Assembly (NCBI RefSeq): GCF_000428525.1
Contig: NZ_AUAC01000003.1
Span: 372,001 to 436,000 of the forward strand
Direction: 5' to 3'
Length of the DNA stretch: 64,000 nucleotides
DNA from: Hellea balneolensis DSM 19091
GTDB lineage: Bacteria > Pseudomonadota > Alphaproteobacteria > Caulobacterales > Maricaulaceae
The position numbers and the translations under genes are program-made. Below the pieces are notes generated by a model that searched no databases, was not told where the DNA came from, and was given only the letters and a program-made list of their open reading frames with translations. The stretch's first letter is position 1; each line of letters opens with the position of its first letter. Below are positions 1-64,000 of the stretch, in pieces.

Positions 1-508
1 ATTTGCGCTTCAAGATACGGGCAACACCTTCAGAGGCTGTGTCACCATTTTCAACCATACTGGCCATATGGCTTTCCATATCCGCATTGGACAGCATATG
101 TGGATCCGGCGTGCCGTGCAGGCCAATGACAGACCCAGGACGCAAGCTTAGTTGGTCTGCTGCGGGCACAAAATAATTGCCGCAGGACGACAAGCACATT
201 TTATCGACAATGAGATGACGGGGATGTTCACCGATTTTATACCCAATGGCCCGCCCTGCAAAGACTTCTCCGCCTTTACTGGTAACCGTCACCATTTTTA
301 TATCTTCTGTAAGCTCTGATAAGGCGCAGTCCCGCATAGCCTCGTCAATGGGGCCGGAGAGTTTGAGCGTGCTCGGATTTATGAGCGCACATTGCCCTGT
401 CTCAGGATAATGTGCGAAGAACAGCTCAGCTTCTGACATTGCAGGCTTACAGCCTGAGAACACAGTCAAGGCGGCTAGGCTTATTGTAAACATATAATGT
501 TTCATCAT
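1..508 (-). CDS. Lipoprotein resembling periplasmic ClpP/crotonase-fold proteins (partial)
   Basis: About 169 codons are present from two consecutive ATG codons; the C-terminus lies beyond the left edge. The N-terminus is a short hydrophobic signal ending in a lipobox (FSGC, Cys about residue 20), so the mature protein should be lipid-anchored. Residues 77-89 (SKGGEVFAGRAIG), 105-109 (CLSSC) and 126-132 (SVIGLHG) follow the layout of predicted periplasmic ClpP-like proteins of the COG3904 type. The fold is an inference from these motifs; whether it is a peptidase cannot be judged. The neighbouring small gene is read in the same direction about 50 bp upstream. Confidence 0.7.
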   Translation of the reverse strand, partial: MMKHYMFTISLAALTVFSGCKPAMSEAELFFAHYPETGQCALINPSTLKLSGPIDEAMRDCALSELTEDIKMVTVTSKGGEVFAGRAIGYKIGEHPRHLIVDKMCLSSCGNYFVPAADQLSLRPGSVIGLHGTPDPHMLSNADMESHMASMVENGDTASEGVARILKRK

Positions 509-555
509 GTGTTATACTGTATCAATTGCACTGAAATAGCAAACAGCTTGACCCG

Positions 556-744
556 TTAAATCTGCGGGAGGAAGTCTCCGACAGTGATAGGGGGTTCTTG
601 GCTCGGCGCATCTTTAAAAATGAGGTCGAGCCGGTTGGGGCGCGGGGTAGGCTGAGATGTTGTTTCTTTTGCCAGAAGGTTTCTAAACACACTATTTTCA
701 TCATATATATCCGGCTGCACTTCAGACTGGGGTGGTAATTCCAT
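556..744 (-). CDS. Small hypothetical protein (62 aa)
   Basis: A short Pro/Glu-rich soluble reading frame lies upstream of the lipoprotein gene on the same strand. I chose the ATG at 744 because AAAGG lies seven bases before it; an in-frame ATG at 759 has no ribosome-binding site. No signal peptide, membrane segment or known motif is visible. It could be a genuine small alphaproteobacterial protein or a chance frame; spacing and direction are the only support. Confidence 0.4.
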   Translation of the reverse strand: MELPPQSEVQPDIYDENSVFRNLLAKETTSQPTPRPNRLDLIFKDAPSQEPPITVGDFLPQI

Positions 745-950
745 GGTCAAACCTTTCATTTTGTGAAAAGTGAAAGCTGCAAAAGCCGGGCCAAAATATC
801 GTAAGACGCGAATAAAAGGCCGGCCTTCAAGCCTGACGCTTATTCATGCCTCCACATTAAATTCTATATGTCATTTGCGGATGCAGCGGCCCGAATCTTG
901 CTGTAACTATGGGGTAGTTTAAAAATCTTAAGTGAAAATTGGAGGGTGTT

Positions 951-1418
951 ATGTTGACACGTCACTTTAAAACTTTTGGCGCAATATTGGGGGTTAGCCT
1001 CGGACTTTTGATGGCCGCGCCAAGTGCCGATGCACAATTTGGCGATCTCTCACCCGTTCTGCTTGTTGAGAGCGGCCCATCTGATAATAATGAATATCGC
1101 CGTATGGTCTTTGTGAAATTCCTGTCTGGCAACCGTGTCGGCGTGAATTACAAGGCCTATAACCGTACAGAATTTATCCAAGTGCCTAACACAACACCGC
1201 AAGATGTGATATCGGCTTGTGCCAATGGCGCCGCAACGTCTTTGTCTGAAATTCGTGCTTTTCAACGCAGTGAAGCCCGCGCCAAGCGCAGCGGTAAGCC
1301 CACTGAAGTTAAGCGTTTTTGTATCAAAAATATCCAAAACTGGGAAGGTGGCAATCGCGTGAAATATCTCGACCCCATCTTCGAAGGCATGCCCCATGCG
1401 GCGAGCCTGAATAATTAA
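951..1418 (+). CDS. Secreted hypothetical protein (155 aa)
   Basis: Start ATG at 951 is preceded by GGAGGG with four bases of spacing, which decides it over an upstream TTG. The N-terminus is a classical signal peptide (LGVSLGLLMAAPSADA followed by Q), so the protein is exported. The mature part has two Cys residues (in SACANG and KRFCIKN) that may form a disulfide. No family is recognised. The gene is monocistronic: a strong terminator follows 22 bases after the stop. Confidence 0.75.
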   Translation: MLTRHFKTFGAILGVSLGLLMAAPSADAQFGDLSPVLLVESGPSDNNEYRRMVFVKFLSGNRVGVNYKAYNRTEFIQVPNTTPQDVISACANGAATSLSEIRAFQRSEARAKRSGKPTEVKRFCIKNIQNWEGGNRVKYLDPIFEGMPHAASLNN

Positions 1419-1439
1419 ATTGAGAAAAAAGTTCTAAAG

Positions 1440-1465
1440 ACCCGCTCGGAAGAGTGGGTTTTTTT
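1440..1465 (+). terminator. Rho-independent terminator
   Basis: An eight-pair stem (ACCCGCTC/GAGTGGGT, one G-T pair) with a GGAA tetraloop is followed by seven T residues. It ends the preceding secreted-protein gene. Confidence 0.9.
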
Positions 1466-1501
1466 ATGCCTAAAGTTTAAGATAATAACTACACATTCCT
1501 A

Positions 1502-1541
1502 TTGACCACAACTGTAGTCTTGATTATGCCTACAAATGTAG
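1502..1541 (+). promoter_or_regulatory. BlaI/MecI-type operator pair in the promoter of the repressor gene
   Basis: A perfect TACA-AA-TGTA palindrome lies at 1531-1540 and a one-mismatch copy (CACA-AC-TGTA) at 1507-1516. BlaI/MecI repressors are known to bind TACAnnTGTA. A possible -35 TTGACC (1502-1507) and -10 TATGCC (1525-1530) overlap these sites, so a repressor bound here would block transcription. I infer autoregulation of the downstream blaI-like/M56 pair. Confidence 0.7.
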
Positions 1542-1559
1542 TCATTAAGGGAGACGACA

Positions 1560-1946
1560 TTGGGACAATCTGGTAAGATCCGCATCTCGCAATCCGAACT
1601 TGATGTGATGGATGTCCTTTGGACGCAGAGTCCGCTTGGCGCATCCGAAGTGGCGCAGGAGCTTGCTACGCGGAAAGACTGGAACATCCGCACGATTAAA
1701 ACCCTGCTGGCGCGGTTAGTGGAGAAGGGCGCATTGTCCACACAGAGCGAGGGTCGGCGCTATCTCTATTCTCCGCTCATTTCCAAGGACAGCTATGCGG
1801 CCGGTGCCACGCGCCGCCTATCTGATCGCCTTTTCGGGGGCCGCGCTGCGCCGCTCGTTATGCATTTGGCCAAAGATGATGGGTTATCTCACGACGATAT
1901 TGCAGAGCTTGAGGCTTTGCTCGCTGAGCTGAAAAATAAGGGGTAA
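1560..1946 (+). CDS. BlaI/MecI/CopY-family transcriptional repressor
   Basis: This 128-residue protein has the BlaI winged-helix pattern: ISQSELDVMDVLW at the N-terminus and the recognition-helix region NIRTIKTLLARLVEKGAL at about residues 44-61. The length is normal for the family. No ATG is available; translation starts at TTG, supported by AAGGGAGA seven bases upstream. The M56 peptidase gene follows after four bases, the usual repressor-sensor arrangement in which the protease relieves repression. Two matching operators lie just upstream. The inducing signal is unknown; no beta-lactamase is encoded nearby. Confidence 0.9.
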   Translation: MGQSGKIRISQSELDVMDVLWTQSPLGASEVAQELATRKDWNIRTIKTLLARLVEKGALSTQSEGRRYLYSPLISKDSYAAGATRRLSDRLFGGRAAPLVMHLAKDDGLSHDDIAELEALLAELKNKG

Positions 1947-1950
1947 TACG

Positions 1951-3858
1951 ATGATGGGGTGGATCATAGAGACGGGCGTGGCCGTTACGATTTTGACGGC
2001 TTGGGTGCTTTTGATACGCAGACCCTTTTCGCGTATGTTCGGGGCAAAAGCGGCCTACGCCTTATGGCTTATACCTTTTTTGCGCCTTATCATGCCAGAG
2101 ATTACAGTCCCGCGCTTTCTTCCAAATTTGTCTGAAGTACAGCCCGCTGTAACAGCGCCAAGAGGTGACATGACCATCACGCCGGAAATGATGGCGTTAA
2201 TTGAGCAAGCAGAGCCTAGCCTTATGAGTCAAGCCGCGACCTACTTATGGCCTTCTGTATTTGTGGTGTGGTTCGTTGGCGCACTTACATTCTTTTTCTA
2301 TCATTGGGCGGCTCAAGCGTCCCTAATAGACCGCTTGGTCCATAAATCAGAGCCTGCAAGACGCCTCAGATCAGAAATTATCTCAGCTGCGCAAACAGTG
2401 GGGCTTAAACGCATTCCAAATGTAAGAATTTCGGATGAAAAAGCCGGGCCGCTTGTGACAGGATTTTTGCGTCCTACGGTGATATTGCCTGATAACTTTA
2501 TGACGGCCTTTTCGCCAGCTCAGCGCCATTATGCCTTGATGCATGAATTTATGCATATTCGGCGCGGCGATGTTTGGAGCGCTATGGCGTGGCTTGGCTT
2601 TCGTGCTGTTAATTGGCCAAACCCGCTTGTGCATTACGCCGCCAAGCATTTTCGCAGTGACCAAGAAGCGGCGTGTGATGCCAGCGTTCTGAGCGCCATG
2701 GGAGATAGCAAAGAGGCGACGGAAGCCTATGCTGAAACACTCATCCACGCAGCCAAAGCTGCCATTATTGACGGGCGTGCCAGCCCACAACCGAGCGCGC
2801 TCGCGCTCACTATCCACCACCCCCTAAAGGAGAGACTTATGATCTTGGGAACACATAAAAAAGCAAATTGGCGTTCACGCACAGCTGCGGCCGTTATGAT
2901 TATCGGCGCGGCGTGCGTTTCAGCGCCCCTGATACAAGCGGATGCCCATCCCGAAACGGAGGTTTTGGAAGAGGAACTTGCGGGGAAGTATGAAAAACAT
3001 CAAGGTAAATCTGTTATCAAGCGCAGGATGAAACTAGACGGTAAAACCGTCTCAGAGCATTTTGAAATCAATGTCGATGGCGATGATGTAGAGGCTTTCA
3101 AGGTCGATGAAGATGGCAATAAGACCCGCATTGACATCGAAGATATTGAGGATTTTAATGTTGATGACATTCTCGTTGAAAATATTGAAGGTGATATAAG
3201 CCGCACTATTTCCATCAGCGATAATGAAGGCGTGAAAGTCATGTCCAAAAAGGAATTTAAAAAATGGGCCGAGACTGAATACCCAGAGTGGAAAGAAAAT
3301 GATTTCGCCAATTGGGTCGAGGGTGATCTTAAGGCTTGGACATCCAAACAAAGCAAGGGTGAATTAGTCTTGCGCGATGAAGACGGTGAAACACGTTTTG
3401 AATTTAGAAGCAGTCCCGACTTTCCAAAACCTCCACATCCGCCAGGATTCACGCAGCATTCTGAAAATGTCTTTGTCTTTGATAGTGACGACATTGAAGG
3501 GCTTGAAGGATTGGAGGGATTAGAAGGTCTCGCAAAATTAAAGGTGCTAAGAGAATTAAAAGGTTTGGAAGGTCTAAATGGTCTGGAAGGCCTCCAAGGG
3601 CTTGAGGGGCTTGCTGCGCTCAAAAACCTAGAAAATCTTGAAGGCGCGAAGACCTTTAGGTTCTTTTCCGATGAAGGTGATGGAACGCGTCTAAAGCTTC
3701 GCATCACCGAGTCCAGATTGGCCGCCGCGCGCGCCATGCTTGAAAGCACTGAGCTTGGCGCGGGCGACTCTCGCGAAATGGCCAAGGCTAAGCGCGAGCT
3801 TGAAAAAGCCCGGAAAGCTCTACAGGCAGCTGAAAAAGCTCTGCAGGATGCGGAATAA
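1951..3858 (+). CDS. BlaR1/MecR1-like M56-family membrane metallopeptidase with GLEGL-repeat C-terminus
   Basis: The 635-residue protein begins with transmembrane segments at about residues 8-22, 36-50 and 100-118, then a cytoplasmic zinc-peptidase domain with HEFMH at about residues 198-202 and a downstream DQEAACD glutamate. A fourth membrane segment lies near residue 315. The remaining 310 residues are extracytoplasmic and very charged. They contain a low-complexity run of GLEGL/GLxGL units at about 513-570 and a Lys/Glu-rich helix at the end. No penicillin-binding sensor domain is recognisable, so the ligand differs from BlaR1. It is coupled to the repressor gene upstream. Expected role: cleave that repressor after sensing an envelope signal. 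Confidence 0.85.
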   Translation: MMGWIIETGVAVTILTAWVLLIRRPFSRMFGAKAAYALWLIPFLRLIMPEITVPRFLPNLSEVQPAVTAPRGDMTITPEMMALIEQAEPSLMSQAATYLWPSVFVVWFVGALTFFFYHWAAQASLIDRLVHKSEPARRLRSEIISAAQTVGLKRIPNVRISDEKAGPLVTGFLRPTVILPDNFMTAFSPAQRHYALMHEFMHIRRGDVWSAMAWLGFRAVNWPNPLVHYAAKHFRSDQEAACDASVLSAMGDSKEATEAYAETLIHAAKAAIIDGRASPQPSALALTIHHPLKERLMILGTHKKANWRSRTAAAVMIIGAACVSAPLIQADAHPETEVLEEELAGKYEKHQGKSVIKRRMKLDGKTVSEHFEINVDGDDVEAFKVDEDGNKTRIDIEDIEDFNVDDILVENIEGDISRTISISDNEGVKVMSKKEFKKWAETEYPEWKENDFANWVEGDLKAWTSKQSKGELVLRDEDGETRFEFRSSPDFPKPPHPPGFTQHSENVFVFDSDDIEGLEGLEGLEGLAKLKVLRELKGLEGLNGLEGLQGLEGLAALKNLENLEGAKTFRFFSDEGDGTRLKLRITESRLAAARAMLESTELGAGDSREMAKAKRELEKARKALQAAEKALQDAE

Positions 3859-4017
3859 ATAAGCTTCGCTTTGCTGCGGAACCCCTTCGACAGATTCGGT
3901 ATGACAAAGCGTTATGAGCAGGGCGGTTTTAGCCGCCCTGCTTTACATTATGAAAATTCACTCATTTTCTGTGCCTGCATCTTGGTAAAATCCCAAATGC
4001 CTCCTACATATAAGCGC

Positions 4018-5439
4018 ATGAAAAAACAGATATTATCACTTTTAGGCTCGGCACTGGTTTTAGGGAGCGGTGGTGTTGCAAACGCGCAATTGCTCGATGT
4101 CGTGCCGGAGCGGGTTGTGCCAAGCTCGAATATGCAGGTGCAACTTTCTTATTCGCCTGTAGTGAAACAAACGGCCCCTGCTGTGGTCAATGTCTTTACC
4201 TCGCGCACAGTGCAGAGGCGCGGCCGCTCATCGTTCTTTGACGAAATGTTTGGTATGCGCCGTGCGCCGCAAGAACGTACCGAAAGCTCATTGGGTTCGG
4301 GCGTTATTGTCCGCGACACAGGAATTATCGTTACCAACGCCCACGTCGTGAAAGGTGCGGATGAGCTGAAAATTGTGCTCAATGATCGCCGCGAGTTTGA
4401 AGCCGAAGTGATTGCGCAAGATGAAGATATAGATATTGCGGTTTTGAAAATTGATACCGAAGGCGAACGTCTTCCAAGTCTTGCTATTCAAAGCGATGGC
4501 GACCTCGAGATCGGCGATATTGTGCTGGCCATTGGCAATCCCTTTGGCGTCGGGCAGACCGTGACAAGCGGGATCGTGTCCGCCTTAGGCCGCACCAACG
4601 TGACCGATACATCTTCTTTTATTCAAACAGATGCCGCCGTAAATCCGGGTAATTCAGGCGGAGCCTTGGTCAACCTGTCGGGTGAACTTATCGGCGTGAA
4701 TACAGCTATCTTCTCACGCTCAGGCGGGTCAAACGGTATTGGTTTTGCGATACCCTCCGAACTTGTGTCCCGCGCCGTGGATAGCGCGATTTCCGAGGGG
4801 CGCATTGTGCGCCCATGGATTGGCGCGCGGACAAATGCTGTGGATGCAACCATGGCGGCTGCATTGGGGCTCGACCGGTCAAAAGGCGCTGTCATTAATG
4901 ATATATATCCCAAAGGCCCGGCGGATACAGCCGGTCTAGAGAAGGGCGACGTGATCCTGTCTATTGAGGGCACAGAGGTCAATGATGATAGCGGCTTACG
5001 GTTCAAACTCGCCACATTGCGGCGCGGCCAAAATGCCCAAGTAAAAATATGGCGCGATGGGCGTGAGCGCAACTTTACTGTGCGCACTGACACGCCGCAG
5101 GAAAACCCCGCTAGAGATGAGCGAAAGCTCGAAGGTTATCATCCTCTAGACGGCGCGGTGGTCGTAAATATGTCACCGGCCCTTGGCGAAGAACTTGGCT
5201 TTGACCCCTATGTTCAAGGCGTAATGGTTCTCAAGGTCGAACGCGGTTCAGCGGCAAATTATAACCGCCTTCGCCCTGGCGATTTTATCGTTGGGATTGG
5301 CGATGATGATGTCAACTCCACACGCCAGTTAAATGCGCTGCTGCTGTCTTCTGGCAATCCTGAGGAGTGGGATATCTCTGTGGACAGGAATGGCCGGATT
5401 GGCGTGCTACCAGTGCGATATATGCCGAGAACAAATTAA
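4018..5439 (+). CDS. HtrA/DegP-type periplasmic serine protease
   Basis: This is an envelope quality-control protease. From the chosen ATG it has a signal peptide (MKKQILSLLGSALVLG ... ANA), a trypsin-like domain with His in TNAHVV (about 109), Asp in DIDIAVLKID (about 139) and Ser in GNSGG (about 213), then two PDZ domains (about 280-370 and 380-470). The total of 473 residues is normal for DegP. An in-frame ATG seven codons upstream and more upstream coding potential exist; 4018 was preferred because it yields a standard signal peptide. It may work with the M56 sensor upstream, but they are separated by about 160 bp and that link is speculative. Confidence 0.93.
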   Translation: MKKQILSLLGSALVLGSGGVANAQLLDVVPERVVPSSNMQVQLSYSPVVKQTAPAVVNVFTSRTVQRRGRSSFFDEMFGMRRAPQERTESSLGSGVIVRDTGIIVTNAHVVKGADELKIVLNDRREFEAEVIAQDEDIDIAVLKIDTEGERLPSLAIQSDGDLEIGDIVLAIGNPFGVGQTVTSGIVSALGRTNVTDTSSFIQTDAAVNPGNSGGALVNLSGELIGVNTAIFSRSGGSNGIGFAIPSELVSRAVDSAISEGRIVRPWIGARTNAVDATMAAALGLDRSKGAVINDIYPKGPADTAGLEKGDVILSIEGTEVNDDSGLRFKLATLRRGQNAQVKIWRDGRERNFTVRTDTPQENPARDERKLEGYHPLDGAVVVNMSPALGEELGFDPYVQGVMVLKVERGSAANYNRLRPGDFIVGIGDDDVNSTRQLNALLLSSGNPEEWDISVDRNGRIGVLPVRYMPRTN

Positions 5440-5468
5440 TATGAAACGCATGACTTAAATAAATTACT

Positions 5469-5600
5469 TTGTTATTCCGTCTCACGACGAAGTCGTGGCG
5501 AAACCCATGCCTAAAAGTTGCGGCTATCGGAACTGTGTATTTAGGCGAGGTGACAAGGCATGGGTCCCGTCCACGCTACGCGTTGTGTCGGGATAACAAC
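5469..5600. repeat. Palindromic intergenic repeat element (about 130 bp)
   Basis: Nested inverted repeats fill the gap between the protease and pyrC, which converge here. The ends pair (GTTATTCCG at 5471-5479 with CGGGATAAC at 5589-5597, one wobble). An inner pair ACCCATGCCT / AGGCATGGGT follows, and a small hairpin CACGAC-GAA-GTCGTG lies inside the left arm. The whole can fold into one cruciform. This resembles dispersed palindromic elements of alphaproteobacterial genomes; copy number cannot be judged from one window. It may also act as a bidirectional terminator. Confidence 0.7.
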
Positions 5601-5606
5601 CGTATT

Positions 5607-6647
5607 TTAGCTTCGTGAAAACGTCCAAGGCAAAGTCCCGCCGCTATGGAAGGGAACAATTTTAGTATCCATCACATCTAGCGTTTCTGGCACAGAGACG
5701 TCTTTACGGGTGAGTGTAACCGTGCCGTCATTTAGCGGGATCCCATAAAAACGGGGTCCAAATTCTGACGCAAAACCTTCGAGCTTATCCAGCGCATCTT
5801 CTTCATCAAATACCTTCGCATAGGCCTCGAGCGCATATGGCGCGTTGAATAATCCTGCACAGCCACAAGCGCTTTGCTTGGCCTCGACCGTGTGCGGGGC
5901 GGTATCTGTACCAAGGAAAAATTTCGGCGATCCTGATATGGCCGCATTACGAAGGGCCAAGCGGTGCTTTTCTCGTTTGGCGATGGGCAGGCAATAATAA
6001 TGCGGACGGATGCCGCCTTGGAAAATCGCATTGCGATTAAACTCAAGGTGATGCGGGGTGATGGTTGCGGCGATATTGGGCCCTGCGGCCATAACGAAGT
6101 CCGCCGCCTCAGCTGTGGTGATATGCTCGAAGATGATTTTCAGCGCTGGGAAGTCTTTGACGACATCTTTCAAGACATCGCTGATAAATACAGCTTCGCG
6201 GTCAAAGATATCGACGTCTTGATGGGTGACTTCACCGTGGACAAGCAGCGGCATACCAATACGCTGCATAGCTTCTAGGACGGGATAAATGTTCTTGATA
6301 TCCGTAACACCATGAGAGGAGTTGGTTGTCGCATTGGCAGGGTATAATTTACACGCCGTGAACACGCCCTCGGCATGGCCACGCGCAACTTCATCTGCGT
6401 CAATAGTGTCGGTGAGATAGCAAACCATAAGCGGCTCGAAACTCAAACTCGGATCAACGGCGTCCAAGATGCGCTGACGATAGGCTGTGCCCGCTGTGAC
6501 CGTCGTCACAGGCGGAGTAAGGTTCGGCATGATAATGGCGCGGCTAAATTGGCGCGCCGTGTAATTGACCACATCGGACAGCATAGCCCCATCGCGAAGG
6601 TGAACATGCCAATCATCAGGGCGGCGAATGGTGAGGTTTTGAGTCAT
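5607..6647 (-). CDS. pyrC: Dihydroorotase (class II)
   Basis: It catalyses ring closure of N-carbamoyl-aspartate to dihydroorotate in pyrimidine synthesis. The 346-residue length and opening (TIRRPDDWHVHLRDG) match E. coli-type PyrC. Metal ligands are visible: H-x-H in HVHLRD, the carbamylated lysine in CKLYPANATTN, His in LVHGEV and in FEHITT, and Asp in GTDTAPH. It is monocistronic and diverges from the DUF1353 gene. Confidence 0.96.
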   Translation of the reverse strand: MTQNLTIRRPDDWHVHLRDGAMLSDVVNYTARQFSRAIIMPNLTPPVTTVTAGTAYRQRILDAVDPSLSFEPLMVCYLTDTIDADEVARGHAEGVFTACKLYPANATTNSSHGVTDIKNIYPVLEAMQRIGMPLLVHGEVTHQDVDIFDREAVFISDVLKDVVKDFPALKIIFEHITTAEAADFVMAAGPNIAATITPHHLEFNRNAIFQGGIRPHYYCLPIAKREKHRLALRNAAISGSPKFFLGTDTAPHTVEAKQSACGCAGLFNAPYALEAYAKVFDEEDALDKLEGFASEFGPRFYGIPLNDGTVTLTRKDVSVPETLDVMDTKIVPFHSGGTLPWTFSRS

Positions 6648-6727
6648 AAGCTTGGCCTAGCTTGACCTAATCTTCGGTGCAATAAACTTTTAGGGTTTAA
6701 AAAGAAAAACAAGCTCAGGAGCGCAAA

Positions 6728-7294
6728 ATGAGAAGTACTTTCACGCGGCCTTTACATACGGGCGATGTGACTCGTCTTGAGCAAGGGCGGCCTATAAGGG
6801 TCATCACAAAACCTTTTGAATATCATGTTGGCGCATTTGGGTCTGATAATAAAATAAGCGTGCCAATGGGGTATTGCTCCGACGGGGCCAGTGTACCGCG
6901 TCCGTTCCGCTGGTTTTTAGAACCTTGGGGGCCTTATGCCCAAGCGGCCATTGTCCATGACTTTCTCTACAGCACGTGGCAACGTCCGCGAAAAGAAGCC
7001 GATCAAATTTTCCGTGAAGCCATCGAGATTATTACCGAGGATTCCTATAATGATGGCGAGAGTTCTTATGAGACACCAGATTATACAAAACGCGGCAAGA
7101 TGATCGCACTTTTTGCTTATTGGGGTGTGCGGATAGGCGGCAAATTTGGTTATGCGAATGGCCGAAAAAACTACCTGAAACGCGCAGAACGTGCCCTTGA
7201 CAAGGTTGAAGATCGTGATCCATTTTTATTCCATATTATCATCAATACACCTGAGGCATTATTGCTAGAGTCGGGGCGTGTAGAATTGTTCTGA
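6728..7294 (+). CDS. DUF1353 family protein
   Basis: This 188-residue soluble protein shows the DUF1353 signature: GYCSDGASVPRPFRW (about residues 48-62) followed by AAIVHDFLYST with conserved His-Asp. The family is common in phages and proteobacteria and its activity is not established. The ATG is preceded by CTCAGGAGCGCAAA, a good ribosome-binding site. The gene stands alone between pyrC and a convergent hypothetical gene. Confidence 0.85.
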   Translation: MRSTFTRPLHTGDVTRLEQGRPIRVITKPFEYHVGAFGSDNKISVPMGYCSDGASVPRPFRWFLEPWGPYAQAAIVHDFLYSTWQRPRKEADQIFREAIEIITEDSYNDGESSYETPDYTKRGKMIALFAYWGVRIGGKFGYANGRKNYLKRAERALDKVEDRDPFLFHIIINTPEALLLESGRVELF

Positions 7295-7300
7295 CAAAGC

Positions 7301-7331
7301 ACATGCTCATCTAAATCGAGGGTGAGCATGT
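7301..7331. terminator. Bidirectional hairpin between convergent genes
   Basis: A perfect nine-pair stem (ACATGCTCA / TGAGCATGT) with a 13-base loop lies between two convergent stop codons. The T-run is weak on both strands, so termination strength is uncertain. Confidence 0.6.
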
Positions 7332-7379
7332 ACTTTGGAAATTAGATATTTATCGTCGCAAATGACTCGCTTAGAAATT

Positions 7380-7760
7380 CTAAATTCTTAAGTTTTTCTT
7401 CTTTGGTTTAGCAACAACTTGCCATCCGTCTTGATAAATAATCAGTCCAGGATTTCGAGTTTTTACCAAGTCTACCCAATAGCCGTATTGTTCTAGGATT
7501 TGCTTTATAACCCAGCACTGAGAGATAGGTTTAAAAGCTTCATCTTTAAACCAGCAAATAGCACGATAATGTTCGTGTTTTTCCAATATATCAGGCGCAT
7601 TTAAATGCCACTCTAGCCATTCGAGCGCTTCACGCAGACGTGTGTCGTCTTCGCGGGTCGTGCGAGGGTCGTATTTTAATTTATAGGCAAGCTGAAAAAT
7701 GCCTAATTGACTAGCCGTGCCCAGATTCGGACAACGACTTTGAAATCGTATAAGTTTCAT
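7380..7760 (-). CDS. Hypothetical protein (126 aa)
   Basis: This soluble protein is rich in aromatic residues, with LEWLEWHLNAPD and KHEHYRAICWFKDEA in the middle and a basic tail (KPKKKN). The start ATG at 7760 follows AAGAG; a longer frame from 7787 lacks a binding site. The pattern suggests a small helical domain, but I do not recognise a family. It is convergent with the DUF1353 gene. Confidence 0.7.
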   Translation of the reverse strand: MKLIRFQSRCPNLGTASQLGIFQLAYKLKYDPRTTREDDTRLREALEWLEWHLNAPDILEKHEHYRAICWFKDEAFKPISQCWVIKQILEQYGYWVDLVKTRNPGLIIYQDGWQVVAKPKKKNLRI

Positions 7761-7956
7761 GATGTGTCTCTTTTGAGAACATTCCACGTGAATTTTAGCA
7801 GCGAAAACCGCGATAATATTCAGGGGATGTTGTAAATACCAACGTGCTCAAGCCGCTTATTTGCGGCGAACAGAGAGCTTCTAGGTATTATAAAAGAAAT
7901 ACATAAACATAATGCTTGGCATTTAGGCCAAAGGCGATTTCAAGTCAATAAAGGCC

Positions 7957-8370
7957 CTAATCCCAATCGCGCCTACGCATCGACAGCCCGACTTCATTAT
8001 TTTCATCGAGGATATTCATTTCTTTTGCGCTGGCTTCGAAACTACGGGCGGATTCGAGCGCTGCTATAAAGGCTTGTTCCATGCCGAGATTTTCGCACGC
8101 CTTCTTAGTCATAACCATGGAGCCGATTTTCAGGCTGTTCCCGTTTTGCTCATAAGTGCCGAAAAAACTGTTACAGCCTGCATATCCGGCCATATCGCCG
8201 CCGCTTAGGAATTGTACGAATTGGCCCATGCCGTTTTCAGGGCCCCATTCTGTGCCTTCCAGATTAGTCAGCGGCTCTTGGCCTTTCAGATCTGCAATTT
8301 GCGCTTTGGCGATCTTAGTAAAGGCAAGGGCGCCGAGGGTCATAAGACCGATGGAGATAAGTCGTATCAT
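7957..8370 (-). CDS. Secreted META/HslJ-domain protein
   Basis: The protein has a signal peptide (to about residue 23, KAQ) and a META domain: LEGTEW, FVQFLSGG, AGYAGCNSFFGTYE, MTKKACENLGMEQAF. META domains occur in HslJ, a heat-inducible outer-membrane protein of E. coli linked to novobiocin resistance; the exact role here is unknown. The start codon lies two bases after the stop of the upstream gene, so the two are probably translated together. Confidence 0.85.
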   Translation of the reverse strand: MIRLISIGLMTLGALAFTKIAKAQIADLKGQEPLTNLEGTEWGPENGMGQFVQFLSGGDMAGYAGCNSFFGTYEQNGNSLKIGSMVMTKKACENLGMEQAFIAALESARSFEASAKEMNILDENNEVGLSMRRRDWD

Positions 8371-8372
8371 AA

Positions 8373-8834
8373 TTATCTTTCTCTATAAGGGTCGCCGAGC
8401 ATGGCAGAGATATGACGGCCATTTTCGGCCAAAGCGGCGGCATCAGCGCTGACAGCTTGTGAGCATTGCGCGTGGCGGCCTTCTTCTTGGTAATAGCCCG
8501 CGTTGAAAGCGCGAATAAGTTTGCGCCGTTCGCTGCTATCACCCGCTGTTTCAATATTCATCATGCGGCTGGCGTAATCGCGCCACTTCTGATCAGAACG
8601 GCTAAAACAAATGGTCCGTAGATAATGGAGTTGCCCCAAATTTTTAGACAGCGCTTCGACAAGGCTATTCATTGTCACCATATCGGCTTCGACCCGCAAT
8701 TCAGCGTCTTCGCGAGCCTTTAGCGCAGCTTCTTTCGCGGCAGCTTCTCTTTCGCGTTCCGTCAACGCGTCCTGCGCAGAGACGCTCTGCGCGAAACTCA
8801 TAAAGAGGAACAGGAATGCCGCCAGCCATTTCAT
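8373..8834 (-). CDS. TIGR02301 family secreted protein
   Basis: The 153-residue protein has a signal peptide ending near QSVSA, a Glu/Arg/Ala-rich helix (about 24-48), then the TIGR02301 pattern: LGQLHYLRTICF, WRDYASRM, RRKLIRAFNAGY and a late Cys (RHAQCSQA). The family is restricted to alphaproteobacteria and has no assigned function. It forms a two-gene unit with the META-domain gene downstream. Confidence 0.85.
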   Translation of the reverse strand: MKWLAAFLFLFMSFAQSVSAQDALTEREREAAAKEAALKAREDAELRVEADMVTMNSLVEALSKNLGQLHYLRTICFSRSDQKWRDYASRMMNIETAGDSSERRKLIRAFNAGYYQEEGRHAQCSQAVSADAAALAENGRHISAMLGDPYRER

Positions 8835-8875
8835 AGGCTTTGATTAGCAGTTTTGGCGCAAATGAACATCAAATT

Positions 8876-9319
8876 TTACAGCCCCTTGGCTTTTGATAAT
8901 GAACGGCGCGCCGTTTCAATCACCTCACGCGTTTTGGACCACATGCCAAGCCCGTCAAGCTCATGCGGGGGCACGAAACGCGCATCGGCGGCATCATCCC
9001 CAAATTGCGGCTCACCCGAAATCCAGCGCGCCGCATAGTCATGCAAGCGGTAGTTAAAGTCTTCAAACTGCGCATCAATGGTGGCGACCTTATCCTCAAG
9101 CGCCGCCATAATACTCGTTTCCTCAAACAGCTCTCTAAGAGCGGCATCGCGCTCACTCTCGCCGTCTTCGATACGGCCGCCGGGAATAGACCATTCGCCC
9201 TTACGCGGGGCGGTGCCGCGCTTGATCAGCAGGACATCATCGCCCCGAAAGCAAATGACGCCAACACAATCCACGGGGGCGCAGTCTATGGGTTTTTCGG
9301 TTGTCATAATATCTTCCAT
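8876..9319 (-). CDS. NUDIX hydrolase
   Basis: The Nudix box is visible at about residues 46-69 (GGRIEDGE ... RELFEET), binding the metal for hydrolysis of nucleoside diphosphate-X substrates. The last conserved Gly of the box is Ser here. The 147-residue length suits a small house-cleaning enzyme; the substrate cannot be named. Two in-frame ATG codons (9319, 9307) are both plausible starts. It diverges from the SRAP gene across 41 bp. Confidence 0.9.
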   Translation of the reverse strand: MEDIMTTEKPIDCAPVDCVGVICFRGDDVLLIKRGTAPRKGEWSIPGGRIEDGESERDAALRELFEETSIMAALEDKVATIDAQFEDFNYRLHDYAARWISGEPQFGDDAADARFVPPHELDGLGMWSKTREVIETARRSLSKAKGL

Positions 9320-9360
9320 AAATCTCTCGTATCCTTATAGATAGTCCCAGAAGGAAAACT

Positions 9361-10047
9361 ATGTGCGGACGTTACACATTAGCCAAAGGTTTAGCCGAAA
9401 TTGCGGCCTATTTCGCGGCAAAAACAGGGCAGGCCGGCGAAGATGGATCTCCTCTTTGGGATTGGGAACCAAATTATAATATCGCGCCTGGCACCGTTGT
9501 TCCCGTTATTGCTTATGACGGGCGTAAGGCGCGCAAAGTCGTCCCGATGCGTTGGGGCCTTCACCCGCATTGGAAAAAACAGCCGCCGGAAGGTCGCCCC
9601 ATGTTTAATGCGCGGGTGGAAACAGCCGCAGAGAAAGCCAGTTTCAGAACGCCCTTCAAACGCCGCCGCGCGCTCTTCCCCGCGACGGGTTGGTATGAAT
9701 GGGAGGGCGTGGAAAAACCTAAAACGCCCTATTATATCCATGAGGACGACCAAGAGCTTTTCGCCTTTGCCGGGCTCTGGGATCAATGGCGCGTGGATGA
9801 AGGCATAACGCTGCTCTCCGCCACTATCCTGACGACCTCAGCCACGGGCCAAATGAAACACCTCCATCACCGCATGCCCGTGCGCCTGCCAAAAAACCAA
9901 TGGAATAATTGGCTCGATTGGGATGTCAGCGCCGATGCGGTACTGGGCACGATGAAGGGGAGTGAGGATTTGGATTTTTATGATGTGGGGCGTGAGGTGA
10001 GTTCGGGGCGGGCAAGCGGGGCGGATTTGATTAGGCCAGCGGGTTAA
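9361..10047 (+). CDS. SRAP domain protein (HMCES/YedK family)
   Basis: The protein shields abasic sites in single-stranded DNA by forming a DNA-protein crosslink through Cys2. The sequence starts MCGRYTL, so the catalytic Cys is exposed after Met removal. NYNIAPG, MRWGLHP, FNARVETA, RRALFPATGWYEW and the HRMPV histidine are all present. The 228-residue length is typical. Its stop overlaps the convergent downstream gene by four bases. Confidence 0.95.
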   Translation: MCGRYTLAKGLAEIAAYFAAKTGQAGEDGSPLWDWEPNYNIAPGTVVPVIAYDGRKARKVVPMRWGLHPHWKKQPPEGRPMFNARVETAAEKASFRTPFKRRRALFPATGWYEWEGVEKPKTPYYIHEDDQELFAFAGLWDQWRVDEGITLLSATILTTSATGQMKHLHHRMPVRLPKNQWNNWLDWDVSADAVLGTMKGSEDLDFYDVGREVSSGRASGADLIRPAG

Positions 10048-10412
10048 TCTTTATAATGTTCCTCGTAAGCTTTAATGTGATGAAGGAAAAGAGCCTCGTA
10101 TGCTTCAGAGACTTTTGCAAAAGCCGAAACTTCAAGGAAAAAAGGGTCTTCCAGAGACTCATATGCTAGAATCCCGACGTCAAAATCACGGTCAGCGGAT
10201 ATCCTATTGTTAGTTTTCAAAGTTAAATTTTCTAACCGCCAAATGTCTTTTTCAATGTGATCAAAGTGTTTTTTCACCTCATCAAAAGCCTTATTGGGTA
10301 AAAATTCACCATGCGCTACCCCCATGGGTGGGTCGCCTTTTTCTAGCTGTGAATGCCCAATTAATTTATCTTCGTAATAAATTTGAAACAACAAACTAAC
10401 CCACCTGAACAT
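10044..10412 (-). CDS. Conserved hypothetical protein with LExGDPPMGVAxGxF motif
   Basis: The core reads IYYEDKLIGHSQLEKGDPP followed by MGVAHGEFLP, a pattern I recall from uncharacterised bacterial proteins, then a helical region. An ATG at 10412 overlaps the upstream DUF389 gene. A TTG at 10394 preceded by AGGTGGG five bases away is an equally good, perhaps better, start. Translation is likely coupled to the upstream gene. The function is unknown. Confidence 0.65.
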   Translation of the reverse strand: MFRWVSLLFQIYYEDKLIGHSQLEKGDPPMGVAHGEFLPNKAFDEVKKHFDHIEKDIWRLENLTLKTNNRISADRDFDVGILAYESLEDPFFLEVSAFAKVSEAYEALFLHHIKAYEEHYKD

Positions 10413-11403
10413 TAAACTCATAAGCCAACACCGCCAGCGCCACCAATAACCCCACCCAAACGGCGGCATTTATCTTGACCGATTTCGATGCTTTCTTCTG
10501 TGTGACCCATGTTCTTGGTCTCACGCCTTTATAGACGAAAATCAGCTGCGCGGAGAGGATCGCGCAAACCACATTCAGCCCGAGTAAAATCGCGGCTCCT
10601 GCGGCGGCTTCATATTTTCCGGCCCCTAAATATAGCGCCGAGGCAACGGAGGGCGGGAGTAGGGCAACAGCCACCATCACGCCCACCAAAGCGGAGGAAA
10701 TGCCTGTGGACAGGGAGAGCGCTGCTGCCGCGCCAGAGGCAAGCGCGAGGGCGACAATCTCTGGGCCAATCACAGTACGGCTAACCATCTCTGTACTGGC
10801 GAGGTTGACGGGCATGAAAAATGTGAGGGCATAGGCAAAGCCAAAGCCAATACCCAGGCCCACCAAGGCTGTTTTAGTGGCCTTTTTCATCAAAGATAAA
10901 TCGCCAAGCGCCGCGGCAAGGGCGAAGGCCAGTATTGGCCCAAGCAAAGGCGCAATCACCATGGCGGCAATCACAATAGCGACGCTGTCACCATTCAAGC
11001 CAATCGCCGCCACAATGGAAGAGAGCACGGTTAAGATAATAAAATCCCAATTCAGATTACAATCATTTGAGACTTTTTGGTAAAGTTCTTCGCGCAAGGA
11101 GACTGTTTTGGCTTTAGCTTTTTTTGCGGCTTCATCTTGGGTTTCTTCTTCGTCCTCAGCGGGGCGGGGCAGGGTGGCCTCGATCGGCATCACAACGACG
11201 CGCCAATCCGCAGATGCGCTGAGCAAGGCTTGTAAATCGTCAATCAGCTCTTGGCCGTGCCCTTTGGCAACGACGATCTCAACGGCTTTTTCATAACGGC
11301 CATAACCGCTATCCAAGGACCAATCTATCGGCTTGCAATTATTGATAATCTCAATGACAGCGTCGGATTTATCGGCAGGGAAGTTGGCTTTTATGAATCG
11401 CAT
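10396..11403 (-). CDS. DUF389/TIGR00341 family membrane protein
   Basis: The 335-residue protein has a cytoplasmic alpha/beta N-terminal domain (about 1-110, ending in a charged EDEEE linker), then about six transmembrane helices with the family pattern MVIAPLLGPILAFALAAALGD and VALLPPSVASAL. Function is not established for the family. It lies nine bases downstream of the YihY-like gene. Confidence 0.88.
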   Translation of the reverse strand: MRFIKANFPADKSDAVIEIINNCKPIDWSLDSGYGRYEKAVEIVVAKGHGQELIDDLQALLSASADWRVVVMPIEATLPRPAEDEEETQDEAAKKAKAKTVSLREELYQKVSNDCNLNWDFIILTVLSSIVAAIGLNGDSVAIVIAAMVIAPLLGPILAFALAAALGDLSLMKKATKTALVGLGIGFGFAYALTFFMPVNLASTEMVSRTVIGPEIVALALASGAAAALSLSTGISSALVGVMVAVALLPPSVASALYLGAGKYEAAAGAAILLGLNVVCAILSAQLIFVYKGVRPRTWVTQKKASKSVKINAAVWVGLLVALAVLAYEFNVQVG

Positions 11404-11411
11404 GCATTCTC

Positions 11412-12389
11412 TTAGCCTGAATGGGCCATATCTTCCAAGTCAAAGCCTTCTGGACGGTAATCCGCCATAGCCGCGCCGCGTGCGCCCATAGGTCTGTCAG
11501 GGCCGCGCGTTGTATCGACAATGGTATGACGCTCCATTTCGGCATTCAGCTCAGCGCCTATGATGACGGTATAAGCGGTTAGCCAGAACCAGATGAGCAG
11601 GACAATGACCGCCGATAGCGATCCATATATTGCGTTGTAATTTCCGAAAGCGGCGACAAATTTGGAAAAGCCAAATGATATGATCAGCCATGTCAGTGTT
11701 GTAAATAATATACCCGGAAACACCCAACGTTTCTTAGCGGGACGGCGGCTTGGCCCAAACCGATATAAAATCCCTGCCGCAAAGCCAAACATTGAGATAA
11801 GCAAGGCCCATGGCAATATGCGCGAAAAAGCAGCAATCGCGCCGTCTAGCTTAAGCACATGTAAAATGGCAGGAACCCCAATTATAATCGCCAAAGCTAT
11901 CCAGACAAAAAGTATCATGGAAAGCGTCATTGAGCCAGCCAGTGCATAAAACATAGCAAAGCTACGGGTCTCTCGTTCTCCATAGGCAATGTTCATGGCA
12001 CGCATAATGGCGCGTATGCCTGCCCCAGCGGACCAGAGCGCGATCAGCAGGCCTATCGCAATGCCAAGCCCCAAGCGGCCATGCGGCGCCATGATAACAG
12101 CGGTAATTTGGCGGTTGAGAACCTCCCAAGCATCTTGGGGTAAAACGCCGTTCACATCCTGCAACATGCCTTGGACTTGGAGAGGGTCAGCAAAATAACC
12201 GTAAATTGACAGGCATGCTGTTATCAAAGGAAAAATTGCCAGCAGGCTGAAGAAAGCCACGCCCGCCGCGATGATCGCGACATTATCTTTGTGGATTTCA
12301 GCCCAAGTGTTTTTGGAAATGATCCACCAATCGCGCGCAGAGAACTCTAATGGGCTTCTGGCTGTGCAGGGCGGCGGAGGGACCGCCAC
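11412..12389 (-). CDS. YihY/BrkB family inner-membrane protein
   Basis: About six transmembrane helices and the family motifs NVAIIAAGVAFFSLLAIFP (about 36-54), LWSAGAGIRAIMRAMNIAYG and YGSLSAVIVLLIWFW identify it. Older naming as RNase BN is not supported; the physiological role is unclear. The start is a GTG sharing one base with the yaaA stop (TAGTG), so translation depends on yaaA. Confidence 0.88.
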   Translation of the reverse strand: MAVPPPPCTARSPLEFSARDWWIISKNTWAEIHKDNVAIIAAGVAFFSLLAIFPLITACLSIYGYFADPLQVQGMLQDVNGVLPQDAWEVLNRQITAVIMAPHGRLGLGIAIGLLIALWSAGAGIRAIMRAMNIAYGERETRSFAMFYALAGSMTLSMILFVWIALAIIIGVPAILHVLKLDGAIAAFSRILPWALLISMFGFAAGILYRFGPSRRPAKKRWVFPGILFTTLTWLIISFGFSKFVAAFGNYNAIYGSLSAVIVLLIWFWLTAYTVIIGAELNAEMERHTIVDTTRGPDRPMGARGAAMADYRPEGFDLEDMAHSG

Positions 12390-13174
12390 TATTTTTTCGG
12401 CGCGGGTTGCGGACGTGTGAAGACGAGCTCTGTTTCAGACGAGTCTGTCTTATTAAATTTATACCCGTCCAGATTAAAGTCCTTAAGACCCTCGGCGCGG
12501 TCCACACGGTTTTGCATAATCCAACGCGCCATCAAGCCGCGTCCGAATTTGGCGTAATACATCAAGGCACGGGCTTTACCATCTTTGACATTGAGGAATT
12601 TCGCCGTAATGACAGGGCTTGAAATCGTGGTTTTATCGACCGCTTTGAAATATTCATTGGACGCCAAATTGACGATGGTTTGATCCTCATGCTCTTTCAA
12701 ATCCGCATTAAGCGTGTCGGCAATGGTGCTGCCCCAGAAATCATAAAGCGATTTTCCACGTTTCGTAGCGAGCTTGGTGCCCATCTCAAGGCGGTAAGCT
12801 TGCATGGAATCCAGCGGGCGCAACACACCGTAAAGTCCTGAGAGGATGCGCAAATGGTCTTGGGCGTAAGACAGATCTTTATCGCTGAGGGATTTGGCCT
12901 CGAGGCCCCAATAGACATCCCCGTCAAAGGTCAGTCCGGCGGGCTTTGCGCTATTGCTTTTGCCGTCAAGATTAAACGCTTTGAACCGCTCGGCATTAAG
13001 CTCGGCCAAATTATCACTGATATGCATCAGTTTTTTCAAATCCGCGGCAGATTGCTTTTTCGCGACCTTAGCCAGTTCCAACGTGTCCGCCGTCAGCAAG
13101 GGTTCAGTTGCCTCTAGCTGAGTTGTCACCGGGTCGAAGTTTAGTTTTTTAGCAGGGGAGAGTAACGTAATCAT
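12389..13174 (-). CDS. yaaA: YaaA family peroxide stress protein
   Basis: YaaA lowers intracellular free iron under H2O2 stress in E. coli. The 261-residue protein opens with ITLLSPAKKLNF and contains FDGDVYWGLEAKSL, LRILSGLYGVLRPLD, YRLEMGTKL and a late VITAKFLN, all typical of the DUF328 fold. It heads a leftward unit yaaA-yihY-DUF389-hypothetical with overlapping ends. No OxyR site was recognised upstream. Confidence 0.93.
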   Translation of the reverse strand: MITLLSPAKKLNFDPVTTQLEATEPLLTADTLELAKVAKKQSAADLKKLMHISDNLAELNAERFKAFNLDGKSNSAKPAGLTFDGDVYWGLEAKSLSDKDLSYAQDHLRILSGLYGVLRPLDSMQAYRLEMGTKLATKRGKSLYDFWGSTIADTLNADLKEHEDQTIVNLASNEYFKAVDKTTISSPVITAKFLNVKDGKARALMYYAKFGRGLMARWIMQNRVDRAEGLKDFNLDGYKFNKTDSSETELVFTRPQPAPKK

Positions 13175-13302
13175 GGTCTAATCCTTTCCTCATAACATCG
13201 GGGCAGATTATTCCGCCCCCGTATGCGTGGGTTCACGATGTATTTACGATAACGCAGAGCGTGTGGTTTTCAAGGTTTATTCTAAGTCTTTGTTTGAAAT
13301 AT

Positions 13303-13344
13303 CAGCAGGATTAGCTTGAAGGGGAGGGAGAGCTAATCCTGCTG
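13303..13344. repeat. Perfect 14-bp inverted repeat downstream of trpA
   Basis: CAGCAGGATTAGCT (13303-13316) and AGCTAATCCTGCTG (13331-13344) are exact complements around a purine-rich loop of 14 bases. It lies in a 305-bp non-coding stretch between trpA and yaaA, both read leftward. It may terminate the trp transcript, though the leftward T-run is poor. A smaller GGGGC/GCCCC hairpin lies at 13200-13219 in the yaaA leader. I see no gene in this stretch. Confidence 0.65.
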
Positions 13345-13483
13345 TTTTCAGGCAAAATGATCAGGGGTAAATCATCATTGCTTTGGTCTCTTAAGGGGAA
13401 GAGAGGATTGTTATAAATGCCATTGCAGATACACATTCAATAAAACTGACTGTGATAGGTTTGTGATGTGGTGAGTAGGTGTT

Positions 13484-14275
13484 TTAGGCCCCGTGGGTTG
13501 CGTTCGCGAGTGTCTTCACGAGAGCCAAGGCTGCCTCCGCTCCATTTTCATGTAGCTCTTTCACAATGGCAGAGCCGACCACAACACCGTCCGCATCTTT
13601 TGCGACTTCGGCTGCGCGCTCTGGCGTCTTGACCCCAAATCCTACGACAACAGGGAGGCCCGAGGCCTTGCGCACTTTCGCGACTTGTTCGGTCACCGAG
13701 CCGGCTTGGCTGAACGCGGCGCCCGTTATGCCTGTCATAGATACGTAATAAACAAAACCTTTGGTACCTTCGACGACGCGGGGCAGGCGGGCTTCATCTG
13801 TGGTGGGGGTCGCAAGGCGGATGAGGGCGAGGTCATGCACCTCAAAGGCGTCGCGTAAGCCTGCATCTTCCTCGGGCGGTAAATCTACAATAATTGCGCC
13901 GTCTATGCCCGCCTCTTTGGCAGCCTTGGCAAAATTGGCATAGCCCATGTGATGCACAGGATTACAATAGCCCATAATGATGAGGGGTGTTGTGTCATTA
14001 TTTTTGCGAAACTCTGTCGCCATCTCAAGGATAGTGGTCAGGGTTGTCCCCGCCGCGAGGCTTCGCAAACCCGCTTCTTCAATGGTTGGGCCATCGGCTG
14101 CAGGATCGGTAAAGGGCATGCCCAGCTCGATAATATCCACGCCATGTGAGGGCAGGGCGTTGAGGACCTGTTGAGACGTCTTACGATCTGGGTCTCCGCC
14201 CATAATATAGGCGACAAAGGCGGCTTGGCCTTTGGCTTTTCGGTTAGTAAATACGGTATCAATGCGGTGCGTCAT
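13484..14275 (-). CDS. trpA: Tryptophan synthase alpha subunit
   Basis: The alpha subunit cleaves indole-3-glycerol phosphate to indole, which is channelled to TrpB. The 263-residue TIM barrel has catalytic Glu in ELGMPF (about 51) and Asp in DPAADGP (about 62), the PNP motif region MGYCNPV, and the phosphate-binding GFGVKTPE and GVVVGSAIV segments. It appears fully functional. Unusually it is not next to trpB; 3.2 kb of other genes intervene, and a broken second trpA 5' end lies at 16.9-17.0 kb. Confidence 0.96.
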   Translation of the reverse strand: MTHRIDTVFTNRKAKGQAAFVAYIMGGDPDRKTSQQVLNALPSHGVDIIELGMPFTDPAADGPTIEEAGLRSLAAGTTLTTILEMATEFRKNNDTTPLIIMGYCNPVHHMGYANFAKAAKEAGIDGAIIVDLPPEEDAGLRDAFEVHDLALIRLATPTTDEARLPRVVEGTKGFVYYVSMTGITGAAFSQAGSVTEQVAKVRKASGLPVVVGFGVKTPERAAEVAKDADGVVVGSAIVKELHENGAEAALALVKTLANATHGA

Positions 14276-14348
14276 GCGCTTGCCATTAAGCGCTTTTTAG
14301 CAGAGTTGCCAGAGCAAATTCTGCGTTACCCTACAATATTAAACGCTA

Positions 14349-15608
14349 TTACAGTGCACGCGATTTAGGCGTAAATATCTTTCCGCACGTGTTCTTTGCC
14401 AAAGCCACTCCAGCTCCATCGAATTTAGGCGTCATTGTATTACAGGCATAGATGACTTCAAATTGCGCCATATCGAATTGGGGCGATTTAGCTTTAGCCT
14501 TTACAAATTTAGTCTTTTCAAGTTTAGCCATTTGATATGTCTTAGCTGGACTAACGCTTGCCATTTCCGTTTTGATAAATGTTCTATCAGCTAAGCTCGG
14601 TATAACAGTTTCAATATGGGGAATTACTCTAGCAGCGTCCACGCTGACTGTTTTCACTTCGATGAGCGTTCTGTCGGCCAAACGAGGTATAACGGTTTCG
14701 ATATGTGGAATTTTTCTTCTTATAACATCTGTTGTTACCGATGTAACTGACTGACTGAGGTTCTTCTCTGCTGCCATGACATAATTCTGTCTTTGGACAT
14801 ATTTCACCTCAGATGCCTTTGCGTTCACGACTTTTATAGTCTCGCTTTTAAGGTCTGTTGCCTCCAAGACTTGCACCTTGGCTTCTACAACTCTTACAAC
14901 ATCAGTCTTTGCGGGTGTTTCTTCTCTGATCTCAATATTAGCTGCCGTAACATGGTTTTCAAGGGGCGCGAGTTCAGCATGTTGCGTTACAACAGCTTCT
15001 GGCGCAGCGGGTTTTGTTACGGCAGGTTTTGAGATGACTTGCGCTGTGTCCTGAGCTTTGCCGCCGATAACCAGAGGGTTACTCGGGCGTGCCTGTTCAA
15101 CAGAGTTCTCTTGTGCTGCAGGTAACTGAGTAATGACTTGTCTAGCAGCTCTTTGGTCTAACATGCCTGGCATGGCCCCAGCTCTCATGAGCTGTAGTTC
15201 CATTTTCAAGCGTGATATTTCTAGATCATAGAGTTTGGTACAATCAACGCGTTTTGTCTTTTTCCCTAGGGGAACAGATATACGCCCGTAAAAAGAGACT
15301 GTTTCACGGTCGAAAATGTCATTTGATCCAATCATACCCATATCAAGTTTAGGTCCATTTGACCCAATAGCTGATTGGCACGTAATGCCACTTGGGCCAC
15401 GTATCATGTCTTGGCCTGATATATGAGGCTGTGTCGGTAGATTAAATCCATTCTGATTGTAAGAACTAGATGAATTAGGCAAGATAATAGGCGAACTTAA
15501 ATCATTGATAGGCGAACCTAAATTATTTACTTGGCTCTGTGCACTGCCGACAGCGAGTGCTGAGAGGATTACTGTTCCTGCAATTTGGTAGCAAATACTT
15601 TTCCGCAT
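14349..15608 (-). CDS. Secreted protein with two 29-residue repeats and a C-terminal Cys motif (419 aa)
   Basis: After a signal peptide the protein has an Asn/Ser-rich segment, then ITCQSAIGSNGPKLDMGMIG (about 74-93) and RVDCTKLYDLEISRLKMELQ (about 119-138). A long Ala/Val/Thr/Glu linker follows, then two near-identical units beginning IPHIETVIP (about 303 and 332). The end, from IYACNTMTPKFDGAG through CGKIFTPK, matches the end of the protein encoded just upstream. The 40-bp overlap with that gene implies co-expression. No known family; a surface or pilus-like assembly role is inferred from its company. Confidence 0.75.
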   Translation of the reverse strand: MRKSICYQIAGTVILSALAVGSAQSQVNNLGSPINDLSSPIILPNSSSSYNQNGFNLPTQPHISGQDMIRGPSGITCQSAIGSNGPKLDMGMIGSNDIFDRETVSFYGRISVPLGKKTKRVDCTKLYDLEISRLKMELQLMRAGAMPGMLDQRAARQVITQLPAAQENSVEQARPSNPLVIGGKAQDTAQVISKPAVTKPAAPEAVVTQHAELAPLENHVTAANIEIREETPAKTDVVRVVEAKVQVLEATDLKSETIKVVNAKASEVKYVQRQNYVMAAEKNLSQSVTSVTTDVIRRKIPHIETVIPRLADRTLIEVKTVSVDAARVIPHIETVIPSLADRTFIKTEMASVSPAKTYQMAKLEKTKFVKAKAKSPQFDMAQFEVIYACNTMTPKFDGAGVALAKNTCGKIFTPKSRAL

Positions 15609-16000
15609 ACTTCCCCCTTAAAAGCCGATCCTACGCCGTCGACTTTTGGAATAATTGAATTACAAACATAAACCATGCGTGAGTTTACAGAGCCGTCATT
15701 TTGCTCTGAGAAAGGTACGATGGCTGTTATAACGAGCGTATCGTTGGAGGCTAATTTAACGGCCTTTTTTGATACATAACTTGCTTTTACGGGTTTCCAA
15801 TCAGGCGTGTAGATCGAAATCATATTAACTTGCGGCGTCGCATAAGTGTTTCTGATTTCAAACTGCACCATGAATTTATCACTGAAAGAGACAACCTTCT
15901 GCTTCATAGGTGCCACGCTTTGAGCTTGCGCCGCGAATGTCGCGGCGAGCCCTGTAGCGGTGAAAACACCTATGATGAAATGTCTTATGGCGCCGTGCAT
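15569..16000 (-). CDS. Secreted protein sharing a C-terminal Cys motif with its neighbour (143 aa)
   Basis: A signal peptide (to about residue 27, AQA) is followed by a beta-rich body containing FMVQFEIRNTYATPQVNMIS and DTLVITAIVPF, reminiscent of one immunoglobulin-like domain of fimbrial chaperones, though weakly. The last 33 residues (YVCNSIIPKVDGVG ... CGKVFATK) resemble the end of the 419-aa protein. The start overlaps the upstream gene's stop by 16 bases and the end overlaps the next start by 40 bases. Function is not recognised. Confidence 0.72.
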   Translation of the reverse strand: MHGAIRHFIIGVFTATGLAATFAAQAQSVAPMKQKVVSFSDKFMVQFEIRNTYATPQVNMISIYTPDWKPVKASYVSKKAVKLASNDTLVITAIVPFSEQNDGSVNSRMVYVCNSIIPKVDGVGSAFKGEVCGKVFATKLQEQ

Positions 16001-16467
16001 CTTACGACTGTCACAAGTTCATAAATGCCAGCATCAAATGTGCCTGTAGATTTCGTGGCATTCGCATCTACGGTTGCGACTGTGACGCCTAAGCCTAGAG
16101 GCGTAACGGAATCTCCGCTAACTTCTGATAAGACTGTGTCACCCGCCAGAGTATAGCTTGCGGCAAATGTTGTATTTGTGTCAGCGCTTGCGGGGCCTAC
16201 ATCGAAAGATGTGGGCGCGATAACTTGAATATTTGAATTTATACTATTGGTCGTAACCGTAACGGTTCCGGGAAGGCCCGCTGTCTCCTTGGAGGATAAG
16301 ACCGTCTGATCAATCGACTGGCCAAGGATACCATTTGTACCAATGACGAGGGCGCAGCTGTCTAAAACAACACCTGAAAATCTAACATCTTGGTCAACAG
16401 CAAACGCGGATGGCGCGATCAATGCTGAGCCTAAAGTTACCACCATTATTTTTTTTATATTTTTCAT
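15985..16467 (-). CDS. Secreted pilin-like protein (160 aa)
   Basis: Start ATG at 16467 follows AAGGAAG with five bases of spacing; a longer frame to 16494 is not supported. The signal peptide ends at PSAFA. The mature protein is Thr/Ser/Val-rich and beta-strand-like, with one Cys near the N-terminus (VVLDSCALVIG) and one near the C-terminus (VVRCTAP), a layout seen in fimbrial and spore-coat-U-like subunits. It is the first gene of a three-gene overlapping operon. No usher is encoded nearby. Confidence 0.72.
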   Translation of the reverse strand: MKNIKKIMVVTLGSALIAPSAFAVDQDVRFSGVVLDSCALVIGTNGILGQSIDQTVLSSKETAGLPGTVTVTTNSINSNIQVIAPTSFDVGPASADTNTTFAASYTLAGDTVLSEVSGDSVTPLGLGVTVATVDANATKSTGTFDAGIYELVTVVRCTAP

Positions 16468-16627
16468 TTTTACTTCCTTTAATGTGTCTCCCACGTCAAA
16501 GTTGTTACATGATAAATCTTAAAATTGAGTTGTTTAGGGTGGTTAATACAAGTTAATGATTTACGTTCATCTTGACATTTCATATAGCTCGAAGTTTTTT
16601 TGGAACTGTAAATCAGTAATTGAGCAT

Positions 16628-16651
16628 GAAAAAACCCGCCAAGAGGCGGGT
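16628..16651 (-). terminator. Rho-independent terminator after the entericidin gene
   Basis: Read leftward, a seven-pair stem (ACCCGCC/GGCGGGT) with a four-base loop is followed by a run of six T. It closes the upstream entericidin transcript and separates it from the pilin-like operon. Confidence 0.9.
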
Positions 16652-16695
16652 TCAGTCATTATCAATCAGAGGTAAAGCCTAGCAGATGTAAGAAG

Positions 16696-16839
16696 CTAAT
16701 TTTTCGTGACTTCTTCCGCTTTGTCTCCAGCGCTTTCAAGGTCTTGGCCAACGCCTTCAATCGTATTGCAAGCTGATGCTAGAAGTGTGAGGCCTGTTAC
16801 GGCAAAGATAGCAAGCGTCTTAGCAGGTGAATTTTTCAT
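16696..16839 (-). CDS. Entericidin A/B family lipoprotein
   Basis: This 47-residue lipoprotein has a hydrophobic signal with lipobox (LLASAC) and the entericidin signature NTIEGVGQDLESAGDKAEE. Entericidins are small cell-envelope lipoproteins (toxin/antidote-like pair in enterics; single copies are common in alphaproteobacteria). The start is at 16839 with GGAG upstream; the longer frame to 16956 runs through the trpA relic and is artefactual. It carries its own terminator. Confidence 0.92.
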   Translation of the reverse strand: MKNSPAKTLAIFAVTGLTLLASACNTIEGVGQDLESAGDKAEEVTKN

Positions 16840-16900
16840 GGGTGCTCTCCGTGTTATTATGAAAGAGAAACGACTTAGATTGAATTTGGTTCCCGAGAAA

Positions 16901-17014
16901 TTAGACAGCTTGCGAGGCCGCACGGTCAGGGTCTCCGCCCATGATATAGGCGACAAAGGCAGCTTGGCCCTTAGCTTTACGAGCGGCGAAGGTTTGTGTG
17001 ATGCGTTGGGTCAT
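16901..17014 (-). pseudogene. trpA: trpA 5' fragment (37 codons)
   Basis: This short frame encodes MTQRITQTF ... RKAKGQAAFVAYIMGGDPDR and then stops right after codon 37. It matches the start of the intact TrpA (28 of 37 residues identical by my count; RKAKGQAAFVAYIMGGDPDR is exact), with synonymous DNA differences. The homology ends abruptly at GTC-TAA, where the intact gene continues. It lies at the position expected for trpA after trpB. It cannot encode an enzyme. Confidence 0.92.
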
Positions 17015-17017
17015 GAG

Positions 17018-17506
17018 TTATTCATTACAGTCTAAGTTTTGCTTAGAAATACTAAGTTCAGTTTTTTCAGTTCCAGAAAGAGTTCTAGGGGTAAGAATTA
17101 GCTCTTTGTCACATCCTGTTTCTACAGTTTTACGAAAATGCATGCTTACATAATCAGGTGTTTTTAATGCATCTGCGCTAACAAATTCTTCTATAGGAGG
17201 TTCGAAATTGAACCAGCCTGCCTCGTCAAGAAGTAATCCATAAGCGAGGACTTTCCCTGTTTTTTCTGCATCAACTTTTCCTATCAAGTGTATGCAGAAA
17301 GTGTTTTCATCTAAATCGACTCTTTGACATTTTGCTATAACGTCATTTGTCAGTAGCGGAATCGAGTCCCCGTAAACTTCAAAGTAATCTAGGTGTTTAT
17401 CATGACTTGGCAGGCTTGAACACGCCCCTAGAAAAAATGCCAAACCAAAACCGCCAGCGGTTTTGGCACGTCGTTGTATTCGATTCACAGGATCGAATAC
17501 GGTCAC
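17018..17506 (-). CDS. Lipoprotein of unknown function (162 aa)
   Basis: A signal with lipobox (AFFLGACSS) indicates a lipid-anchored protein. The body is soluble, acidic and contains three further Cys (AKCQRV, TFCIHLI, TGCDKE). The start is a GTG overlapping the trpB stop (GTGA), with GGAGGG seven bases upstream, so it is translated with trpB. No family is recognised. It sits between trpB and the trpA fragment, an unusual place for a lipoprotein. Confidence 0.75.
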
Positions 17507-18735
17507 TTTGTGCCCTCCGTCCCCTCACTAATATGCTCGCCCAGCGCGTCGGCAATCGTGAAGACATCTTTATCGCCGCGGCCGCACATATTCATGATAA
17601 TCAGCCCGTCTTTGCCAAGCTCTTTGGCGAGGTCGACGGTGCGGGGCAGGGCATGGCTAGGCTCTAGCGCGGGGAGGATGCCTTCTAGGCGGGCGCATTC
17701 TTGGAACCAATGCAGAGCTTCGTCATCAGTGGCGCTGACATATTCCGCGCGGCCAATATCGTGCAAATGCGCATGTTCTGGACCGATACCGGGATAGTCG
17801 AGGCCTGCCGAGATGCTATGCGCGTCTTTGATTTGTCCGTCTTCATCTTGCAGGAGGTAAGTGCGGTTCCCGTGGAGCACGCCGGGCGTACCGCCTGTCA
17901 GGCTCGCAGCGTGTAATCCGCTATCCACGCCGCGCCCTGCGGCTTCAACGCCGATAAGCCGCACACTCGTTTCGGGCACAAAGTCATGGAATAGGCCCAT
18001 CGCATTAGACCCGCCGCCAATACAGGCAACGACAGCATCGGGCAGGCGGCCTTCGCGATCTAAAATTTGCGCCTTGGCTTCGCGGCCAATAATGGCTTGG
18101 AAATCACGGACCATAGCGGGGTAAGGATGCGGTCCTGCGACGGTGCCGATACAGTAAAAGGTATCGCCGACATTGGTGACCCAATCGCGCAGGGCTTCAT
18201 TCATCGCATCTTTCAAGGTCGCTGTGCCGCTATGTACGGCACGGACTTCGGCCCCGAGCAGGCGCATCCGAAAGACATTCGGCTTTTGGCGGACAATATC
18301 CGTCGCGCCCATATAGACGATACATTTCAGGCCAAAGCGCGCGGCAACTGTGGCCGTTGCGACGCCGTGCTGTCCCGCGCCTGTCTCAGCGATAATGCGG
18401 CTCTTGCCCATGCGCTTGGCGAGCAGAATTTGGCCCATGCAATTATTGATTTTATGCGCGCCAGTATGGTTGAGCTCATCACGCTTGAAATAAATCTTAG
18501 CCCCATCTGCGAACTCGGTGAGGCGCTCAGCGAAATAAAGTGGAGACGGACGGCCGACATAATGGTTGAAAAAATCATCAAGTTCGGCTTGGAAAGTGGG
18601 GTCAGCCTTAGCCTCCTCATAAGCTTTCTCAAGCTCAAGGATTGGCGGCATCAAAGTCTCGGCGACATAACGCCCGCCAAAATCACCAAAGCGTCCATTC
18701 TCATCAGGAGTCGTAATGTTTTCAGGTTTACCCAT
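17503..18735 (-). CDS. trpB: Tryptophan synthase beta subunit
   Basis: It is PLP-dependent and condenses indole with serine to form tryptophan. The 410-residue protein contains the PLP lysine in HTGAHKINN (about 93), GQHGVATA, the phosphate-binding GGGSNAMG and a C-terminal SGRGD-like NMCGRGDKD. It is four bases downstream of trpF and overlaps a lipoprotein gene at its end. Both substrates would normally come from an adjacent trpA, which is displaced here. Confidence 0.97.
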
Positions 18736-18739
18736 TTCG

Positions 18740-19396
18740 TTATCCTTGGTCGTGAACCGCTTTCATAAAGGCTTGAATTTTCGCCGCATCCTTTACGCCC
18801 GCGCTCGCTTCAAGGCCAGAGCTAACATCGAGGATAGGCGCATTTGTCCTCTGTAAAGCTTCCGCCGCATTGTCGGGGGTGAGGCCGCCCGCAAGCGCCC
18901 ATATTTTCGGGAGGGGCGCGGCGGCCAGAATATTCCAATCAAAGGACAGGCCGTGTCCGCCTCGTGCGGTTTCGACCCCATCGGGACGTGTGGGTGGTTT
19001 AGCGTCATAGAGCAGAAAATCCGCAACCCCCGCATAATGCTCGGCCTGCTTCATATCCTCAGCCGTGGCAATGGCCACGGCTTTAATGATGCGCGTTTTG
19101 GAGAGCCGCGCTATCTCGGCCACGCGGTCGACACTCTCATCGCCATGCAGCTGTATGTAATCAGGCTGCATGTGCGCGGCGATAGCCATGATCAGGGCAT
19201 CATCAGGATTAACCGTCACGGCCACAGTCTTTGCGCTACCATTGGCGGGGCGAGAGAGGACGGCTGCATCAGCCACGGACACCCGCCGCGAAGATTTCGC
19301 TTCAACGATAAACCCAAGGTAAGACGCACCATAGAGGATAGCTGCTTCAACATCTTCGGGCCGTTTCAAGCCGCATATTTTAACTTTGCTATGCAT
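18740..19396 (-). CDS. trpF: Phosphoribosylanthranilate isomerase
   Basis: It performs the Amadori rearrangement in tryptophan synthesis. The 218-residue TIM barrel opens with [13 protein letters not shown] (catalytic Cys) and carries LLYDAK (catalytic Asp) and the phosphate-binding [14 protein letters not shown] and [10 protein letters not shown]. The start at 19396 gives the family length; the frame continues 20 codons upstream without support. It is the first gene of the local trp cluster. Confidence 0.94.
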
Positions 19397-19526
19397 GGGG
19401 TGGGGATAACAGGTTTCGATTTTGAAAAACACCTTAATCCTCGTTGAAATCCGCAAAAATCACCGAGTTTATGAGGGCCAAAAACTATTAAATCCTTGCT
19501 TGTGATAGGATGGCCTATAGTGGCTG

Positions 19527-19740
19527 TGTTCCCGCTACAGGGACAGGCAAAACGCGTAGCTTTGTTTGTAACGGGACGGTGAGGTCAAGCGCCGTGATTT
19601 ACGCGTGCGGAATGCGGGCCTCTGTGTGTCTCACTTGAGAGGCAGCAGATAAAATCACCGCCGCAGGGTTAGTGCCTTGTGTTTATTATCTTAAGAAGGT
19701 GCCTCAAGGTATCGACCCTGCGGACGTCCATTTATTTGGG
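19527..19740 (+). ncRNA. Candidate structured RNA upstream of rpoN (possibly 6S-like)
   Basis: The 550-bp gap before rpoN has no plausible protein gene but dense pairing: CGCGTA/TACGCG (19553-19558 with 19600-19605), CCTCT/AGAGG, and a long stem CCGCAGGGT (19661-19669) with ACCCTGCGG (19715-19723) extended by TGCCTTG/CAAGGTA. The 3' part (CAAGG ... CCTGCGG) resembles the conserved 3' part of 6S RNA. I could not align the rest, and a tmRNA tag or RNase P core is absent. A TATAGT box lies just upstream. Strand and ends are guesses. Confidence 0.35.
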
Positions 19741-19945
19741 CACGAGGTAAATGTTGGCTTTCATTTAAAAAAGGCCGAGTCAAAGCGCAGGAGAGCTGTA
19801 TCTGTTGACCCATGAGTAAGGCCGCCAAGCAAAATTCATGCCGCAAACCTTATTTTAAACCTTTTCCTCTAAGCCAATCCTTAATGAGCTGAAAAATCAG
19901 CCTTTATATTGAGCCCTTAGGGCCGTGAATGAATGGTGAAATATT

Positions 19946-21433
19946 ATGGCTTTATCGCCTAAGTTACAGGTCAAACAGGGCCAGTCCCTTGTTATGACGC
20001 CGCAATTGCAGCAGGCGATTAAGCTGTTGCAACTCTCAAATATAGAGCTTTCGGCTTTTGTCGAAGAACAGCTTGAAAGCAATCCTTTATTGGAGCGCGG
20101 AACGGGGGATGAAAACCGCCGCGGCGAGGATGTCGCCAATGTTGAGGCGGCAGACCCAAGCGTCAGTGTTGACGCGCCAGCCTCTAATGCATCGGATATG
20201 GACGCGCCGGATCATGCCATGAACAGCGAGGCCACAGCATCAGATATAGCGGCTGATGTCGGCGGTTCAGTCGATTGGTCCAAGGCAGGGACGGGCGGTA
20301 GTTTTAACGGCAGCGGAGAGTATGATGCCGTAGCGAACACAGCCGCTGAAAAGAGCTTATCTGAGCATTTGCATGAGCAGCTCGCCATGTTGCATCTGTC
20401 TGATCGCGACCGCTTGATTGCCCGGCACCTTATAGATCATGTTGATGAAAACGGATATTTACGCGCGGACATTACCGATATTGCGAACAATTTGGGCGTC
20501 GCTGAAAACAGTGTTTTGTCTTTGGTGACTCAGCTGCAAACGTTCGAACCCACAGGGGTTTTTGCGCGTAATCTGTCTGAATGCTTATCGCTTCAGCTTC
20601 GCGATGCAGGGGCGCTTGATATGTCTATGCAAGCGCTTTTGGACAATCTTGAAGTACTGGCTAAGCATGATCTCACAAAACTCATGAAGCTCTGTGCGGT
20701 GGATAAGGAAGAGCTGATGGCGCGTGTTAAGCGCTTGAAATCGCTCGCGCCTAAACCGGGTTTGGCCTATGGCGGCGAGATGGCGGCAGCCGTAGAGCCT
20801 GACGTCTTTATTCGGGAAACGCCGCAAGGTGGTTGGGCGGTTGAGCTGAATTCCGATACATTGCCGCGCGTGCTTGTCGATAATCGTTATTACAATGAGA
20901 TTGCGGCCTTGGGCGGAGACGAAAAGACTAAAGAATTTATGAGCGAATGCCATGCCAATGCCAATTGGCTCGTTAAATCACTTGACCAACGCGCGCGCAC
21001 AATTTTGAAAGTCGCGAGTGAAATTGTAAAACAGCAAGACGGTTTTTTCGCTTATGGTATCGATCATATGCGCCCACTCAATTTGAAAACTGTCGCCGAT
21101 GCAATTGAGATGCATGAATCCACGGTTTCGCGCGTAACATCAAATAAGTTCATGTCCACGCCGCGCGGTATGTTCGAGTTAAAATATTTCTTCGGTGCGA
21201 GCATTCCGTCACTCGGCGGGGGGGAAGCGCATAGCGCTGAAGCCGTGCGTCACAAGATAAAAATTTTGATCGACGAAGAAATCGCAGGTGATGTGAAATC
21301 AGATGACAAATTGGTGGCGTTATTGCGAGATCAAGGCATCGACATAGCACGACGGACAGTGGCCAAATATCGGGAGGCGCTAGGGATACCAAGCAGTGTT
21401 GAACGCAGGCGGATATTTAAGCATTCTGCGTAA
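19946..21433 (+). CDS. rpoN: RNA polymerase sigma-54 factor
   Basis: The 495-residue protein has the Gln/Leu-rich region I (QQAIKLLQLSNIELSAFVEEQLESNPLLE in two halves at residues 20-48), an acidic variable region II, the core-binding domain, the helix-turn-helix around residue 390 (MHESTVSRVTSNK) and the RpoN box RRTVAKYREALGIPSS (about 470). Sigma-54 needs AAA+ activators, none of which is encoded in this window. A weak ribosome-binding site (GGTGA) precedes the ATG. Confidence 0.96.
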   Translation: MALSPKLQVKQGQSLVMTPQLQQAIKLLQLSNIELSAFVEEQLESNPLLERGTGDENRRGEDVANVEAADPSVSVDAPASNASDMDAPDHAMNSEATASDIAADVGGSVDWSKAGTGGSFNGSGEYDAVANTAAEKSLSEHLHEQLAMLHLSDRDRLIARHLIDHVDENGYLRADITDIANNLGVAENSVLSLVTQLQTFEPTGVFARNLSECLSLQLRDAGALDMSMQALLDNLEVLAKHDLTKLMKLCAVDKEELMARVKRLKSLAPKPGLAYGGEMAAAVEPDVFIRETPQGGWAVELNSDTLPRVLVDNRYYNEIAALGGDEKTKEFMSECHANANWLVKSLDQRARTILKVASEIVKQQDGFFAYGIDHMRPLNLKTVADAIEMHESTVSRVTSNKFMSTPRGMFELKYFFGASIPSLGGGEAHSAEAVRHKIKILIDEEIAGDVKSDDKLVALLRDQGIDIARRTVAKYREALGIPSSVERRRIFKHSA

Positions 21434-21463
21434 TGTCGCTCCCCCGTGAACGGGGCGAGGGGA

Positions 21464-22342
21464 TTACTTCGGCAACATCGGAAAGAACCCACTCGTTCTC
21501 TCAACATAATCCCGATAATTTTTCCGCTTTTTCATCTCGCGTTCTAGTAAGTCGCGACCTGAGACACGGGTCAAGAGAAAGGTCATAATTAGTGGTGCAA
21601 AAATCGTGGTCCAGCCCCAAGGCGCTTGGCAAGCCACAAGCCAGATACCCCACCACATGCAGGCATTGCCGAAATAATTCGGATGGCGCGTATATTTCCA
21701 CAGGCCGGTATCAAGAACAGGTTTATCCTCTTTCGGCCCATCATAGTTTTTGTTTTTCTTCATGAATTTTGTGAGTTGCCAGTCGCCAACAGCTTCAAAG
21801 AGAAACCCGATAAGCCAGAGGAGGGCGCCGAGTATGGCGAGGATGCCGATTTTTGATTTTATTGATTCTGAAAATATCACTTGATCGTCTCCTATTCGTT
21901 CTGACCAAATGTGTTGTTCATAACCTGTCGCCATCGCCACCCAAATCGGGGCGCTGACAATCATAATCAACAGGCCTTGACCGAAATAGACCGTGAAAAG
22001 CGTACGGATACGCCAGGCCAGTTCGCTCATGCCTTTCTTCTCCGCACGTTTGCGCATAGCGACATAACGCTTGTCTTCACCGTGACCCAGATTGCGCTTT
22101 GCAAGATAGAGAGAGAGCCGAATGCCCCAAGCAATGGGCATAGTGGCGAGGAGCCAGAGATAAGGAGTCTTTACATCAGCAAGGTATAAACACACGACGG
22201 CCACCACTAAAAAGCCAAAACCCCAGAAAATATCAATCAAACTGGCATCTTTTACAGCAACACTAATAGCCCAGAGGAGGGTGAGCAGACCAAATACGAC
22301 AACAGCCGAATGGGTAAAATTCACAAGTATATCTGAGAGCAT
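21464..22342 (-). CDS. DUF1295 family integral membrane protein
   Basis: The 292-residue protein has multiple transmembrane helices and the DUF1295 pattern: DIFWGFGF near the N-terminus and a C-terminal GLWKYTRHPNYFG motif shared with steroid 5-alpha-reductase and isoprenylcysteine methyltransferase folds. A reductase or methyltransferase role on a lipid is possible but not proven. It converges on rpoN over a GC-rich hairpin. Confidence 0.88.
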   Translation of the reverse strand: MLSDILVNFTHSAVVVFGLLTLLWAISVAVKDASLIDIFWGFGFLVVAVVCLYLADVKTPYLWLLATMPIAWGIRLSLYLAKRNLGHGEDKRYVAMRKRAEKKGMSELAWRIRTLFTVYFGQGLLIMIVSAPIWVAMATGYEQHIWSERIGDDQVIFSESIKSKIGILAILGALLWLIGFLFEAVGDWQLTKFMKKNKNYDGPKEDKPVLDTGLWKYTRHPNYFGNACMWWGIWLVACQAPWGWTTIFAPLIMTFLLTRVSGRDLLEREMKKRKNYRDYVERTSGFFPMLPK

Positions 22343-22426
22343 GGGGCAGCCTTTTTATGTCGTCTTGGCATAAATACGCGGCGGAGGCAAAAAGGGACGT
22401 CTCTTACGTTCGGCAGAGGGCTAAGA

Positions 22427-23146
22427 CTAGGCGTCTTTTAGACTTCCTTCTGGTTCGGTTGTCTCTCTATCAACGGCTTTGGGGTCATGGGCTTTGCGGC
22501 GATCAAGTTCATTGACAAAGCTGTGATTAACATCGCGGTGTTCGGCCTCATCAGCACGGACAGCGATAATGACATCGCTTAGCCGGGCATCTTTATCTAG
22601 CTGCCAATAGTCTATCGCAATGTCGGGGGCAGGGACGTTTTCATGGCGGCCCTCTTCGACTTCTTTGAGATATTGCGTATAGCTAATCACCGCTTCTTCT
22701 TCGAAGTAACCGACAACGCGGTGGGCGGTACGCGGCGCGAACAAATAAAGGAAGAAATAGGCATTATAAAATATGAGCTGAACTGCCATAATCAGGAAGC
22801 GCTCAAACCAGTTTGGTTGAGCTATCTCGATGAACGTCATTAGGTGCATACGTTCATTCTCGGCTTCATCAAGGAGGGTGCGGATCCAACCCTCATCGTC
22901 TCGCATTTTGCGCAGAGCAGTTAGGTGTTGCCACAAGCCGCCAACCATCCCGGGGACTGCAGCTACAGTTTCGAGGACAACGGCGCGGTGGCCATAGCGT
23001 TTGGCAAAAAATTTATCAGCAAAGAAACGGAGGAAGCGCACAAAGGCATAAGCAATCTTATCACTCATGGTTTTAGGGGTGACATGGGTATCAAGCGTAA
23101 TATCGAAATCAACAACGCGCGGCGCGGGTTTGACAGAGGTCTGCAT
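22427..23146 (-). CDS. Alternative oxidase (cyanide-insensitive ubiquinol oxidase)
   Basis: It transfers electrons from ubiquinol to oxygen without proton pumping. The diiron ligands are all visible: [28 protein letters not shown] and [11 protein letters not shown]. The 239-residue length equals the catalytic core without a targeting sequence. A hydrophobic stretch ([20 protein letters not shown]) matches the membrane-associating helix. The start at 23146 follows GAGAG; a longer frame to 23188 has no support. No regulator is adjacent. Confidence 0.95.
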
Positions 23147-23253
23147 ATGGGGCTCTCGGTGATACTGCTGACTATAACATAATAACACTTAGGTAGGGAG
23201 AAGGTATCCTGCGAGGGGACGGAGTGTCGCCAAAGGCCGTTTTATTGTCGCAG

Positions 23254-24174
23254 TTATCCCCGACGGGCCTCATACAGTGCAATTGCGGCGGCTGTTGCCA
23301 CGTTCAAGCTTTCGGCCTGTCCGGGAACAGGATGGCTCATCATTGGGATTTTGGCGAGTTGGTCACAGGTTTTGCGCACACGTTCGCGCAGGCCAGGGCC
23401 CTCCGCGCCCATGACGATGACGTGCTGGCCGCCACCTGAAACGGCGTCTTTCAGTTCAAGATCGTTTTCTCCGGCGAGGCCCGTGACCATCCAGCCAATC
23501 CGCTGGAGGTTTTGCAGCGTGTTCGCGATATTGGTTTCCAAGCAGACGGGCACTGTTTCAAGGCACCCAACAGCGACTTTGGCGAGAGCGCCAGATAAAG
23601 GCGGCGCTTTGCGGGTTTGCATGACAAGGGCACGGACGCCAAAGGCTGAACAGAGGCGCAACATAGCCCCGACATTGTGCGGGTCAGTAATTTGGTCGAG
23701 TACAAGAATCAATCCGTCGCCGTCCTGATCGGCTATGGCTTCGAGGTGTGGCCATTCGAGCGGAGCGGCTTTGATCGCAATGCCTTGATGCACAGCTTCG
23801 CGCGGGATGGCTTTGTCGAGAACATTGGGAAGAAGGATTTTAGGCGGCGGGGCGGTTTGCGGAAGTTTGTACCGCACCGCTGAGTGCTCAGTTAAGAGGA
23901 TTTCATGAATAGTCCGGCGGGGGTTGGCGAGTGCAGCATTACAAGCATGTGCGCCCCAAATCCAACCTGACCCGCCCTCATGGCCTGAACCGGGGCGGCG
24001 GGATCGCTTTGCATCCATAGCTTTGGGCGAGCGCGGGCGAGTCATAGCCCCATGAGAGCGCATTCCATAGGCTCTTTTCTGGCCGCTATCCTGTCCAGGG
24101 CGGGATTCATTTGATTTTAAGGCTTTTTTGCCTGTTTTTCTTTGAAATCCGCTATTGCGTGAATTCTTTGACAT
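23254..24174 (-). CDS. rlmB: TrmH/RlmB-type 23S rRNA (guanosine-2'-O)-methyltransferase
   Basis: The SPOUT methyltransferase motifs are clear: DPHNVGAMLRLCSAFG, VIVMGAEGPGLRERV and IPMMSHPVPGQAESLNVA. An N-terminal substrate-binding domain (about 80-150) follows a basic, disordered N-terminus of about 75 residues, longer than in E. coli RlmB. The Arg-Gly-rich tail may help rRNA binding. Function is assigned by family; RlmB modifies G2251. Confidence 0.93.
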   Translation of the reverse strand: MSKNSRNSGFQRKTGKKALKSNESRPGQDSGQKRAYGMRSHGAMTRPRSPKAMDAKRSRRPGSGHEGGSGWIWGAHACNAALANPRRTIHEILLTEHSAVRYKLPQTAPPPKILLPNVLDKAIPREAVHQGIAIKAAPLEWPHLEAIADQDGDGLILVLDQITDPHNVGAMLRLCSAFGVRALVMQTRKAPPLSGALAKVAVGCLETVPVCLETNIANTLQNLQRIGWMVTGLAGENDLELKDAVSGGGQHVIVMGAEGPGLRERVRKTCDQLAKIPMMSHPVPGQAESLNVATAAAIALYEARRG

Positions 24175-24313
24175 CTCTATATACCCGCTTGAATTAAAGA
24201 CATTGTCTCTGTGCGTTGTGCCGCTAACACGTTAGTGGACTGACTTACAGGGCCTTTTTTGTTGGAGGCAACACATTAGTTTCCGGCCGCATTAACCAAG
24301 CGGTTTGTAGGTT

Positions 24314-24398
24314 GGACAGGTGGCCGAGTGGTTAAAGGCGTCAGACTGTAAATCTGATCACTATGTGTACGTTGGTTCGAATCCAACCCTGTCCACCA
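24314..24398 (+). tRNA. tRNA-Tyr (GTA)
   Basis: Acceptor arms GGACAGG and CCTGTCC pair over seven bases. The anticodon stem CAGAC/ATCTG encloses anticodon GTA, a long variable arm is present as in class II tRNAs, the T-loop reads GGTTCGAATCC, and CCA is encoded. It is followed by tRNA-Gly and tuf, the same order as in many proteobacteria. Confidence 0.97.
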
Positions 24399-24426
24399 CC
24401 TCCAACGAAACTTTAAAATATACACG

Positions 24427-24500
24427 GCGGGCGTTGTGTAGTGGTAAGACCTCAGCCTTCCAAGCTGATGACGCGAGTTCGATTCTCGCCGCCCGCTCCA
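24427..24500 (+). tRNA. tRNA-Gly (TCC)
   Basis: Acceptor arms GCGGGCG and CGCCCGC pair perfectly. The anticodon stem TCAGC/GCTGA encloses TCC, the T-arm contains GTTCGATTC and CCA is encoded. It lies 28 bases after tRNA-Tyr and 71 bases before tuf, so the three are probably co-transcribed. Confidence 0.97.
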
Positions 24501-24571
24501 AAATTTCTCGGTCAAACGAGAAGAGACGTTAAACCCCGGCCAATGATGGCCACAACATGTGAGAAGTAGAC

Positions 24572-25747
24572 ATGGCAAAAGAAAAGTTTGAGCGTAATAA
24601 GCCGCATGCGAATATCGGCACGATTGGTCACGTTGACCATGGTAAGACAACGCTAACGGCGGCGATCACGAAGTATTTCGGTGATTTCCAGGCCTATGAC
24701 CAAATTGATGGCGCGCCAGAAGAAAAAGCGCGCGGTATTACAATTTCAACAGCTCACGTTGAGTATGAGACGGATAATCGTCACTATGCTCACGTTGATT
24801 GCCCAGGTCACGCGGACTATGTTAAGAACATGATCACAGGTGCAGCCCAAATGGACGGCGCTATCTTGGTTGTGAATGCCGCTGACGGCCCAATGCCTCA
24901 GACACGTGAGCACATCTTGCTTGCGCGTCAGGTTGGTGTTCCGGCGCTTGTCGTTTACATGAACAAAGTTGACCAGGTTGACGATGAAGAGCTGCTCGAG
25001 CTCGTCGAAATGGAAATCCGTGAGCTGCTCAGCTCTTATGACTTCCCGGGCGACGACATTCCTGTGATTGCAGGGTCAGCTTTGGCTGCGATGGAAGGCA
25101 AGAACCCAGACATCGGCGAAGAGTCTATTAAGAAGCTTATGGCAGCTGTCGACGAGTATATCCCGCAGCCTCCACGCGCGATTGACGAGCCTTTCCTTCT
25201 TCCAATCGAAGATGTGTTCTCAATCTCAGGTCGGGGTACTGTTGTGACTGGACGTGTCGAGCGCGGCGCTGTTAATGTTGGAGACGAAATTGAAATCGTC
25301 GGCATCAAAGATACACAAAAGACAACATGTACGGGTGTTGAAATGTTCCGTAAGCTGCTTGATCGCGGTGAAGCGGGTGACAATATTGGCGCACTTATCC
25401 GCGGTATTGACCGTGATAAGGTCGAGCGTGGTCAGGTTCTGTGTAAGCCAGGTTCAGTTACGCCGCACAAAAAGTTTGTTGGCGAAGCTTACATCCTGAC
25501 AAAAGATGAAGGTGGTCGTCACACGCCATTCTTTAACAATTACCGTCCGCAGTTCTACTTCCGTACAACTGACGTGACAGGCGTTGTGACATTGGACTCT
25601 GGCACAGAAATGGTCATGCCGGGCGACAATGTGAACATCAATGTTGAGCTTATCGTGCCCATCGCTATGGAAGAGAAGCTCCGCTTCGCGATCCGCGAAG
25701 GTGGCCGCACAGTCGGCGCCGGCGTCGTCGGTAAAATCATTGAGTAG
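24572..25747 (+). CDS. tuf: Elongation factor Tu
   Basis: EF-Tu delivers aminoacyl-tRNA to the ribosome. GTPase motifs are GHVDHGKTT (G1), RGITIS (G2), DCPGH (G3) and NKVD (G4); domains II and III follow and the total is 391 residues. The C-terminus ([14 protein letters not shown]) is standard. Strong GTP-domain conservation leaves no doubt. Unlike many relatives, fusA and rpsL/rpsG are not directly upstream; two tRNAs are. Confidence 0.98.
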
Positions 25748-25757
25748 ATAGAGTTTT

Positions 25758-25799
25758 CGGGCTCGCTTCCCCTTTTTAGTGGGGTGAGCCCGTTTTGTT
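25758..25799 (+). terminator. Terminator or attenuator between tuf and rpsJ
   Basis: CGGGCTC and GAGCCCG pair around an inner CCCC/GGGG stem and are followed by TTTTGTT. Because only 29 bases remain before rpsJ, with no clear promoter there, transcription into the ribosomal operon must partly read through. It may set the tuf to S10 ratio. Confidence 0.85.
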
Positions 25800-25828
25800 G
25801 TTTGAAAGCGTAGAAACGGATTTCCATC

Positions 25829-26143
25829 ATGGATCGTCAAAATATTCGCATTCGGTTGAAGGCATTCGACCATCGTATCCTCGACACCTCGACGAAAGAG
25901 ATTGTCAGTACAGCTAAGCGCACTGGCGCAACTGTGAGAGGTCCGATTCCTTTGCCGACCCGCATTGAAAAATTCACTGTGAACCGTTCACCTCACGTGA
26001 ACAAAAAATCGCGTGAGCAGTTCGAAATCCGTACGCATAAGCGTATGCTCGATATCGTTGACCCAACACCACAGACCGTTGACGCGCTTATGAAGCTCGA
26101 TCTTGCGGCTGGCGTTGATGTCGAAATTAAGTTGGGAGCATAG
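25829..26143 (+). CDS. rpsJ: 30S ribosomal protein S10
   Basis: The first gene of the S10 operon encodes 104 residues containing [33 protein letters not shown] and the tRNA-binding/NusE-like surface ending in [10 protein letters not shown]10 also acts as NusE in antitermination. It lies two bases before rplC, so the two are translationally coupled. Confidence 0.98.
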
Positions 26144-26145
26144 AC

Positions 26146-26961
26146 ATGTTGCGGACAGGTCTATTAGCAAAAAAACTGGGCATGACGCACGTCTATGACG
26201 ATTTGGGCAATCATGTTCCTGTGACAGTTCTTTCTTTAGAGGGTTGTCAGGTTGTGGCTCAAAAAACCAAAGAGCGTGATGGCTATTCTGCTGTTCAATT
26301 GGGTGCGGGCGAAGCCAAGCCCAAGCGTGTTTCCAAAGCTGAGCGTGAGCGTTTTGCAAAAGCGGGCGTCACGCCAAAGCGAAAGCTTGTTGAATTTCGC
26401 GTCGCGGATGAAAACCTTGTCGAAGTCGGCGAAGAACTTGTCGCAGGTCACTTCCTTCCAGGCCAAAAAGTTGACGTCTCAGGCGTCACGGTTGGTAAAG
26501 GTTTCGCCGGTGCGATGAAGCGTCATAACTTTGGCGGCCTGCGCGCGACACATGGTGTTTCAATCTCTCACAGATCACATGGCTCAACAGGTCAATGTCA
26601 GGATCCTGGTAAAGTTTTCAAAGGCAAGAAAATGGCTGGTCACATGGGGGCTGTTCGTAGAACAAACCAAAATCTCGAAGTCGCCCGTGTCGAAATCGAA
26701 GATGGTCTTATCCTGATCAAGGGGGCAACGCCTGGTGCTAAAGGCGCTTGGGTTGAAGTCCGCGATGCTGTGAAAAAAGCACAGCCTGAGGATATCATTT
26801 TCCCTGCAGCCACTATGGGTGACCGTAAGGCGGCTTTAAAGGCGGCTGAAGAGGCTGAAGCTTCGGCATTGGCAGAAGCTGAGGCTGAAGCGAAACGCGT
26901 GGCCGAAGAGCAAGCAGCGGCTATGGCTGCCACAACAGATGATGAAGGCGGAGAAGGCTAG
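26146..26961 (+). CDS. rplC: 50S ribosomal protein L3 with extended Ala/Glu-rich C-terminus
   Basis: The L3 core is clear ([50 protein letters not shown]). It is 271 residues long, with about 45 extra residues after [18 protein letters not shown] forming an Ala/Glu-rich helical tail ([19 protein letters not shown] and following). The Gln methylated by PrmB in other bacteria is in the [12 protein letters not shown] loop. The tail is acidic and should be surface-exposed. Confidence 0.97.
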
Positions 26962-27582
26962 ATGAAACTCGACGTCCAAACATTAGCGGGCAAAAAATCC
27001 GGCTCTGTCGATCTCGACAAAGGCGTTTTTGGTCAAGAGCCTCGCAAAGACATTTTACATCGTATGGTGCGCTATCAACTTGCGAAACGTCAGGCCGGTA
27101 CGCATCAAGTGCAAGAGCGCGGTGATGTATCCAAGCGTAATAAGCGTATTGGTAATCAAAAAGGCGGCGGTACAGCGCGTCACGGTAACGGCTCTGTCTC
27201 TCAGTTCCGCGGCGGTGCCAAAGCTCACGGACCACGTTCTCGCTCACATGCGATTGATCTTCCAAAGAAAGTTCGTGCTATGGCTCTTCGTCATGCGTTG
27301 TCCTCAAAGGCGAGCTCGAAAGAGCTTATCATAATTGATGATGCCGCTATGAAAGCGCCAAAGACGGCGGATCTTCGCAAGCAACTTGAAAAGCTCGGCG
27401 TGACTAACGGTCTTATCGTTTCTGGCAATTCTGTAGATGAGAATTTCGCCAAAGCTGCAAGTAATATTCCTAACCTCGATGTCCTGCCAAGTCAGGGTGC
27501 GAACGTTTATGACATTTTAAAGCGTCATACGCTCGTTCTGACCAAGCAAGCCGTCCAAGATTTGGAGGCACGCCTCAAATGA
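26962..27582 (+). CDS. rplD: 50S ribosomal protein L4
   Basis: This 206-residue exit-tunnel protein contains [27 protein letters not shown] and the loop [14 protein letters not shown]. It starts directly at the rplC stop and ends overlapping rplW by four bases (ATGA). In enterics L4 represses this operon; no such leader structure is evident here. Confidence 0.98.
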
Positions 27583-27875
27583 GTATAGCTGCCCGCCATT
27601 ATGACAGTGTTCTCTCTCCGATTATCACGGAAAAGACAACAATCGTCGCTGAAAATAATCAGGTCGTATTCGAAGTGCCGGTTTCCGCCACTAAGCCTGA
27701 GATCAAAGAAGCTGTTGAGCAGCTTTTTAAGGTCTCTGTCACGGCTGTGAATACGCTTCGCCTGAAAGGTAAAACCAAGCGCTTCCGCGGAATTCCCGGT
27801 CGCCGCAAAGATATCAAAAAAGCTATCGTTACGCTGAAAGACGGCGATAGCATTGATATCGCAACAGGTCTGTAG
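27579..27875 (+). CDS. rplW: 50S ribosomal protein L23
   Basis: It encodes 98 residues: [36 protein letters not shown] and the extended loop [21 protein letters not shown]23 forms the docking site for signal recognition particle and trigger factor at the tunnel exit. Its start overlaps the rplD stop. Confidence 0.98.
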
Positions 27876-27884
27876 GAAGAGAAG

Positions 27885-28721
27885 ATGGCTTTAAAGACAT
27901 TTAATCCCACTAGCCCGTCACGCCGTAATTTGGTTCAAGTTGACCGCACAGGCCTCCATAAAGGACGTCCTGAAAAGTCACTGACTGAAGGTCTGACGAA
28001 GAAAGGTGGTCGCAACAATACAGGCCGTATCACAATGCGCCGCCAAGGTGGGGGGCATAAGCGCCTTTACCGTATGGTTGACTTCAAGCGTGCAAAAAAA
28101 GATATGGCGGCGACTGTTCTTCGTCTCGAATATGATCCGAACCGGACCGCTTTCATTGCGCTAATTCAGTATAAAGACGGTGAGAAGTCTTACATTTTAG
28201 CTCCACAACGTTTGGCGGCTGGCGACACAGTTATTTCATCCGCCAAGGCTGATGTTAAGCCCGGTAACACTATGCCGCTTCGCGCTATGCCTGTCGGAAC
28301 AATCATTCACAACATTGAGCTCAAGCCCGGTAAGGGTGGCCAGATTGCCCGCTCAGCCGGTGCCTATGCTCAGCTTGTTGGCCGTTCAGAAGGTTACGCT
28401 CAGGTTCGCCTTAAGTCCGGCGAAATGCGCATGGTTCACCAAACATGTTTGGCGACTGTTGGCGCGGTTTCAAACCCTGATCATATGAACATCAATCTTG
28501 GTAAGGCCGGACGTAAGCGTTGGCTTGGTAAGCGCCCGCAAGTTCGCGGCGTGGCCATGAACCCTGTAGATCACCCTCACGGTGGTGGTGAAGGCCGTAC
28601 ATCAGGTGGTCGTCACCCGGTTACGCCTTGGGGTAAGCCGACTAAAGGTGCTCGCACTCGCTCTAATAAAGCGACTGACAAATTCATCATTCGTTCGCGT
28701 CACGCGAAGAAAAAACGTTAG
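27885..28721 (+). CDS. rplB: 50S ribosomal protein L2
   Basis: It encodes 278 residues, including [19 protein letters not shown] and the C-terminal [18 protein letters not shown], whose histidine is near the peptidyl transferase centre. Length and conservation are normal. It lies nine bases after rplW. Confidence 0.98.
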
Positions 28722-28733
28722 GGAGCGCGGAAG

Positions 28734-29012
28734 ATGCCACGTTCAGTATGGAAAGGTCCGTTTGTTGACGGATACCTCCTTAAAAAAGCCGAAGCGACTA
28801 AATCCGAGGGGCGTCACAAGCCTATCAAGACTTGGTCGCGCCGTTCGACAATTATGCCGGGTTTTGTTGGCCTGACATTTCAAGTCCATAACGGCCAGAA
28901 ATTCGTTCCTGTTCTCGTCAATGAGGATATGGTGGGTCACAAATTTGGTGAGTTTTCACCATCGCGGACTTACTATGGCCACGGCGTTGATAAAAAAGCG
29001 AAGCGGAAATAG
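28734..29012 (+). CDS. rpsS: 30S ribosomal protein S19
   Basis: This 92-residue head protein contains [34 protein letters not shown] and HNGQKFVPV. Two bases separate it from rplV; a GGGAGCG site precedes the ATG. Confidence 0.98.
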
Positions 29013-29014
29013 TC

Positions 29015-29440
29015 ATGGCTAAAGCAAAAAATCCACGCCGTGTTGGCGATAATGAGGCGCGTGCGAAACTTCGTATGATCCGCATAAGTCCGCAAAAGCT
29101 TAACCTTGTAGCGCAACTTATTCGCGGTAAGAAAGTCGAAACAGCGCTCGCTGATCTTGAGTTCTCTCACAAGCGTATTTCAGGCGACGTGAAAAAGGTT
29201 CTTCAGTCAGCTATTGCTAATGCCGAGAACAATCACGGTCTTGATATTGATAGCCTTATCGTTTCAGAGGCCTATGTCGGTAAGAACCTCGTCATGAAGC
29301 GCTTCCGCGCACGTGCGCGTGGCCGCGGCGCCCGTATCTTAAAGCCATTCTCAGAGCTAACAATCGTTGTTCGCGAAATTGAAGAAACCGTTGAAGAGGC
29401 TCCTGCTAAAAAGCCGAGTAAGAAGAAAGAGGCTGCGTAA
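29015..29440 (+). CDS. rplV: 50S ribosomal protein L22
   Basis: It encodes 141 residues; the core ([20 protein letters not shown], the beta-hairpin [20 protein letters not shown] reaching the exit tunnel) is standard. A Glu/Lys-rich tail of about 20 residues follows. Its stop shares one base with the rpsC start (TAATG). Confidence 0.97.
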
Positions 29441-30186
29441 TGGGACAGAAGATTAATCCAATTGGCCTTCGCCTCGGTATTAACCGCACGTGGGAATCTC
29501 GTTGGTATGCTAACACAGCTGAATATGGCGATTTGCTGCATCAAGATCTTGCGATCCGCTCCTTTCTTATGTCTGAGCTTAAAGCTGCCTCTGTTGCGCG
29601 TATCATTATTGAGCGTCCGCACAAAACCTGCCGCATCACAATCTACACGGCGCGTCCGGGTGTTGTGATTGGTAAAAAAGGCGCAGACATCGAAGTGCTA
29701 CGCAAGCGCGTCGCATCCATGGTTGATGGTGAAGTCTTCATCAATCTTGTTGAAGTCCGTAAACCAGAAGTTGATGCTAATCTTGTAGCTGACGGGATTG
29801 CCCAACAGCTTGAGCGCCGCGTCTCTTTCCGCCGTGCCATGAAGCGTTCGCTGCAAAGCGCCATGCGTATGGGCGCTAAGGGCTGTAAAATTAAACTTGG
29901 CGGTCGTCTTGGCGGTGCGGAAATCGCGCGTGTTGAGCAGTATCAAGAAGGATCCGTGCCGTTACACACAATGCGGGCTGACATCGATTACGGCGTCGCT
30001 CGCGCGATGACGGCAATGGGTATCATCGGTATTAAAGTCTGGATCAATAAGGGCGAAATCCTTGAGCATGATCCAATGGCACATGACAAACGCATGAATG
30101 ACCAAGGCGATACACGTTCGCGCGGCGGCAATGACCGCTCAGGCGGACGCGGCAATCGTGACCGTCGTCCTGCGCGTGCAAATTAA
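29440..30186 (+). CDS. rpsC: 30S ribosomal protein S3
   Basis: It encodes 248 residues: a KH domain ([18 protein letters not shown]) and the C-terminal [13 protein letters not shown] domain lining the mRNA entry. A Gly/Arg/Asp-rich tail of about 35 residues follows, as is frequent in alphaproteobacteria. It overlaps rplV by one base. Confidence 0.98.
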
Positions 30187-30202
30187 AAGAGGGTTTTGAG
30201 CC

Positions 30203-30616
30203 ATGTTACAGCCAAAACGTACAAAATTCCGCAAAGCCCATAAGGGCCGGATCAAGGGCGTCGCCAAAGGCGGAACTGCTCTTAACTTCGGGTCATATGG
30301 CCTTAAGGCTCTTGAGCCTGAGCGCGTTACAGCTCGCCAGATCGAAGCCACACGTCGTGCTATTACACGTCATATGAAACGTGCAGGCCGCGTCTGGATT
30401 CGCATTTTCCCAGATGTGCCTGTGACGAAGAAGCCGACTGAAGTTCGGATGGGTAAAGGTAAGGGTTCTGTTGAATTCTGGGCCTGTAAAGTCAAGCCCG
30501 GTCGGATCATGTTTGAGATTGACGGTGTGTCTGATGCAGTTGCGCGTGAAGCGCTTCGTCTTGGCGCCGCAAAATTACCTGTGAAGTGTAAAATCGTTAC
30601 ACGTCCGGGCGAATAG
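30203..30616 (+). CDS. rplP: 50S ribosomal protein L16
   Basis: It encodes 137 residues: [36 protein letters not shown] and [19 protein letters not shown]. The conserved Arg hydroxylated by YcfD in enterics lies in the MGKGKG neighbourhood. SD: AAGAGGG about ten bases upstream. Confidence 0.98.
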
Positions 30617-30629
30617 TAGGAGCTGACCG

Positions 30630-30830
30630 ATGAAAGCTACCGACGTCAGAGCAATGACAGAAGATCAACTTAGTGATGAGTTGCTCAAGCTGAAAAAAGA
30701 GCAGTTTAATCTGCGGTTTCAAGAGGCGACCGGCCAATTGGAAAAAACAGCACGTGTGCGCCAAGTCCGTCGTGACATCGCCCGCGTGAAAACGATTCAG
30801 GCTGAGAAAAAATCAGCCGCGAAAGCATAG
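30630..30830 (+). CDS. rpmC: 50S ribosomal protein L29
   Basis: It encodes 66 residues of two antiparallel helices ([20 protein letters not shown] and [17 protein letters not shown]) with a basic tail. It sits near L23 at the tunnel exit. It is spaced ten to fourteen bases from both neighbours. Confidence 0.97.
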
Positions 30831-30840
30831 GTAGGTCGAG

Positions 30841-31071
30841 ATGCCAAAACGCATACTCCAAGGCACGGTTGTGTCAGATAAAGGCGAAAAAACAGTTGTC
30901 GTAAAGATCGAACGGTCTTTCCTGCATCCGCTTTTGAAGAAGACCATTCGCCGGACGAAAAAATATCACGCGCATGATGAAAAAAATGCGCATAAAGTGG
31001 GCGATACAGTTCGTATCATCGAATGTGCGCCTAAAAGTAAACTCAAGCGGTGGGAAGTTTACGCAGGTTAG
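30841..31071 (+). CDS. rpsQ: 30S ribosomal protein S17
   Basis: It encodes 76 residues with the OB-fold pattern [21 protein letters not shown] and [16 protein letters not shown]. It is an early 16S-binding protein. A 46-base gap follows before rplN, the largest in this part of the operon. Confidence 0.97.
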
Positions 31072-31117
31072 AGTTCACTCTTCCTCGTATCCAACCCCTT
31101 AATAAGGAGACGGTCGC

Positions 31118-31486
31118 ATGATTCAAATGCAATCAAATTTAGATGTCGCCGATAATTCCGGTGCCCGCCGCGTCCAGTGCATTAAAGTCCTGGGTGGATC
31201 AAAGCGTCGTTATGCCCATGTTGGCGACACGATTGTTGTTTCTGTCAAAGAAGCTATCCCTCGCGGCAAAGTGAAAAAAGGCGATGTGCGTAAAGCCATC
31301 GTTGTTCGCGTACGCAAGGACATTCAACGCCGCGACGGCTCTGTCATTCGTTTTGACGGAAACGCCGCAGTTATCATTAACAATAATGGTGAGCCGATTG
31401 GTACACGTATTTTTGGCCCTGTTCCTCGTGAACTTCGCGCTAAAAATCACATGAAAATCGTCTCGCTGGCACCAGAGGTTCTCTAG
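31118..31486 (+). CDS. rplN: 50S ribosomal protein L14
   Basis: It encodes 122 residues: [36 protein letters not shown] and [23 protein letters not shown] lies upstream of the ATG. It marks the start of the classical spc group. Confidence 0.98.
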
Positions 31487-31488
31487 TC

Positions 31489-31809
31489 ATGGCCGCGAAG
31501 ATCAAAAAAGGCGACCACGTGGTCGTTATCGCCGGTAAGGATAAAGGCACTAAGGGTGAAGTCCTAAAAGTGTTCCCTAAGGATTCCCGCGTCATCGTTA
31601 AAGGTGTTGCTATGGTCAAGCGTCACGTGCGCCCAAGCCAAGCTGACCCTGAAGGCGGAATTAAAACCTTTGAGGCCCCTATCCATATTTCAAACGTCGC
31701 ACATCTTGATCCAAAGGGTGGCAAGCCCACTCGCGTTGGCTTCAAGTCACTAAAAGACGGTAAAAAGGTCCGCGTGGCCACAAAATCAGGGGAGGTCATC
31801 GATGGCTAA
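31489..31809 (+). CDS. rplX: 50S ribosomal protein L24
   Basis: It encodes 106 residues with a KOW motif near the start ([20 protein letters not shown]) and [15 protein letters not shown]. It is an assembly initiator of the large subunit. It overlaps rplE by eight bases. Confidence 0.98.
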
Positions 31810-32356
31810 ACCATATGAGCCGCGTCTTGCCGCAATCTACCGCGATGAAATTCGCGCAAAGATGAAAGAGCAATTCGGATATAAAAACGACATGCAAATT
31901 CCTAAGATTGAGAAAGTAGTTCTCAATATGGGGCTGGGCGAAGGTGTTGCTGACAAGAAGAAAGTTGAAGCTGCGATTGCAGAGCTTGAGCTGATCGCCG
32001 GTCAGAAGCCTCTTCCAACAAAGTCAAAGAAATCAATTGCGGGCTTTAAGCTTCGTGATGGAATGGTTATCGGCGCGAAAGTCACACTTCGCCGCGACCA
32101 TATGTTTGAATTCTTGGACCGCCTTATCAATATCGCGCTGCCACGGACTCGTGACTTTCGCGGTTTGAACGGGAAAAGCTTTGACGGACACGGCAATTAC
32201 GCTATGGGCCTGAAAGAACATATCGTATTCCCTGAAATCAATTATGATCAAGTGGATACGGTTCGCGGTATGGACATCGTTGTTCAAACCAGTGCAAAAA
32301 CAGATGAAGAAGCCAAGGCATTACTGGCAGCATTCTCGTTCCCTTTCCGGAACTAG
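31802..32356 (+). CDS. rplE: 50S ribosomal protein L5
   Basis: It encodes 184 residues: [40 protein letters not shown] and [20 protein letters not shown]. It binds 5S rRNA and contacts P-site tRNA. The start lies within the end of rplX. Confidence 0.98.
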
Positions 32357-32423
32357 ATTGAACGCAGTAAGCAAAGCATTCCGTAAATGTAAGAAACTTA
32401 CGGTAAGCAAATAGGAGAATAAA

Positions 32424-32729
32424 ATGGCTAAAGTTAGCTCAGTTGAGCGCAATCTTAAGCGTCAGCGTATGGTGGCAAAATATGCTGCTAAGCGTGCACT
32501 TTTAAAAGATATAGCGCGCAATAAAGAACTGCCCGTAGAAGAGCGTTTTGCCGCTCAGCTTAAACTCGCAGCTTTGCCGCGTAATTCAGCTGAATCGCGC
32601 ATTCGTAACCGTTGTCAGGTTACGGGTCGCCCGCGCGGTTACTACCGTAAAATGAAAATGTCCCGTATTGCATTGCGTGAGCTTGGCTCACAAGGTTTGC
32701 TTCCGGGTCTCGTGAAATCAAGCTGGTAG
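32424..32729 (+). CDS. rpsN: 30S ribosomal protein S14 (zinc-independent form)
   Basis: It encodes 101 residues: the long type lacking the C-x-x-C zinc ribbon, ending [20 protein letters not shown] and LGLVKSSW-like residues. The 67-base gap before it holds a CCGTAA/TTACGG hairpin (32381-32403) and a repeated GTAAGCAAA. A TAGGAGAATAAA ribosome-binding site is present. Confidence 0.98.
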
Positions 32730-32738
32730 GGGGCCGAT

Positions 32739-33134
32739 ATGTCTTTTTCTGATCCTCTGGGCGATATGCTCACACGTATCCGTAACGCTATCATGCGTGA
32801 CCGGTCTTCGGTAACTACTCCGGCGTCAAACTTACGTGGCCGTGTTCTTGATGTTTTGGCTGATGAAGGTTTTATCCGCGGATATTCTGAAACTCAGGTC
32901 GATGGCTTCCGAGCTTTCGAAGTTGAGCTGAAATATTTCGAAGGCGAAGCAGTTATCCGTGAGATTAAACGCGTGTCTAAGCCAGGGCGCCGTGTTTACT
33001 CGTCCGTTAAAACTCTCCCGCAAGTCCGTAATGGCTTGGGTATTGCGATCCTCTCAACGCCTAAAGGCGTGATGAGTGATGCTGCTGCCCGCGAAGCCAA
33101 TGTCGGCGGCGAAGTCCTTTGTCAGGTGTCCTAA
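32739..33134 (+). CDS. rpsH: 30S ribosomal protein S8
   Basis: It encodes 131 residues: [27 protein letters not shown]-type [10 protein letters not shown] and [16 protein letters not shown]. In enterics S8 is the translational repressor of the spc operon; I did not find the matching mimic near rplE. Confidence 0.97.
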
Positions 33135-33135
33135 G

Positions 33136-33669
33136 ATGTCTCGTATTGGTAAAAAACCGGTCACTATCCCGTCAGGCGTTACGCTGACGCAAGAAGGCCA
33201 AACGATTAAAGCTAAAGGTCCTAAGGGCGAACTCAGCTTTACGCTTCCTGATTCCGTTACTGGAAAAATTGAGGGTGAAGAGTTTTCAGTTCAGCCGCTC
33301 GTGCAAAACAAAAACGGTATGTCAATGTGGGGCATGTGCCGCACCATGATTGCTAACCTTATTGAAGGTGTGACGAACGGCTACAAAAAAGAGCTTGAGC
33401 TTAAAGGTGTTGGTTATCGTGCCCAAATGAAGGGTTCTATGCTCTCTATGCAGCTTGGTTTCTCACACGACGTTGAGTTTACGCCGCCGGAAGGCATTAC
33501 AATTACAGCTCCAAAGCCAACATCTGTTATTGTCGAAGGCATTGACAAGCAACAAGTTGGTCAAGTCGCTGCTGTTATTCGTTCATACCGTAAACCTGAG
33601 CCTTACAAGGGCAAAGGCGTTCGTTATGTCGGCGAATATGTCCGCAGCAAAGAAGGTAAGAAGAAGTAG
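33136..33669 (+). CDS. rplF: 50S ribosomal protein L6
   Basis: It encodes 177 residues from the ATG one base after the rpsH stop: [15 protein letters not shown] opening, then [10 protein letters not shown] and [15 protein letters not shown]. The open frame extends 20 codons into rpsH, but homology fixes the start here. Confidence 0.98.
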
Positions 33670-33671
33670 CC

Positions 33672-34022
33672 ATGAAAACTGCTCGCGAAAATATGCAGCG
33701 TCGTGCGCAACGCGTCCGCCGCCGCCTCAAAAAACATTCAGCTGGTCGTCCTCGCTTGTCTGTGTATCGTTCTTCAAAGAACATCTCAGTACAAATCATC
33801 GACGATGCAACAGGAACAACTTTAGCCTCTGCGTCAACTATTGAAGACAAGAAAGCTAAAGGTTCCGATACGGCAGCCGCTCAGCGTATTGGCAAGCTCA
33901 TTGCTGAACGTGCTAAAAAAGCCAAAGTAGAAGACGTTGTCTTTGACCGCGGCCCATATCTCTATCATGGCCGCGTTAAAGCGCTGGCTGATGCGGCTCG
34001 CGAAGCCGGTTTGAAATTCTAG
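33672..34022 (+). CDS. rplR: 50S ribosomal protein L18
   Basis: It encodes 116 residues with the basic N-terminus [20 protein letters not shown] and the closing [20 protein letters not shown]. It binds 5S rRNA with L5. It lies two bases after rplF. Confidence 0.98.
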
Positions 34023-34035
34023 GAAAGCTAAGATT

Positions 34036-34608
34036 ATGGCAGGCAGAGAAGATAACCGCCGCGGTAAGCGCGAAGAAGAAGATAACGAGTTCATTGACCG
34101 TTTGGTTCACATTAACCGCGTCGCTAAGACTGTTAAGGGTGGCCGTAACATGAGCTTTGCAGCACTTGTTATCGTCGGTGACGAAAAGGGACGTGTTGGG
34201 TTCGGTAAGGGCAAGGCCCGCGAAGTGCCTGAAGCTATCCGTAAGGCCTCTGAAGAAGCTAAGAAAACAATGATCCGCGTGCCATTGCGTGAGGGTCGTA
34301 CGCTCCATCATGATGTTCGCGGACGTCACGGTGCAGGTAAAATTGTTATGCGCGCAGCCCCTCCCGGAACTGGCGTTATTGCTGGTGGTCCTATGCGGGC
34401 TGTTTTGGAATGCCTTGGCGTTCAAGACGTTGTCGGTAAGTCACTGGGCACATCTAACCCTTACAACATGGTTCGTGCCACGTTTGAAGGTTTGAAGAAC
34501 ATGGAAAGCCCACGTACGATTGCTAATAAGCGCGGTAAAAAAGTGGGCGACATTGTTGGCCGCCGTAATGATGGTGCCTCAGCACCTGAAGCTATCGCTG
34601 AAGCCTAG
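34036..34608 (+). CDS. rpsE: 30S ribosomal protein S5
   Basis: It encodes 190 residues with the double-stranded-RNA-binding fold: [40 protein letters not shown] and [20 protein letters not shown]. It influences translational fidelity. Short acidic N- and C-terminal extensions are present. Confidence 0.98.
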
Positions 34609-34619
34609 AGGATTTAATC

Positions 34620-34808
34620 ATGGCTAAAAAAGCAACATTAAAAGTCCGCCAAACAGGTAGCCCGATCCGCCGTAAGCCGGATCAAAAGGCGACTTTGGTT
34701 GGGCTCGGGCTCGGCAAAATTGGCCGCGTTCGTGAATTAGAAGATACACCCTCTGTCCGTGGAATGATCAACAAGATCTCTCACATGGTAGAAATAGTCG
34801 AAGAGTAG
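34620..34808 (+). CDS. rpmD: 50S ribosomal protein L30
   Basis: It encodes 62 residues: [20 protein letters not shown] and [17 protein letters not shown]. Normal length. A 50-base gap follows with CTCC-TTT-GGAG and GAGCCTATA, a sequence that recurs in the hairpin before secY. Confidence 0.97.
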
Positions 34809-34858
34809 TCTCTGAGCTCATATTTGAGCCTATAGAAACCTCCTTTGGAGAAAAGAAC

Positions 34859-35695
34859 ATGCGTTTAAATGAACTCAGTGATAATCCCGGTGCAACTAAG
34901 GCCCGCCTACGTGTGGGCCGTGGCGTAGGCTCCGGCAAAGGTAAAACAGCCGGCCGCGGTGTCAAAGGTCAGAAGTCACGCTCCGGTGTGTCCATTAATG
35001 GCTTTGAAGGCGGTCAAATGCCGATCTATATGCGTCTACCCAAACGCGGCTTTAACAAGCCAAACCGCAAGCGTTGGGCAGAATTATCAATCGCTAACCT
35101 TAACCGTGCTGTCGAAGCCGGTAAGCTTGATGCGAAAACAGATTACGATGCGGCCGCGCTCGTCGAAGCCGGCGTAATTCGCCGCGCTAAAGATGGTGTG
35201 CGTCTTATTGGTTCCGGTAAAATGTCAAAAGCTGTAAAGCTGTCAGTGTCAGGCGCAACGCCCGGCGCTATCAAAGCTGTCGAGGCGGCCAAAGGGTCTG
35301 TGACTGTTCTTGATGAGTCGGTTACTTATCGTGCTAAAGGCGAGAAAGCTGACAAATCCGGCAAAACGTCCAAAGCTGACAAGAAAGCTGCAGAGCCTAA
35401 AGCTGAAAAGCCAGCTGCGAAGGCTGCGCCTAAGGCGAAAGCCGCGCCAAAAGCAAAAGCGCCTGCCAAAAAAGCAGATAAGGCAGTTGAGGCAGACGAT
35501 CTTACAAAGATTAGCGGTATAGGTCCGGTTTTTGCGAAACGTCTCGCAGAAGAAGGTATAACGACTTACGAACAAGTAGCCAAGTTGACGAAAACTCGTA
35601 TTGCTGAACTCGACGAGAAGCTCGACCTTAAGAACAACATCGATAATGATGATTGGCCGGGACAAGCAAAAGCCTTGATGGCTGATAAAAAATAA
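34859..35695 (+). CDS. rplO: 50S ribosomal protein L15 fused to a helix-hairpin-helix domain
   Basis: Residues 1-155 are canonical L15 ([58 protein letters not shown]). The protein then continues to 278 residues, almost twice the usual length. An Ala/Lys-rich linker (about 160-205) leads to a compact domain [20 protein letters not shown] followed by [10 protein letters not shown], a helix-hairpin-helix of the kind often appended to L21 in alphaproteobacteria. There is no frameshift and reading continues to one stop. The extra domain may bind nucleic acid. Confidence 0.95.
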
Positions 35696-35790
35696 TAATC
35701 AGCCTGCTTAGCAGGCCGATAATGGTGGCTGAGATAATGTAGGCTAAGCAAGCAACAGGAGAAGACTCCGGCTTGCACTTTAAATTAGAT

Positions 35791-35816
35791 TATAGGCTCC
35801 TATATAAGAGCCTATA
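35791..35816 (+). promoter_or_regulatory. Perfect hairpin in the secY leader
   Basis: TATAGGCTC and GAGCCTATA form nine uninterrupted pairs around an eight-base loop, 22 bases before the secY ATG and just upstream of its AAAGGGA site. The 142-bp gap between rplO and secY also holds CCTGC-TTA-GCAGG. A role as processing site, attenuator or mRNA stabiliser is inferred. Confidence 0.6.
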
Positions 35817-35837
35817 ACTTCTAAAGGGACGATAGTT

Positions 35838-37199
35838 ATGGCGTCAGCCTCAGAACAGCTTGCTCAGAATATGAACCTTGGTGTTTTCGCCAAGGCCAAA
35901 GAATTACAGCAACGTCTCCTCTTCACGCTTTTTATCCTCATTATTTACCGCATCGGGACATTTGTTCCGGTACCTGGTATGGATATGGCCGCGTTTCAGC
36001 AGGCTTTCTCCTCAGGCGGCGGCGGATTACTGACACGTTTGAACATGTTTGCCGGCGGTGCCGTCGAGCGTATGGCGATTTTCGCGCTCAACGTGATGCC
36101 TTATATTTCGGCCTCGATTATTATGACTTTGATGAAGGGTTCTATTGGCTCTTTGAAGGAGCTTGATAAAGACGGCGAGCAGGGCCGTAAGCAGATCAAC
36201 CAATATACACGCTATCTAACGGTCTTTTTGGCCGCCTTTCAGGCTTACGGTATCGCCCGTGCGCTACAATCAACGCCAGGTGCTGTGATAAATCCAGGCC
36301 TTTTCTTTGAAGCTTCTACAGTTATCACGCTTGTTGGCGGCACAATGTTCCTCATGTGGATGGGTGAGCAAGTTACTGCGCGCGGCGTCGGTAATGGTGT
36401 CTCTCTGATTATCTTTGCTGGTATTGTTGCCGAGCTTCCTAAAGCGATTTTCCAAGCCTTCAGCTTGAACCAACAAGGCTCTGTCTCCGAGCTTTTACTG
36501 ATCTTCCTGATTGTTCTCTTTGTAGGACTATCCATGCTCATTGTTTATGTTGAACGAGCGCAGCGGCGATTATTGGTTCAATACCCCAAGCGACAAATGG
36601 CAGGTGGTAAGACATTTGGCGGCGAGTCTTCCTTCATGCCGCTTAAGCTGAACACAGCTGGTGTTATCCCGCCAATTTTCGCAAGTTCACTGTTACTGCT
36701 TCCAGCGACCTTTGGGCAACTTGCACTTAATGGTGAGGGCGCGGGTGCTAGCGCGATGACAACAATTCTGGCCTATATCGGCTATGGCTCTCCGATTTAC
36801 CTCTCGCTTTATGGTATCTTGATTATCTTCTTCTGTTATTTCTACGTGCCTTATGTCTTCAAACCTGATGATGTTGCCGATAACTTGCGTAAGAATGGCG
36901 GCTTCCTGCCGGGTATTCGTCCCGGTGAGCGCACCGCGCAATATCTCTCTTACGTACTTTCACGCCTGACATTTATCGGGGCGCTCTATGTAGCCTTTGT
37001 CTGTGTGCTGCCTGAATATATTATCGCGCAAGCGGGCGGCGCCATCCCGCCATCAGTTGCGATGCTTATCGGCGGTATGTCACTTTTGATTATTGTCTCT
37101 GTAACACTAGATACTGTCGCGCAAATTCAGTCGCACCTCATTGCGCATCAATATGAAGGTCTCATCAAGAAGTCTCGTATGCGGCGCAGAAAAAAATAG
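35838..37199 (+). CDS. secY: Protein translocase subunit SecY
   Basis: SecY is the channel of the Sec translocon. The 453-residue protein shows ten predicted transmembrane helices, with [10 protein letters not shown] at helix 1, [32 protein letters not shown] and the C-terminal [11 protein letters not shown] region. A gap of 142 bases with a strong hairpin separates it from rplO. It is followed by adk. Confidence 0.98.
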
Positions 37200-37215
37200 G
37201 CGAGGGGAGAGCGCT

Positions 37216-37848
37216 ATGAATATCATTATGTTTGGCCCGCCTGCAGCGGGTAAAGGCACGCAAGCTAAAAAGCTTGTCGCCGAACGCGGCCTGATTCAAC
37301 TCTCCACAGGCGACATGCTCCGCGCTGCGAAAAAATCCGGAAGTGAACTTGGAAAGAAAGTCGCTGGCATTATGGATCGCGGCGAGCTTGTCTCTGATGA
37401 AATCGTTATCGCCTTGATCGAAGAACAGCTTGATATGAACCCAAATGCGAAGGGGTTTATCTTTGACGGCTTTCCGCGCACTGTGGCGCAAGCTGAAGCG
37501 CTTGATGCGTTGATGACGAAGCACAACAGTAAAGTCGATTCGGTTGTCCGTCTTTGCGTCGATGACGAGGCTTTGGTCAAAAGAATCACGAAGCGTTTTG
37601 AGGAAGAGGGTCGTAAGGACGACAATCCTGAAAGTTTTAAAGTTCGCCTGAATGCCTATAATACACAAACAGCTCCGCTGCTTCCCTATTACTCGGCGCA
37701 GGGTAAGCTGACAGAGGTTGACGGAATGGCTGATATTGCGGCTGTATCGGCCTCAATTGCGCAGGTTTTGGATAAAAATGGCAATGGAGCGGAAATTTCT
37801 GCTTCAACGCCGAAAAAAGGATTTTTCGCCAGGCTTTTTGGGGGCTAA
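37216..37848 (+). CDS. adk: Adenylate kinase (short-LID type, with C-terminal tail)
   Basis: It interconverts AMP, ADP and ATP. The 210-residue protein has the P-loop [34 protein letters not shown], and a short LID ([18 protein letters not shown]) without zinc cysteines. After the enzyme core an unusual tail of about 20 residues ends in [11 protein letters not shown]. The start at 37216 follows GAGGGGAGAGCGCT. The longer frame into secY is spurious. Confidence 0.96.
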
Positions 37849-37901
37849 TTGCGCCCGTTAAGGAAAGATGAATTTTGTTTAAAAATGCAGGGCTAGGGCG
37901 C

Positions 37902-37930
37902 TTGACGGGGCCTTAGCTTAGGACTAAGTA
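37902..37930 (+). promoter_or_regulatory. Predicted promoter of the alpha operon
   Basis: TTGACG (37902-37907) and TAAGTA (37925-37930) are separated by 17 bases, a good vegetative promoter match for alphaproteobacteria. It would start the rpsM transcript around 37938. Confidence 0.6.
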
Positions 37931-37932
37931 AC

Positions 37933-37970
37933 CCGCTTTCGCGGATAGTTCGGAACTTTCCGCCTTTTTT
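37933..37970 (+). terminator. Terminator or attenuator in the rpsM leader
   Basis: GCGGA-t-AGTT pairs with AACT-t-TCCGC over a three-base loop and is followed by CTTTTTT (37941-37970). A competing small hairpin CCGC-tttc-GCGG (37933-37944) uses the same GCGG arm, so the two structures exclude each other. It either ends secY-adk transcription or attenuates the promoter just upstream. Confidence 0.7.
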
Positions 37971-38033
37971 GCTATGGGCAAAGCAGGCGAGGGGTTCTTA
38001 TACGGCGAAGGTAAGGATTTTAAGGAGGCCAAT

Positions 38034-38402
38034 GTGGCTCGTATTGCAGGGGTGAACATCCCGACAAATAAGCGCGTAACGATCGCGCTGCGTTATATTC
38101 ACGGTATTGGCCCGGCTAAAGCGGCTGAAATCTGTGAAAAAGTGGGCATCGCGGCTGAGCGCCGCGTGACGGATTTGACAGACCAAGAGATTTTGAAAAT
38201 CCGTGAAACGATCGACGCGGATCACATGGTCGAAGGTGATCTTCGCCGTGAGATCAGCCAGAACATCAAGCGCTTAATGGATATGGGTAACTATCGCGGT
38301 CTTCGTCATCGCCGAGGTCTCCCCGTACGCGGTCAGCGCACACATACAAATGCACGCACACGCAAAGGCCCTGCAAAGGCCATCGCTGGTAAGAAAAAGT
38401 AG
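38034..38402 (+). CDS. rpsM: 30S ribosomal protein S13
   Basis: It encodes 122 residues beginning [14 protein letters not shown] at a GTG codon, with AAGGAGG six bases upstream; the longer open frame is not coding. [14 protein letters not shown] and [20 protein letters not shown] are conserved. rpmJ is absent between secY and rpsM. Confidence 0.97.
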
Positions 38403-38412
38403 GTAGAGCACA

Positions 38413-38802
38413 ATGGCAAAAGAACCAGGCCGCGTCCGCCGCGCCGACCGGAAGAATATCACTTCCGGCGTCGCGCACGTAAACTCAACATTCAATAACA
38501 CGATGATCACGATCACGGATGCTCAAGGCAATACCGTAGCTTGGTGTAGTGCTGGCGCAATGGGCTTTAAAGGCTCTCGTAAATCTACGCCATATGCAGC
38601 GCAGGTTGCGGCTGAAGAAGCGGCTAAGAAAGCCGCTGAGCACGGCATGAATACGCTTGAAGTGAACGTCAACGGACCGGGCTCTGGCCGCGAATCTGCT
38701 GTTCGTGCTTTGCAGGCCGCAGGGTACACCATCACAACAATTCGTGACGTAACGCCTATCCCGCATAATGGCTGCCGCCCACCTAAGCGTCGCCGCGTCT
38801 AA
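38413..38802 (+). CDS. rpsK: 30S ribosomal protein S11
   Basis: It encodes 129 residues: [40 protein letters not shown] and the closing [15 protein letters not shown]. rpsD, present here in enterics, is missing, as in other alphaproteobacteria. Confidence 0.98.
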
Positions 38803-38886
38803 ATTTTCCCTGATTTTGGGGTCTATCCGGCGCTAGCCAGATGAAACATCTGGGTCTGCGCCACACTAGCATTAAGAGGTCACACT

Positions 38887-39903
38887 GTGATTGAAAAAAA
38901 CTGGCAAGAACTTATTCGTCCAATCAATCCTGAGATTGAGCCTGGCCGCGATCCTGAAAGAAAAGCAGTTGTAACAGCTGAGCCGCTGGAGCGTGGTTTT
39001 GGCATGACGCTTGGTAATGCGCTTCGCCGCGTATTGCTTTCATCTCTACAGGGCGCCGCTGTCTCTGCTGTGCAGATTGATGGTATCGTACACGAATTCA
39101 CATCTATCCCAGGCGTTCGCGAGGATGTCACAAACATCGTTCTGAACCTTAAAGGATTGGCTGTTCGCATGCATGCTGAAGGTCCGAAGAAACTCCTCCT
39201 TCGTAAGACTGGCGCTGGTCCCGTAACAGGTGCTGATATTGAAGAAACAGCTGATGTTGAAATCCTCAATAAAGACCACGTCATCTGCACAGCTGACGAA
39301 GGCGCTGACATCCGTATGGAACTGACTGTCACGACAGGTAAGGGCTATGTCCCTGCTGCCGCGTCACGTCCCGAAGATGCGCCTATCGGCCTTATCTCTA
39401 TTGATGCACTTTACTCACCTGTAAAGCGCGTGGCTTACCGCGTTGAAGACACACGTGAAGGTCAAGTTCTCGATTATGATAAACTCATCATCGACATCGA
39501 AACAAATGCAGCGGTAACGCCGGAAGACGCTGTCGCTGTCGCGGCGCGTATCCTTCAGGACCAGTTCCAAGTCTTCGTCAACTTTGACGATCCGGAAGAT
39601 GTTGGCCGCGGCGAAGAGAAGCCAGAGCTTGACTTTAACCCAGCGCTTCTGCGTAAGGTTGATGAGCTTGAGCTATCTGTGCGTTCTGCAAATTGCCTCA
39701 AGAACGACAATATCGTTTACATTGGTGATCTTATCCAAAAGTCCGAAGCCGAAATGCTCCGCACACCGAACTTTGGCCGTAAGTCACTCAATGAGATTAA
39801 AGAAGTTCTCGCTGCCATGGGTCTGCACCTCGGTATGGACGCGCCAAACTGGCCGCCAGAGAACATAGAAGAGCTCGCTAAGAAATATGACGACCACATT
39901 TAA
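38887..39903 (+). CDS. rpoA: RNA polymerase alpha subunit
   Basis: It encodes 338 residues: N-terminal dimerisation domain ([33 protein letters not shown]), a linker, and a C-terminal helix-hairpin-helix domain ([40 protein letters not shown]) contacting activators and UP elements. Start is a GTG (38887) after AAGAGGT. An 84-bp gap precedes it and a GGTCTG-ATA-CAGACC hairpin follows. Confidence 0.98.
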
Positions 39904-39971
39904 GGTCTGATACAGACCTTTGAGGTCATAATTCGGGCTTTAGGCCCACATGAAATTTAAAGGATAAAGCC

Positions 39972-40382
39972 ATGCGTCATAAGTTGGCCCATCGTAAACT
40001 CAACCGCACTGCCTCGCACCGTAAAGCGATGTTTGCGAATATGGCATCAAGCCTGATTGAACACGAACAAATCGTTACAACACTCCCAAAAGCAAAAGAG
40101 CTTCGTCCGATTGTTGAAAAGCTCGTCACGCTTGCAAAGCGCGGTGATCTTAACTCACGTCGTTTGGCGATTGCTCGCACACGCAATAAAGAGATGTCCA
40201 AGAAGCTTTTTGATGTTCTCGGACCTCGTTATAAAGACCGTCAAGGTGGTTACATCCGCATCATGAAAGCAGGTTTTCGCTATGGCGATAATGCTCCAAT
40301 GGCTGTTATCGAGTTTGTTGATCGCGACGAGACAGCTAAGGGCGCTGTTGATCACGCCCGCAAGGAAGCAGAAGACGCTTAA
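39972..40382 (+). CDS. rplQ: 50S ribosomal protein L17
   Basis: It encodes 136 residues: [36 protein letters not shown] and [20 protein letters not shown]. It is the last gene of the alpha operon, followed by a strong terminator. Confidence 0.98.
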
Positions 40383-40404
40383 GTCTTGTCATTATAATTT
40401 AAAA

Positions 40405-40432
40405 AAAACCCGCCCAACGTGGCGGGTTTTTT
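40405..40432 (+). terminator. Rho-independent terminator of the ribosomal cluster
   Basis: AAAACCCGCC and GGCGGGTTTT form ten pairs around CAACGT, followed by more T. It closes the S10-spc-alpha transcript. Beyond it, about 100 bases hold no gene. Confidence 0.95.
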
Positions 40433-40534
40433 AATGCCTATTTTTTAAGCCGCTACAACGTCACTGCATGAGTCAGCCCTCTATGGGCAACCATATGGGT
40501 TCCTGAGCGTAGTATCTAAGACTAGGAACAGTTT

Positions 40535-41449
40535 ATGCCCGCCCAACACACAGAAAAACGATACGACTATGCGGGCGGCCCCCCTTTCATAAAGCCCTCA
40601 ATTATCATTAACACGGCGGCGGGCAGCACATCTGACATTACGCCTGATATTATCGCCATGTTTAAGGACAATAACTATCCCAAACCCTATGTGCATCTAT
40701 GTGATCCTTCAGAGCTCACAGCTGCATTAACAACGGTCGAGACAGACGGAACAGATTTGTTGGTTATTTACGGTGGTGACGGCACTTGCAAAGCGGGGGC
40801 TGTGACGGCTCGTAAATTAGGCATCCCTCTTATTCCTCTGCCTGGCGGGACCATGAATATGCTCCCAAGGGCTGTATTCGGCCTAACGGATTGGCATAAG
40901 GCTTTAGAATTGGCCCTATCCTGTGACAAGCCGCGCTGGCAGGCGGCAGGCCTGATCAATGAAAACATATTCTTTTGCGGCGCAATATTAGGAGACCCCA
41001 TAACAATGGCAGAGGCGCGAGAATCGCTCAGAGAAGGACATGTTGTAGAGGCCGTTAAGCATATTCCTGAAATTATCTCAGCCATATCTGATGGCGAGGA
41101 ATTTGAATTTAAAGCGGACGGTAAGATAGCCGCAAAACATGCTAATGGGCTGCAGATTTACTGTCCTTATATGACAGAAGGCGCAAATGTAGCTGATGCC
41201 TTTGAAATTGCGTCAGTTCCGCAGCTCTCAATATCCAATCTTGTGGAAATAGGCGGAAGAGCTATTGCGCAGAATTGGAGAGAAAGCCCCCACATTAAAA
41301 CAGCCTTGGTCAGTAATGTCGAGATCACAGGCCAAGGGGCTTTTGATATTTTATTGGACGGTGAGCGCGAGACGATTTCCTGTCCTCTTTCAATTTCCTT
41401 AAAGCCAGAAGGCGTTTTAGTTCTGGCGCCGGAATTGAGGGCTCATTAA
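40535..41449 (+). CDS. Diacylglycerol/lipid kinase family protein (DAGK catalytic domain)
   Basis: It phosphorylates a lipid using ATP in the YegS/sphingosine-kinase fold. VIYGGDGTCKAG (about 74-85) is the nucleotide-binding loop, and PLPGGTMNMLPRAV the second signature. At 304 residues it lacks membrane segments and may bind the inner leaflet. AGGAA lies before the ATG. The stop abuts the GTG start of the metallophosphoesterase, so the pair is co-translated. The exact lipid is unknown. Confidence 0.88.
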   Translation: MPAQHTEKRYDYAGGPPFIKPSIIINTAAGSTSDITPDIIAMFKDNNYPKPYVHLCDPSELTAALTTVETDGTDLLVIYGGDGTCKAGAVTARKLGIPLIPLPGGTMNMLPRAVFGLTDWHKALELALSCDKPRWQAAGLINENIFFCGAILGDPITMAEARESLREGHVVEAVKHIPEIISAISDGEEFEFKADGKIAAKHANGLQIYCPYMTEGANVADAFEIASVPQLSISNLVEIGGRAIAQNWRESPHIKTALVSNVEITGQGAFDILLDGERETISCPLSISLKPEGVLVLAPELRAH

Positions 41450-42253
41450 GTGACGTCAATTATACAATTTGCCGATATTCATTTCGGCGTCGAGGATAAG
41501 GACGCCATGGCGGCCTTGGCGGCTATGGTGAAATTACTAAAGCCTGACGTGACAGTTATCTGCGGGGACATCACGCAGAACGGCAAAAAGGACGAGTTTT
41601 ACGCCGCGCGTGACTGGATTAGAACCTTGCCAGGGCCAAAGGTGATTACGCCTGGTAACCATGATACGCCCATGTTTGGTTTACTCCAAAGGGTCTTCGA
41701 TCCCTTTGGACGGTACAACCGCATCATCGCTCCGCTTACCGAGCCGCATTACACGGATCAATATGTGTCTATCATGCCCCTAAATACTTCAAGGGGATGG
41801 CAAGCCAAAACAGATTGGTCTTTGGGTGTGGTTGATATGGCCGAGCTAAGCGGGGTGACGCGAGACTTGAAGGCCGTGTCGTCCTCGACTGTAAAAATGA
41901 TTGCGGTTCATCACCCCCTCATTTACCCATCATCCTCTCCGCTTCAAAAAGAGACCGAAAATGGCGCAGATGCCCTTAAGCATTTAAGTGAAGAGAACAT
42001 AGATGCGGTGCTGAGCGGGCATGTCCATGCGCCTTTCATGTTGGAGCGCCAGCCGGATGAAACAGAGATTATGTCTATCGGGTCAGGTACATTATCAGTT
42101 CGCCGCAGAGACAAACCTGCAAGCTTTAATCATCTGTCGATTGACGGGGAGACTCTTAGCATCACAGAAATATTTTGGAATGATGGTCGCTATCAGAACT
42201 CTGAGCCTTGGATCAAGAAAATCAGCGAGCTTAAATCGCAACGATCAGATTAA
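41450..42253 (+). CDS. Calcineurin-like metallophosphoesterase
   Basis: The dinuclear metal motifs are in order: FADIHFG, CGDITQNGK, PGNHDTP, VHHPLIY and LSGHVHAP. The 267-residue length suits a cyclic-nucleotide or UDP-sugar type phosphodiesterase; the substrate cannot be read. It starts with GTG immediately after the lipid kinase stop, with GAGGG about ten bases upstream. The pairing suggests phospholipid or nucleotide-lipid turnover. Confidence 0.9.
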   Translation: MTSIIQFADIHFGVEDKDAMAALAAMVKLLKPDVTVICGDITQNGKKDEFYAARDWIRTLPGPKVITPGNHDTPMFGLLQRVFDPFGRYNRIIAPLTEPHYTDQYVSIMPLNTSRGWQAKTDWSLGVVDMAELSGVTRDLKAVSSSTVKMIAVHHPLIYPSSSPLQKETENGADALKHLSEENIDAVLSGHVHAPFMLERQPDETEIMSIGSGTLSVRRRDKPASFNHLSIDGETLSITEIFWNDGRYQNSEPWIKKISELKSQRSD

Positions 42254-42269
42254 AGTGCATATTATTGCC

Positions 42270-43727
42270 CTATAAAAGGGGGGCAGCGAGGCGCAAAACG
42301 TTCTCTTTGAAACGCTTGAGCTTAGAGCGCCGTGTCCAAGCTTCCCGATCAAGAATTATTGCGCGCTCAATATAATGGTCGATCGTCTCTTTTAATCGCG
42401 AGGCAAAGGCTCTGTCATAGATGGCCAAAGTAACTTCTAGATTTAAATAGAAGCTGCGCATATCCATATTCAGTGTCCCGATGAATGATATATGCGCGTC
42501 AATTTGTATGGCTTTGGTATGCAGCATACCGCTTTGATAATGTTTGATCGTGACCCCGGCCTCTAGCAAAGCATCATAAGAGGCCTCGCTCGCATATCTG
42601 GCCATGATAGAGTCGATCCGATTAGGGATGATTATCTTGACTTCAATGCCTCGGCGCGCGGCATTTGTGAGCGCCATTATAAGAGCTTCATCAGGCACAA
42701 AATATGGCGTCACGATCACGATAGAGCTTTGCGCGCCATAAAGGGCTGCCACAACTACTTCATAGATCAGGCTTGTTCGCATCTCAGGTCCGGACGGGAT
42801 AAGCTGCAACACAGTATCTCTGGCAAAGTCAGTGGATGGCGTTTGCTGTGGGAATTGGCTTAAGCTTTCCCATGTGTAATCTCCGCCATTTTTGTCAAAA
42901 ATAAAATCTGTATTAAAAACAACAGCAAGTGAGGAGACAGCATGTCCCTCCAAGCGGGCCATAATGTCTATCCATTGCCCGACCTCTGCCTCTTTTTTAA
43001 ACTCAACGGGATCAACGAGGTTGCTACTGCCAATATATCCTATGGCCAGATCAATGATCACTAGTTTTCGGTGATTCCTAAGGTCAGTTCGTTTCGAGAG
43101 TGATTTAATTATCCCGACCTGAAGAGAGCTTACAACCTCAACCCCAGCGGCTTCCAGACGTCTACGCCAATCGCTTTTAAGGAAATTCCGCGATCCTATG
43201 TCATCTGCAAGGAAACGGCACTCTACGCCGCGCTGCGCGGCTCTTTCTAAGGCTTCGAGAACGTGTAGAACACGTCCTTTGGCCTCGACGATATAGAACT
43301 CTAGCAAACAGCTTTGTTTGGCATTATCGATGTCCTCTGCCATCGCGCTTAGGATATGGCCGGCTTCGTCAAAGAGTTTGATCTTATTCCCAGTGGAGGG
43401 ATGAAACCCCGTTTCGCAGGACACAATGTGAGAGAGATCTGCAAAGAACGGAGACACGTCTAAATCAGACTTACCTAAGTCTTCGGATGTAACTTCGTAT
43501 GCCTCTTGATAAAAGCTGCGAATACGCTCTCCGAGTTTGAGCCGCTTGCGTCCTAATCTGTGATCCCCAAAAAGAAAGTAGAGCGCGGCCCCGCCTATTG
43601 GCAAAGACGCTATAATAATGAGCCACGCCAATGTGGTATTTACAGCTATGCGCCTATAGAGAATTCTAAGCCCCAAGCCAAAGACGACGAGGAGATGAAT
43701 TACCACTGTGAACGGAATGCTTGTCAT
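42270..43727 (-). CDS. Cardiolipin synthase (phospholipase D family)
   Basis: It condenses two phosphatidylglycerols to cardiolipin. Two N-terminal membrane helices (to about residue 55, PLDc_N region) are followed by two HKD motifs, HRKLVIIDLAIGYIGSSN (about 225) and HTKAIQIDAHISFIGTLN (about 400). The 485-residue length equals ClsA. GGGAGATAA precedes the ATG, and a perfect EcfG-type promoter sits 21 bases upstream of it. It converges with the phosphoesterase gene. Confidence 0.93.
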   Translation of the reverse strand: MTSIPFTVVIHLLVVFGLGLRILYRRIAVNTTLAWLIIIASLPIGGAALYFLFGDHRLGRKRLKLGERIRSFYQEAYEVTSEDLGKSDLDVSPFFADLSHIVSCETGFHPSTGNKIKLFDEAGHILSAMAEDIDNAKQSCLLEFYIVEAKGRVLHVLEALERAAQRGVECRFLADDIGSRNFLKSDWRRRLEAAGVEVVSSLQVGIIKSLSKRTDLRNHRKLVIIDLAIGYIGSSNLVDPVEFKKEAEVGQWIDIMARLEGHAVSSLAVVFNTDFIFDKNGGDYTWESLSQFPQQTPSTDFARDTVLQLIPSGPEMRTSLIYEVVVAALYGAQSSIVIVTPYFVPDEALIMALTNAARRGIEVKIIIPNRIDSIMARYASEASYDALLEAGVTIKHYQSGMLHTKAIQIDAHISFIGTLNMDMRSFYLNLEVTLAIYDRAFASRLKETIDHYIERAIILDREAWTRRSKLKRFKENVLRLAAPLL

Positions 43728-43747
43728 TTATCTCCCTGACCCATAGC

Positions 43748-43772
43748 AACGTCTTGAAGAGGCGAATGTTCC
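43748..43772 (-). promoter_or_regulatory. EcfG-type promoter of the cardiolipin synthase gene
   Basis: Read leftward: GGAAC (43772-43768), 16 bases, CGTT (43751-43748). This equals the general stress sigma (EcfG) consensus GGAAC-N16/17-CGTT. It lies in the 65-bp divergent gap with the EEP gene. Confidence 0.85.
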
Positions 43773-43792
43773 TCATATAAGTTGAAAGCTCG

Positions 43793-44524
43793 ATGCCGTT
43801 AAAAGTCGTAACATATAATATTCAAGCTGCGATAGGGACGAGGGCCTATCGTCAATATATTACGCGTATCAACAGACAGGTTTTTAATAGCAAAGCTAAA
43901 TTAAAAACGCTTAAATCCATTGCGGCATTTGCATCAGATTTCGATGTTGCCGCTTTGCAGGAGGTTGACTTGGGAGGCCGGCGCTCGGGGTTTAAATGCC
44001 AAGTCGATCATTTGCTCTCGCTGTCTGATTTTAAATATATGTCGATGCAGGAAAACCGAATTGTTGGAAATATCTCGCGGCATGGGAATGCTATTTTATC
44101 AAAATATCCGCAAGCCGATGTGTGTGATCTGAAATTACCGGGTAAACACACGGGACGAGGCGCGATAATGGCTCGTATTGAAGCGCCAAAACCATTTCAT
44201 GTGATCAATGTACATCTTAGTTTGGGTGAGGCGGATCAAATCATGCAGATAGAGTATCTCGTTGAGCAAGCCCCGCGTCATGTCCCGCTCATGATAATGG
44301 GTGATTTTAACTGCGCGGCTTCGTCTCGCCCGCTAAGGCTTCTATCTAATAGCTTGAATATGATTCCGGTAACAACAGCTGAAGATAAAACCTATCCGAG
44401 CTGGAAGCCCCGCAAAGGCTTTGATCACATGCTAGTCTCAGATCACTTCAGGGTCATGGAAAAGGTGGTCAATGATGTTGTCTATTCAGACCACCGCCCC
44501 GTTAGTGCGGAGTTGCGGATTTAG
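43793..44524 (+). CDS. Endonuclease/exonuclease/phosphatase family protein
   Basis: The EEP fold signatures are present: TYNIQ (about 6-10), LQEVDLG (catalytic Glu), HGNAILSKYP, INVHLSLGEADQ, MGDFNCAASSRPL and SDHRPVSAEL. The 243-residue cytoplasmic protein could be a nuclease or a phospholipid phosphodiesterase; company with lipid enzymes favours the latter but does not prove it. It diverges from the cardiolipin synthase gene and its stop overlaps the convergent next gene. Confidence 0.85.
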   Translation: MPLKVVTYNIQAAIGTRAYRQYITRINRQVFNSKAKLKTLKSIAAFASDFDVAALQEVDLGGRRSGFKCQVDHLLSLSDFKYMSMQENRIVGNISRHGNAILSKYPQADVCDLKLPGKHTGRGAIMARIEAPKPFHVINVHLSLGEADQIMQIEYLVEQAPRHVPLMIMGDFNCAASSRPLRLLSNSLNMIPVTTAEDKTYPSWKPRKGFDHMLVSDHFRVMEKVVNDVVYSDHRPVSAELRI

Positions 44525-44919
44525 AATTTTTTTGAAATCGCGGCGCCTAATTTAGAATTTAAAGGCCTAAAATATCGCCCGCGCGGAAGTGCTGCTGAAC
44601 GCGTATGCATGTGCTGCTGAGTGGTATGTTCCTTGATGATTCCTACATTCGCATCGAAGTCAGCTATAAAGCCTCTCTGAAGTCTTAGCATATTGGGTTC
44701 AGATGCATTCTGAGCGGTCCGATCGAAACGTTTTTCTGTATGTTCCTGATTTTGCTCAACCGTGAGGTCTAGCGGTAAATTTACAAACTCATCTTGTGTC
44801 ACTTTTTCAAGGATGTGGTTTTGCTCTGACCTATTTTCTGGTGAGGAGGCCTTAGCGGAAGGGGTCAATATTAAAAAGAAGCTGAGTATGACTGCAAAAT
44901 ATAGAGTGTAGTGTTTCAT
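44521..44919 (-). CDS. Secreted hypothetical protein under an EcfG-type promoter (132 aa)
   Basis: A signal peptide (MKHYTLYFAVILSFFLILTP, cleavage near AKA) is followed by a charged, probably disordered domain with a conserved-looking end (PRGRYFRPLNSKLGAAISKKF in two parts). No family is recognised. GGAAC-N16-CGTT lies nine bases before the start codon, so expression is likely part of the general stress response. Confidence 0.7.
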   Translation of the reverse strand: MKHYTLYFAVILSFFLILTPSAKASSPENRSEQNHILEKVTQDEFVNLPLDLTVEQNQEHTEKRFDRTAQNASEPNMLRLQRGFIADFDANVGIIKEHTTQQHMHTRSAALPRGRYFRPLNSKLGAAISKKF

Positions 44920-44927
44920 AGCTAAAT

Positions 44928-44952
44928 AACGAAAAAACCGAGAAGTTGTTCC
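44928..44952 (-). promoter_or_regulatory. EcfG-type promoter of the 132-aa secreted protein
   Basis: Read leftward: GGAAC (44952-44948), 16 bases, CGTT (44931-44928). A start about seven bases after the -10 would give an almost leaderless transcript. Confidence 0.8.
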
Positions 44953-44985
44953 CGGCTTTACTTAATTTTTGATACGCTTATTTGG

Positions 44986-45138
44986 TTAAATGAATATCGC
45001 AAGAACGACGGCAAATAGGATAACAATAGCTATCAAAGATATTGTTAGCACGCTTGTCATGCCCTTAACAAGTTCTGCGCTTCTCGCCTCTTCGGCTTGA
45101 AGTTCAGCAGGGTTTTCGGATGTGTGAGTTTCAGTCAT
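44986..45138 (-). CDS. Small membrane protein (50 aa)
   Basis: The frame encodes an acidic N-terminus (MTETHTSENPAELQAEEARS) and one transmembrane helix (VLTISLIAIVILFAVVLAIF). AAGGA with five-base spacing precedes the ATG, which starts one base after the stop of the upstream gene. It is the third member of the DUF883 operon. It is too short to place in a family. Confidence 0.75.
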   Translation of the reverse strand: MTETHTSENPAELQAEEARSAELVKGMTSVLTISLIAIVILFAVVLAIFI

Positions 45139-45139
45139 A

Positions 45140-45571
45140 TTAGTCCTTCATAATTTCGCGTGTAATGATTGTCCCTATTGCGGCGGCTGCAAGTGTGGTG
45201 GCGATGGGGTTCGCTGAGACTTGATTCAATATCCGGCTTGTTGCAGGATCATCTATAATAGAGTCGGGCAATAGGGCGGCTATGGGATCGTTACTGGCAA
45301 TTGTTGACCTTGGCTCTGGGGCTGTGCGTTCGGGTTTTCCAGCTTTCAGATAAATCACGCTAGCAAGTAAAAAGAGAATGAAGCTGACGCTCAGAAAACC
45401 TTCGGTCATTCCATATTGCGTCGTCACAAAAACGAATGTTGCCAAGATGAGTGAAATTCCGCTCAAGACAAATAGCACGAGAGCTGTGAAGCTTCGTGCC
45501 ATTTGTTTATCACTTTTATGTCCAGGCGCCTTTAGAAAGTAAGGCGCTGCAGCAACAATGAGCTTTAACAT
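45140..45571 (-). CDS. Membrane protein of the DUF883 operon (YqjE/holin-like superfamily candidate)
   Basis: The 143-residue protein has two transmembrane helices (about 29-49 and 57-76) and a Pro/Ala-rich tail ending in a third hydrophobic stretch (TTLAAAAIGTIITREI). The position after a DUF883 gene mirrors the enterobacterial yqjD-yqjE pair. Membership of the YqjE-like family is an inference from position and topology, not from a motif. Confidence 0.65.
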   Translation of the reverse strand: MLKLIVAAAPYFLKAPGHKSDKQMARSFTALVLFVLSGISLILATFVFVTTQYGMTEGFLSVSFILFLLASVIYLKAGKPERTAPEPRSTIASNDPIAALLPDSIIDDPATSRILNQVSANPIATTLAAAAIGTIITREIMKD

Positions 45572-45579
45572 CTTCTGTC

Positions 45580-45876
45580 CTAACGGCGCGTGATCATGCC
45601 CAAAAGCATACCTGCACCAACCGCAATTGCGACGGCAGAGAGGGGGTTCTCACGGATCGATTTTTCCGCTGTAGAGCTTAGCTCACTATATTTAGCCTTT
45701 GTGTCGGCGACTTTTTCACTTGCCGTGTCTACGACTTGCGTTTTTTTGGCTTTGGCCGTTTCCTTAGCCTGGGTTTTTAATGTGGCCGTCAGCGTCGCAA
45801 GATCGCCTCGGAGTGTCTCGATCTGAGCGTTTACGTCTGGCTTGATTTCTACAACATTTTTCTTTGTGGTCGCCAT
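45580..45876 (-). CDS. DUF883 family protein (ElaB/YqjD type)
   Basis: The 98-residue protein has a long amphipathic Lys/Ala/Thr helix and a C-terminal hydrophobic anchor (SAVAIAVGAGMLLGMITRR), the layout of YqjD/ElaB, which tether ribosomes to the membrane in stationary-phase E. coli. The ATG at 45876 follows AGGAGA; a longer frame to 45954 would cross its promoter. The gene leads an EcfG-type operon of three small membrane proteins. Confidence 0.88.
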   Translation of the reverse strand: MATTKKNVVEIKPDVNAQIETLRGDLATLTATLKTQAKETAKAKKTQVVDTASEKVADTKAKYSELSSTAEKSIRENPLSAVAIAVGAGMLLGMITRR

Positions 45877-45927
45877 AATTGATCTCCTATAGTTTTGTGC
45901 ATCTGAATTAATGCTCTCAAGAATAGA

Positions 45928-45952
45928 AACGTGCTGCCCAGTGTATTGTTCC
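45928..45952 (-). promoter_or_regulatory. EcfG-type promoter of the DUF883 operon
   Basis: Read leftward: GGAAC (45952-45948), 16 bases, CGTT (45931-45928), about 50 bases before the start codon. Confidence 0.85.
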
Positions 45953-45971
45953 AAATTTCTTCAAAAGATGT

Positions 45972-47621
45972 CTAGCCGATTTGAGGGGTTTCGCGCGGGG
46001 TGAAGCTCAAGACTGTTTTATATCCACTTTCATTGTTTTGGACATTTAGGGTTCCACCGAGTTGACGCGCAAACCCTTTCATGAGTTTTGAGCCAATGCC
46101 GGATTTTTCATCTTTTGAAGTAAAGTCTGATTGTCCGTTATCAAAAACCGAGACGTGAATGAGTTTCTCAATCTGCTTTAACTCAATATCGACATGGCCG
46201 CCGCGGGGAATTCCGTGTTTTACAGAATTTGTAAGAGCTTCAACAATAAACAAAGCCACGGGTGTGGCTGTGTCAGCTTCTAAGGACTGGCACTCGACCT
46301 TCGTTGAAACCGAAATGTTTTTTTCATCAAGGCCAAAGGCAATCGCGAGTTCAGGCAATAGACGATTTAAAAATATGTCCATATCGACAACGCGTAAATC
46401 AGTGCTTTCATAAAGCCCCCTGTGTACGAGCGCGATAGCGTTGATACGGCTGCGGGCTGCGATAATGGCTGCCAGGCCTTCAGTATTGGACAGTTTCCGC
46501 TCCTGCATGTTCAGGAGGGATATGATGATTTGCAAGTTATTTTTGACGCGGTGGTGAATTTCCCGAAGCAAAGTTTCTTTCTCATCAAGCGCATCGCTTA
46601 TAATGGCTTCTCTCTCAACCAAACGGTTGGCCATGATGTCAAAGCTTTTGGCAAGGGCAGAAATTTCGGCAGGCGGGTTGTTTAGGTCTCCAACGCGCGC
46701 CCCTCTATTGCCTCTGGCCAGTGTCGCGGCCGCAGTTCTCATCCTGCGCAGGTGCGATAAGACAAGTTGATCTGTTGATAGCCATATGGCGATAAACCCA
46801 AAAAGCCAGGCGATCATAGGAATGAGAGCCGATGTCAGTGGATTTAATCTGTTCCACGAGAAAACGTCTTGTTTCTTTGATGCAACAGCTAAGTAAATTT
46901 GATCAGCCGGAGTGGGCAGCACCAGAACATCATTCCCGTTAGCATCAACTGTGCTGTAGCGACCCTCAAGCTTTTTTAAGGGCAGACTTTGTGCGACGGT
47001 TTGAAGATCATTATTCTCCCAACGCCCGCCCAAGATTTGACCTGATTGGTTGAAAACCGCCAAGTCACCATCTTCTAGAACTTTGGACTCTTCGAGAAGG
47101 TCAAGAAGAAGAGTTAAGTTTTCGACCGCAGCTGCAACTTCTGTGAGGGTTCCATTTTCATAGTGCCCATAAACGGTCACAAGTATTTTTCCGGGAGCTT
47201 CATCGGAGGCGGGGGCTGTTAAAATTTGGGTTACGAAAGGTTTTCCTTCAGACAAACTTGCGATCAAATCTGCGACCGGTTGCCCAATTTTTCTCACTGG
47301 CTTAGCTGAGCATACAACATTTCCCGCTGCATATCCTCTGACGATATTATGAAAGCGCGGATATTCTTCTATCAGCTGAGCGAGGTCAGTTTCACAGCTG
47401 CCTCCCGAAAGACGAGTAGTCAAGAATCGTAATATTGTTTGCGTTGTCTCAAAGCGATGGACAGTTTCAGACAAAGCCGCGCGAGCTGTTAGGTCAGCAT
47501 TCCGGTCAATAAGAATTTGGTCTTGTGTATAATCTTGATACGAACGCCAAATTGAAAAGACTAATAATGGCCACAGGGCGAGGGCCAAGATAACACCAAG
47601 TCTTACTCTTAGGTCTTTCAT
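45972..47621 (-). CDS. HisKA_2-type sensor histidine kinase (PhyK-like)
   Basis: The 549-residue inner-membrane kinase has a transmembrane helix near residues 9-26, a periplasmic sensor of about 240 residues, a second helix (about 270-292, SALIPMIAWLFGFIAIWL), a HAMP-like linker and the HisKA_2 box LREIHHRVKNNLQIIISLLN (about 353) with HATPase residues (VEALTNSVKHG). Such kinases adjacent to ecfG-nepR-phyR are known to phosphorylate PhyR. The signal sensed is unknown. It is read downstream of ecfG by 31 bases. Confidence 0.9.
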   Translation of the reverse strand: MKDLRVRLGVILALALWPLLVFSIWRSYQDYTQDQILIDRNADLTARAALSETVHRFETTQTILRFLTTRLSGGSCETDLAQLIEEYPRFHNIVRGYAAGNVVCSAKPVRKIGQPVADLIASLSEGKPFVTQILTAPASDEAPGKILVTVYGHYENGTLTEVAAAVENLTLLLDLLEESKVLEDGDLAVFNQSGQILGGRWENNDLQTVAQSLPLKKLEGRYSTVDANGNDVLVLPTPADQIYLAVASKKQDVFSWNRLNPLTSALIPMIAWLFGFIAIWLSTDQLVLSHLRRMRTAAATLARGNRGARVGDLNNPPAEISALAKSFDIMANRLVEREAIISDALDEKETLLREIHHRVKNNLQIIISLLNMQERKLSNTEGLAAIIAARSRINAIALVHRGLYESTDLRVVDMDIFLNRLLPELAIAFGLDEKNISVSTKVECQSLEADTATPVALFIVEALTNSVKHGIPRGGHVDIELKQIEKLIHVSVFDNGQSDFTSKDEKSGIGSKLMKGFARQLGGTLNVQNNESGYKTVLSFTPRETPQIG

Positions 47622-47652
47622 CTATTTACCCGATAGAGCCCTGTTCCAAGGC

Positions 47653-48288
47653 CTAGCCTTCTGCGATGGCGTCAGCTTCTTTTAAGATGGCATCCATAGC
47701 GTCAATGGCTCTGACCTCATCCGCATCTCCGTCAAAATTGCCTGACTCCATGATCACTTCCAAAGCTTTACGCGCGCGGCTGACACGGCTTTTGATAGTT
47801 CCGACAGCACAGTCGCAAATTTCTGCGGCTTCTTCATAAGACAGGCCTGAAGCGCCTATGAGAATAATGGCTTCGCGCTGATCATCTTGTAGCATATCCA
47901 GACCCCGCCTCAGATCGTTCAGATGCATTGATTGCTCAGCATCTGAATTAGCAATAATCGTCTGTTCGGCGACTTCCGGCTCTAGAGACGTTGCACGCCA
48001 AGAGCGGCGTTTAATAGAGTAAAATTGGTTGCGCAGAATTGTAAATGTCCAAGCCTTCAAATTCGAACCCGGGATAAAACGTTCGCGAGCATTCCAGGCC
48101 TTTAACAAAGCGTCTTGCGCCACATCATCGGCGAGAGTGGCATTTCCGCATAGAGACCTTGAAAAAGCCCGTAAATGTGGGATTAATGCTGTCAGCTCCT
48201 GTTTGAACTCCTCTTCATTAAATTCAACAATTTCGGCTTCAACTGCATTCTCGTTTGGCGTGCTCATATCTGGGCTTTCTTGTAACAT
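47653..48288 (-). CDS. ecfG: General stress sigma factor EcfG
   Basis: The 211-residue ECF sigma factor has region 2 (SLCGNATLADDVAQDALLKA, AWTFTILRNQFYSIKRRSW) and region 4 (LQDDQREAIILIGASGLSYE, EEAAEICDCAVGTIKSRVSR). It directs RNA polymerase to GGAAC-N16/17-CGTT promoters and is held inactive by NepR. Placement directly after a nepR gene and next to phyR supports the assignment. The C-terminal 30 residues form an acidic tail. Two possible starts (48288, 48267) exist. Confidence 0.94.
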   Translation of the reverse strand: MLQESPDMSTPNENAVEAEIVEFNEEEFKQELTALIPHLRAFSRSLCGNATLADDVAQDALLKAWNARERFIPGSNLKAWTFTILRNQFYSIKRRSWRATSLEPEVAEQTIIANSDAEQSMHLNDLRRGLDMLQDDQREAIILIGASGLSYEEAAEICDCAVGTIKSRVSRARKALEVIMESGNFDGDADEVRAIDAMDAILKEADAIAEG

Positions 48289-48297
48289 TATATTGAC

Positions 48298-48480
48298 CTA
48301 ACCGGATTTGTTATCTGCTTTTGAAAGCAAGCTAAGAAAGTCATCAGGGACGGGTTCATTTAAAACGTCATCATATATTTGGCGTAGGTTTTTACCGATT
48401 TTTTCGGGTAGATCTTCATCGGTGAAGACGTCTCCGAGATCATCTCTTTTAGACGATTTTGGTGTGTTTTTCTGTGTCAT
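48298..48480 (-). CDS. nepR: NepR anti-sigma factor
   Basis: The 60-residue protein matches the NepR core: LPEKIGKNLRQIYDDVLNEP and VPDDFLSLL. It binds EcfG and is released when phosphorylated PhyR captures it. It is the first gene of the leftward nepR-ecfG unit, whose divergent promoter it shares with phyR. Confidence 0.94.
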   Translation of the reverse strand: MTQKNTPKSSKRDDLGDVFTDEDLPEKIGKNLRQIYDDVLNEPVPDDFLSLLSKADNKSG

Positions 48481-48514
48481 TTTAAAAGCCTTTTGTGTCC
48501 CCGCAAAAATCTAT

Positions 48515-48539
48515 AACACGCAGGGAACTAAAAGGTTCC
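48515..48539 (-). promoter_or_regulatory. EcfG-type promoter of nepR-ecfG
   Basis: Read leftward: GGAAC (48539-48535), 16 bases, TGTT (48518-48515), one mismatch from CGTT. It overlaps the phyR promoter back to back, forming GGGAAC-TAAAAG-GTTCCC. Confidence 0.75.
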
Positions 48540-48548
48540 CAAGACGTA
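48524..48548 (+). promoter_or_regulatory. EcfG-type promoter of phyR
   Basis: GGAAC (48524-48528), 16 bases, CGTA (48545-48548), one mismatch from consensus. Autoregulation of phyR by EcfG is known in other alphaproteobacteria. Confidence 0.75.
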
Positions 48549-48631
48549 ATCTTTTTTAGTATGGCACGATGTCATTGAAAGTAACCCCGAACTCATCTAA
48601 AAGTTCCACACATAGTTATAAAGGATATATT

Positions 48632-49402
48632 GTGAGTCTTGTTGAAACTTATGCCCCTCATTTGCCTTATTTGCGGCGGTTTTCGCGTGCGCTGACAGGG
48701 TCACAATCCGAGGGCGATACATATGTTCGAACTGCGCTTGAAGCACTCGTTGCCGGAGACATTGTTTTAGAAGGTGATTTATCTCCTAAAATTGCACTCT
48801 ATCAAATGTTCCTGACGATATGGAGCACAACAGGAGCCAAGCTTGAAGCGGACAGAGAAGATGAAGCCGTGCCGGCCAAGCGCGTCAGAAAATTACCGCC
48901 AACCTCACGGCAAGCTTTTTTGCTTAATGCCCTTGAAGGCATGACTCCGGCTGATATCGCTAAAGTCATGAACATAGCGCCTGAATATGCGGACACTTTG
49001 TTGGCTGAAGCTGAGTCTGATATTGAAAAAGAACTACGCACTAATGTCCTTATCATAGAAGATGAGCCGATTATCGCTGCGGATATTGAAGGCCTTGTCG
49101 AAGATTTAGGGCATAGCGTTGATAATATAGCAGCAACGCATAAGGACGCCGTCAGCGCTGTTTCAGAGAAAAAACCTGGACTTATTCTTGCAGACGTGCA
49201 GCTCGCTGATGGTAGTTCGGGAATAGAAGCAGTTGAAGAGATCACGAAAACGCTCAATGTTCCGGTTATCTTTATAACGGCCTTCCCGGAACGCCTCTTA
49301 ACGGGCGACAAGCCTGAGCCTGCCTATTTAATCTCAAAGCCGTTTAAACCAGGCAATGTCAAAGCGGCGATCAGCCAAGCCTTATTCTTTCATGATGCCT
49401 AG
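48632..49402 (+). CDS. phyR: PhyR anti-anti-sigma response regulator
   Basis: The 256-residue protein pairs an N-terminal sigma-like domain (YAPHLPYLRRFSRALTGSQS to about residue 125) with a C-terminal receiver (VLIIEDEPIIAADIEGLVED, phospho-Asp in LILADVQLADG, Lys in LISKPFKPG). Phosphorylation exposes the sigma-like domain, which binds NepR and frees EcfG. GTG at 48632 was chosen because AAAGGA lies six bases upstream; an ATG at 48569 lacks a binding site and adds a non-conserved leader. Confidence 0.94.
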   Translation: MSLVETYAPHLPYLRRFSRALTGSQSEGDTYVRTALEALVAGDIVLEGDLSPKIALYQMFLTIWSTTGAKLEADREDEAVPAKRVRKLPPTSRQAFLLNALEGMTPADIAKVMNIAPEYADTLLAEAESDIEKELRTNVLIIEDEPIIAADIEGLVEDLGHSVDNIAATHKDAVSAVSEKKPGLILADVQLADGSSGIEAVEEITKTLNVPVIFITAFPERLLTGDKPEPAYLISKPFKPGNVKAAISQALFFHDA

Positions 49403-49665
49403 GGTCTGTGGACAATTAAGGTTAAGATTAAGATATGAGGCAAAATCACATAATTTTAGAAGAAAATTCGAAGGCGTGCGTCCGCACGGCGAGGCTTTTC
49501 GACGACGAAATAGGTGATTTGGTCCATACCGCGAAGCGGCGGGGCGCTTTTGAGCGACTTTTACGTTGCACACCCTCGGTGGTGCAAACACCACCTTGCG
49601 GTCTGCGCCTCAAATTCGTTCAAAATCGTACCCGTCTTAACTCAACCTTAATTGTCCACAGGCCC
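49402..49665. mobile_element. 264-bp MITE-like element with terminal inverted repeats
   Basis: The left end (GGGTCTGTGGACAATTAAGG) and the inverted right end (GGGCCTGTGGACAATTAAGG) differ by one base and similarity extends about ten bases further. TA dinucleotides flank both ends (49400-49401, 49666-49667), as expected for a TA-targeting transposition. The interior has no convincing transposase. It lies 45 bases after phyR's end region and before a hypothetical gene. Non-autonomous element mobilised by an IS427/IS630-like transposase is the inference. Confidence 0.8.
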
Positions 49666-49733
49666 TAACTTTGACCTCGCCTAAGCTAAGCGGTAAGGCC
49701 CTGAATATGCTCTAGCTTAGCCGTAGCATTGCT

Positions 49734-50096
49734 ATGGAAAATTTAGAATTTTACTCCTGCCTATATGACGGGTTGGACAACACCTCTGAAAAAGATCATG
49801 TGGGGCAAGCCATGGCGCAAAAACAATCCTTCATAGGGGCGGTGGAGGCCATCTTGCAAAACCATGGGATCAATCTGTCTGCCGGGAATAATTCGAGTGA
49901 CGAAGAAGATTGTGAAGATGTTTTGCAAGACCCTGAGTTGGGTGAACACCTTATACAGGAAAATAGGTTTTCTGAAGCTGTCAAAAGCTGTATTGGTTTA
50001 TTGGATGATGAGGTCACGATCGGGGTGTTAAACGATCATTTAGATGCCGCAGAATTGGCGGTCACATCGATTAAATCGACGTCTCTTAAAATCTAA
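49734..50096 (+). CDS. Hypothetical acidic protein (120 aa)
   Basis: The frame encodes a Glu/Asp-rich soluble protein (GNNSSDEEDCEDVLQDPELG). No ribosome-binding site is obvious, and the gene ends one base before the convergent Crp/Fnr gene. A CTAAGCTA/TAGCTTAG inverted repeat lies just upstream. It may be real but could also be an unexpressed frame. Confidence 0.5.
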   Translation: MENLEFYSCLYDGLDNTSEKDHVGQAMAQKQSFIGAVEAILQNHGINLSAGNNSSDEEDCEDVLQDPELGEHLIQENRFSEAVKSCIGLLDDEVTIGVLNDHLDAAELAVTSIKSTSLKI

Positions 50097-50097
50097 T

Positions 50098-50820
50098 TCA
50101 ATCGACTAACTTTAAACGTTCCAAGTGCAAGTAACGGCTATCAAAGTCACACATCTCCGCCATTCTGTCTCGGTCCAATATTTCAATACCTTCTGGTGAG
50201 GTCGAAATCATACCCTCGGCTTTTAATTTTGTAAGTGTTCTGGACACATGAACCACGGACAGGCCTAAGGCATCCGCAAACAGGGCTTGCGGGAAGGGAA
50301 GATTGATAAAGTCTGTAAGCTTTTCCTCAATGGCGGCTATGCGCCGATTGAGTTCCAGTAAAAGATGGGAAACTCGCTCTTTAGCCGAGCGCCGTCCAAT
50401 ACGAACGATTTGTTCTCGGAGGATTGCTTCTTCTTGGATCGCGACCCACCAGAAGGCTGTCGCGAGTTTAGGCCGCATGGAGACGGCCTTTAGAAAATCA
50501 GCAGATTTAAGTCGGCGCAGACGAACTTCTGTGACAGCACTTACAGCGTGGTCGGCCTTGGCATAGGCCATAGACATCATATCGAAACAGGCCCCAGGGA
50601 GCATGAAATTTACGATTTGTCGGCGGCCGTCGTCGAGAATCCTGTAACGTATCGCCCACCCCGTTTCGATAACAAAAACATAATCTACGGTTTCGCCTAT
50701 AGCGACAATTTCTTCACCGGGGCGGCGGGTTTCTATGCGGTGAGGGAGAGCTGATAGACTCTCAAAACTCTCTTGTCCGAGATCTACGTAATGCCCGACA
50801 CGATTTCTCAAAGGCTTCAT
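50098..50820 (-). CDS. Crp/Fnr family transcriptional regulator
   Basis: The 240-residue protein has a cyclic-nucleotide-binding-like beta-roll (about 20-130; RRPGEEIVAIGETVDYVFVI, RQIVNFMLPGACFDM) and a C-terminal winged helix (LFADALGLSVVHVSRTLTKL). No Fe-S cysteine cluster is visible, so it is not a classical oxygen sensor. It is 11 bases downstream of the OmpA-like secreted gene. Confidence 0.9.
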   Translation of the reverse strand: MKPLRNRVGHYVDLGQESFESLSALPHRIETRRPGEEIVAIGETVDYVFVIETGWAIRYRILDDGRRQIVNFMLPGACFDMMSMAYAKADHAVSAVTEVRLRRLKSADFLKAVSMRPKLATAFWWVAIQEEAILREQIVRIGRRSAKERVSHLLLELNRRIAAIEEKLTDFINLPFPQALFADALGLSVVHVSRTLTKLKAEGMISTSPEGIEILDRDRMAEMCDFDSRYLHLERLKLVD

Positions 50821-50831
50821 TAAGGTCTCAA

Positions 50832-51308
50832 CTACGCATTATCGCTCTGGTCAAAAGCGATTTTTATTTTCGCTGTGCGGCCATTGTCCGATAAACTATC
50901 ATAAGTCTCTTGGACAACGGTATCGCCAATACGTGATGAGACGCCATGAGCTTTGAGCATGAGTGTTAGTTCAGAAAGTCTTGTGTTTGTAATTGTATCC
51001 TCATCAATATGCGATGTCGTGGGGATGATAGGTGTGATTGTGTATGTCGGATTGTTACAGTCTTTGGCAAGCTCGACACCCTCTGCGATATACTCGGCAG
51101 AATGCAGGGTAATATAATTTTCATGGAAATACACATCCAATTCTGCGGCCATGCAGTTATCTAGCTCTTTCAGTTGAGGCTCTATATATGCGGCTTCGAA
51201 ACTCGTGCTGTGGGCTTTCAGGGTGTGATCAACCCCGCTTGTAAAGCCCATAAGAGGCATGATGAGGCAAGGCGTTATGAGCGCTGAACTGAGAAAGAAT
51301 TTTATCAT
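50832..51308 (-). CDS. Secreted protein with a degenerate OmpA-like C-terminus
   Basis: From ATG 51308 (GGAA upstream), a signal peptide is followed by residues resembling an OmpA/MotB peptidoglycan-binding fold: YFHENYITLHSAEYIAEGV, TRLSELTLMLKAHGV and GRTAKIKI. The canonical Asp and Arg contacts are not clearly conserved. It is upstream of a Crp/Fnr gene. A near-consensus EcfG site (GGAAC-N17-CATT) lies at 51348-51373. Confidence 0.6.
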   Translation of the reverse strand: MIKFFLSSALITPCLIMPLMGFTSGVDHTLKAHSTSFEAAYIEPQLKELDNCMAAELDVYFHENYITLHSAEYIAEGVELAKDCNNPTYTITPIIPTTSHIDEDTITNTRLSELTLMLKAHGVSSRIGDTVVQETYDSLSDNGRTAKIKIAFDQSDNA

Positions 51309-51544
51309 TATATTTCCAACACGGTTGTTTATTAGTGCTGCAAATATAATGCGCAAAGCTGAGACTTGGTTCCTTGATTTTTAAAAAATCATGTAGTTTT
51401 CTTTTTAAAACTTAAGACAGCTGCTAAGTTAGGGTTATGCGGCTTAATTATATGTATTTTGCCCATTTTTGTAAGCGACAATAACTCAAAACTAGTCTAG
51501 ATGGACATGGGAAGGCCTTACGCGACATAGTGCGAGGGTGTATT

Positions 51545-52630
51545 ATGACTGAAATTCAAAGACTGGAAGCTCTTCGAAAGACCGCTCTCTTGGACACAGC
51601 TCCAGAGGAGCGTTTTGACAGGCTTACGCGTCTGGCATCAACTGCATTGGGCGCGGATATTGCTCTCGTTTCATTCATCGACCACGACCGACAATGGTTC
51701 AAGTCCAAGCAAGGTACAGAGAACCAAGAGACCCCGCGAGACATCGCTTTTTGTAATCATGCTATCCAATCCAAAGATGTCATGGTTGTTGCCGACGCCA
51801 AGAAAGATTCTCGCTTTGTGAACAATCCCCTCGTAGCAGGTGAGCCAAATATAAGATTTTATGCAGGTGCGCCCCTTGTCACGAAGGACGGGCATGCACT
51901 TGGAACACTTTGCGTTTTAGATGACAAACCCCGCGCGGATTTTGGCCCAAAACAGCAACAAATATTAGCCGATATAGCCGCGAGCGTCATGACGGAAATA
52001 GAGGCTGATGCTCAAGGGCAAATCATCGATGATTTGAACGTCGTGAATGAAGAATTGCAGCACCGTATGGGCAATATGTATGCACATGTATCGAGCCTAA
52101 TCTCTATGATGTCTCGAACGGGTGTTGAGGGTGAAGATTTTGCAGAGAGGTTGCATGAGAGAATAGCTATATTGGCCGAGACGCAGGCCCTTATTGCCAA
52201 TAACAAGTTCGAAAGTGCTCCTTTATCTGATATTTTTGAGTCCACTATTGCCCCATTTCTAACGGATGAAACTCGCCTGCGGGTTCAAATGTCATATAGT
52301 GATGATATCGAAGTCTCAGCGCGCGGCGCTTTCACAATGACTTTAATGTTGAATGAGCTTGTGACCAATGCGCTAAAGCACGGTGCCCTCAAAGGTGAAG
52401 AAGGGTCTATTCGCTTTTCTTGGTCAGCTGATGGCGATGATATTATAAAGTTTGATTGGAAAGAAACGGCTAAACTCGAATATGCAGGGCAGAGCGAGCA
52501 TAAGGGTTTCGGAAGTCAAATCTTGGCGCGTATTGTCCCCATGGACTTACAGGGCGAAGCCGATCACGCAATTCGTGAAGATGGTTTAAATTACACAGTT
52601 ACCGCACGCCGTGAGCGCATAGAAACGTAA
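51545..52630 (+). CDS. GAF-HWE histidine kinase
   Basis: The 361-residue cytoplasmic protein has an N-terminal GAF domain (about 18-150; ALVSFIDHDRQWFKSKQG, RFYAGAPLVTKDGHALGTLC) and an HWE kinase core with LQHRMGNMYAHVSSLIS (phospho-His, about 181), LNELVTNALKHG and WKETA (the W-x-E of the family). There is no membrane segment. The start follows GAGGG. It resembles soluble GAF-HWE kinases that feed PhyR-type pathways; linkage is inferred from proximity. Confidence 0.9.
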   Translation: MTEIQRLEALRKTALLDTAPEERFDRLTRLASTALGADIALVSFIDHDRQWFKSKQGTENQETPRDIAFCNHAIQSKDVMVVADAKKDSRFVNNPLVAGEPNIRFYAGAPLVTKDGHALGTLCVLDDKPRADFGPKQQQILADIAASVMTEIEADAQGQIIDDLNVVNEELQHRMGNMYAHVSSLISMMSRTGVEGEDFAERLHERIAILAETQALIANNKFESAPLSDIFESTIAPFLTDETRLRVQMSYSDDIEVSARGAFTMTLMLNELVTNALKHGALKGEEGSIRFSWSADGDDIIKFDWKETAKLEYAGQSEHKGFGSQILARIVPMDLQGEADHAIREDGLNYTVTARRERIET

Positions 52631-52729
52631 TCATACACAGTGACTTAACCCATGTTAATGCGTGGTGTAGACTTAACTCTAAGAGAGCGGTGCTTGGACG
52701 CTGTGAAGCGTTGTGAGTGCCTCGGTTGA

Positions 52730-52774
52730 GTATCAGCTTTATGGCCTTCCCCGCCGTTGATATTTCAGCCGAGG
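52730..52774. terminator. Bidirectional terminator between convergent kinase and regulator
   Basis: CCTCGG at 52730 pairs with CCGAGG at the other end, with further pairs TGA/TCA and ATCA/TGAT. ATTTTG follows on the + strand. It lies between two convergent stops. Confidence 0.65.
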
Positions 52775-52780
52775 ATTTTG

Positions 52781-53143
52781 TTAGATGATATTGGGTCTTG
52801 CGAGTTGTTTCGCATAAGAGATTATCTTGGCTGGACTAAAAGGTTTCGAAAACACGGTCTTTGGAGCAGACAAATCTGACGTCACAACGCGGTCTATCTG
52901 ACCTGACAAGAAAGCATAGGGTACATCATTTTTCTCTAGTTTTTGGGCTATCGGAATACTTGTTTCTTGGCCAAGATTATAATCAAGCATAGCGATGTCT
53001 GGGTCTTCCTTTTCAATAAGGTGTAACCCTGCATCGACGGAAGCTGCAGGGCCTGCGACTTGGAAGCCGGCATCTTCAAACGTATCCTGCAGGTCCATTG
53101 CGATAAAGGGATCGTCTTCAACTATAAGTATCTTGATTGTCAT
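52781..53143 (-). CDS. Single-domain response regulator (FATGUY-like)
   Basis: The 120-residue protein is a receiver only: acidic pocket VEDDPF, phospho-Asp in IAMLDYNLGQ (about 53), VPYAFLSGQ and Lys in FSKPFSPAKI. The PF/FLSG region resembles the FATGUY receivers SdrG/MrrA that act in the alphaproteobacterial general stress network. No output domain is present. A near-consensus EcfG site (GGAAC-N16-CATT) lies at 53152-53176 upstream. Confidence 0.88.
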   Translation of the reverse strand: MTIKILIVEDDPFIAMDLQDTFEDAGFQVAGPAASVDAGLHLIEKEDPDIAMLDYNLGQETSIPIAQKLEKNDVPYAFLSGQIDRVVTSDLSAPKTVFSKPFSPAKIISYAKQLARPNII

Positions 53144-53265
53144 GCATCATTAATGCCTCTGCACTTTGAAAGTTCCAAAAAAACTGAGTCAAATGAGGCG
53201 CTTAACATTGCCTCTTTGTAAACGATGGCAAATTTAGCCTCAAAAAAAATTTCTTAGTTTATTTA

Positions 53266-53291
53266 GGAACAAATTCTCATGCCTTGGCGTT
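53266..53291 (+). promoter_or_regulatory. EcfG-type promoter of the 58-aa PLDc_N protein
   Basis: GGAAC (53266-53270), 17 bases, CGTT (53288-53291): exact consensus. It is 45 bases upstream of the small ORF's ATG. Confidence 0.85.
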
Positions 53292-53336
53292 GCTCAGGCA
53301 ACAGAACATTTAAGTTCATACCGAAAAGGATCAAAT

Positions 53337-53513
53337 ATGTTAGAAGGACTTCTAGGAATTATTCATCTCGTTATCGTCGTTTGGGCGGTACTCTCAATTA
53401 TCAAATCAGGCGCGTCAACTGGTGGAAAAATCCTTTGGAGTCTCCTAGTGCTGATACTCCCTCTTGTGGGTCTTATCATATGGTTCTTGGCGGGGCCAAA
53501 AGGGAACGCCTAA
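53337..53513 (+). CDS. Small PLDc_N-like membrane protein (58 aa)
   Basis: The frame MLEGLLGIIHLVIVVWAVLS continues to a second helix LLVLILPLVGLIIWFLAGP. Two helices ending WFLAGPK are the pattern of the phospholipase D-nuclease N-terminal domain (PF13396), also found at the N-terminus of cardiolipin synthases such as the one encoded 10 kb away. AAAAGGA lies six bases before the ATG. An exact EcfG promoter lies upstream, which strongly supports expression. Confidence 0.85.
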   Translation: MLEGLLGIIHLVIVVWAVLSIIKSGASTGGKILWSLLVLILPLVGLIIWFLAGPKGNA

Positions 53514-53539
53514 GTCACACCAGATTGCTTGTCAGGACC

Positions 53540-54013
53540 TCACTCAACAACCAGATGTGAGATCTCCTTGACCTGTTCCATGACAGGGAAAGATGACGTT
53601 TGATCAATTCCAGGCAATACAGATATCACGTCGCCCAAAAATTCGCGATATGTATGCATGTTGCGCGTACGAACCTTTAGCAAATAATCATACCCACCAG
53701 ACATCATATCGCAGCACATAATTTCTTTGATGTCTTGCACGGCCGAATTGAAAGCTTGAAGAGCTTCCCGATTTGTCCGGCTAAGTTTGACCTGGACATA
53801 GACCAGATAGCCTCGCGATATTTTATCCGCGTCCAGTTCTGCGCGATAGCCCTTTATGAACCTTTCTTTTTCAAGAGCGCGTAAACGCTTAAGGCACGGC
53901 GATTTGCTCAGGCCGACCTTTCCAGCAAGATCGATAAACGAGATACGTCCATTCTGCTGAATCTCTCGTAGGATTTTTCTGTCAATACTGTCTAATGCCT
54001 CATATTTACGCAT
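53540..54013 (-). CDS. Lrp/AsnC family regulator (PutR-like)
   Basis: The 157-residue protein has a winged helix (LDSIDRKILREIQQNGRISF, VGLSKSPCLKRLRALEKERF) and the C-terminal RAM ligand-binding domain (GYDYLLKVRTRNMHTYREFL). It diverges from putA; Lrp-type activators that switch putA on in response to proline are common in alphaproteobacteria (PutR). This role is inferred from position. Confidence 0.9.
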   Translation of the reverse strand: MRKYEALDSIDRKILREIQQNGRISFIDLAGKVGLSKSPCLKRLRALEKERFIKGYRAELDADKISRGYLVYVQVKLSRTNREALQAFNSAVQDIKEIMCCDMMSGGYDYLLKVRTRNMHTYREFLGDVISVLPGIDQTSSFPVMEQVKEISHLVVE

Positions 54014-54138
54014 ATTCAAGCCTATTCATTGTTAGCAAGTTACTTGGCCTAATTGTTTAGGCTTCATATATCCAAAATTAAAGTCTCATTTCCTTTTAAT
54101 ATATGTCAGTATTTTATGAGACCGTATTAGGAAATGTC

Positions 54139-57100
54139 ATGGCGTCACTTCAGGACTCATTTGATTCATTAACCGCGCTTTATACTGCAGATGAAGAGAG
54201 TCTGCTGAAGTCTCTAATAAAGACAAGCAACCTCACTAAAAGCGACAGAGCAGAAATAGAATCACTGGCAGCGCGATATGTTGAAAATCTACGCGGCGAC
54301 ATGAGCAACATCCAATTAATGGATTCATTCCTGCTTGAATATGACCTGTCCTCCCAAGAAGGCTTGACTTTGATGCGGCTCGCCGAAGCACTGATCAGAA
54401 CCCCTGACTTTGAAACGAGCCGCTTATTAATGCGCGATAAGTTAAGTGATGCTGAGTGGGCATCTCATGCGCGGCAGAGCCGCTCATTTTTAGTTAATCA
54501 AGCGACATCAGGCCTAAGGTTGACTAAAACATGGATAGAGGCCACGGGGGGTGTTGACGTTAAAAATCTAGCGGCCCGTATCGGGGACCGCGGGATGGAA
54601 TTGGGCGTTGCCAGAGCCATGAGCATTATGGGGCAGCATTTTGTTTTGGGCCGCGATATAGTCGAGGCCGTCAAGCACTCTCAAAAAGCGGAAGCTCAAG
54701 GCTTTAGCTATTCTTATGACATGCTGGGCGAGGCGGCTTATACGCAATCTGATGCCGAGAAATATTTCCAAGCTTACCTTACGGCCATTGAGTATTTGTC
54801 CAAAAATGCATCTGCCAATCAAGACATAAGCACATCAGCCGGTATTTCGATTAAGCTTTCAGCTCTCCACCCGCGATATGAATATGCTAAAAGACAGAGC
54901 TGTGTTCCACCGCTTTTAGAGAAAATAATAAAATTGGCTGAAATTGCCAAAGCCGCGAATTTAAGCCTAACGATTGATGCTGAGGAATGTGACCGCCTTG
55001 AGGTTTCGCTTCTGATTTTTGATCAGCTTTTAAAGGCCCCGAGCCTTTCTGATTGGGGCGGCTTAGGTATCGTCGTCCAATCCTATCAAAGACGAGCAAC
55101 CGCGACTATCTCTTGGCTGATTAAAGCAAGCCGAGCCGCAAAGCGAAGGATCACCGTCAGGCTCGTAAAGGGAGCTTATTGGGATATGGAAATTAAGCGA
55201 GCTCAGGAATTGGGCTTAGAGAGCTACCCGGTTTTCACGCGCAAAGAGAACACTGATATCAGCTATATTGCGTGCGCCCGGCTTTTACTCGACGCAGAGA
55301 ATGTGATTTATCCCCAATTTGCGACGCATAACGCATTAACCGCGGCTAGCATTGTTAAGATGGCGCGCGCGTCTCAACCCTATGAGTTTCAGCGCTTACA
55401 CGGCATGGGAGAGGGGCTGCACCAAGATCTGATGCAGGAAACAGGCGTGAGCTGCCGCATTTATGCCCCCGTTGGACAGCATAAAGACCTACTGCCTTAT
55501 TTAGTAAGGCGGCTTCTGGAAAATGGAGCCAATAGCTCCTTTGTGAATCAGCAATTTGATGAAAAAATCCCCGTCTCAAGCATCATCCAAGACCCGTTTG
55601 AGCTCGCGGCTGAAAATCCGGTTGCAGCACATCCAAAACTGCCGGCTCCAACAAATATTTTTGGCGGTGTGCGTCATGCGGGGGCAGGGTGGGATGTCAC
55701 GCAATCCGATGTTTCTCGCTGTGCTGACGCTTTGGCAGCTGCATATGAGCCCTATGAGGCCAAGGACCCTAAGTCCAAGCTTTTGAAACGCGCATCTACC
55801 GAGATCTACAACCCTGCAAAACTGCAACAAAGTGTCGGTCGCTATGTTCCGTCTGCTACGCAGGACATTGATTTGGCTCTAAAAAAGGCGAAAAAATCCA
55901 AATGGCCAAAAAAGTTTACAACAGAGCAACGCGCCGACTGTCTTGAAAAATTCGCAGATAGTCTGGAAGAGCAGATGGAAAGCTTTTTACAGCTCTGTAC
56001 ATTAGAGGCTGGAAAAACATATTTGGACGGAGTGGCCGAAGTCAGAGAGGCTGTGGATTTTTGCCGTTATTATGCACAGCAAGCCCGCCGAAAAACTATG
56101 TCACGGAGACAGCCCCTTGGCATCATCGCCTGTATCTCGCCTTGGAATTTTCCCTTGGCTATTTTCATCGGACAGATTGCGGCGTCCTTGGCTGTAGGCA
56201 ATACGGTCATTGCAAAACCGGCTGAGCAAACGCCGCTTATCGCGCATAAGGCTATAACTCTACTCTATGCTGCAGGGGTGCCCAAAGATGCCGTGCACCT
56301 TATTATGGGTGATGGCGCTCTGTTGGGCAGTCATTTGACACATCACCAAGATATAAACGGGGTTTGTTTTACAGGGTCTACCAAGACAGCAAAGATAATC
56401 GCAAAGAGCCTAGCCGATACAAATCGATCAGCAATTCCCTTTATTGCGGAGACAGGCGGTCTGAATGCTATGATCGTCGATTCAACCGCTTTACTTGAAC
56501 AGGCCGTGCAGGATGTTCTGGATTCTGCATTTCAAAGTGCAGGCCAAAGATGTTCCGCTTGCCGCTTAGTTTGTATTCAAGAGGATATAGCGGAAGATTT
56601 TATAAATATGCTCTCAGGCGCTATGGCAGACCTAACAATAGGTGATCCAGCCCTTCTGAGCACGGATATCGGTCCGGTAATTGACAAAGTTGCTCATGAA
56701 AACATCGCCGCCTATATCGATGAAATGTCAAAGACGTTTAAAGTGATTGGTTCAACAGGCGGTTTAATAAAGGGCACAAATTTCAAAGATTTACAGGGGC
56801 ATTTTATATCCCCAATTGCATTCGAAATAGAGGCTATTTCACAGTTGACGCGGGAGATATTCGGCCCTGTTCTTCATGTGGTTCGTTTCAAAGCTGAAGC
56901 TATATCCAAAACTATTGATGATATAAATGCTTTGGGCTTTGGGTTGACCATGGGCCTGCATAGCCGCTTGGACAGCCGTGTAAAATCGATCAGCAAAAAA
57001 GCTAATGTCGGGAATCTCTACATTAACCGCAACCAGATCGGCGCAGTTGTAGGTGTGCAACCCTTTGGCGGAGAAGGCTTATCAGGGACGGGGCCAAAAG

Positions 57101-57813
57101 CCGGCGGGCCGCATTATCTCATGAGGTTATCTGCCAAAGAGATGGCGCCGCAACACTCAGAAAAGACACAAATCCGGCCAGCTCTCTCTCTAACACATAC
57201 CAGCCCGTCGCCTGAGACGATGGATGTCATTCATGGCGCAAAGGCCGCATCGCAAAGATGGGTAAAGACTATGGCGCATGCTGAACGGCTAGCATGTTTA
57301 AACTCTATATTCTCTAATGATGGTGAAACTACTGTCAGGCTAGCTTTAAGCGGTATGAAAATGCAACTCGAGTTGCCGGGGCCCACAGGAGAAACAAATA
57401 CGCTTACCCTTCATCCGCGCGGCGTTATCTTATGCATGGGTGAGGAAGATGACATTACTGACCAAATGAAAACAGCGCTCGCCATGGGGAATAGCGTCAT
57501 AGTTCACCCGCTTTCTGGCCGTGACAGCATAGAGGCCTGTGCCAAAGCTATCGAGGCGAGAACCGGGATAAATAATCTCATCACACTTCTTCATGAAAAT
57601 GAGCTAAACGATATTTTAAACGGCCCCATAGACGGAGCCGCTATTGATGGAGCGCTTCGTAATACAGTTGGAGAGTTTCTGTGTCGCCGCCCCGGGACTA
57701 TTTTGCCTCTCCTAAGTGCGGCCTCTGACCCCTACAGATATTGCCATGAACGCACAATCACAAACAATACCACAGCCGCAGGAGGCAATGCGTCACTCCT
57801 GACAATGGTTTAG
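54139..57813 (+). CDS. putA: Bifunctional proline utilisation protein PutA
   Basis: It oxidises proline to glutamate by proline dehydrogenase and P5C dehydrogenase. PRODH residues: LSLTIDAEECDRLEV, RLVKGAYWDMEIKRAQ, FQRLHGMGEG (to about residue 500). P5CDH residues: NPW-type SPWNFPLAIFIGQIAASLAV, catalytic Glu in FIAETGGLNAM, Cys in SAGQRCSACR. A third, ALDH-like C-terminal domain ends in ERTITNNTTAAGGNAS. It lacks the ribbon-helix-helix DNA-binding domain of E. coli PutA, fitting regulation by the adjacent Lrp-type protein. The start at 54139 follows TTAGGAAATGTC; the frame also has an ATG at 54103. Confidence 0.95.
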   Translation: MASLQDSFDSLTALYTADEESLLKSLIKTSNLTKSDRAEIESLAARYVENLRGDMSNIQLMDSFLLEYDLSSQEGLTLMRLAEALIRTPDFETSRLLMRDKLSDAEWASHARQSRSFLVNQATSGLRLTKTWIEATGGVDVKNLAARIGDRGMELGVARAMSIMGQHFVLGRDIVEAVKHSQKAEAQGFSYSYDMLGEAAYTQSDAEKYFQAYLTAIEYLSKNASANQDISTSAGISIKLSALHPRYEYAKRQSCVPPLLEKIIKLAEIAKAANLSLTIDAEECDRLEVSLLIFDQLLKAPSLSDWGGLGIVVQSYQRRATATISWLIKASRAAKRRITVRLVKGAYWDMEIKRAQELGLESYPVFTRKENTDISYIACARLLLDAENVIYPQFATHNALTAASIVKMARASQPYEFQRLHGMGEGLHQDLMQETGVSCRIYAPVGQHKDLLPYLVRRLLENGANSSFVNQQFDEKIPVSSIIQDPFELAAENPVAAHPKLPAPTNIFGGVRHAGAGWDVTQSDVSRCADALAAAYEPYEAKDPKSKLLKRASTEIYNPAKLQQSVGRYVPSATQDIDLALKKAKKSKWPKKFTTEQRADCLEKFADSLEEQMESFLQLCTLEAGKTYLDGVAEVREAVDFCRYYAQQARRKTMSRRQPLGIIACISPWNFPLAIFIGQIAASLAVGNTVIAKPAEQTPLIAHKAITLLYAAGVPKDAVHLIMGDGALLGSHLTHHQDINGVCFTGSTKTAKIIAKSLADTNRSAIPFIAETGGLNAMIVDSTALLEQAVQDVLDSAFQSAGQRCSACRLVCIQEDIAEDFINMLSGAMADLTIGDPALLSTDIGPVIDKVAHENIAAYIDEMSKTFKVIGSTGGLIKGTNFKDLQGHFISPIAFEIEAISQLTREIFGPVLHVVRFKAEAISKTIDDINALGFGLTMGLHSRLDSRVKSISKKANVGNLYINRNQIGAVVGVQPFGGEGLSGTGPKAGGPHYLMRLSAKEMAPQHSEKTQIRPALSLTHTSPSPETMDVIHGAKAASQRWVKTMAHAERLACLNSIFSNDGETTVRLALSGMKMQLELPGPTGETNTLTLHPRGVILCMGEEDDITDQMKTALAMGNSVIVHPLSGRDSIEACAKAIEARTGINNLITLLHENELNDILNGPIDGAAIDGALRNTVGEFLCRRPGTILPLLSAASDPYRYCHERTITNNTTAAGGNASLLTMV

Positions 57814-58007
57814 GGTTTTCCGAGCAGCTCTATGGTCGGGATGCAAAGCCATAGTTTTGGACTCCATGAGGATATGGCATTTTCGAAAAAAATATATCTG
57901 AAAGAAAAGTTTCCATATCCTTTAACTTCTAAATATCTTTTCCTGTTTTCTCGAAAAGTATAAACGGGTAAGAGGGACACATAATGAGATGAGTAGTTTG
58001 GAGGCAT

Positions 58008-58023
58008 GCGTTCCGCGGAACGC
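58008..58023. repeat. Perfect 16-bp palindrome
   Basis: GCGTTCCGCGGAACGC is its own complement. It lies in the 730-bp gap between putA and the accessory genes. A possible operator; no gene reads away from it. An 80-codon leftward frame at 57810-58052 crosses it but has no ribosome-binding site and I do not call it. Confidence 0.6.
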
Positions 58024-58104
58024 TCATCACGTTTACTAAATATACGCAACATAAGCTCGGTGTCACGCTATACGTATTACTTTTGGTATGGCCATTTAAT
58101 TAAC

Positions 58105-58122
58105 GCAAGAATGCATTCTTGC
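58105..58122. repeat. Perfect 18-bp palindrome
   Basis: GCAAGAATGCATTCTTGC is its own complement, in the same gap. Further right, CAATAACTTAAA occurs twice (about 58219 and 58301). I see no coding potential in this stretch. Confidence 0.6.
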
Positions 58123-58409
58123 CTATTCCTGATGATTTCTGACGTTATCGGTTCTATTGTACAAAATCAAAATCATTGAATGGCACCAAGGAGTAGCGAT
58201 GGGGATCGCAATTTTTCCAATAACTTAAACGTACTTGGTAGAAGTATAATGGCGCACCGGGGACGACAAGACCCGGAAACAATTAGACTATATATTACAA
58301 TAACTTAAATGGCATGAAAATGTCAATATACTGATTATTGTTACCACAATTCGCACCATATCGGCAGTTTTGGGAAATCCCCGAATCTAGCTTTATCCCG
58401 CTAAGCCAA

Positions 58410-58445
58410 AGGCTATTCGTAGCGTAAGCGTGAAGCGAATAGCCT
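58410..58445. repeat. Inverted repeat at the boundary of the accessory region
   Basis: AGGCTATTCG and CGAATAGCCT are exact complements around 16 bases. It lies about 100 bases before the last gene of the fic-helicase-GIY operon and could terminate it, or mark an insertion edge. There is no T-run. Confidence 0.5.
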
Positions 58446-58542
58446 GCCCGTCCGGCGAGGACGCGGAGCAATAGTTGTGGCTAGGTGAGGGGTCGATGGC
58501 CCTTCGATTCTGTTGAGGAACGGGTAGGTTTTTAGAAAAACC

Positions 58543-59733
58543 TTAGTTGTCGCCACCAGTCTTTTCGAATGATGCAGTGTCTCTATTGTAAGTGAAATCC
58601 TGAATTTTCTGCGACCTTATAAGCTCAACAGCCTTGGCCACAGCTTGCGGCGTTACAAAAAACCACTCCCTAGGTTTCACCAGGTTTCCGAACCTATCTG
58701 GAATTTCAACCTGCATCTGAGCATCTTGAAAAATGTGTTGAAGCATCTTTTCGAGTTTATTTCGGTTAACATTGTAAAGCGTATATTCGTCCACAATCTC
58801 GACTTCTCCTAGTAGATAGGTGGCTTCTTTGGAGGCGTTTGCTATCCGTGTTTTAACGCTATTTTTGGTAACTCCAACCTTTAGGATCGCATCCCTGATT
58901 GGTAAAATTTGCGGCAAGTTTGACTTTGAACGAAGAACATAAATTGTTCCTGTCTCGTTTTCTTTCTGATCGGCAAATAACGGCCCCGCATTGGGTTCCG
59001 TGATTGATCGGCCTCGTTCATCGCCGTTTAGCGCTCGTTGTAAGGAACGCATTAGTAAGCCACTTTCGGTACCGTTATCAAAAATAACTCGTAATCTTGC
59101 GTCGAAAAGATTCTTGCCCGTGGCCTTTTTTTCTTCACCTTTCCAAGCGATATAAGCCATCTGTCCGTTCAGTATAAACAAACGGCCAACATCAAAATCT
59201 TCCTGGGTCGCCGCCGTTCTCGTTTCCCGAATACCCGTCTTCAACTCGCCTTTAACGACCTTAAAGATTGGCTCAAACAACTCAAAGTCTCGACAGACTT
59301 CCCGCCCAGCAATCTCCTCCGCTGCACGGCGATGAGCAACGGGTGAGACATTTCTTAGCTTAGTGATATCTGTATCTACAGGAGCTTCACTTGCCCCTAA
59401 CGATGCAAGCAATGCTTCGTCATCTAGGTCGGCAGAAGCGCTTCTGTCTATATCTCCCCCAGCTAACAAACCATCTTTGTCAATGTCCGTCAGAAGTTGA
59501 AGCGCTTGTGCATTTTCTCTCAGCCTATCAAGACGAACTGCATAAAGGCGTTCGAAAATGTCGTTGTCTTCTCCATGCTTGGGAGCACGATCATGCTCTT
59601 CATAAAAGCGTTGAATATCTTCAAACCCTGCAATCAAACGCGCTTCAAGAGCGGTGTAGGTGCGGGGGGCTTCCACCTTAACATCAACGCCAAGCTCCGC
59701 AAGCAGAGCTTCATCTGAAAGCGCTTCTGTCAC
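58543..59733 (-). CDS. GIY-YIG-like (T5orf172/MUG113-type) nuclease-domain protein
   Basis: The 396-residue protein has an N-terminal region with IQRFYEEHDRAPKHGEDN (about 38-55), a central region, and a C-terminal GIY-YIG-like domain from about residue 262: GTIYVLRSK, LKVGVTKNSVKTRIANA, VDEYTLYNVNRNKLEKMLQH, REWFFV. The GIY/YIG pair is replaced by TIYVL and KVGVT as in T5orf172 members. It begins with GTG overlapping the helicase stop (GTGA), so the two are made together. Nuclease activity is inferred. Confidence 0.8.
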   Translation of the reverse strand: MTEALSDEALLAELGVDVKVEAPRTYTALEARLIAGFEDIQRFYEEHDRAPKHGEDNDIFERLYAVRLDRLRENAQALQLLTDIDKDGLLAGGDIDRSASADLDDEALLASLGASEAPVDTDITKLRNVSPVAHRRAAEEIAGREVCRDFELFEPIFKVVKGELKTGIRETRTAATQEDFDVGRLFILNGQMAYIAWKGEEKKATGKNLFDARLRVIFDNGTESGLLMRSLQRALNGDERGRSITEPNAGPLFADQKENETGTIYVLRSKSNLPQILPIRDAILKVGVTKNSVKTRIANASKEATYLLGEVEIVDEYTLYNVNRNKLEKMLQHIFQDAQMQVEIPDRFGNLVKPREWFFVTPQAVAKAVELIRSQKIQDFTYNRDTASFEKTGGDN

Positions 59734-61820
59734 GTCTCGCTCGCTTTCCGTTTGGCCACATACCTCGCTAATGCAGCAACGCCTTCGGCCATTTTACGCT
59801 CCCAAGGATCGGCGGCTTTTAATGAAGGCGGACGCCCATGAGACTTCATAAAGCCTCTCGCTTTCATCGCCAGGTCGCGGGCCTCATCCTCTCCGAGCGC
59901 AATCTTTTTACTGACAATGACAGCTTGAAGCTGGCGCAATGTGCTTTCGTTCATTTGCACAGATAAGATTGCGTAAGCTTGCTGAAATGGGTTGATAGAA
60001 TCAATCAAATCAACGTCTAAATCTCTTACTTCCAACGCAAACTTTCTGATACCGTTTAGAAGCTGGGTGTTTGATTTTGGCTCATCGTCATCAGGCTCAA
60101 GGCCATTTCCTTCATTGGCCACCTGTATCATATTCATGGCTGCGACGACCCGCTGACGTGCAGCTTCCGCGTCTTCCTCAGAGAATTCTGGGTGACGTTT
60201 TCGAACAATGTTCATTGTACGCATTACGGTTGTTTCCTGAGGTATTGCCTCGGGATTAAACAACGCCTGCTCCCGTAAAACTCGGTCGCTGTACACGTCA
60301 GCTACAAGGTCTTTGATGCCCTCCTCGCAGACGCGGCGACCCTCCGGAGTGGTAGGCTCCTTCAATCCTTTGACTTCTATAACAAACTCGGCCTGGTCAC
60401 CTTCCCGCACTTCGCTTGAGACACCAATGTTCGTTTTATTAGGGTCATATCCCCCTTCGCCATAGTCCAGACCTTCTTGAGGCTTACTCTGCTCTGGCGG
60501 TTTCTTAGGAGTAAACTTGAAATTGGGAATGAGCACTTGCTCCATCAACAGCGAAGCTGCGATAGCTTTCAGCGTATCATTAATTGCGTCGGCAACTACG
60601 CCATCATCTGCCGTTGGTTCGGCGATTAAATTGGTGAACTTTGCACGAGTTTTCCCTGGTGCATCGCGCGTAGCTCTTCCGATAATTTGAACGATTTCCG
60701 TTAAGCTAGAGCGATATCCAACCGTCAAAGCATGTTCACACCAAATCCAATCAAACCCTTCTTTCGCCATGCCCAGAGCAATAATTATATCAACCCAATC
60801 GCGATCACCGTTTGCGCGTGGGTCTTTTAGAGAACCCATAACGACATCGCGGTCTTTCTCATCCTCAACCAAATCAGCCACTCGCAAAATGCGGCCCTCT
60901 GGCGTTTTGATTAAATGGAATCCCGTTTCTTTATCCTTGCCTTGCCACTCACCTAGCGAACTCATGATAGCGTTAGCTTCTTCAATTTTGTCTTTTGTGG
61001 ACTCTCGCGCATTCACGTTTGGAATGTGAATGATAGTTTTTTCAGCGGGGTCAAGAACGGCCTGGATAGGTGTTAGACCTGTCTCATCATCCTTTTGCAG
61101 GTAGCTGCCTGAATAAAAATAATAGCCTAGCCCAAGCGTCTTTAGGTGCTCATATCCGTTAAGCTGCTCATAGTAAGTATACACCACAGTTTGAAATTTT
61201 TCTTCGTCACCTGGAGACAAAACAGGCACCGCATCGCCCCGAAAATAGCTCCCTGTCATCGCAACAACATGAGCCTTATCTCGCTCAATCAAAGCTGTTA
61301 GTTGCTGCCCCAGAACATTATCATCACTCATAGAAACATGATGAAATTCATCGATAGCAAGTAAACAATCGTCCAACACTTCCGAGCCGTATTCAGCGAA
61401 AGCATTCCTAAATGTAGAATGCGTACAAATCAAAATCTGGTCGTCACTTTCAAGAAACTTACCGAATAAGACCTTCGTTGAGTCATCAGGCGCGTTGCAT
61501 AAATTCCATCTAGGCTCGACTGTGAAGTCTGCCCAAAATCCATGCTCCATCAAATTAGTATCAGAAAAACTGCCGCCAATAGACCGCTCCGGCACGACTA
61601 TCACGGCTTTCTTCAAACCCTGCTTATGCAGTTTATCCAGCGCTATAAACATAAGCGCTCGGCTTTTGCCCGATGCAGGTGGCGACTTGATTAAGAGATA
61701 CTGATAACCGCGTTTTGAATAGGCGCGGCGCTGCATCTCCCGCATACCCATCTCATCGGACGTTGTAGATGCCTTGGATTGCGCAAACTTATATGTCGAT
61801 GATGGTAGGTTGGTTTTCAT
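59730..61820 (-). CDS. SF2 (DEAD/DEAH-like) helicase
   Basis: The 696-residue protein has Walker A IKSPPASGKSRALMF (about 43-57), motif II LLAIDEFHH, motif III AMTGSY and motif VI EIVQIIGRATR. The closing region ends GFMKSHGRPPSLKAADPWER, similar in shape to the N-terminal motif of the GIY-YIG partner. An internal region (about 440-560) may be a partner-binding domain. ATG overlaps the fic stop (ATGA). Its DNA or RNA substrate is unknown. Confidence 0.9.
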   Translation of the reverse strand: MKTNLPSSTYKFAQSKASTTSDEMGMREMQRRAYSKRGYQYLLIKSPPASGKSRALMFIALDKLHKQGLKKAVIVVPERSIGGSFSDTNLMEHGFWADFTVEPRWNLCNAPDDSTKVLFGKFLESDDQILICTHSTFRNAFAEYGSEVLDDCLLAIDEFHHVSMSDDNVLGQQLTALIERDKAHVVAMTGSYFRGDAVPVLSPGDEEKFQTVVYTYYEQLNGYEHLKTLGLGYYFYSGSYLQKDDETGLTPIQAVLDPAEKTIIHIPNVNARESTKDKIEEANAIMSSLGEWQGKDKETGFHLIKTPEGRILRVADLVEDEKDRDVVMGSLKDPRANGDRDWVDIIIALGMAKEGFDWIWCEHALTVGYRSSLTEIVQIIGRATRDAPGKTRAKFTNLIAEPTADDGVVADAINDTLKAIAASLLMEQVLIPNFKFTPKKPPEQSKPQEGLDYGEGGYDPNKTNIGVSSEVREGDQAEFVIEVKGLKEPTTPEGRRVCEEGIKDLVADVYSDRVLREQALFNPEAIPQETTVMRTMNIVRKRHPEFSEEDAEAARQRVVAAMNMIQVANEGNGLEPDDDEPKSNTQLLNGIRKFALEVRDLDVDLIDSINPFQQAYAILSVQMNESTLRQLQAVIVSKKIALGEDEARDLAMKARGFMKSHGRPPSLKAADPWERKMAEGVAALARYVAKRKASET

Positions 61821-62974
61821 AAGGGTTCAGTTCCTAATTCCAATATTGTGAGCGCTTCCTGGTAGGCAAAAAGACGGTTGCGTTTCACGTCATTGGCTTG
61901 TGTAATTACGCCCAATTCACCGAGGCGACTTAGCGCTGTTCTAACGGTTGGGGTCGTCAATCCGGTAATATCTGCGAGCGCGTTAGCTCCCGCAACCATA
62001 TTCTCTTTCATCGCGTCAAATATTCGCAAGACGGAGTCCGCTGGTGATCCTGCGTCTCGAATTTTAGCGAGATCGCGCTCAAACAAGGCGAGTAAATTCT
62101 GCGCGGTTAACACCCCTTGGGCAGATGTTTCTTCGATTCCCTCTAAGAAGAAAATAACCCATTCCATCCAGGTCGCTTCGAATCGCGTCTCAGAAAGTAG
62201 CTTATAATACTGCTCTCTTTTGGATTTTAGATAGAGGCTGACATAGAGAATAGGCACGTCGAGCACACCGCTATCGAGCAACATAAGTACAATTAGCAAA
62301 CGCCCTAAACGTCCATTTCCGTCTAAGAAGGGATGGATTGTTTCGAATTGCGCATGAACAAGCGCGGCCTTGATTAACGGACTTTGCGAGAGCGTGTCGG
62401 CATGAATAAATTGCTCCAAGTCCGACATTAGCTCGACGACTTTATCTGGTGGGGGCGGCACAAAAACAGCCGTCGATGGTCGTGTCCCACCTATCCAGTT
62501 TTGTGAAGTTCGAAACTCTCCAGGCCGCTTTGTCGCGCCCCTTGCGCCCTTCAATAAGATGGCATGTAGCTCTTTCAGGAGCCGCGTAGAAAGCGGCAAA
62601 TCATTCAATCGCTCTAATCCAGCATTCAGCGCCGTGACGTAGTTTGAGACTTCTTCCACGTCATCGACAGGCACACGCGCATCGCCCCCCGTTTCAAAAA
62701 CAAGCAAATCAGAAAGCGAGGATTGTGTGCCTTCGATCTGAGACGACAGCAGCGCCTCCTTACGCGTGTAGTAATACAAAAACACATCAGGGTTAGGTAG
62801 GATAAGGCGAATGCCATCCAAGCGCCCCAGGGCGCGATTTGCGCGTGTTAAAGCCTGTGTGAGCCGCGTATCAGCCATATCCAATACTGGCGGCAGCGCG
62901 TTCGGCACAAAGGCCTGTATAGCTTCACCGAAGGCAAAGGCGTCTACATATTTACCTGATAAGGTTTTACTCAT
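61817..62974 (-). CDS. Fic family AMPylase-like protein with C-terminal winged helix
   Basis: The 385-residue protein carries the Fic motif HPFLDGNGRLGRLL (about 218-231) and the N-terminal inhibitory helix SSQIEGTQSS (about 86-95), so it is a self-inhibited Fic enzyme expected to transfer AMP to protein side chains. A C-terminal winged helix (LADITGLTTPTVRTALSRLG) suggests DNA binding. The start at 62974 avoids a TTG-started leader. It is the first gene of a coupled three-gene operon. Confidence 0.92.
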   Translation of the reverse strand: MSKTLSGKYVDAFAFGEAIQAFVPNALPPVLDMADTRLTQALTRANRALGRLDGIRLILPNPDVFLYYYTRKEALLSSQIEGTQSSLSDLLVFETGGDARVPVDDVEEVSNYVTALNAGLERLNDLPLSTRLLKELHAILLKGARGATKRPGEFRTSQNWIGGTRPSTAVFVPPPPDKVVELMSDLEQFIHADTLSQSPLIKAALVHAQFETIHPFLDGNGRLGRLLIVLMLLDSGVLDVPILYVSLYLKSKREQYYKLLSETRFEATWMEWVIFFLEGIEETSAQGVLTAQNLLALFERDLAKIRDAGSPADSVLRIFDAMKENMVAGANALADITGLTTPTVRTALSRLGELGVITQANDVKRNRLFAYQEALTILELGTEPL

Positions 62975-62980
62975 TAGCTC

Positions 62981-63101
62981 GCTTAAGAAAGAAAACCCCA
63001 AGTTTTTTTCTTAAGGCTCAGTTAGAATCGAACTCTTTCCTAACAGATTACTTAAAAAAATAAAAGGCCGATTTCTTTCTTAAGGATATTTTTAAGAAAG
63101 A
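62981..63101 (-). promoter_or_regulatory. Four TTTCTTAAG boxes in the fic regulatory region
   Basis: The boxes read CTTAAGAAAGAAAA (62982), TTTTTTTCTTAAG (63003), TTTCTTTCTTAAG (63072) and TTAAGAAAGA (63092). They form two inverted pairs; the second pair is exact over ten bases with an eight-base spacer. The first box lies about eight bases before the fic ATG. They are the likely operators of this operon; the Fic winged helix is a candidate binder. Confidence 0.75.
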
Positions 63102-63110
63102 CCTTTGAAA

Positions 63111-64000
63111 CTAAGCCTCAACGTCAAATTCGCGCTTTAAGAACTCAACTGTAGCAGGATCATAAATCCCGCAAACCACGTTCTGGTTCGCAAATATACC
63201 TGAATAGGATTTAGCTTCACTGACCGAAAACGTTTTATTCCAGTCAACTCCAACAAGATAACAAGCATTGTCTTCATTATCGATATACTCAGTCAAATAG
63301 TCGGCCTTACAAACGTCCAAAATCGGCTCCCCACTATTAGTCTTAAAATCTCGAACATGCTGCTTTTCTTGCGAGATGGTTCCAAAGCCAAGATATCCAT
63401 TTTGCTTTTGGTAGTAAAAAACAGGATCGCCAATCCGTAACTTGTTTAAGCGCTTCGTATAGAAGGTTCCTCCATGCGCCGAGAAAAATCCGTGTTTGCG
63501 CATATCTTCCCAAGGGCGGTCTTCCTCCGCTCCGCCTGTCAAATAATAGTAGCCAGACCAAGGTGGCCTGGTCTTTTTAACAGACCTTTCGACCACTTCC
63601 GTTTGGTCTAGGAGACTATCCGTTGTGAGCATTTCTTTACCGCCGGACTGAAAAACATTGAAGAATGCGGCATTGATACCGATGTCGTGTACCTCAGAGA
63701 GATATTCGATTATACGTTTGCTTTCTTCATCAACCTCGCTCGCTACAACAATCATCTGATGAGAGGCATTCAAAATTTCAGGCGGAGCACTTCTAAATTT
63801 ATCTGTGTAGAGTTCACTCAATGAGCGCCCTTGTTCGCGCTGAACAAGTTCATAAACGTCCTTAGTAGAAAGCCGATGCACCCAAGACGCATAATCCAGA
63901 AGTTGGCCAACAACATCTCGCGGACTACGATCACGCTTTAGCTCAATAATCACGAGGTTGCCCTCTTGGTCTATCGCCAGCAAATCAATTATTTTGCCGT
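63111..64000 (-). CDS. NucS-like PD-(D/E)XK nuclease with a PUA/EVE-like domain (partial)
   Basis: The 5' end lies beyond the window. The visible N-terminal part (GKIIDLLAIDQEGNLVIIELK, split around the D and E-x-K residues) is the DUF91/EndoMS-like nuclease pattern. After a helical region, residues from RPPWSGYYYLTGG through HGGTFYTKRLNKLRIGDPVF and GYLGFGTISQEK resemble an EVE/PUA-like modified-base-binding domain. It is read in the same direction as fic, 136 bases upstream of it. The pairing suggests recognition and cutting of modified DNA. Confidence 0.75.
   Translation of the reverse strand, partial: GKIIDLLAIDQEGNLVIIELKRDRSPRDVVGQLLDYASWVHRLSTKDVYELVQREQGRSLSELYTDKFRSAPPEILNASHQMIVVASEVDEESKRIIEYLSEVHDIGINAAFFNVFQSGGKEMLTTDSLLDQTEVVERSVKKTRPPWSGYYYLTGGAEEDRPWEDMRKHGFFSAHGGTFYTKRLNKLRIGDPVFYYQKQNGYLGFGTISQEKQHVRDFKTNSGEPILDVCKADYLTEYIDNEDNACYLVGVDWNKTFSVSEAKSYSGIFANQNVVCGIYDPATVEFLKREFDVEA

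Follow-up and report, generated by a model that had tools for sequence, protein, structure and literature searches.

To our knowledge, the chaperone and the usher of donor-strand pili have been regarded as inseparable. Domain 2 of the chaperone docks to the usher and, in archaic and alternative chaperones, also carries the carboxylate anchor. The F1-G1 hairpin contacts the pilin in known systems (PMC4654587), and a disulfide linking F1 with G1 characterizes the FGL chaperones and is required for their subunit binding (PMC4133393). We found no description of a pilus system without an usher or with a single-domain chaperone in the open-access literature. Here, we analyzed a 64,000-nucleotide stretch of the Hellea balneolensis DSM 19091 genome (the window), in which 3 overlapping genes, P1, P2, and P3, encode secreted proteins, 2 of which (P1 and P2) have predicted folds related to those of chaperone-usher pili (Table 1).

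Table 1. Coordinates of the features in the window
Feature	Position	Strand	Remarks
trpA, downstream flank	13484..14275	-	homologs in 95/98 family genomes
P3 gene	14349..15608	-	419 aa, secreted; conserved core and variable C-terminal part
P3 extension with internal repeat	14349-15100	-	
P2-type F1-G1 hairpin copy at P3 C-terminus	14364..14456	-	Hellea balneolensis only, among 20 genomes
P3 conserved core	15165..15488	-	2 invariant Cys; 49-80% identity over 10 genomes; seen in 20 genomes
P2 gene	15569..16000	-	143 aa, secreted; predicted single chaperone-domain-1 fold
P2 closing motif (strands F1 and G1 with the connecting loop)	15584..15682	-	invariant Cys113 and Cys132
P1 gene	15985..16467	-	160 aa from ATG, secreted; predicted chaperone-usher pilin fold
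P1 N-terminal extension, V-x-F-x-G-x-V...C	16357..16398	-	resembles pilin donor strand
Probable intrinsic terminator	16629..16652	-	found by eye; absent among the sites listed by the scan
Small entericidin-like lipoprotein gene	16699-16842	-	
Truncated trpA duplicate	16904..17014	-	between trpB and the module
Lipoprotein-like gene	17018-17506	-	162 aa; directly after trpB
trpB, upstream flank	17503..18735	-	
trpF	18740..19456	-	read 19456-18740

Composition, distribution, and location of the gene set

The trio is placed between trpB and trpA, with overlaps of 16 nt (P1/P2) and 40 nt (P2/P3), and the coordinates and overlaps given in the preliminary description were reproduced. All 3 N-termini were signal-peptide-like as judged by eye. 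Searches of Pfam, NCBIfam, and PDB sequences with single proteins and profiles returned chance-level matches only, and no curated family matched P1, P2, or P3, save for a SPOR domain ending 4 P3 relatives.

We identified P1-P2-P3 in a constant order in 20 genomes from 11 genera. Most are Maricaulaceae/Hyphomonadaceae-type bacteria, and they include Litorimonas cladophorae and uncultured Algimonas, Hellea, and Euryhalocaulis. Relatives of P2 in other genera were collected by a family-wide protein search and their surroundings fetched, with the same order every time; other families of the order were reached with a P3-core profile and 1 distant alphaproteobacterial bin with a P1 profile. The P1/P2 overlap was 16 nt in 12 of the 20 loci, P3 started 31-40 nt within P2 in 18, and each gene was present in 1 copy per genome. 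After clustering of all neighbors within 6 kb, P1, P2, and P3 were the only genes common to the 20 neighborhoods, and no further neighbor gene occurred in at least half of the loci. Since these are the sole genes shared by all loci, P1-P2-P3 is, judging by gene content, a self-contained functional unit, and by the same comparison it is an ancient set. The earlier proposal of a distinct secreted 3-gene assembly gains support from 20 genomes sharing just these genes. The distribution of the module is patchy, with 15 carriers among 299 genomes of the order, and its tree, in which the deeper nodes are weak, mostly tracks the host families.

A partial second trpA, covering 37 codons from the 5' end (MTQRITQTFAARKAKGQAAFVAYIMGGDPDRAASQAV, followed by a stop), lies between trpB and the module. 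This truncated copy has 76% amino acid identity to the trpA N-terminus, and at the DNA level it is most like, and 83-84% identical to, trpA of module-free genomes of the same genus. A 32-nt decayed remnant of the trpA start was identified at the same place in Litorimonas cladophorae (L017, 7676-7707). The truncated start looks like a scar of module insertion, and recombination at the start of trpA is the probable route by which the segment came in. Modules adjacent to trpA were found in 4 genomes (Hellea balneolensis, L015, L016, and L017); as these modules form one group in the tree, a single origin of the trp location, within one clade, is most likely. A functional link to tryptophan synthesis was considered and rejected, as 16 of the 20 modules have no adjacent trpA and the trpB-trpA gaps of relatives are either empty or occupied by unrelated small genes.

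Across the family, the cargo of the trpB-trpA gap varies, with different species encoding different small, mostly secreted-looking proteins there (L065, L066, L067, and L070). In Hellea balneolensis, the gap also contains a lipoprotein-like and an entericidin-like gene, each of which has a homolog at the same site in a related genome (L017 and L015). A terminator-like hairpin upstream of P1 would set the genes on the trpB side apart from the promoter region of P1, which argues for a promoter of the trio's own.

Predicted folds of P1 and P2 and the search for ushers

Structure models of P1 and P2 were built with AlphaFold2 from shallow alignments of 10 sequences. For the P1 model (mean pLDDT 84.2), the best Foldseek matches in the PDB were CfaB, FimF, the PapG pilin domain, CsuA/B, and Caf1, with moderate TM-scores of 0.40-0.50, so a chaperone-usher pilin fold is predicted and the first protein's description as pilin-like is borne out at that level. 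The modeled Ig fold is incomplete, with no strand beyond the last F-like strand and the G strand absent. Among 17 members, Cys38, Cys157, and a GxY close to the C-terminus are invariant. The N-terminal extension, in which F30 and G32 are near-invariant and C38 is invariant in these members, reads like a pilin donor extension (FimA TVHFKGEVVNAAC); hhalign against Fim pilins gave a weak match (P 0.022; reversed control 0.65), and in the monomer model the extension is unpaired and has no assigned strand. At the level of the predicted fold, P1 has the character of a pilin-fold subunit with a donor extension and an incomplete Ig fold. Pfam pilin profiles did not match P1, and none of the Fimbrial, spore coat U, and DUF4402 profiles matched the 17 members at E<=1.

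The P2 model (pLDDT 80.5) matched pilus chaperones in all 50 of the PDB matches listed by Foldseek (E 2e-6, probability 1.00, TM 0.60), aligning to domain 1 of PapD/DraB/Caf1M-type proteins. In this model, P2 consists of one domain, folded like domain 1 of these chaperones. Mature P2, of ~116 aa, aligns to this domain only and does not have the 2-domain form of PapD-like chaperones; its alignment is collinear from the mature N-terminus (SPM...) and covers the N-terminal half of 2-domain chaperones. An hhalign probability of 94.7% against archaic chaperones was rejected as proof of a chaperone, having been inflated by signal peptides and falling to 32% once these were removed (E 4.8e-4 against 2-domain chaperones of the same order; reversed control 0.34), so the assignment is mainly fold-based. 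No direct sequence match to Escherichia coli FimC was found, P2 was unmatched by the chaperone profile PF00345 and by Pfam generally, and PF00345 also found nothing in the Hellea balneolensis genome. The statement that a known chaperone is missing therefore stands by Pfam and falls by fold.

What had been described as a closing motif corresponds to the modeled F1 (107-116) and G1 (130-139) strands and their loop. Its cysteine pair, located on F1 and G1 in the predicted structure, is invariant in 20 of 20 genomes. In the G1 strand (EVCGKVFATKL), the positions of the classical bulky hydrophobic donors are taken by small or polar residues.

Neither PF00577 nor a sister-lineage usher used as query found anything in the Hellea balneolensis genome, and PF00577 together with a 3-member order-specific profile detected no usher either there or in 15 further carriers. 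The same 2 profiles identified an archaic-type usher in 4 of the 20 carriers. The absence of an usher, noted earlier for the locus, thus holds genome-wide in Hellea balneolensis and in the 15 others. Two carriers (L062 and L063) have a separate archaic-type chaperone-usher cluster unlinked to the module, in which a 2-domain chaperone directly adjoins the usher. With 16 of 20 carriers lacking a detectable usher, the module is, as far as gene content tells, independent of one. The trio could still supply the subunit and the chaperone to an ordinary chaperone-usher system with its usher encoded elsewhere, since unlinked ushers are possible in principle and 4 carriers encode one; we consider this highly improbable, as 13 of the 16 usher-negative carriers are at least 96% complete, the usher's immediate neighbor in L062 and L063 is a normal 2-domain chaperone, and P2 is without the domain-2 part that docks to ushers.

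The usher count also bears on a reading in which P1-P2-P3 form a fixed heteromeric complex in the periplasm or envelope, P2 being a structural Ig subunit and no fiber being made. Single-copy genes, tight overlaps suggesting near-equal translation, a single-domain P2 with a weak donor strand, and the missing usher in 16 of 20 carriers would all fit such a complex. Against it, P1 has a donor-type N-terminal extension and no G strand, as expected of a polymerizing subunit, and the nearest folds of P2, among the matches listed, were dedicated pilus chaperones throughout. We regard the fixed complex as possible, if somewhat unlikely.

The third protein and the hairpin shared with P2

The P3 core of ~110 residues (YNQxGFNLP...GQD...C...GxIGxND...YGR..VPLGK..KRxDC..LYxLEIxRLKMEL) shows the highest conservation within the module, ends in a helix-like stretch, and had no Pfam or PDB match. 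The C-terminal part is variable, with a SPOR domain at its end, above the Pfam cut-off, in 4 of 20 genomes (L018, L020, L040, and L041); PF05036 was absent from P3 of Hellea balneolensis and 15 others. In the Hellea balneolensis extension, the repeat IPHIETVIPxLADRTxI occurs twice, in this genome only among those examined. SPOR domains bind denuded peptidoglycan and target septal or denuded glycan (PMC6895207). Along with the strong conservation of the core, the 4 SPOR-bearing relatives could suit a P3 that replaces the usher as an outer-membrane or division-site export or anchoring factor and gives rise to a new surface fiber, a modified version of the surface assembly suggested in the preliminary description. 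A core of this size with a helix-like end is, however, too small to form a barrel by itself, and it matched nothing in Pfam or the PDB, which leaves this reading quite improbable.

The tails of the 143-aa and 419-aa proteins do share a sequence, as the preliminary description had claimed: a 31-residue ungapped local alignment with identical Cys-Cys spacing scored 88, whereas 5000 shuffles reached 64 at most (E 6e-5 genome-wide). No third copy was found in the whole genome, and none of the P3 proteins of the other 19 carriers has the hairpin. The tail of P3 is best read as a copy of the P2 tail. The 2 tails have 60% DNA identity, highest at second codon positions (24/33, vs 16/33 at third positions), a pattern that suggests an old copy kept under constraint. 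A P2 profile built without the genome's own P2 weakly found P3 (E 0.0016; rank 2 of 1140 open frames, behind P2), and a profile of the tail only ranked P3 no better than chance frames. The idea of a general sorting or docking signal was therefore dropped on account of this weak match and the absence of the motif from the other 19 P3 proteins; it is a constant part of P2, yet is found on P3 in 1 of 20 genomes. Because the hairpin contacts the pilin in the known systems introduced above, direct contact of P3 with P1 in Hellea balneolensis through the copied hairpin is a fair inference.

Proposed mechanism and comparison with known systems

We propose, at about an even chance, that the trio is a minimal chaperone-pilin module working without an usher, with a periplasmic and possibly wall-bound partner. 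All 3 proteins would reach the periplasm through Sec. P2 would serve P1 as its dedicated partner and insert its G1 strand into the open groove of P1, as in classical donor-strand complementation; the outcome would be a stable complex of P1 with P2 or a short homopolymer that P1 forms by donor-strand exchange. P3 would be the periplasmic partner holding the assembly at the cell wall, and in Hellea balneolensis its hairpin copy may cap or anchor P1 directly. Doubts about this module come from the small residues in the P2 G1 strand, the missing domain 2, the moderate TM-scores of P1, and the presence of SPOR in only 4 of 20 P3 proteins. A donor-strand pathway in which a 1-domain chaperone and a wall-bound base protein, here with its own capping or anchoring hairpin, replace the usher, and the fiber stays periplasmic or takes a new exit route, seems to us rather unlikely. 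A widely conserved chaperone-pilin pair without an usher and with a 1-domain chaperone, if true, would point either to an ancestor of simpler design or to a derived role for the pilin fold in the periplasm, and the 3-gene set is small enough for testing in a laboratory strain.

Among described proteins, the FGL chaperones Caf1M and DraB were among the best fold matches of P2, which shares with them a cysteine pair on F1 and G1, invariant in P2 and placed there by its model; P2 differs in its F1-G1 loop (~13 residues, compared with an average of 24), in a G1 strand without the bulky donor residues, and in the missing domain 2, and the FGL combination of a long loop with 4 bulky donor residues was not found. 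The lack of domain 2 also separates P2 from known pilus chaperones in general. The 2 cysteines of P1 are spaced unlike the A-B pair of classical pilins. As in SPOR-domain envelope proteins, a Pfam SPOR domain forms the C-terminus of 4 P3 relatives, whereas known partners of SPOR proteins show no relation to the conserved P3 core. With the chaperone-usher pili, both archaic (Csu) and classical (type 1, Caf1, and Dr), the trio shares the predicted pilin fold of P1 with its donor-type N-terminal extension and missing G strand, the chaperone domain-1 fold of P2, and the joint location of subunit and chaperone genes. In contrast to these pili, it has no usher, a 1-domain chaperone, a single subunit gene, and no adhesin, and it adds the unrelated conserved protein P3. 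Because an usher and a 2-domain chaperone, 2 defining features, are missing, the trio is not to be filed as a member of the chaperone-usher pathway; it resembles a reduced chaperone-pilin system.
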